DNA of 20,772 nt from a virus, in the IMG/VR virus record IMGVR_UViG_3300017771_000151, positions 1 through 20,772 of that record; one strand, 5' to 3'. This document shows positions 1 through 20,772 of this stretch, one piece after another. Under the pieces are notes generated by a model, which had not been told where the DNA came from, searched no databases, and saw only the letters and a list, made by a program, of their open reading frames with translations. The stretch's first letter is position 1, and every line of letters begins with the position of its first letter. Position numbers and translations under genes: made by a program.

Positions 1-1
1 A

Positions 2-142
2 GACCTACGAGCTCTCAAAAAAGAGAAAAGTAAAGAAATCTCTGCTAGAGCTCAATTAAGAAAAAGAAGTAAAGATAGTATTGCCAGACCAAAGGCAAAG
101 AAAAATCTTTTTTCTAACGATCCTAGACTACAAGGAATATAG
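2..142 (+). CDS. C-terminal end of an unrecognised basic protein (5' truncated)
   Basis: An open frame enters from the left edge and ends at TAG 140-142, giving 46 visible residues. The visible tail is rich in Lys and Arg (about one residue in three) and ends in a motif like LFSNDPRLQGI. No stop interrupts the frame and its codon use matches the neighbours, so it is very probably the end of a real gene. I cannot name the family from this fragment. Because the region downstream is baseplate genes, it may be a virion or head/tail completion protein, but that is only inferred from position. Confidence 0.6.
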   Translation, partial: DLRALKKEKSKEISARAQLRKRSKDSIARPKAKKNLFSNDPRLQGI

Positions 143-149
143 TGTTTAG

Positions 150-220
150 TATTCTTTAAGACTTTCAAGTGCCATATAAATAGAACGTATGGCACTTGAT
201 AAAAAACATTATAAAGAATA
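150..220. repeat. Two-tier inverted repeat around the late promoter and start codon of the oxygenase gene
   Basis: The inner arms TCAAGTGCCAT (165-175) and ATGGCACTTGA (189-199) are perfect 11-bp complements separated by 13 nt. An outer 9-bp pair follows: TATTCTTTA (150-158) with TAAAGAATA (212-220). The loop (176-188) holds most of a TATAAATA late promoter, and the oxygenase ATG (189-191) lies in the 3' arm. No T-tract follows on either strand, so it does not look like an intrinsic terminator. A translational-control hairpin is the more natural reading. Confidence 0.75.
175..182 (+). promoter_or_regulatory. T4-type late promoter octamer for the oxygenase gene
   Basis: Perfect TATAAATA, the late promoter consensus used by the T4 gp55 sigma factor and found in related marine phages. 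By T4 spacing, transcription would start about 6 nt after the octamer, near 188-189. That is at or next to the ATG at 189, so the mRNA would be leaderless or nearly so. Confidence 0.7.
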
Positions 221-806
221 TAAACTTGATATTGATATTGAAAAATTAGGTAAAGCATATTTAGATTTTAAATTTCATTTAGGTTTTCGTAAAGATGATA
301 AGTCACTAGCTGACTTTAATGCTATCTGTGTTAATAGAATACCTGGTGATGAAAAATCTATATTGGGTGGAAACATAAGAGGTTTGTATTGGACTATGGC
401 TGATACAACGAATTATGAAGAACAAAGATTAGAACCTGTCAAAGAAAGTTTATACACAGAATTGTGTCCAGAATTTAAAAATACTTATATTGAAGAAATA
501 TATAATTTAGTTAAATCTAAATTTAAAATAGGTCGTATGAGATTTTTAATGAAACCACCTCGTACTTGTTTAAGTTGGCACCGTGACCCTGAAATGAGAT
601 TACATATTCCTATAATTACAAACAAAGGTAATATTATGGTTATTGAAGACACAGCTTTTCATATGCCAGCTAATGGAAATGGTTATATAACTGATAACAC
701 AAAGTACCACAATTTCTTCAACGGAAGTGAAGTAGAAAGGGTACACTTGGTTACCACAATACTAGATCATAATTGTTTAGATGATGATTGTTGTAAGCTT
801 TGTTAA
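189..806 (+). CDS. 2-oxoglutarate/Fe(II) oxygenase, aspartyl/asparaginyl beta-hydroxylase type
   Basis: Predicted cytosolic 205-residue non-heme iron dioxygenase that would hydroxylate a substrate using 2-oxoglutarate and O2. The C-terminal half has the family pattern: HRD at 131-133 (first His and acidic ligand), R137-L-H139, a second His at 174 in YHNFFNG, and the RVHLV segment (R184) expected to bind the 2-oxoglutarate carboxylate. Spacing resembles the AspH core. The N-terminal ~110 residues are not recognised. The tail after residue 195 is unusual, acidic and Cys-rich (Cys196, 201, 202, 205). ATG 189 is chosen because it is the first Met and follows the late promoter, but no Shine-Dalgarno is visible. 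The next in-frame Met (about residue 70) is too far in. The stop overlaps the stop of the converging minus-strand gene. The substrate is unknown; phage or host protein modification is possible. Fold confidence is good; function is inferred. Confidence 0.8.
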   Translation: MALDKKHYKEYKLDIDIEKLGKAYLDFKFHLGFRKDDKSLADFNAICVNRIPGDEKSILGGNIRGLYWTMADTTNYEEQRLEPVKESLYTELCPEFKNTYIEEIYNLVKSKFKIGRMRFLMKPPRTCLSWHRDPEMRLHIPIITNKGNIMVIEDTAFHMPANGNGYITDNTKYHNFFNGSEVERVHLVTTILDHNCLDDDCCKLC

Positions 807-818
807 GCTGATACAACA
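789..818. terminator. Hairpin at a stop-over-stop convergent junction (possible bidirectional terminator)
   Basis: TGTTGTA (789-795) pairs with TACAACA (812-818) and AGCTT (796-800) pairs with AAGCT (805-809), with a 2-nt bulge (GA 810-811) and a TGTT loop. The overlapping stop codons of the two converging genes (803-806) lie in the loop and upper stem. There is no T-tract on either side, so classic intrinsic termination is not assured. The position between converging genes is what suggests a termination or RNA 3'-end role. Confidence 0.4.
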
Positions 819-1078
819 TCCATTAAATCGTATGGTACTCTCCATTTTTGTCCAAAAACATCAACGACTGCTTTCTTTGGACCAAGTTTAGCAACAACAC
901 CCTCACGCCATTGTCCTCTCGCTTTACCAAACTTAACTTTAGTACCAATTTTAAACTGATCAGCTTTTACACTTTTAATAGTCTGTTCAATAATAAACAG
1001 ATGACCAGCATTACTTGGGTCTTTGATCCAATCCATAATTCTTGGTAGATCATTAAACTTTAATTGTTCTTTACTCAT
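803..1078 (-). CDS. Small protein with SH3/KOW-like C-terminal half, function unknown
   Basis: 91 residues. Residues about 43-89 (FKIGTKVKFGKARGQWREG, then VVAKLGPKKAVVDV and a WRVPYDLM end) have the beta-barrel rhythm of small SH3/KOW-like domains that often bind nucleic acid or ribosomal partners. The N-terminal 40 residues look helical. The start is well supported: GGGAGGA (1091-1085 on the minus strand) lies 6 nt before the ATG, the best ribosome binding site of the cassette. It is the last gene of the minus-strand cassette, 18 nt after the 121-residue gene, and its stop overlaps that of the oxygenase. The domain call is a pattern judgement and no function is claimed. Confidence 0.75.
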   Translation of the reverse strand: MSKEQLKFNDLPRIMDWIKDPSNAGHLFIIEQTIKSVKADQFKIGTKVKFGKARGQWREGVVAKLGPKKAVVDVFGQKWRVPYDLMDVVSA

Positions 1079-1096
1079 ATATAGTCCTCCCTTTTG

Positions 1097-1462
1097 TTAT
1101 CTTAAATATAATGGTCCTGTCCATTGAATAGCATAATTACCTTCAAGTACATTACCTCTAGCCGAGTTCAAAGCAGGTTTGTTATAACCAGCGGCTTTTA
1201 ATATATCACCTTTTTTAAATCTACCAGAGTCTTCTTTCATTACAAAAGCAAATACACCAGTATCTTGTACAATCTTAACATACTTTTTACCAAAAGTGAC
1301 TTTTGTTTTGCTATCCCAATTATCAACTTGTTCTTTAGAATAACCAACTAACTCTTTTCCACCACTAGTTGACATTCTGATGTAATCTTCTTTGGCACCT
1401 TGCATCATAACTGCTATACCTGATAATATGTTATTTGCTGTTTTATCTATAAAGTATCCCAT
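1097..1462 (-). CDS. Unrecognised 121-residue protein of the minus-strand cassette
   Basis: I do not recognise a family. The N-terminus (residues 1-22, MGYFIDKTANNILSGIAVMM) is moderately hydrophobic but not a clear signal peptide. The middle is a beta-rich region (TKVTFGKKYVKIVQD, 53-67). The C-terminus holds Gly/Asn-rich GNVLEGNYAIQWTGPLYLR (103-121). The start ATG (1462-1460) overlaps the stop of the upstream membrane-protein gene by one base (TAATG). A strong GGAGGA (1473-1468) inside that gene's last codons lies 5 nt before the ATG, so translation is probably coupled. The tight coupling to a two-helix membrane protein suggests that the two products act together, which is inference only. 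Confidence 0.75.
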   Translation of the reverse strand: MGYFIDKTANNILSGIAVMMQGAKEDYIRMSTSGGKELVGYSKEQVDNWDSKTKVTFGKKYVKIVQDTGVFAFVMKEDSGRFKKGDILKAAGYNKPALNSARGNVLEGNYAIQWTGPLYLR

Positions 1463-1704
1463 TATTTTCCTCCATTTACATAGTATTGTGTTAAATCTTC
1501 GTAAGTGTCTTTTTCTTTTACTTCTGCTTCAGCATATAAAGTTTGAGAAAATAGACACATCATATAACTAGTGATACCAGTCATAGCAGCTGCTGCCCCT
1601 AGTAAGTATTGATCTGCCTCTATTGCACCTGTGGCACTAACCATAGCGAGTGTACCAACTACTGCAAAGACCAATGTCATATATTCATATATCTTTTTTT
1701 TCAT
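1462..1704 (-). CDS. Two-helix small membrane protein (holin-size, function unknown)
   Basis: 80 residues with a basic N-terminus (MKKK), a hydrophobic helix at about 9-27, a very short turn (EADQ, 29-32), and a second helix at about 33-53 rich in Ala, Met and Gly. An acidic soluble tail (AEAEVKEKDTYEDLTQYYV, 58-76) follows. The size and hairpin topology are compatible with a small holin or another inner-membrane phage protein, but there is no family-specific motif. The start ATG overlaps the stop of the 42-residue gene as ATGA (1704-1701). AAAGGT (1716-1711) is a fair ribosome binding site 6 nt upstream. It is the second gene in the cassette and is coupled to the next gene through TAATG. Alternatives to a holin are an inhibitor of host membrane proteins or a superinfection-exclusion-like protein. 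Confidence 0.75.
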   Translation of the reverse strand: MKKKIYEYMTLVFAVVGTLAMVSATGAIEADQYLLGAAAAMTGITSYMMCLFSQTLYAEAEVKEKDTYEDLTQYYVNGGK

Positions 1705-1829
1705 ATTTTTACCTTTTTCATTATTTGTATTACTTCAAACAAAGATTTTGTTTTAAGTAATTTGTTAGCGTAAGACATTCTTCTATTAAGTCTTTTAATT
1801 GTTTTTATTTGTTTTTCTTTGTTGTTCAT
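1701..1829 (-). CDS. Short basic 42-residue protein, first gene of the minus-strand cassette
   Basis: ATG at 1829-1827 opens a 42-codon frame ending in TGA at 1703-1701, which overlaps the next ATG as ATGA. The product is strongly basic (13 Lys/Arg) with a KRLNRRM patch at 12-18 and a probably helical hydrophobic segment LFEVIQIM at 30-37. The four-base overlap with a convincing downstream gene, and the lack of any other use for this stretch, support it as a real gene or a leader peptide that couples translation. No Shine-Dalgarno is evident; a TATAAT-like box lies just upstream. No family is recognised. Confidence 0.55.
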   Translation of the reverse strand: MNNKEKQIKTIKRLNRRMSYANKLLKTKSLFEVIQIMKKVKI

Positions 1830-1837
1830 ATGATTAT

Positions 1838-1843
1838 ATTATA
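1838..1843 (-). promoter_or_regulatory. Possible -10 box (TATAAT) for the minus-strand cassette
   Basis: On the minus strand TATAAT (1843-1838) lies about 9 nt before the first ATG of the cassette. No convincing -35 is found at 16-18 nt spacing. It differs from the NATAAATA late octamer, so if real it would suggest early or middle expression by host-type sigma. In DNA this AT-rich the match is weak evidence. Confidence 0.25.
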
Positions 1844-1846
1844 GGG

Positions 1847-1854
1847 AATAAATA
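1847..1854 (+). promoter_or_regulatory. Late promoter variant (AATAAATA)
   Basis: Matches NATAAATA (7 of 8 to TATAAATA) 28 nt before the ATG at 1882. It would give a leader of about 20 nt. It lies in the divergent gap 1830-1881 between the minus-strand cassette and the small plus-strand genes, a sensible place for a promoter. Confidence 0.45.
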
Positions 1855-1881
1855 GTAAAGTACAGAAAAAAATTGGTAAAA

Positions 1882-2064
1882 ATGCCCAAAAAACCCTTAA
1901 TTATAGTTACTTTTTCACTTTTTTTGTTCTTATTTTGTTCTAATTGTTCAAAAGAGTGTAAAATTAGGCCAGATTTAGAAAAAATTGGTGAATCAGCAGT
2001 TAAAAATAAAAATAATTTAAGTGAAACCGAGTTGAAGGCAGCTCAAATGAGTTGTAAATTTTAA
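1882..2064 (+). CDS. Small secreted or lipoprotein-like peptide
   Basis: 60 residues from ATG 1882. MPKK is followed by a hydrophobic run (residues 6-18, rich in Leu/Phe/Ile) and then a Cys cluster at 19, 22 and 26, with a fourth Cys at 58. This looks like a signal peptide or membrane anchor. A lipoprotein is possible, but neither Cys19 (FLFC) nor Cys22 (CSNC) sits in a canonical lipobox. The mature part is short, charged and likely helical. An in-frame TTG at 1873 would add three residues; ATG is preferred because neither has a clear ribosome binding site. Small outer-membrane lipoproteins of phages include o-spanins, but the Pro-rich signature is absent here, so the role is unknown. Confidence 0.6.
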   Translation: MPKKPLIIVTFSLFLFLFCSNCSKECKIRPDLEKIGESAVKNKNNLSETELKAAQMSCKF

Positions 2065-2072
2065 GATAAATA
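2065..2072 (+). promoter_or_regulatory. Late promoter variant (GATAAATA)
   Basis: NATAAATA match immediately after the stop at 2062-2064 and 17 nt before the ATG at 2090. This is the usual spacing for a T4-type late promoter with a short leader. Confidence 0.5.
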
Positions 2073-2089
2073 GAAATAAAGAAAAAAAT

Positions 2090-2281
2090 ATGAAAAATTG
2101 TCAAAATTGTGGTCACATATGCCACTGCGGTACAAGTTGCACGCAAGAACACAAAGATGGTGACGGAAAAAACATCTTAATTTTGTGTTGTAACTATTGT
2201 CGTTGTAAAATTGATGAATATTTTGGACCTGGCGATCCAGAATACGATAGTTTGGACATTGATTCATTTAATGGAGCGTGA
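2090..2281 (+). CDS. Cys/His-rich mini-protein, likely metal-binding
   Basis: 63 residues. The first 39 hold nine Cys (4, 7, 11, 13, 17, 33, 34, 37, 39) and three His (9, 12, 21), including CxxC pairs (C4/C7, C34/C37) and a C37-R-C39 end. The two Cys clusters flank a short hydrophobic strand (ILIL, 29-32), as in treble-clef or zinc-ribbon folds, so one or two zinc ions could be bound. The last 23 residues are acidic and without Cys (EYFGPGDPEYDSLDID). A late promoter lies 17 nt upstream; the ribosome binding site is weak. It precedes two small genes that lead into PAAR. The target is unknown; it might bind host RNA polymerase, nucleic acid or another protein. Confidence 0.75.
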   Translation: MKNCQNCGHICHCGTSCTQEHKDGDGKNILILCCNYCRCKIDEYFGPGDPEYDSLDIDSFNGA

Positions 2282-2284
2282 ATT

Positions 2285-2542
2285 ATGAAAAAAATGAGAA
2301 TATTTAAGTTTTGGAATGCAGCAGGTGATGAAAAAGAGAAAGAAGCGATGAGTTTAAAGAAGGCTGTAATGTCAGTACAAGGTGATTATAAAGATAGATT
2401 TATAAGTGTTGAATATATTACTAAAAAAGGCAAACAAATCAGTCAATCTGTAGAAATACCTATGGGAAGAAAGATTAGACAGTCAATTGCCTTGGAAAAA
2501 AAGAGATTAGCCAAAAAAGCAGCAATGGAGGCTAAAAGATAA
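2285..2542 (+). CDS. Unrecognised 85-residue basic protein
   Basis: The N-terminal half has a beta-type pattern (MRIFKFWNA, 4-12; DRFISVEYITKKGKQ). The C-terminal third is a very basic predicted helix (RKIRQSIALEKKRLAKKAAM, about 62-81). Such a helix could bind nucleic acid or coil. GGAG (2273-2276) inside the end of the Cys-rich gene is the ribosome binding site, and the start is 3 nt after that gene's stop. ATG at 2294 is an alternative start three codons in. Its stop TAA overlaps the next ATG (TAATG at 2540-2544), so it is co-translated with the 48-residue gene. No family or function is recognised. Confidence 0.7.
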   Translation: MKKMRIFKFWNAAGDEKEKEAMSLKKAVMSVQGDYKDRFISVEYITKKGKQISQSVEIPMGRKIRQSIALEKKRLAKKAAMEAKR

Positions 2543-2688
2543 TGGCCAAAATAGCTAAAAATTTTGTTGCTCATCAAAGTATACCAAAAAAGACTTCACA
2601 AGCGACTAAAAAACGTAAATGTAAAATGAGTTCAATGAATAAACATAAAAAACGAAATCTAAAATTCTATAACGGACAAGGAAGATAG
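2542..2688 (+). CDS. 48-residue very basic protein between coupled neighbours
   Basis: ATG 2542-2544 shares a base with the preceding TAA, and TAG 2686-2688 shares its last base with the GTG start of the PAAR gene. The gene therefore fits exactly between two real genes. The product has 15 Lys/Arg in 48 residues, a central KKRKCKM (23-29) and HKKRNLKFYNGQGR at the end. GGAGG at 2527-2531 is a possible ribosome binding site 10 nt upstream. The composition suggests nucleic-acid or membrane contact, or simply a linker gene that feeds ribosomes into PAAR. No family is recognised. Confidence 0.65.
   Translation: MAKIAKNFVAHQSIPKKTSQATKKRKCKMSSMNKHKKRNLKFYNGQGR
2678..2682 (+). promoter_or_regulatory. 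Ribosome binding site deciding the GTG start of PAAR
   Basis: AAGGA lies 5 nt before GTG 2688. It supports the GTG start, which gives the expected MPAVSRVGD N-terminus of PAAR proteins. Confidence 0.65.
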
Positions 2689-2990
2689 TGCCAGCAGTAA
2701 GTAGAGTTGGTGATAGTTTATCAACAGGCCACGCTTGTACAGGATCAACAACTATAGCGTCATCTAACACAGATGGAACGGTAAAGGTGAATAGTATAAA
2801 TGCTATTGTTGTAGGTGCGCCTACAGTATCACACCCTTTTCCACCAAACCCTCCTTGTGCGCCACACGTGGCTAACTTAAACGTGGGTTCTTCATCAGTA
2901 AAGATCAATAGTATATCTGTGGGTAGAATTGGTGATAGCGCAGACGCTGGAGCAATGACTTCAGGTTCTTCCAATGTTTTTATTGGATAA
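2688..2990 (+). CDS. PAAR-domain spike tip protein (T4 gp5.4 role)
   Basis: 100 residues, the usual length of a stand-alone PAAR protein. It caps the central tail spike with a sharp metal-bound cone that first pierces the outer membrane. The N-terminus reads MPAVSRVGDS with a GHAC segment. A second half-repeat has VGRIGDSADAG (78-88) and a SGSSNVFIG end (92-100), the classic PAAR closing pattern. Candidate metal ligands are His15, Cys17, His49, Cys57 and His60. The GTG start overlaps the previous TAG and has AAGGA upstream. It sits directly before gp25, fitting the baseplate cluster. T4 gp5.4 is the functional counterpart; the rest of the spike (gp5) is not in the window and may lie to the left. 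Confidence 0.9.
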   Translation: MPAVSRVGDSLSTGHACTGSTTIASSNTDGTVKVNSINAIVVGAPTVSHPFPPNPPCAPHVANLNVGSSSVKINSISVGRIGDSADAGAMTSGSSNVFIG

Positions 2991-2992
2991 CG

Positions 2993-3000
2993 TATAAATA
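2993..3000 (+). promoter_or_regulatory. T4-type late promoter for the gp25-gp6-gp7-like operon
   Basis: Perfect TATAAATA directly after the PAAR stop. The octamer ends only 8 nt before the ATG at 3009, so by T4 spacing the transcript would begin about 3 nt before the start codon. GGATAAC (2985-2991) and GTTATgCC (3006-3013) flank it as inverted arms, so the promoter again lies in a hairpin loop with the ATG in the 3' arm. Confidence 0.7.
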
Positions 3001-3008
3001 TAAGGGTT

Positions 3009-3434
3009 ATGCCAAATTACGATGCAACTAGTACAAACAATTCTAAACGAGCCTCTAGGTCTTTTAGTGATTTAGATTTAGACTTTGGTAGAAATACTGT
3101 TACTAATGATGTAAATAAATTGACTAATGTTGAGGCGATAAAAAGAAGTGTAAGAAATTTGATTAACACTAATCACTTTGAGAGACCATTTCATCCAGAA
3201 ATAGGTTCTAATGTTAGAGCTATGTTATTTGAGCCATTAATGCCATTAACAGCTTTAAATTTACAAAGAAAGATACAAGAAGTTTTAGAAAACTTTGAGC
3301 CAAGAATAAGAGTTAATCAAATTATAGCAAGACCTGAATATGATAAAAATGCTTATGATGTTAGAATTATGTTTTATATCGTAGGCACAACACAACCAGT
3401 TATAGTACAAACATTTTTGGAAAGATTAAGATAA
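3009..3434 (+). CDS. 25: Baseplate wedge subunit gp25
   Basis: 141 residues; T4 gp25 has 132. Gp25-like proteins (GPW/gp25 family) form part of the wedge core and help start sheath polymerisation. Recognisable elements are SFSDLDLDFGRN (18-29), VEAIKRSVRNLINT (41-54), the FERPFHPEIGSNVRAMLFEP block (57-76) and EPRIRVNQI (97-105) with C-terminal strands. ATG 3009 is the only reasonable start, since the next Met is at residue 72. AAGGG at 3002-3006 is too close (2 nt) for a normal Shine-Dalgarno, so initiation may be leaderless from the adjacent late promoter or by read-through from PAAR. The gp6 gene starts 1 nt after the stop. Confidence 0.92.
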   Translation: MPNYDATSTNNSKRASRSFSDLDLDFGRNTVTNDVNKLTNVEAIKRSVRNLINTNHFERPFHPEIGSNVRAMLFEPLMPLTALNLQRKIQEVLENFEPRIRVNQIIARPEYDKNAYDVRIMFYIVGTTQPVIVQTFLERLR

Positions 3435-3435
3435 T

Positions 3436-5292
3436 ATGCCAAGCAATAAATTAGAAGTATCAGATTTTGATTTTGATGATATAAAATTAAATCTTAAAAA
3501 ATTTTTACAAGGTCAAACAGAATTTCAGGACTATGATTTTGAAGGTTCTGGTTTTGCTGTGTTACTTGATACATTGGCATACAATACACACTACCTAGGT
3601 TTCAATGCTAATATGTTAGCAAACGAAATGTATTTAGATAGTGCTGATGTTAGAAAAAATATTGTGTCATTAGCTAAAATGCTTAATTACACACCATCTT
3701 CAGTAAGAGCACCTACTGCGAGCATTGATGTTACAGTTAATAATGCAACTGGTACATCTTTAACAATGACAAAAGGTACAGTATTTACTACAACGGTTGA
3801 TGGAGTATCATATGAATATATTACAAATGAAGATAATATAATTTCACCTGTAAATGGAATTTATAAGTTTGACAACTTAAACATTTACGAAGGTACACTA
3901 ATTAATTTTAGATATACAGTAGACAGTACAGATGTTGACCAAAAATTTAAATTAACAAGTTCTAATACTGACACTACAACATTAAAAGTTTCTGTACAAA
4001 ACAGTTCTTCAGATTCAACAACAAATGTTTACACACTTGCTGGTGGTTACAATGCTGTTACTAGTTCATCTAAAGTTTATTTTTTACAAGAAACTGATGA
4101 TGGCAAATATGAAGTTTATTTTGGTGATGGTGTTATGGGTAAAAAATTAGATGATGGTAATATTGTAATTTTAGAATACATAGTAACAAATAAAAAAGAT
4201 TCAAATAGTGCATCTGCATTTACATTAGCAACTAACATTGGTGGTTTTTCAAATGTATCTATTACAACTAACTCAGCATCTCAAGGTGGTGCAGAAGCAG
4301 AAACAAAAGACTCAATTAGATTTAATGCACCTTTAAGTTATGCTGCTCAAAATAGAGCTGTAACAACTTCTGATTATGAAACAATTGTAAGAAGTATATA
4401 TCCTAATGCAATATCAGTAAGTGCTTGGGGTGGGGAAGATGATGAAACACCTGTATATGGTGTAGTAAAAATTGCTATTAAAGCAGCGTCAGGTTCTACA
4501 TTGACAGAAACAACAAAAGCAAATATAGTTACATCTTTAAAACCATACAATGTGGCATCTGTAAGACCTGTAATTGTTGATCCTGAAACAACATCTATAT
4601 TATTAACATCAAATATAAAATATAATAGTAGAGTTACTTCAAAATCTTCTGCAACTTTAAAATCAGATGTGGTAGATACATTGAACAATTACAATACATC
4701 AACTTTACAAAAATTTGATGGCATTTTTAGATTTTCAAAACTATCTACAGCAATAGATAATACGGATACTAGTATTGTATCAAACATTACTACTTTAAAA
4801 ATTAGAAAATCATTTACACCAACATTAAGTTCTTCTACAAAATATTCTATCTATTTTAGAAATTCATTATATAATCCACACTCTGGTCACAGTGCTAGTC
4901 TTGGTGGTATATTAAGTTCAACAGGATTTAAAGTTAGTGGTGATACAGTAAATGAACACTTTTTAGATGATGATGGTTCAGGTAATATTAGAAGTTACAA
5001 ATTAGTTAGTGGTGTAAGAACATATGTAAATAATAATCAAGGAACAATAAATTACAGTACAGGTGAAATTACAATTAATTCGTTAAACGTAACTTCAATT
5101 TCAAATGTAAGAGGCGCAGCTTCTACAGTAATAGAATTAACTGTTCAACCAAATTCAAATGATATTGTTCCAGTAAGAAATCAAATTGTAGAGTTGGATG
5201 TTGCTAATTCGTCTATCACAGTGGAGGCAGATACATTTTTAGGTGGTTCAGCTGAAGCAGGAGTAGGATATACAACAACATCTAGCTATTAA
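3436..5292 (+). CDS. 6: Baseplate wedge subunit gp6
   Basis: 618 residues; T4 gp6 has 660. Gp6 dimers make the ring that joins the wedges around the baseplate hub. The N-terminus (LEVSDFDFDDIKLNLKKFL, 6-24) and the GSGFAVLLDTLAYNTHYLGF stretch (about 38-57) are typical of gp6 in marine T4-like phages. The baseplate J/gp6 signature YFGDGVMGKKL lies near residue 228, and NRAVTTSDYE near 306 is the conserved J-like core. A late insert (about 465-555) with HSGHSASLGG and repeated STGEITI-type strands is also typical. It follows gp25 by one base and ends 5 nt before the next gene. Confidence 0.92.
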   Translation: MPSNKLEVSDFDFDDIKLNLKKFLQGQTEFQDYDFEGSGFAVLLDTLAYNTHYLGFNANMLANEMYLDSADVRKNIVSLAKMLNYTPSSVRAPTASIDVTVNNATGTSLTMTKGTVFTTTVDGVSYEYITNEDNIISPVNGIYKFDNLNIYEGTLINFRYTVDSTDVDQKFKLTSSNTDTTTLKVSVQNSSSDSTTNVYTLAGGYNAVTSSSKVYFLQETDDGKYEVYFGDGVMGKKLDDGNIVILEYIVTNKKDSNSASAFTLATNIGGFSNVSITTNSASQGGAEAETKDSIRFNAPLSYAAQNRAVTTSDYETIVRSIYPNAISVSAWGGEDDETPVYGVVKIAIKAASGSTLTETTKANIVTSLKPYNVASVRPVIVDPETTSILLTSNIKYNSRVTSKSSATLKSDVVDTLNNYNTSTLQKFDGIFRFSKLSTAIDNTDTSIVSNITTLKIRKSFTPTLSSSTKYSIYFRNSLYNPHSGHSASLGGILSSTGFKVSGDTVNEHFLDDDGSGNIRSYKLVSGVRTYVNNNQGTINYSTGEITINSLNVTSISNVRGAASTVIELTVQPNSNDIVPVRNQIVELDVANSSITVEADTFLGGSAEAGVGYTTTSSY

Positions 5293-5304
5293 TAAAAATG
5301 GCTA
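5283..5304 (+). repeat. Start-codon hairpin at the gp6/gp7-like junction
   Basis: TAGCTATT (5283-5290) pairs with AATGGCTA (5297-5304) with one G-U wobble and a six-base loop. The gp6 stop begins in the 5' arm and the next ATG (5298) lies in the 3' arm. A ribosome finishing gp6 would melt it, a simple way to couple the two wedge genes. Confidence 0.4.
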
Positions 5305-7922
5305 AGTTTACAGATAAATTATCAAATCTTATAGAATCACAACTGCCCGATTTTGCTTTGGCAGATCATCCAAAGTTTGTTCAATTCTTAAAGACTTATT
5401 ATTTGTTTATGGAGTCTGCAGAGTTAATTGTATCTGATATTAACTCATCAAGTGGTATTCAATTAGAAACAGAAACTAATCAACAAAATTATTTAATAAT
5501 GAATAGTTCCAAAATTGGAACACAAAGAACATTATTAGACGCTGACGATAAAATATTATTAGAAGATTCTGCTTATGGTAAATTTACTAGAGGTGAAACA
5601 ATAACAGGACAAACATCTAAAGCAACATCTGTTATATTAACAGAGGATTTAGATAGTAATAGACTTTTTATTTCAGCACAAGATAAATTTTCTATTGGTG
5701 AATTAGTTATAGGTTCTACTTCAAATGCAACTGCAATTATATCAAAGTATAGACCTAATCCTGTAACCAATATACAAGAGCTATTAAATTTCCGTGATCC
5801 TGATAGAGTGATAAGTGATTTTTTATCAAACTTTAGAGAAGAATTTTTAAATACAGTTCCTGATAATTTATTTGATAACGTAGATAAGAGAAAGTTAATT
5901 AAAAATATTAAATCTTTGTATCAACTAAAAGGTACAAAAGGTGGACACAATATATTTTTTAGATTATTATTTAATGAAATATCAGATACAATATATCCAA
6001 GAGAAAATTTATTAAGAGTATCCGATGGTAAATTTACAACAAATAGAGTTTTAAGAGCAATTGGATCAGCTGGTGAAACAACTAATTTAACTGGTAGAAC
6101 AATTACTGGTCAAACATCTAACGCTACAGCAATTGTAGAAAGTGTATCAAAATTTATTATAGCATCAAATGAAATATCAGAATTTATTTTAAATGATGAT
6201 AGTATTAATGGCACTTTTCAAATTGGAGAAGAAGTTAGAGGTACAATATCTGATACAGATGACATATTAATTAAAGCAAATGTTACTGGTATACCAATTT
6301 CAAAATCTATTACTCAACCTGGTTCATTACATTCAATCAATGAAGCAACAACAATTACAGGTGGTGGTAATGGAGCTATCATACAAACAGGTAATATAGG
6401 TTCAGGTGGAGTTACAGAAGTAGTTATAGATAATGCTGGTACAGGATATGCAGTAGGAGAAGATTTAGTATTTGATAATACAAATACAAATGGAGCTGGA
6501 GTTGCAGGATTTATTTCAGTGGTCAATGGTGGATTTACCCAAGAGGCTGGAACAACAGGTACAACAGGTGAAGATCATATTGTATTAGAAGATGAAACAA
6601 ATAGAGGTGACATTTACTCTGGTAATAAAATTGTTATGGAACCTGATACTAATAGCAATCTAAATGATATTACTGATGTTTTCCTATTCAATAAAGGTTC
6701 AGGTTATACGTCATTACCAACAGTTACAATTAACACATCATCTGGTACAAGTGGTGTATTAAAATTATTCAGTACAGAAATAGGTCGTGTATTAGATTTA
6801 GATATTGTTGAATTAGGATTTGCACATCAATTGTCACCAACACCACCAACAGTTACATTATTTAAAAACTTTATAATGGTATCTGCTAGTGGTAACTTTA
6901 CAGGTGGTGAAAGTATAACTACATCTGCTAGTGCTACAGGTACAGTTGTAAGTTGGGATAATACAAGAGGTTTACTTGTAATAAAAGACACTTCAGGTAC
7001 GTTTAGTGAGGATGATGTTATAACAGGTTCTTTATCAGGTGTAACTGCAAACATAGCAAAATTTAGTGCATCATCAGCGTCACTTGTAATTGGTGCTGTT
7101 GCCGATACGGATGGTACATTTATTAATGAAGATGGATTTTTATCCGAATCCACAAAAAGAGTACAAGATAGTTTATACTATCAGGACTTTTCTTATGTAC
7201 TTCAAGTTGCTAGATCAATTTCTGATTGGCGTGATGATTTTAAAACTACTATGCATACAGCTGGTTTTTATTTTGCTGGTCAAGTAAATGTAGAATTATC
7301 TGCCAATGCTAAAATCAAATCTCCTGTTATAGGTGAAATTAGTGGAGCAGTTGATGACCCAATATTCTCATCATTGAAATATCTATTTCTTACTCTATTA
7401 GGTAGAAGATTAGGAACAGTTGATGATGGTACATCATTAAGAGCAACTCCTAAAGTGGGTACTACAGAAACTCCAGGTGATACACCACCAATAGATCATT
7501 TTCCTAGTAATACAAGAGATGTTACTTTAAGAAGACCAGCTATTAATATTGAATATGTGTCAAGGAAAAGAAGAACAATTAATAATAACTTTGTAAAAAT
7601 AGGTCACGTTTATGCGGGTCCTAGATACGGAACAATTAATAGAGAGGCATTAAAAGCATTTAAAATAAATGGCACTAATTATTCTATATTTGAATTAAGT
7701 AAAAATGTAACATTTGGAACAAAAACAGCTTTAGATGGTAACGATAATACACTATTGTTATGTTCTAATGATGATGGACGAGGTATCAAAACAAAGTTAA
7801 CTATACCTTGTGAATTTGCTATAATAACACCTAAAAATCAATTTAGTAATACATTAACAACATTTGACGCTACGATTGATAATGATAGTTCAACAATAAC
7901 TTTTGATGATACAACTCCTTAA
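5298..7922 (+). CDS. Baseplate wedge/virion structural protein at the gp7 position
   Basis: 874 residues; T4 gp7 has about 1030. Its position between gp6 and gp8 suggests the gp7 role (wedge arm linking gp6 to gp8 and gp10), but sequence identity to T4 gp7 is not obvious, so it is named by position. The N-terminus (ADHPKFVQFLKTYYLFMESA, about 22-41) and the region at about 158-245 (RDPDRVISDFL, REEFLNTVPD, IKNIKSLYQLKGTKGG, RLLFNEISD, LLRVSDGKF) follow a pattern common in phage baseplate structural proteins. Repeated strands of the form GExIxGxTSxATxxI occur near residues 95, 131, 263, 308 and 532-590. GTGY/GSGY strands lie near 380 and 470. The start overlaps a hairpin and has no strong Shine-Dalgarno, so it probably depends on gp6 translation. 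Confidence 0.75.
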   Translation: MAKFTDKLSNLIESQLPDFALADHPKFVQFLKTYYLFMESAELIVSDINSSSGIQLETETNQQNYLIMNSSKIGTQRTLLDADDKILLEDSAYGKFTRGETITGQTSKATSVILTEDLDSNRLFISAQDKFSIGELVIGSTSNATAIISKYRPNPVTNIQELLNFRDPDRVISDFLSNFREEFLNTVPDNLFDNVDKRKLIKNIKSLYQLKGTKGGHNIFFRLLFNEISDTIYPRENLLRVSDGKFTTNRVLRAIGSAGETTNLTGRTITGQTSNATAIVESVSKFIIASNEISEFILNDDSINGTFQIGEEVRGTISDTDDILIKANVTGIPISKSITQPGSLHSINEATTITGGGNGAIIQTGNIGSGGVTEVVIDNAGTGYAVGEDLVFDNTNTNGAGVAGFISVVNGGFTQEAGTTGTTGEDHIVLEDETNRGDIYSGNKIVMEPDTNSNLNDITDVFLFNKGSGYTSLPTVTINTSSGTSGVLKLFSTEIGRVLDLDIVELGFAHQLSPTPPTVTLFKNFIMVSASGNFTGGESITTSASATGTVVSWDNTRGLLVIKDTSGTFSEDDVITGSLSGVTANIAKFSASSASLVIGAVADTDGTFINEDGFLSESTKRVQDSLYYQDFSYVLQVARSISDWRDDFKTTMHTAGFYFAGQVNVELSANAKIKSPVIGEISGAVDDPIFSSLKYLFLTLLGRRLGTVDDGTSLRATPKVGTTETPGDTPPIDHFPSNTRDVTLRRPAINIEYVSRKRRTINNNFVKIGHVYAGPRYGTINREALKAFKINGTNYSIFELSKNVTFGTKTALDGNDNTLLLCSNDDGRGIKTKLTIPCEFAIITPKNQFSNTLTTFDATIDNDSSTITFDDTTP

Positions 7923-7927
7923 TCTCT

Positions 7928-7935
7928 TATAAATA
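7928..7935 (+). promoter_or_regulatory. T4-type late promoter for the fibre-like gene
   Basis: Perfect TATAAATA 5 nt after the stop of the gp7-like gene and 19 nt before the ATG at 7955, giving a short leader of roughly 14 nt. Confidence 0.7.
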
Positions 7936-7954
7936 TAAACAAAAGAAGTAAAAG

Positions 7955-10018
7955 ATGGCAAAACAAACTATTAATATCGGATCAATACCTAATGACGGAA
8001 CAGGAACAACACTCCGTGATGGTGGTGATTTAATTAACGATAACTTTAACGAAATTTATACTGCCATAGGTAATGGTACGGCTATTACATTAACATCAAC
8101 ACCTACCGAATTAAACTTGTTATCTGGTGTTTCAGCTTTAGTTACAACTTCTACATCTGACGTTTTTACAAATAAAAGTATTAGTGGTTCTACAAACACA
8201 TTATCAAACATTGGTAATTCTTCATTAAGTAATTCATCCATATCAATTACAGGTGATGATAGTTCTGCTCAAACAATTTCATTAGGTGGTGGAATATTAT
8301 TTACTGGTGGTTCTGGTATAACAACTTCAGTATCAGGTAATGAAATTACTTTTACTACTGATGGTTCTATTGTTACAGAAACATCAACAGATACTTTGAC
8401 AAACAAAACGATTAGTGGTTCTAGTAACACACTATCTAATATAGGAAATTCATCATTAACTAATTCAGCTATTACATTGGTTGATGAGAGTTCATCTACA
8501 ACTACAATATCTTTAGGTGAAAGCTTAAAAGTAAATGGTGGTACAGGTATTGATACAACAATTTCAGGTGATGGAGTTTCAATTGCTGTTGACTCAACAG
8601 TTGTAACAGAATCATCTACAGATACATTAACAAATAAAACAATAAATGGTCCAGACAATACACTTACAAATATAGCAAATGGTTCTTTAGCCAACTCAAC
8701 AATAACTATTGGTGATGATGCTATTGCATTAGGTGGCACACAAACTACAATTACTAATTTAAGTTTAGATGGTTCAACTGGAACAATTAATTTAACAAGT
8801 TCAGGAAATAAAATAAGATTTAACTTTGCTAATACTGGCGCATTACCAAGTGCAACAGATTACCAAGGTATGTTTGCATCTGAAGCTGCTACTGCCAAAG
8901 CATTTTTTGCTGAAGGTGGTGCATGGAATGAGATAGTTACAGAAAACTCATCTATTGGTAGATTATCAAACGTAGATATTACATCATCAGCACCTACAAA
9001 TGGTCAAATATTAGTTTTCAATAGTTCAAATGGTAGATTTGAACCAGGTAACCAAAGTGCAGGTTCATCTTTAACAATTGAAGAAGATGGTTCAGCATTA
9101 TCAACTGCTGCTACGACAGTAGATTTTGTTGGTGAGGGTGTAACTGCTTCAGGTACAGGTGCAGAAAAAACAATTAATATTCCTGGTGGTGCAACTGCAA
9201 TGATAGATGTAACCTCTAATAGTGCAAGTGCTTATAGATTTTCTTCACATTATGGAACTGAAGACAATCCTACAATATTTACAAAACAAGGTCAAACAAT
9301 AGCATTTAATTTAAATGGTTTAGCAGGATCACATCCTTTTGTTATACAAACTTCTAGTGGTTCAACATACACGGCAAGTGATAGAATAACAACAGGTTTA
9401 ACACACATTGCTACAGATGGTACAGTAACAACAGGTGTCAGTGCTCAAAATAAAACTTCTGGTATTTTATATTTTGAAGTGCCATATAATCAGGCAACAG
9501 TTTATTACATTTGTGCTTCGCATGGTGGAATGAATGGTACATTATCAGTAGCTAAAAAAGAGGGTGGCGCATTATTACAACAAGTTAATACTCAAACAGG
9601 TGCTGTTGCAACAGGAACAACTATATTTGTTGAAGATGATACAATACCTCAAAATACTGAAGGTAGTGAATTTATGACTTTATCTATAACGCCTAAATCT
9701 GCTACAAGTGTGATAAACATTGAGGCACATATATTTTATTCACAATCAGCAGGTACTAGAAGTGGTGCAGGTTTATTTAAAGATTCGGATGCAAACGCAT
9801 TATCGTTTACTTCTAACTTTATTAAAGATACAACAAGTATGGGTAATATGCAAGTATTTTATTCAGAGGCTTCTGGTAGTACAAGTGCTAGAACATATAA
9901 AATTAGATGTGGTAATATACAAACAGCAGGTACTTTCACTTTCAATGGTCAAGGTGGTGTAAGAAAATTTGGTGGAACAGTATTAAGTACAATTAGAATA
10001 TTAGAGATAGAAGCTTAG
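7955..10018 (+). CDS. Fibre-like virion protein with 77-residue repeats and a cupredoxin-like domain
   Basis: 687 residues. The N-terminus (MAKQTINIGSIPNDGTG, then LINDNFNEIYTAIG) is the common start of phage fibre/baseplate decoration proteins. Residues 69 to about 262 are tandem repeats with DTLTNKTISG and NTLSNIGNSSL motifs at an exact 77-residue period (two full copies and one partial). A region near 418-535 resembles a cupredoxin: His460 (SHPFVIQ) and a Cys520-x2-His523-x2-Met526 cluster (YYICASHGGMNG) could form a copper site. The C-terminus (about 540-687, with TIPQNTEGSEFMTLSITP and a TFTFNGQGG region) is a beta-rich tip domain seen in many phage fibre-type proteins. It lies between the gp7-like and gp8 genes under its own late promoter. 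It probably sits on the baseplate and may touch the host; receptor binding is inferred. Confidence 0.75.
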   Translation: MAKQTINIGSIPNDGTGTTLRDGGDLINDNFNEIYTAIGNGTAITLTSTPTELNLLSGVSALVTTSTSDVFTNKSISGSTNTLSNIGNSSLSNSSISITGDDSSAQTISLGGGILFTGGSGITTSVSGNEITFTTDGSIVTETSTDTLTNKTISGSSNTLSNIGNSSLTNSAITLVDESSSTTTISLGESLKVNGGTGIDTTISGDGVSIAVDSTVVTESSTDTLTNKTINGPDNTLTNIANGSLANSTITIGDDAIALGGTQTTITNLSLDGSTGTINLTSSGNKIRFNFANTGALPSATDYQGMFASEAATAKAFFAEGGAWNEIVTENSSIGRLSNVDITSSAPTNGQILVFNSSNGRFEPGNQSAGSSLTIEEDGSALSTAATTVDFVGEGVTASGTGAEKTINIPGGATAMIDVTSNSASAYRFSSHYGTEDNPTIFTKQGQTIAFNLNGLAGSHPFVIQTSSGSTYTASDRITTGLTHIATDGTVTTGVSAQNKTSGILYFEVPYNQATVYYICASHGGMNGTLSVAKKEGGALLQQVNTQTGAVATGTTIFVEDDTIPQNTEGSEFMTLSITPKSATSVINIEAHIFYSQSAGTRSGAGLFKDSDANALSFTSNFIKDTTSMGNMQVFYSEASGSTSARTYKIRCGNIQTAGTFTFNGQGGVRKFGGTVLSTIRILEIEA
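8159..8742 (+). repeat. Tandem 231-bp coding repeat (77-codon period)
   Basis: Copies begin at 8159, 8390 and 8621, each at the Asp codon of a D(T/V)(L/F)TNK motif. The spacing is exactly 231 bp twice. The third copy is shortened. The protein motifs are better conserved than the DNA, which points to old duplication under selection for the repeat fold. Confidence 0.85.
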
Positions 10019-10037
10019 GAATGTCTATTAAAACTTG

Positions 10038-10045
10038 TATAAATA
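10038..10045 (+). promoter_or_regulatory. T4-type late promoter for gp8
   Basis: Perfect TATAAATA in the 46-nt gap before gp8, 19 nt upstream of ATG 10065. A good ribosome binding site (AAGGA 10052-10056) lies between. Confidence 0.72.
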
Positions 10046-10064
10046 TATGAAAAGGAAGAATTAA

Positions 10065-11540
10065 ATGCCAGCGATAATAACAAATAAATTTAGAATACAT
10101 AATAGTGAAAGATTTTTACAATCTTTCAATACAGGTAATAGTCCACACAATGTCTATTATCTAGGTATAGGTAGACCACAAGACTTTACAACATCTACGA
10201 GACCAGATGGTAGAACAGACAATCAAGGTACAGATGTTGCTCCGATCACACCATCAGATAGTGTGACAGAAGAATTTTATACTTTTGACGATTTACTTGC
10301 AGCTAAAAAAGTAGGTGCTTCAAACGTATCTTTTGTATGTGCTAGAAGAAACTGGACGACTGGTACAACTTATGACATTTATAGACACGATTATGGTGAA
10401 TATATTACAGGTGGTACAACAGCTAAAACATCTAATAGTGGTGCATCTACATTACACGATTCTACTTTCTATGTATTGACTGCGGCAAGAAATGTTTACA
10501 AGTGTTTAGATAACGATGGTAATACTGCTTCAACAGTAGAACCAACAGGTACTTCAACATCAATTATTACAACTGGTGATGGATACAAATGGAAATATAT
10601 GTACACTTTATCTGCTGCTCAACAATCAGATTTCCTTTCAACAGATTTTATGGCTGTAGCAACTAACTCTACTGTTAGTTCAGCTGCGGTAGATGGTGCA
10701 ATTAACATTGTAAGAATTAAATCAGCTGGTTCAAGTGGTGCTGATGGTACTCATACTAATATTGATATAAGAGGTGATGGATCAGGTGGTAAAGTTTCAG
10801 TAACAGTTTCATCTGGTAGTGTAACAGCAGTTTCAGTTACAACTCCTGGAACAGGTTATACTTATGGTTACATAAGAAATGCTGATATTGTGAGTGCTGG
10901 TGCTACTAGTTTATCTGGCTCAGAGTTAGATGTAATTATTGAGCCAAAAGGTGGTCACGGGTTTAATGCTGTATCAGAATTAGGTGGTTTCTTCGTAATG
11001 GTTAATACAAGTTTAGAAGGAACTGAAAGTTCAAACACAGGTGACTTTACAGCAGAAAACAATTTTAGAAAAATAGTATTAATGAGAGACCCATTCTCTG
11101 GTGGTTCTGCAGCATCAGCAAATACTTTAAGAGCTACAAAAGCTGTTAGATTTGCTGCATCTCCAACACCAGGCACATTTAGTGTTGATGAAGAAATCAA
11201 TCAAGCATCTACTGGCGCAGTAGGTAAAGTAGTTGAGTGGGATGCTACAAACAGAATTTTACATTATATACAAACAAGATTTAATGACGAAGGTGCTGAT
11301 AGTAATGGAAATCTAGTGGCATTTTCTGGAGCCAATGTTATTACAGGACAAGGCTCTGGTGCAACTGGAACACCTAGTTCAACAGGAAGTGAAGCAGCAG
11401 ATGACATAACATTTACTAGTGGTTATGCAAGTGCTGAATTAGATAGTGATAAGGGTGACGTTTTGTATATAGAAAATAGAGCACCAATTACTAGAGCAAC
11501 TGACCAGACCGAGAACATTAAGTTAGTAGTTGAATTTTAG
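10065..11540 (+). CDS. 8: Baseplate wedge subunit gp8
   Basis: 491 residues, longer than T4 gp8 (334). Gp8 links the wedge arms and contacts gp10. The N-terminus MPAIITNKFRIHNSERFLQS, the YYLGIGRPQDF strand (31-41), the TPSDSVTEEFYTFDDLLAAK segment and SFVCARRNWTTGTTYDIY are typical of gp8 in marine T4-like phages. The TGDGYKWKYMYTLSAAQQSD segment (about 170-190) is also family-like. The extra length is in the C-terminal half, which contains GTGYTYGYI strands and a GAVGKVVEWD / VITGQGSGATG module like those in the two flanking structural proteins. AAGGA lies 8 nt before the ATG. The giant structural gene follows 8 nt after the stop. Confidence 0.9.
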   Translation: MPAIITNKFRIHNSERFLQSFNTGNSPHNVYYLGIGRPQDFTTSTRPDGRTDNQGTDVAPITPSDSVTEEFYTFDDLLAAKKVGASNVSFVCARRNWTTGTTYDIYRHDYGEYITGGTTAKTSNSGASTLHDSTFYVLTAARNVYKCLDNDGNTASTVEPTGTSTSIITTGDGYKWKYMYTLSAAQQSDFLSTDFMAVATNSTVSSAAVDGAINIVRIKSAGSSGADGTHTNIDIRGDGSGGKVSVTVSSGSVTAVSVTTPGTGYTYGYIRNADIVSAGATSLSGSELDVIIEPKGGHGFNAVSELGGFFVMVNTSLEGTESSNTGDFTAENNFRKIVLMRDPFSGGSAASANTLRATKAVRFAASPTPGTFSVDEEINQASTGAVGKVVEWDATNRILHYIQTRFNDEGADSNGNLVAFSGANVITGQGSGATGTPSSTGSEAADDITFTSGYASAELDSDKGDVLYIENRAPITRATDQTENIKLVVEF

Positions 11541-11543
11541 GAG
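11539..11543 (+). promoter_or_regulatory. Ribosome binding site overlapping the gp8 stop
   Basis: AGGAG begins in the TAG stop codon of gp8 and lies 5 nt before ATG 11549. It fixes the start of the giant gene and suggests coupling with gp8. Confidence 0.7.
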
Positions 11544-11548
11544 AGATT

Positions 11549-14500
11549 ATGGCTAGTCCAACTAACTTTAACCTCTCACCTTACTTTGACGATTATTCAG
11601 AATCTAAAAAGTTTCATAGAATACTTTTTAGACCTGCGTTTGCAGTACAGGCGAGAGAGTTAACACAATCACAATCAATTATACAAAATCAAATAGAAAG
11701 AGTATCCGACCATCTATTTGACAAAGGTGCTATGGTTATTCCTGGCGAAATTGGTTTTGATTTAGATTACTCTGCTATAAAATTAACATCTAAAACAGCT
11801 TCATCAGTTACAGATTATGTTGGTTTCACATTAACAGGTGGAACATCAGGTATTACAGCAAAAGTAGTTAACGCAGTAGCAACAGATGGTACTGATCCTG
11901 ATACATTATTTGTAAAATATTTAACTAATGACACAACTAATAATACACAGGTTGCATTCACAGACGGTGAAACAATAACATCTACTGCAACAGGTACACC
12001 AACTGCAGTTGTAGCAACTACTCACACTGGTTCTGCTGCATTTATTGCTGAAGGTGTTTATTATATAAACGGATTTCAAGTTAGTGTAACTGCACAAACT
12101 TTAATATTAGACAAATACATCAACACACCTAGTTATAGAGTTGGTTTAACTGTAACAGAATCATTTGTTACTTCTAATGATGATACAACTTTGGTAGATA
12201 ATGCTCAAGGTTCATCAAACTTAAATGCTCCAGGTGCACACAGATTTAAAATAGATTTAACATTAGCTAAGAAAACTATATCATCAACAGAAGATCAAAA
12301 CTTTGTAGAGTTGATGAGATTAAGTAATGGTCTTTTACAAAACCAAGTTAGAACAACTGAATATGCTGTATTAGAAGATACACTTGCTCGTAGAACATTT
12401 GACGAGAGTGGTGATTACACAGTTAGAGATTTTGATTTAGATTTAAGAGAACATTTAATATCTGGTAATAATAGAGGTGTTTATTCATCTGCTAACGGTG
12501 GTTCAGAAACTAAAGTGGCAGCAGGTCTTTCACCAGGTAAAGCTTATGTAAAAGGTTATGAAATAGAAACTATCGGTACAAAATTTTTAGATGTAAACAA
12601 AGCAAGAAGCTTTGATACACAAAATGCATTCAATACAAGATTTGATGTAGGTAACTTTGTAAATGTAACAAACGTATATGGATCACCTGACGTTGGATTT
12701 GTAAGTGGTGATGTAGAAGCGTTTAAAAAAGTTAATTTATTCTCTGCAGCTACTAATACACCAGGTACTCAAAATACTGGAACTGCTTCAAGTAGTAACG
12801 CTATTGGTAGAGCAAAATCAAAAGGATTTCAATATGTAAGTGGTACAGCCACAAATAGTATTTTTGGTAGTTCATCTATTTACAAACATTATCTATTTGA
12901 CATAAATTTATTCACACATTTAAATATTACAACAGCAGAAGATTTTACAATAGCTTCAACTGCATCAACAGCAGGTGAACAATATGTAATTGTACAAACT
13001 GGTACATCAAACTTTGTAACTATTGGTGCATCTTCAAATACTGTAGGAGAAATATTTACAGCAACAGGCGCTGGTAGTGGATCAGGTGTTTTAAGACCAT
13101 TGGGTGAAAAAGTTACTGGTGGTACTTCAGGCGCTACAGGTACAATAGAATTAGATTCGACAATTGAATCAGTAAATATAACTGGTGTGTCAATTGCTAC
13201 ACCAGCTGTAATTACTACAGGTGGTCACAATTTCAAAGAAGGTCAACAAGTTACAATAACTGGTGCAACAGGATTAACACTAGCAGATTCATCTGTGGTA
13301 TCAACACAGGTATTTACAGTTAGAAATCCAGATGCTACAACTTTTGAATTATTTGATACTGACGGAACAACAGCAGTAGGAGTTATCGCTTATACAAGTG
13401 GTGGTACAGCTGCTCACGGTGTTTGTATGTTATCAAACGTAAAAGGTGTATTTGTTCCTGGTGAAACAATTACAAGTAGCACATCATCTGATTCTGCAGT
13501 AATTCAAGCAAACGCTGTAGGATTAAATGCAGTAAATACTTTTGATTTTTCATCTGTAAAACAAATAGGTATGGCAGGAAGTCCTGTTTATACTTCAGAT
13601 ACTGTAACAACTAACTCTACCTTTGCTAGTAGATTAAATTTAACAGGTAACATATCAATATCTGGTGGTTCTGCTGCAGTTGTTGGTTCTGGTACGTCAT
13701 TTACTAGTGAGTTAAGAGTAGGTGATAGTATATCTTTTGATGATACTGCTGGTACTACAACAACTAGAACTGTTGAAGCAATTTCATCTAATACAAGTTT
13801 AACTTTAAGTGCTGTAATTGGTGGAACTGCAGTTTCATCTGCAATAGCAACAAGAAACAGAGCAAAATTACAAGACGCTAATAAAAATATTTCAATATTT
13901 AAATTACCTTACGATAATATTAAGACTTTAAAAACAACTTCTAATTCTGGCTTGACAGATACAAGTTATACGTTTACAAAACACGAAACTGCTACATTAT
14001 CATCTAATGGTGATACTACACTGACTGCAGGTACAAACGAAACTTTTGTAGGATTAAATCAAGCTAAATATACTGTGACCATTATGACAACTGGTTCAGG
14101 TGGTACAGGTGCAGTAGGAAATGTATTAAATTTATCAGGTAACAACCACGAAGGTGACCCTATATTTGCTTTAGGTGGATCGCCAACTGGTAAACAATTA
14201 ACTTTAGACTTTGGTGCAAACTTCAATGGTCACAAAATAAAAATACTTGTAACAGTAGATAAAACAAGTGCTGACTCAAAATCAAAAACATTGACAACAG
14301 CAACTCCTGTTGCAGTAACTGATCAAAATGAAATACAAAGAGGTACAATTAGAATACCACACGCTGATGTTATTGAATTAACATCTGTACATATGGCAGC
14401 AGATTTTAATACAACAGCGACAACAAGTGATACAGATATTACAAGTAGATTTGATTTAGATACAGGTCAAAGAGATAATTTTTATGACGTTGGTAGAATA

Positions 14501-17500
14501 ATTTTAAAATCAGGTCAATTAGCACCAACTGGACAAATATTAATTTCTTATAAGTTCTTTAGTCACGGCACAGGAGATTATTTTGATGTAGATTCATATT
14601 CTGGTGCTGTAACTTATGAAAATATTCCATCTTATACATCTGATACAACTGGTCAGAAATATGAATTAAGAGATGTATTGGACTTTAGACCTAGAGTAGA
14701 TAATGCATCTACAGTTAATTCAGGAACACAGGATAGATCATTTGATGGTACTGGCGCATCTACTGTAAATGTAATTGATTTTAATTCTAGTGTTATTACA
14801 GATTTTGAATTTTACTTACCAAGAATAGATAAATTATTTTTAGATAAAGAGGGTAACTTTAAAGTAGTAGAAGGTGCATCTGCATTAATACCTCAAGTAC
14901 CAAAAGATTTAGATGGCGCAATGCATTTATACACATTGAGCATTCCAGCTTATACACTATCACCAGAAAATATTGAGATTAAAAAGATTGATAATAAAAG
15001 ATATACAATGAGAGATATTGGTAAGTTAGAAAATAGAATAGAAAATGTTGAATACTACACTCAACTTTCACTATTAGAAGCAAATGCACAAAATTTACAA
15101 ATACAAGATTCAGAAGGTTTTGATAGATTTAAAAATGGATTTATTGTAGATAACTTTACTGGTCATAATATTGGTGATGTAACAAATAAAGATTACAAAG
15201 CATCAATGAATATGGCTGACGGTGAGTTAAGACCAATGTTTAATGAAGACTCTATACAACTTATAGAGAGAGATAATGATGGTACTGCAATTATAGCATC
15301 TGATAGAACAACAGCTAAATATCAAAAAACAGGTGACATAATTACGTTACCTTTCACAGAATCAACTTTAATAGATCAACCATTTGCTAGTAAAACTGTA
15401 AATGTTAATCCATTTGCTGTATTTACTTGGTCAGGTAATGTAGAGTTAAACCCACCAGGTGATGAATGGAAAGAAACAGAAAGAGCACCAGAATTAGTAA
15501 TTAATAATGTAGGTGCATTTGATACACTAGCAGCTGGTTTAGGTAACTCTGCTCTTAACGGTTTTGAAATAGGTACTGTATGGAATGAATGGCAAGATTT
15601 CTGGACAGGTCAACCTAACACTACAAGCAGAGATATATCAGGTAATCAAAGACAAGGAAGAAGAATTTTTAGAAGAACAGAAGTAACAACACAAACTACT
15701 GTTAATCAAACAAGAACAGGTGTAAGACAAAGAGTTGTTCCTCAAGTAGTAAGAAACTCTATAGGTGATAGAATTGTTAACGTGGCATTTGTTCCATTTA
15801 TTAGAAGTAGAACAATTACTTTTACTGCAACAAGATTAAAACCAAATACAAGAGTTTATCCATTCTTTGACAATATAGATGTTACTGCATATGTAACTCC
15901 TATTGATGTCAATCCATCAAATGGAAATGAAACAACTGGTTCATTAGGAGGCAGTATTGTAGCAAATTCAAATGGTACAGTAAAAGGTACTTTTGCTATA
16001 CCTGACCCATCTAATAGTTCTAATCCTAGATGGCGTACAGGTGAACGTGTATTCAGATTAACTAGTTCATCTACAAATGATACTAGTTCAGATGTAACAA
16101 CTTCTGCAGAGGCTGATTATACAGCAAGAGGTTTATTAGAAACTGTACAAAATACAATTATTTCTACAAGAGAACCAAGAATTGTAAGAACAAGTACAAC
16201 AGAAGATAGATCAGTTGTTAGAGCTTCTACAAGAGAATCAACTAGAACAATTGGTTGGCACGATCCACTAGCACAAACATTCTTAATTGATGATGAAGGT
16301 GGCGTGTTCTTAACTTCTATGGATTTATTCTTTAAAACAAAAGATGCTAATGTTCCTGTAACTTTACAAATAAGAGAAGTAGTAAATGGTTATCCAGGTT
16401 CTAAAATATTACCATTCTCTGAAGTAACTTTAAATCCAGGTTCAGTAAATGTATCAGATGATGCTTCAACTGCAACTACATTTAATTTTTCTGGTCCTAT
16501 TTACATTCAACAAAACGTAGAGTATTGTTTTGTTGTACTAGCTAACTCAAATGATTATACAGCGTATGTTGCTAGATTAGGTGAAACTAATATTGGTTCA
16601 GATAGAACAATATCTCAACAACCATATACAGGTGTATTCTTTAAATCTCAAAATGGTTCAACTTGGACTGCTGACCAAAATGAAGATATGAAATTTAGAA
16701 TTAAAAGAGCAGAATTTGAAAATGTAACAGGTGTGTTAACTTTGACAAATGACACTCTACCAAGTAGAACATTAAAAACTAATGCATTTAGAACAACAAG
16801 TGGTTCAGGTGTAGTTAGAGTATTCCATCCAAATCACGGTATGCACGGAACAAGTAACAATGTAACTATTGCTGGGTTCCCTACTACAGGTATTAATGGA
16901 TTGGATCACACAGAAATTAATACAACACATACAAGTATTTCAAACGTAACTTTAGATAGTTACGATATAACTGTAAGTACAACAGCATCAGCAACTGGCG
17001 ATGTAGGTGGTACTGCAGCAACTGCTACACAAAATAGATTAGCAGATGTACTTAACTTAAATTTACAATCATTAACTGTACCTGGTACAAGTGCATCATA
17101 TTCTACTAGAACAACAACAGGTAGATCAATAGGTGGTAGTCAAACAGAATTTACATTAACACCTGAAACATCAGCTCAATCTGTAATAGCAAATGACAAT
17201 ATTTACTTTACTGCACCAACAATGATTGCAAGTGAAATTAACGAAACAAATGAAGTTGGTGGTAAGTCTTTATTTGTAAATGTATCAATGAGTACAACAA
17301 ATACTAAATTGTCACCTGTAATTGATTTACAAAGAGCAAGTGCAATTGCAGTACAAAATAGATTAAACAATCCACAATCTGGTGATCCTGATTTTGTTGA
17401 CGATATAACTTCAACAGGAACATCTTCATCAGCTGTATATTGTACTAGATCAGTTTCTTTAGAAAATACATCAACAGCATTAGATGTTAGATTGACTTCT

Positions 17501-17782
17501 AATATAAGATCAACTTCGGAAGTAGAAGTATATTTCAGATTGTCTGGTCCAGATATTTCAGAAAGAATAGAAGATTTAAGTTGGACACCATTTAACACTG
17601 CAGGTGAAGAAGATACAACTGTATCACCAGCAGAAGATGATGAAACATTTAAAGAATACAAATATTCAGCATCTGATTTAACAGAATTTACAGCGTTTCA
17701 AATTAAAATAGTTATGAAAGGAACCAACTCATCATATCCACCAGTTATAAAAGATATGAGAGGTATAGCGTTAGCAGTATAA
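11549..17782 (+). CDS. Giant virion structural protein, DUF4815-like N-terminus
   Basis: 2077 residues, the largest gene here. The N-terminus (SPYFDDYSESKKFHRILFRP, 10-29; FAVQARELTQSQSIIQNQIE, 31-50) matches the DUF4815-type start of very long baseplate-associated proteins in marine T4-like phages. The middle is a chain of small beta modules: a GEQYVIVQTG...FTATGAGSGSG module at about 475-514, a GGHNFKEGQQVTITGATG module at about 553-620, and GE-I-G-TSGA strands. A helical segment (MRDIGKLENRIENVEYYTQL) is at about 1154-1173. An Arg-rich stretch is near 1370, KPNTRVYPFFD near 1431, DPLAQTFLID at 1572 with the following MDLFFKTKD, and a closing IKIVMKGTNSSYPPVIKDMR. Position after gp8 suggests a wedge-pin or fibre-attachment role (gp9/gp10 area), not proven by sequence. 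Confidence 0.82.
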   Translation: MASPTNFNLSPYFDDYSESKKFHRILFRPAFAVQARELTQSQSIIQNQIERVSDHLFDKGAMVIPGEIGFDLDYSAIKLTSKTASSVTDYVGFTLTGGTSGITAKVVNAVATDGTDPDTLFVKYLTNDTTNNTQVAFTDGETITSTATGTPTAVVATTHTGSAAFIAEGVYYINGFQVSVTAQTLILDKYINTPSYRVGLTVTESFVTSNDDTTLVDNAQGSSNLNAPGAHRFKIDLTLAKKTISSTEDQNFVELMRLSNGLLQNQVRTTEYAVLEDTLARRTFDESGDYTVRDFDLDLREHLISGNNRGVYSSANGGSETKVAAGLSPGKAYVKGYEIETIGTKFLDVNKARSFDTQNAFNTRFDVGNFVNVTNVYGSPDVGFVSGDVEAFKKVNLFSAATNTPGTQNTGTASSSNAIGRAKSKGFQYVSGTATNSIFGSSSIYKHYLFDINLFTHLNITTAEDFTIASTASTAGEQYVIVQTGTSNFVTIGASSNTVGEIFTATGAGSGSGVLRPLGEKVTGGTSGATGTIELDSTIESVNITGVSIATPAVITTGGHNFKEGQQVTITGATGLTLADSSVVSTQVFTVRNPDATTFELFDTDGTTAVGVIAYTSGGTAAHGVCMLSNVKGVFVPGETITSSTSSDSAVIQANAVGLNAVNTFDFSSVKQIGMAGSPVYTSDTVTTNSTFASRLNLTGNISISGGSAAVVGSGTSFTSELRVGDSISFDDTAGTTTTRTVEAISSNTSLTLSAVIGGTAVSSAIATRNRAKLQDANKNISIFKLPYDNIKTLKTTSNSGLTDTSYTFTKHETATLSSNGDTTLTAGTNETFVGLNQAKYTVTIMTTGSGGTGAVGNVLNLSGNNHEGDPIFALGGSPTGKQLTLDFGANFNGHKIKILVTVDKTSADSKSKTLTTATPVAVTDQNEIQRGTIRIPHADVIELTSVHMAADFNTTATTSDTDITSRFDLDTGQRDNFYDVGRIILKSGQLAPTGQILISYKFFSHGTGDYFDVDSYSGAVTYENIPSYTSDTTGQKYELRDVLDFRPRVDNASTVNSGTQDRSFDGTGASTVNVIDFNSSVITDFEFYLPRIDKLFLDKEGNFKVVEGASALIPQVPKDLDGAMHLYTLSIPAYTLSPENIEIKKIDNKRYTMRDIGKLENRIENVEYYTQLSLLEANAQNLQIQDSEGFDRFKNGFIVDNFTGHNIGDVTNKDYKASMNMADGELRPMFNEDSIQLIERDNDGTAIIASDRTTAKYQKTGDIITLPFTESTLIDQPFASKTVNVNPFAVFTWSGNVELNPPGDEWKETERAPELVINNVGAFDTLAAGLGNSALNGFEIGTVWNEWQDFWTGQPNTTSRDISGNQRQGRRIFRRTEVTTQTTVNQTRTGVRQRVVPQVVRNSIGDRIVNVAFVPFIRSRTITFTATRLKPNTRVYPFFDNIDVTAYVTPIDVNPSNGNETTGSLGGSIVANSNGTVKGTFAIPDPSNSSNPRWRTGERVFRLTSSSTNDTSSDVTTSAEADYTARGLLETVQNTIISTREPRIVRTSTTEDRSVVRASTRESTRTIGWHDPLAQTFLIDDEGGVFLTSMDLFFKTKDANVPVTLQIREVVNGYPGSKILPFSEVTLNPGSVNVSDDASTATTFNFSGPIYIQQNVEYCFVVLANSNDYTAYVARLGETNIGSDRTISQQPYTGVFFKSQNGSTWTADQNEDMKFRIKRAEFENVTGVLTLTNDTLPSRTLKTNAFRTTSGSGVVRVFHPNHGMHGTSNNVTIAGFPTTGINGLDHTEINTTHTSISNVTLDSYDITVSTTASATGDVGGTAATATQNRLADVLNLNLQSLTVPGTSASYSTRTTTGRSIGGSQTEFTLTPETSAQSVIANDNIYFTAPTMIASEINETNEVGGKSLFVNVSMSTTNTKLSPVIDLQRASAIAVQNRLNNPQSGDPDFVDDITSTGTSSSAVYCTRSVSLENTSTALDVRLTSNIRSTSEVEVYFRLSGPDISERIEDLSWTPFNTAGEEDTTVSPAEDDETFKEYKYSASDLTEFTAFQIKIVMKGTNSSYPPVIKDMRGIALAV

Positions 17783-18003
17783 TGAGTAAATTAAGAGTAC
17801 AAGGTTATTCTAGTTTAGTAAGAGATACAAACTCTAATGCAATTGTAAATACTAATACGTCAGAATATACTTTGTATATGGAAAGACGTAAGGTAAGAAG
17901 TAACCAAGGAAACGAAATTAGAACAGCTGTTAGAGAAATAAATACTTTAAAAGCTGAGTTAAGAGAAATTAAAAAATTAATAAAGGAAATAGTTAACAAG
18001 TAA
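17782..18003 (+). CDS. 73-residue coiled-coil protein after the giant structural gene
   Basis: The start ATG shares a base with the stop of the giant gene (TAATG) and its own stop TAA shares a base with the next ATG (18003). It is therefore tightly coupled on both sides. The N-terminal half (SKLRVQGYSSLVRDTNSNAI) is beta-like. The C-terminal half (about 40-72) is a heptad-like helix, NTLKAELREIKKLIKEIVNK, with Leu/Ile spacing of a coiled coil. Similar short proteins with a conserved start and a coiled-coil tail occur in this place in related phages as far as I recall, but no function is known to me. It may act as a trimeric connector or chaperone for the neighbouring fibres (inference). Confidence 0.75.
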   Translation: MSKLRVQGYSSLVRDTNSNAIVNTNTSEYTLYMERRKVRSNQGNEIRTAVREINTLKAELREIKKLIKEIVNK

Positions 18004-18854
18004 TGGCATTTACAACGATACAAACTACTGATACACTAGAGCAAATGCGTGTCAAGCTGAACACTATGTCACAAACTGACTTTGGTGATCCAGCTGATTT
18101 GACATCTGCAGGTCTATCTGCAACATCTGTAATTGGTGCTGTTGTAGAATTAAACTCTATTGTTACAGCTGCTGCTGGTTGGGTTATAGAAGATTCATCT
18201 TCATCTATTCAAGCTATTGGTTCTGGTCAAACATTAAAGGTGTTTGGTGCTTCAAATCAAATTAATGCAGTAGTAAGTAATCCTGATACATTAACAATTT
18301 CATTACCAAATGATGTTACAATAGCAAATGATTTAAATGTAACAAATGATTTAACTGTAACTAATAATGTTACAGCAAATGGTTCAACGCACACACTAGG
18401 AACAATTGAAATTAGTGGTAACACTATTAGATCGGTTGACTCTGGTATGATTACTATTAATGATACATTTAGAGCTACACAATTTGAAACATCAACTGGT
18501 TTATTAGAAATAGACGAGATAAGTGGATTTGGTAGAATTAGATCAACAAGATCAGATAATGTTATGGTATTTACAGCAATTCCATCATTTCAGTTTTCTG
18601 ATTTAATATTTGAAGGTGCTACACCTGATGAAAATGAAACTACAATAACAATTACCGATCCAACAGCAGATAACACAATAACAGTACCAGATGAAAGTGG
18701 TACTATAATTACAACAGGTTCAATAGATGCTGTATCAGAAACTATGATGGCAAATGATGCTATAGGAGAAGCTGAATTAAAAAGTGTTGTCAATTTACAA
18801 ATTTTAGACTCAAGTGGTGTAGTATTAAAATCAATCTACGGCGCAGGTGCTTAA
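18003..18854 (+). CDS. Fibre-like virion protein
   Basis: 283 residues. The N-terminal ~60 residues (TTDTLEQMRVKLNTMSQTDF, then SVIGAVVELNSIV) are helical and look like an attachment domain. Repeated short beta strands follow, including the NDLNVTNDLTVTNNVTANG-type sequence near 108-130. Near 203-238 it has an FEGATPDENETTITITDPT block and TITVPDESGTIIT, a motif common in phage fibre and decoration proteins. The end (SSGVVLKSIYGAGA) is short and has no obvious receptor-binding tip. It is coupled to the coiled-coil gene through TAATG and shares its operon. Probable role: a short tail or baseplate fibre; the exact T4 counterpart is unclear. Confidence 0.75.
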   Translation: MAFTTIQTTDTLEQMRVKLNTMSQTDFGDPADLTSAGLSATSVIGAVVELNSIVTAAAGWVIEDSSSSIQAIGSGQTLKVFGASNQINAVVSNPDTLTISLPNDVTIANDLNVTNDLTVTNNVTANGSTHTLGTIEISGNTIRSVDSGMITINDTFRATQFETSTGLLEIDEISGFGRIRSTRSDNVMVFTAIPSFQFSDLIFEGATPDENETTITITDPTADNTITVPDESGTIITTGSIDAVSETMMANDAIGEAELKSVVNLQILDSSGVVLKSIYGAGA

Positions 18855-18859
18855 CCTGA

Positions 18860-18867
18860 TATAAGTA
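18860..18867 (+). promoter_or_regulatory. Late promoter variant (TATAAGTA)
   Basis: One mismatch to TATAAATA, in the 26-nt gap between the two structural genes. The ATG is 13 nt downstream with AAGGA at 18870-18874 between. If used, transcription would start close to 18873, so the leader would be about 8 nt and would cut into that ribosome binding site. Confidence 0.4.
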
Positions 18868-18880
18868 GTAAGGATATATT

Positions 18881-19816
18881 ATGGCAGTAAGAACACCTTT
18901 AAAAAACGACAGTGGTAACGTAAAACAAATGACTTCAGCAGAAGTCACTGATATTGTATACCAAACTGTTTATCAATATTCTTTAAATCCTAGTGTAGCA
19001 TTATCCGTAGTAGGATCAGGTGGTAATTTAGACACCATATCTGATACGAGATTACAAGCGGGTGCAGGCTCTACAAGTGCATCAGCATTTCCTAGTGAAG
19101 CAACTACAGCAGAACCAAGTACAGTAACAGTAAACTACGATAGATTAGAACAAACTATAGCGTCAATATCACCAACAACTGACACAGGAAAAATATGGCC
19201 TGCTTATTATACATCTGCTGGTCACATACAAGCTATGACTATTACAGATGTAAGAGATACATTTTTACATCCAGCAATTGATTTACTTGTTTCAGGATCA
19301 ACAACAACTCAACAAGCTGGCACATATACAATAGCAACATCAACATCATTAGCAGGTGCAACAAATGTTTCTGGTACACCAATATATGTAGATACAAGAG
19401 CAGATACATCTGCTTATACATCTGGTGGTATGATTGAAACATTAGATCAACCAACAACAATTACAAGTTATTATTTACATAGTATAGATGGTTCTAATAC
19501 ATCTTTTGTAAATCCATTTTTTATAAACTCAAGCAATCATTTACAAGAATATGTATCAGCAACTTTTCAATCTTTATTATCAGAGTGGATTAGACATACT
19601 GCTGCTTCATCTACAGATGGATATAAAATTACTTACTCTATAGGAACAAGTGGTTCTGGTAATACAAGAGGAACTGCTATTGTTGATACAAAATTAAATG
19701 GTTCTGGTAACTACCAAACAAGATTTGTAGATGCTAATGATTATAGAGCACAAGAGTTTCCAGATGGATCACCAACAACAATAAACACATATAATTTGAG
19801 AATAAATAAATCGTAA
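18881..19816 (+). CDS. Virion structural protein (311 residues)
   Basis: The N-terminus (MAVRTPLKNDSGNVKQMTSA and SLNPSVALSVVGSGGNLDTI) and the following DTRLQAGAGSTSASAFPSEA segment are typical of a family of structural proteins in marine T4-like phages. The rest is Thr/Ser-rich and beta-strand-like. The C-terminus (YQTRFVDANDYRAQEFPDGS) ends in a conserved-looking block. A run of aromatic and Trp residues (KIWPAYYTSAGHIQAM, about 107-122) stands out in an otherwise low-aromatic protein. The start is supported by AAGGA and a promoter-like box. It lies after the fibre genes and before a sugar-modifying enzyme, fitting a baseplate or tail-surface role. No T4 gene name can be assigned. Confidence 0.75.
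   Translation: MAVRTPLKNDSGNVKQMTSAEVTDIVYQTVYQYSLNPSVALSVVGSGGNLDTISDTRLQAGAGSTSASAFPSEATTAEPSTVTVNYDRLEQTIASISPTTDTGKIWPAYYTSAGHIQAMTITDVRDTFLHPAIDLLVSGSTTTQQAGTYTIATSTSLAGATNVSGTPIYVDTRADTSAYTSGGMIETLDQPTTITSYYLHSIDGSNTSFVNPFFINSSNHLQEYVSATFQSLLSEWIRHTAASSTDGYKITYSIGTSGSGNTRGTAIVDTKLNGSGNYQTRFVDANDYRAQEFPDGSPTTINTYNLRINKS
19801..19808 (+). promoter_or_regulatory. Late promoter variant (AATAAATA) for the epimerase gene
   Basis: NATAAATA match inside the last codons of the 311-residue gene, 17 nt before ATG 19826. The spacing agrees with the other late promoters of the window. Confidence 0.45.
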
Positions 19817-19825
19817 TGAGAAACT

Positions 19826-20563
19826 ATGAAAATATTATTAACTGGAAGTGAAGGCTTCATAGGTAAAAACCTAACACAATACTTAAAAGACAAACATCAA
19901 ATAATACCATTAGATAAAATTACTGGTGACGATTTAGTTACTTGTAATTTAGACTATGACGTAGATATGGTCATACATCTAGCAGGTCTATCAGGTGTAA
20001 GACAGAGTTTAGATAATCCTGTTGACTATTGGACGAATAATGTCGTAGGTAGTTATAGAATATTCAATAAATTTAAAGACAAAAAGATTTTGTATGCTAG
20101 TTCTAGTACAGCAAAAGAACCTTGGCGTAATCCATATGCTATGAGTAAATTTTATATGGAACAAATTGCACCTGACAATGCCATAGGTATGAGATTTACA
20201 ACTGTATATGGACCAGGCGCTAGAGAAGGAATGTTAATACCTAGACTTTTAAGAGATGATGTTCCTTATATCAATGTAGATCATACAAGAGATTTTGTTC
20301 ACGTTAACGATATTATGAGCGCAATATGTTTTCTTATGAAAAATGATATTGAAGAAAAGGTTTTAGATATTGGTACAGGACAATCAAATAATTTATTAGA
20401 TATTTTATCTAGTCTAAATATTGAAGTAAAAGATAGAAGAATGGGAACAATGTTTGAAAGAAAAGATAATAAAGCAGATATTGGTCCTTTGAAAAAAACA
20501 GGTTGGAAACCTCAAATTGATTTGTTTGAATATTTAAAAGGAGAAAACGATGGCGATATTTAG
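19826..20563 (+). CDS. Compact NAD-dependent epimerase/dehydratase-like protein (extended SDR type)
   Basis: 245 residues, clearly shorter than the ~310-340 usual for nucleotide-sugar epimerases. It would act in the host cytosol on NDP-sugars, for example for host-surface or virion glycans. The Rossmann motif TGSEGFIG (6-13) binds NAD. HLAGLSGV (51-58) and the DNPVDYWTNNVVGS segment (63-76) are family hallmarks. The SSS strand (92-94) is followed after only about ten residues by the catalytic Y104-AMS-K108. RFTTVYGPG (123-131), RDFVHVNDI (155-163) and DIGTGQS (181-187) complete the pattern. The loop that normally lies between the Ser strand and YxxxK is missing, and the substrate lobe is trimmed. 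A late promoter candidate lies upstream. The last 14 nt overlap the next gene. The sugar substrate cannot be read from sequence. Confidence 0.87.
   Translation: MKILLTGSEGFIGKNLTQYLKDKHQIIPLDKITGDDLVTCNLDYDVDMVIHLAGLSGVRQSLDNPVDYWTNNVVGSYRIFNKFKDKKILYASSSTAKEPWRNPYAMSKFYMEQIAPDNAIGMRFTTVYGPGAREGMLIPRLLRDDVPYINVDHTRDFVHVNDIMSAICFLMKNDIEEKVLDIGTGQSNNLLDILSSLNIEVKDRRMGTMFERKDNKADIGPLKKTGWKPQIDLFEYLKGENDGDI
20539..20543 (+). promoter_or_regulatory. Ribosome binding site for the right-edge gene
   Basis: AGGAG within the end of the epimerase gene, 6 nt before ATG 20550. It is the main reason for placing the start inside the epimerase frame. Confidence 0.65.
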
Positions 20564-20772
20564 TGGTAATATTATTGAAGCGTATTATGCTAATGCAGAA
20601 AATGATGCAGTAGAAGTTATCTATAAACAAGGTAATAAAGCAATAAATCATTATCTAAAAGTAGATTTTAATAACCAAGATTTTAAAGACTTAATAGCAG
20701 AATACGATACTGATAAAATAGCTGGTTCAACAATTGCTAGAAACAGAAATTATGCTAGACAATTAAGTGAAA
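20550..20772 (+). CDS. Start of an unrecognised protein (3' truncated by the window edge)
   Basis: ATG 20550 opens a frame that runs to the right edge without a stop (74 complete codons seen). It overlaps the epimerase stop by 14 nt in another frame and has a strong AGGAG 6 nt upstream, so it is probably translated with it. The N-terminus reads MAIFSGNIIEAYYANAENDA, followed by VEVIYKQGNKAINHYLKVDF, then FKDLIAEYDTDKIAGST. It is soluble, acidic and of mixed alpha/beta character. I believe similar short proteins occur in cyanophages, but I cannot name a function. Confidence 0.7.
   Translation, partial: MAIFSGNIIEAYYANAENDAVEVIYKQGNKAINHYLKVDFNNQDFKDLIAEYDTDKIAGSTIARNRNYARQLSE

Follow-up and report, generated by a model that had tools for sequence, protein, structure and literature searches.

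A hairpin that encloses a late promoter and the start codon of an oxygenase gene in a T4-like phage: a candidate late-only translation switch

The DNA analysed here, referred to as the window, is a complete IMG/VR record of 20,772 bases from a T4-like phage. Near its start, the start codon of an oxygenase gene lies within an RNA hairpin that also overlaps a late promoter of the gp55 type, and the three together probably form a switch that allows the oxygenase to be translated only from late RNA. The helix covers the start codon, is conserved through compensatory changes in a subset of the homologues, is associated with a co-directional upstream gene and accompanies a fixed distance between promoter and ATG; from these features we infer the transcript starts, the timing and the translation on which such a switch would depend. 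The features are:

2-142, plus strand: 3' end of a small co-directional upstream gene (51 aa, complete in the related contig L002), an open frame to the TAG at 140-142; the likely source of read-through RNA.
150-158, plus strand: outer 5' arm, TATTCTTTA; a 9-bp perfect pair common only to the window and contigs L002-L004, present but of unproven function.
165-176, plus strand: 5' arm of the inner hairpin, TCAAGTGCCATA; 12-bp perfect inverted repeat, in-register helix in homologues.
175-182, plus strand: TATAAATA, T4-type late promoter box (exact match; TAAATA-ATG distance fixed in the family), which runs from the last bases of the 5' arm into the loop.
188-189, plus strand: predicted late transcription start, about 6 nt past the TATA box, based on the geometry of T4 late promoters and on the constant spacing among relatives.
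188-199, plus strand: 3' arm of the inner hairpin, TATGGCACTTGA, which spans the start codon and codons 2-4; supported by the repeat and the homologue helix.
189-806, plus strand: open reading frame of 205 aa, Asp/Arg beta-hydroxylase-like oxygenase gene (PF05118, E 1e-8).
212-220, plus strand: outer 3' arm, TAAAGAATA; pairs perfectly over 9 bp with 150-158, present but of unproven function.

RNA reading in from the co-directional upstream gene would carry both arms and, judging from the folding and covariation described below, would fold, bury the AUG and block the start of ribosomes. Transcription from TATAAATA would, from the spacing, begin about 6 nt further on, at 188-189, and its RNA would lack the 5' arm, remain unfolded and have its 5' end at the AUG or one base ahead of it, and the same spacing suggests that it would be translated as a leaderless or near-leaderless message.

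A sequence-only reading of this region had described a perfect inner repeat of 11 bp (165-175/189-199). The repeat is real but was understated: it is 12 bp long (165-176/188-199), with a loop of 11 nt to which T177.G187 adds an extra wobble pair. No other perfect repeat in the window reaches 12 bp with a loop of 30 or less, and the chance expectation is 0.13 such repeats per dinucleotide shuffle of the whole window, counted before an enclosed late promoter and start codon are demanded. As that reading had also stated, the hairpin encloses the late promoter and holds the ATG (189-191) in its 3' arm; the first two bases of TATAAATA belong to the 5' arm. The RNA of 145-260 folds at -28.0 kcal/mol, compared with a shuffle mean of -13.2 (z -5.1; 0 of 200 shuffles), and RNA from base 188 on does not fold beyond chance (z +0.4), so that removal of the 5' arm abolishes the fold. 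Read-through RNA is thus predicted to carry a stable helix over the translation start, as in switches of the T4 e and I-TevI type. The outer 9-bp pair had been proposed to reinforce this structure. It is present and perfect, but it is found elsewhere only in the near-identical L002-L004, so that relatives give it no support, and in L003 and L004 its 5' arm consists in part of the end of a small upstream ORF.

The 8-bp TATA box TATAAATA, with no -35 element, is an exact match to a T4-type late promoter, and its position relative to the 5' arm would leave that arm out of late RNA. The TATA box of T4 late promoters spans about -13 to -6, and it has been described as lying "about one helical turn upstream" of the start (PMC2988020). 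With a spacing of 5 bases, +1 would therefore fall on the A of the ATG. In the window the gap between TAAATA and ATG is 6 bases, and its late RNA may consequently have one extra base before the AUG. The late sigma factor gp55 and gp33 are annotated in the relatives Mosig and HTVC008M, the window itself being a fragment. No Shine-Dalgarno sequence was found ahead of the ATG of the window, as the sequence-only reading had noted. A start codon further downstream, which would have contradicted that reading, is disfavoured by the fixed distance between ATG and TAAATA in the family and by the annotated pelagiphage genes.

Homologues of the oxygenase were collected from viral contigs and provided about 50 distinct start regions; the closest named relative of the protein is that of Pelagibacter phage Mosig EXVC030M (79% identity). 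In most homologues TAAATA is followed by exactly 5 bases and then ATG. The exact hairpin sequence of the window is present only in L002-L004, and hairpins of other sequence occupy the same position in L151, Mosig (L083), L033/L158 and L017. The window and these four divergent members have a 13-pair helix in common, at the same register relative to the ATG. Across the five aligned members, which were selected for strong hairpins and hence call for an unselected test (see below), 64 of 65 cells (98.5%) are paired, and pairing falls to 20-51% when the partner is slid by 1-3 columns. Both sides have changed at four pairs (A-U to C-G, U-A to A-U, U-A to G-C and G-C to C-G) and one side at three further pairs, G-U included, such that the arms have covaried and the helix has been kept in this subset of homologues. 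G-U pairs occur in the helices of Mosig, L017 and L033.

An inverted repeat whose centre is near a promoter could instead be a DNA operator, with a dimeric protein bound to the dyad around the late promoter controlling transcription and RNA folding being irrelevant. Operators of late promoters do exist, as in the autorepression of T4 I-TevI, where the operator overlaps the late promoter. However, the arm sequences vary among the homologues while their pairing is kept, the G-U pairs fit RNA better than a symmetric DNA site, and the presence of the repeat is tied to a co-directional upstream gene; we therefore consider an operator improbable.

A hairpin is missing from most homologues, among them L063, L074 and L115, whose neighbour is co-directional. 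L123 was dropped as a pstS-linked counterexample without a hairpin after folding revealed an alternative hairpin (TAGTGGTATGTT/AACATATCACTA) that covers its ATG, and a leaderless late start would remove this hairpin too. The scan of the whole collection for CATATAAATA followed by GTATG was set to a gap of 2-3, not 4, which placed window-type copies outside its reach; counts from both pattern scans are "at least" values.

The hairpin goes together with a co-directional gene upstream. For an unselected test of the family, start regions that have a TAAATA promoter were divided according to the orientation of the ORF upstream of them; these calls were mechanical and ORF-based, and 13 loci were ambiguous. 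When arms were mixed and matched, the own arm beat swapped arms in co-directional members (17.7 vs 13.4, P<1e-4, n=14) and was no better than swapped arms in divergent members (P=0.89, n=11). Stem scores of the co-directional and divergent classes differed with p=0.0012, the L002 group being set co-directional by hand, and with p=0.004 in another sampling, the duplex-energy version of which was weaker (p=0.085). The stem-score threshold of 18 was chosen after the data had been seen, and the rank and mix-and-match tests are independent of it. Opening the start codon of read-through RNA was predicted to cost 17.2 kcal/mol for the window group, 16.5 for L151, 15.3 for Mosig, 14.6 for L017, 14.3 for L123 and 13.5 for L158, and a similar calculation for T4 gene e, used as a yardstick, gave 13.4 kcal/mol. 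At divergent loci the cost was at most 7.0 kcal/mol (p=0.01 versus co-directional loci, again with the L002 group assigned by hand), and for RNA begun at the ATG it was 0-2 kcal/mol.

Sister loci follow the same pattern. L083 and L017 (co-directional, with hairpin) and L150 (divergent, without) encode nearly the same protein and have the same coding 3' arm, whereas the 5' side of L150 differs. In a second sister pair, L158 versus L030, the coding 3' arm was kept and the 5' arm lost with a divergent neighbour. On the tree there are 5 changes of hairpin state and 6 of orientation; 2-3 of the 5 independent contrasts go in the predicted direction and 0 in the opposite one, which is too few for significance alone.

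That few independent phylogenetic contrasts are available, and that most homologues have no hairpin, would also fit a chance palindrome in AT-rich DNA, as would the lack of hairpin enrichment in other leaderless late genes (P=0.33 for co-directional, 0.18 for divergent genes). Against this stand the 0.13 repeats expected per window, the z-score of the fold, the compensatory changes and the P<1e-4 of the unselected family test, and chance is a very unlikely explanation. Hairpin enrichment was likewise not found in late genes with long leaders (P=0.67), and the idea that the hairpin is a general feature of late genes was rejected because neither the leaderless nor the long-leader class is enriched.

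The restriction to co-directional contexts, together with the position of the stem-loop directly after the upstream stop codon, raises another explanation, namely that it is a terminator or an RNA-processing or stability signal of the upstream gene and overlaps the promoter and ATG only incidentally. No U-tract follows the stem, which disfavours the terminator version, and a terminator scan finds none here. Moreover, the start codon and codons 2-4 belong to the 3' arm, and the helix keeps its register relative to the ATG from one homologue to another, which makes a signal of the upstream gene unlikely.

In about 2.2 Mb of phage DNA we also measured how far TAAATA lies from the next ATG that begins a gene. 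There is a sharp peak at 5 (76 clusters), a second peak at 8 (31 clusters, many of them gp25) and a broad hump at about 16-25, the spacing expected for leaders with a Shine-Dalgarno sequence; control hexamers without overlap with the promoter word give no such peak. Sites with the 5-base spacing are annotated gene starts in 6 of 6 cases in Mosig and 11 of 11 in HTVC008M, and the genes at such sites include gp2, gp25, head and tail completion proteins and the tape measure. T4 has four such matches in 99 kb, none of them an annotated start. The most economical reading of these spacings is that leaderless late initiation is common in this phage group. The expectation of the sequence-only reading that a leaderless late gene would be unusual for a T4-like phage therefore does not hold: it appears to be ordinary in pelagiphages and unusual only in T4 itself. 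Searches of open-access papers on cyanophages, pelagiphages and T4 gave nothing on point about leaderless late genes, which, at this coverage, is weak evidence of novelty.

Several other genes also have repeats near late promoters. At the baseplate gene gp25 (2993-3009 in the window; relatives e.g. L249:4234 and L036:4271) most relatives have the late promoter 8 nt ahead of the ATG and some have it 5 nt ahead, often with short flanking inverted repeats (for example CGGTTA/TTACCG); a conserved stem is likewise found at the start of T4 gene 25 (PMC3014915). In L275 (9590-9630) a 9-bp hairpin, AAGTCATAC/GTATGACTT, surrounds the TAAATA of a GIY-YIG endonuclease gene (PF01541) and contains its ATG; this resembles T4 I-TevI, with the difference that in L275 the promoter and the ATG are 5 nt apart. 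In L331 (minus strand) and L385:2524, a 184-aa gene family (MRDII.LLEDK..PQDIEII) has a start-codon hairpin around the late promoter, which is perfect over 13 bp in L331 and changed and partly paired in L385. In a gene of about 160-170 aa (MAQNNQAFL.DYT.H; L075:5177, L079:5173 and L247:13671) a hairpin of the ATAACTGTA/TACAGTTAT type surrounds a promoter 8 nt from the ATG, and its sequence varies between contigs. Finally, a conserved stem at the start codon (AGTGAGCAT/ATGCTTACT and variants) is present in a 194-aa gene (MLTEHIIIESAA...) of L372, L285 and L297, whose neighbour is co-directional.

The hairpin of the window is probably a case of the known late switch principle of T4 e and I-TevI, in a variant that hides a leaderless AUG instead of a Shine-Dalgarno sequence. 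The parallel with T4 gene e had been drawn from the sequence and is supported: in T4 e (lysozyme), soc, 49 and I-TevI a long read-through RNA folds over the initiation region, and a late promoter inside the structure gives an RNA without the 5' strand (PMC3014915). The window shares with T4 e, soc and 49 the structure over the start and the internal late promoter, and the opening cost is similar in T4 e. T4 e, however, has a Shine-Dalgarno sequence and a leader, whereas the window has no Shine-Dalgarno sequence and the 5' end of its RNA is predicted at or one base before the AUG. Because the Shine-Dalgarno sequence is absent and the AUG itself is sequestered, we regard the hairpin as a variant and not as a strict member of this class.

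The genes for I-TevI, I-TevII, I-TevIII, segB and Aeh1 mobE are late genes located on long polycistronic early or middle transcripts; only these transcripts carry the hairpin, and an adjacent upstream late promoter frees the initiation site (PMC2988022). Those hairpins hide the ribosome binding site of mobile endonucleases, in contrast to that of the window, which hides the bare AUG of an oxygenase. The PeSL cassettes of T4-like phages, as cited in PMC4503421, combine an early promoter with a terminator-type stem-loop. The window is similar in having a stem-loop beside a phage promoter at a variable locus, but its promoter is late and lies in the loop and its stem lacks the U-tract of a terminator tail, so that it does not qualify as a PeSL cassette.

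In switches of the T4 e and I-TevI type the gene lies downstream of co-directional early or middle transcripts; in the window a co-directional gene precedes the oxygenase gene. The full ORF of this 51-aa gene is present in L002 and L003, and in L002 TATAAATA lies upstream of it. The read-through RNA in the window may for this reason itself be late, in which case the hairpin may separate the translation of two late RNAs and not early from late. The "late-only" character assigned to the switch is thus less sure for the window than for the relatives. At other hairpin loci the upstream gene encodes a phosphate-binding protein (PF12849; L151 and L158) or an annotated phosphate ABC transporter (Mosig), and that of L017 has a weak PHO4 match below the cut-off; from the identity of these genes, read-through RNA at hairpin loci may be a phosphate-stress transcript.

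The surroundings of the gene vary as well. L003 (259-360) has a small membrane-protein ORF between the 51-aa gene and the hairpin that the window (143-150) and L002 lack, a local insertion or deletion just beyond the outer arm. The possibility that the outer arm (about 150) marks the recombination junction of a promoter-gene cassette was rejected, since the same 51-aa gene also precedes the hairpin in L003, which leaves an indel as the difference. On the other side, window 803-1704 has three small ORFs on the minus strand (91, 121 and 80 aa, of unknown function) that face the oxygenase gene; the one of 91 aa overlaps the stop codon of that gene.

The T4 late-gene hairpin switch was already known for lysozyme and for homing endonucleases with Shine-Dalgarno sites. 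Here it would act on the leaderless AUG of a metabolic-type oxygenase of ocean phages, which suggests that these phages routinely make leaderless late mRNAs and need other means to silence read-through RNA. For the marine T4-like phages of SAR11, we narrowly favour the view that they produce a set of leaderless late mRNAs whose promoter lies exactly 5 nt ahead of the AUG, and that a hairpin gates the bare AUG of a mobile auxiliary oxygenase gene, being gained behind a co-directional gene, often one for phosphate uptake, and lost with a divergent neighbour. TAAATA plus 5 nt would give annotators of this phage group a start-codon rule, and the dependence on neighbour orientation offers a testable reason why some copies of the gene have the hairpin and others do not.
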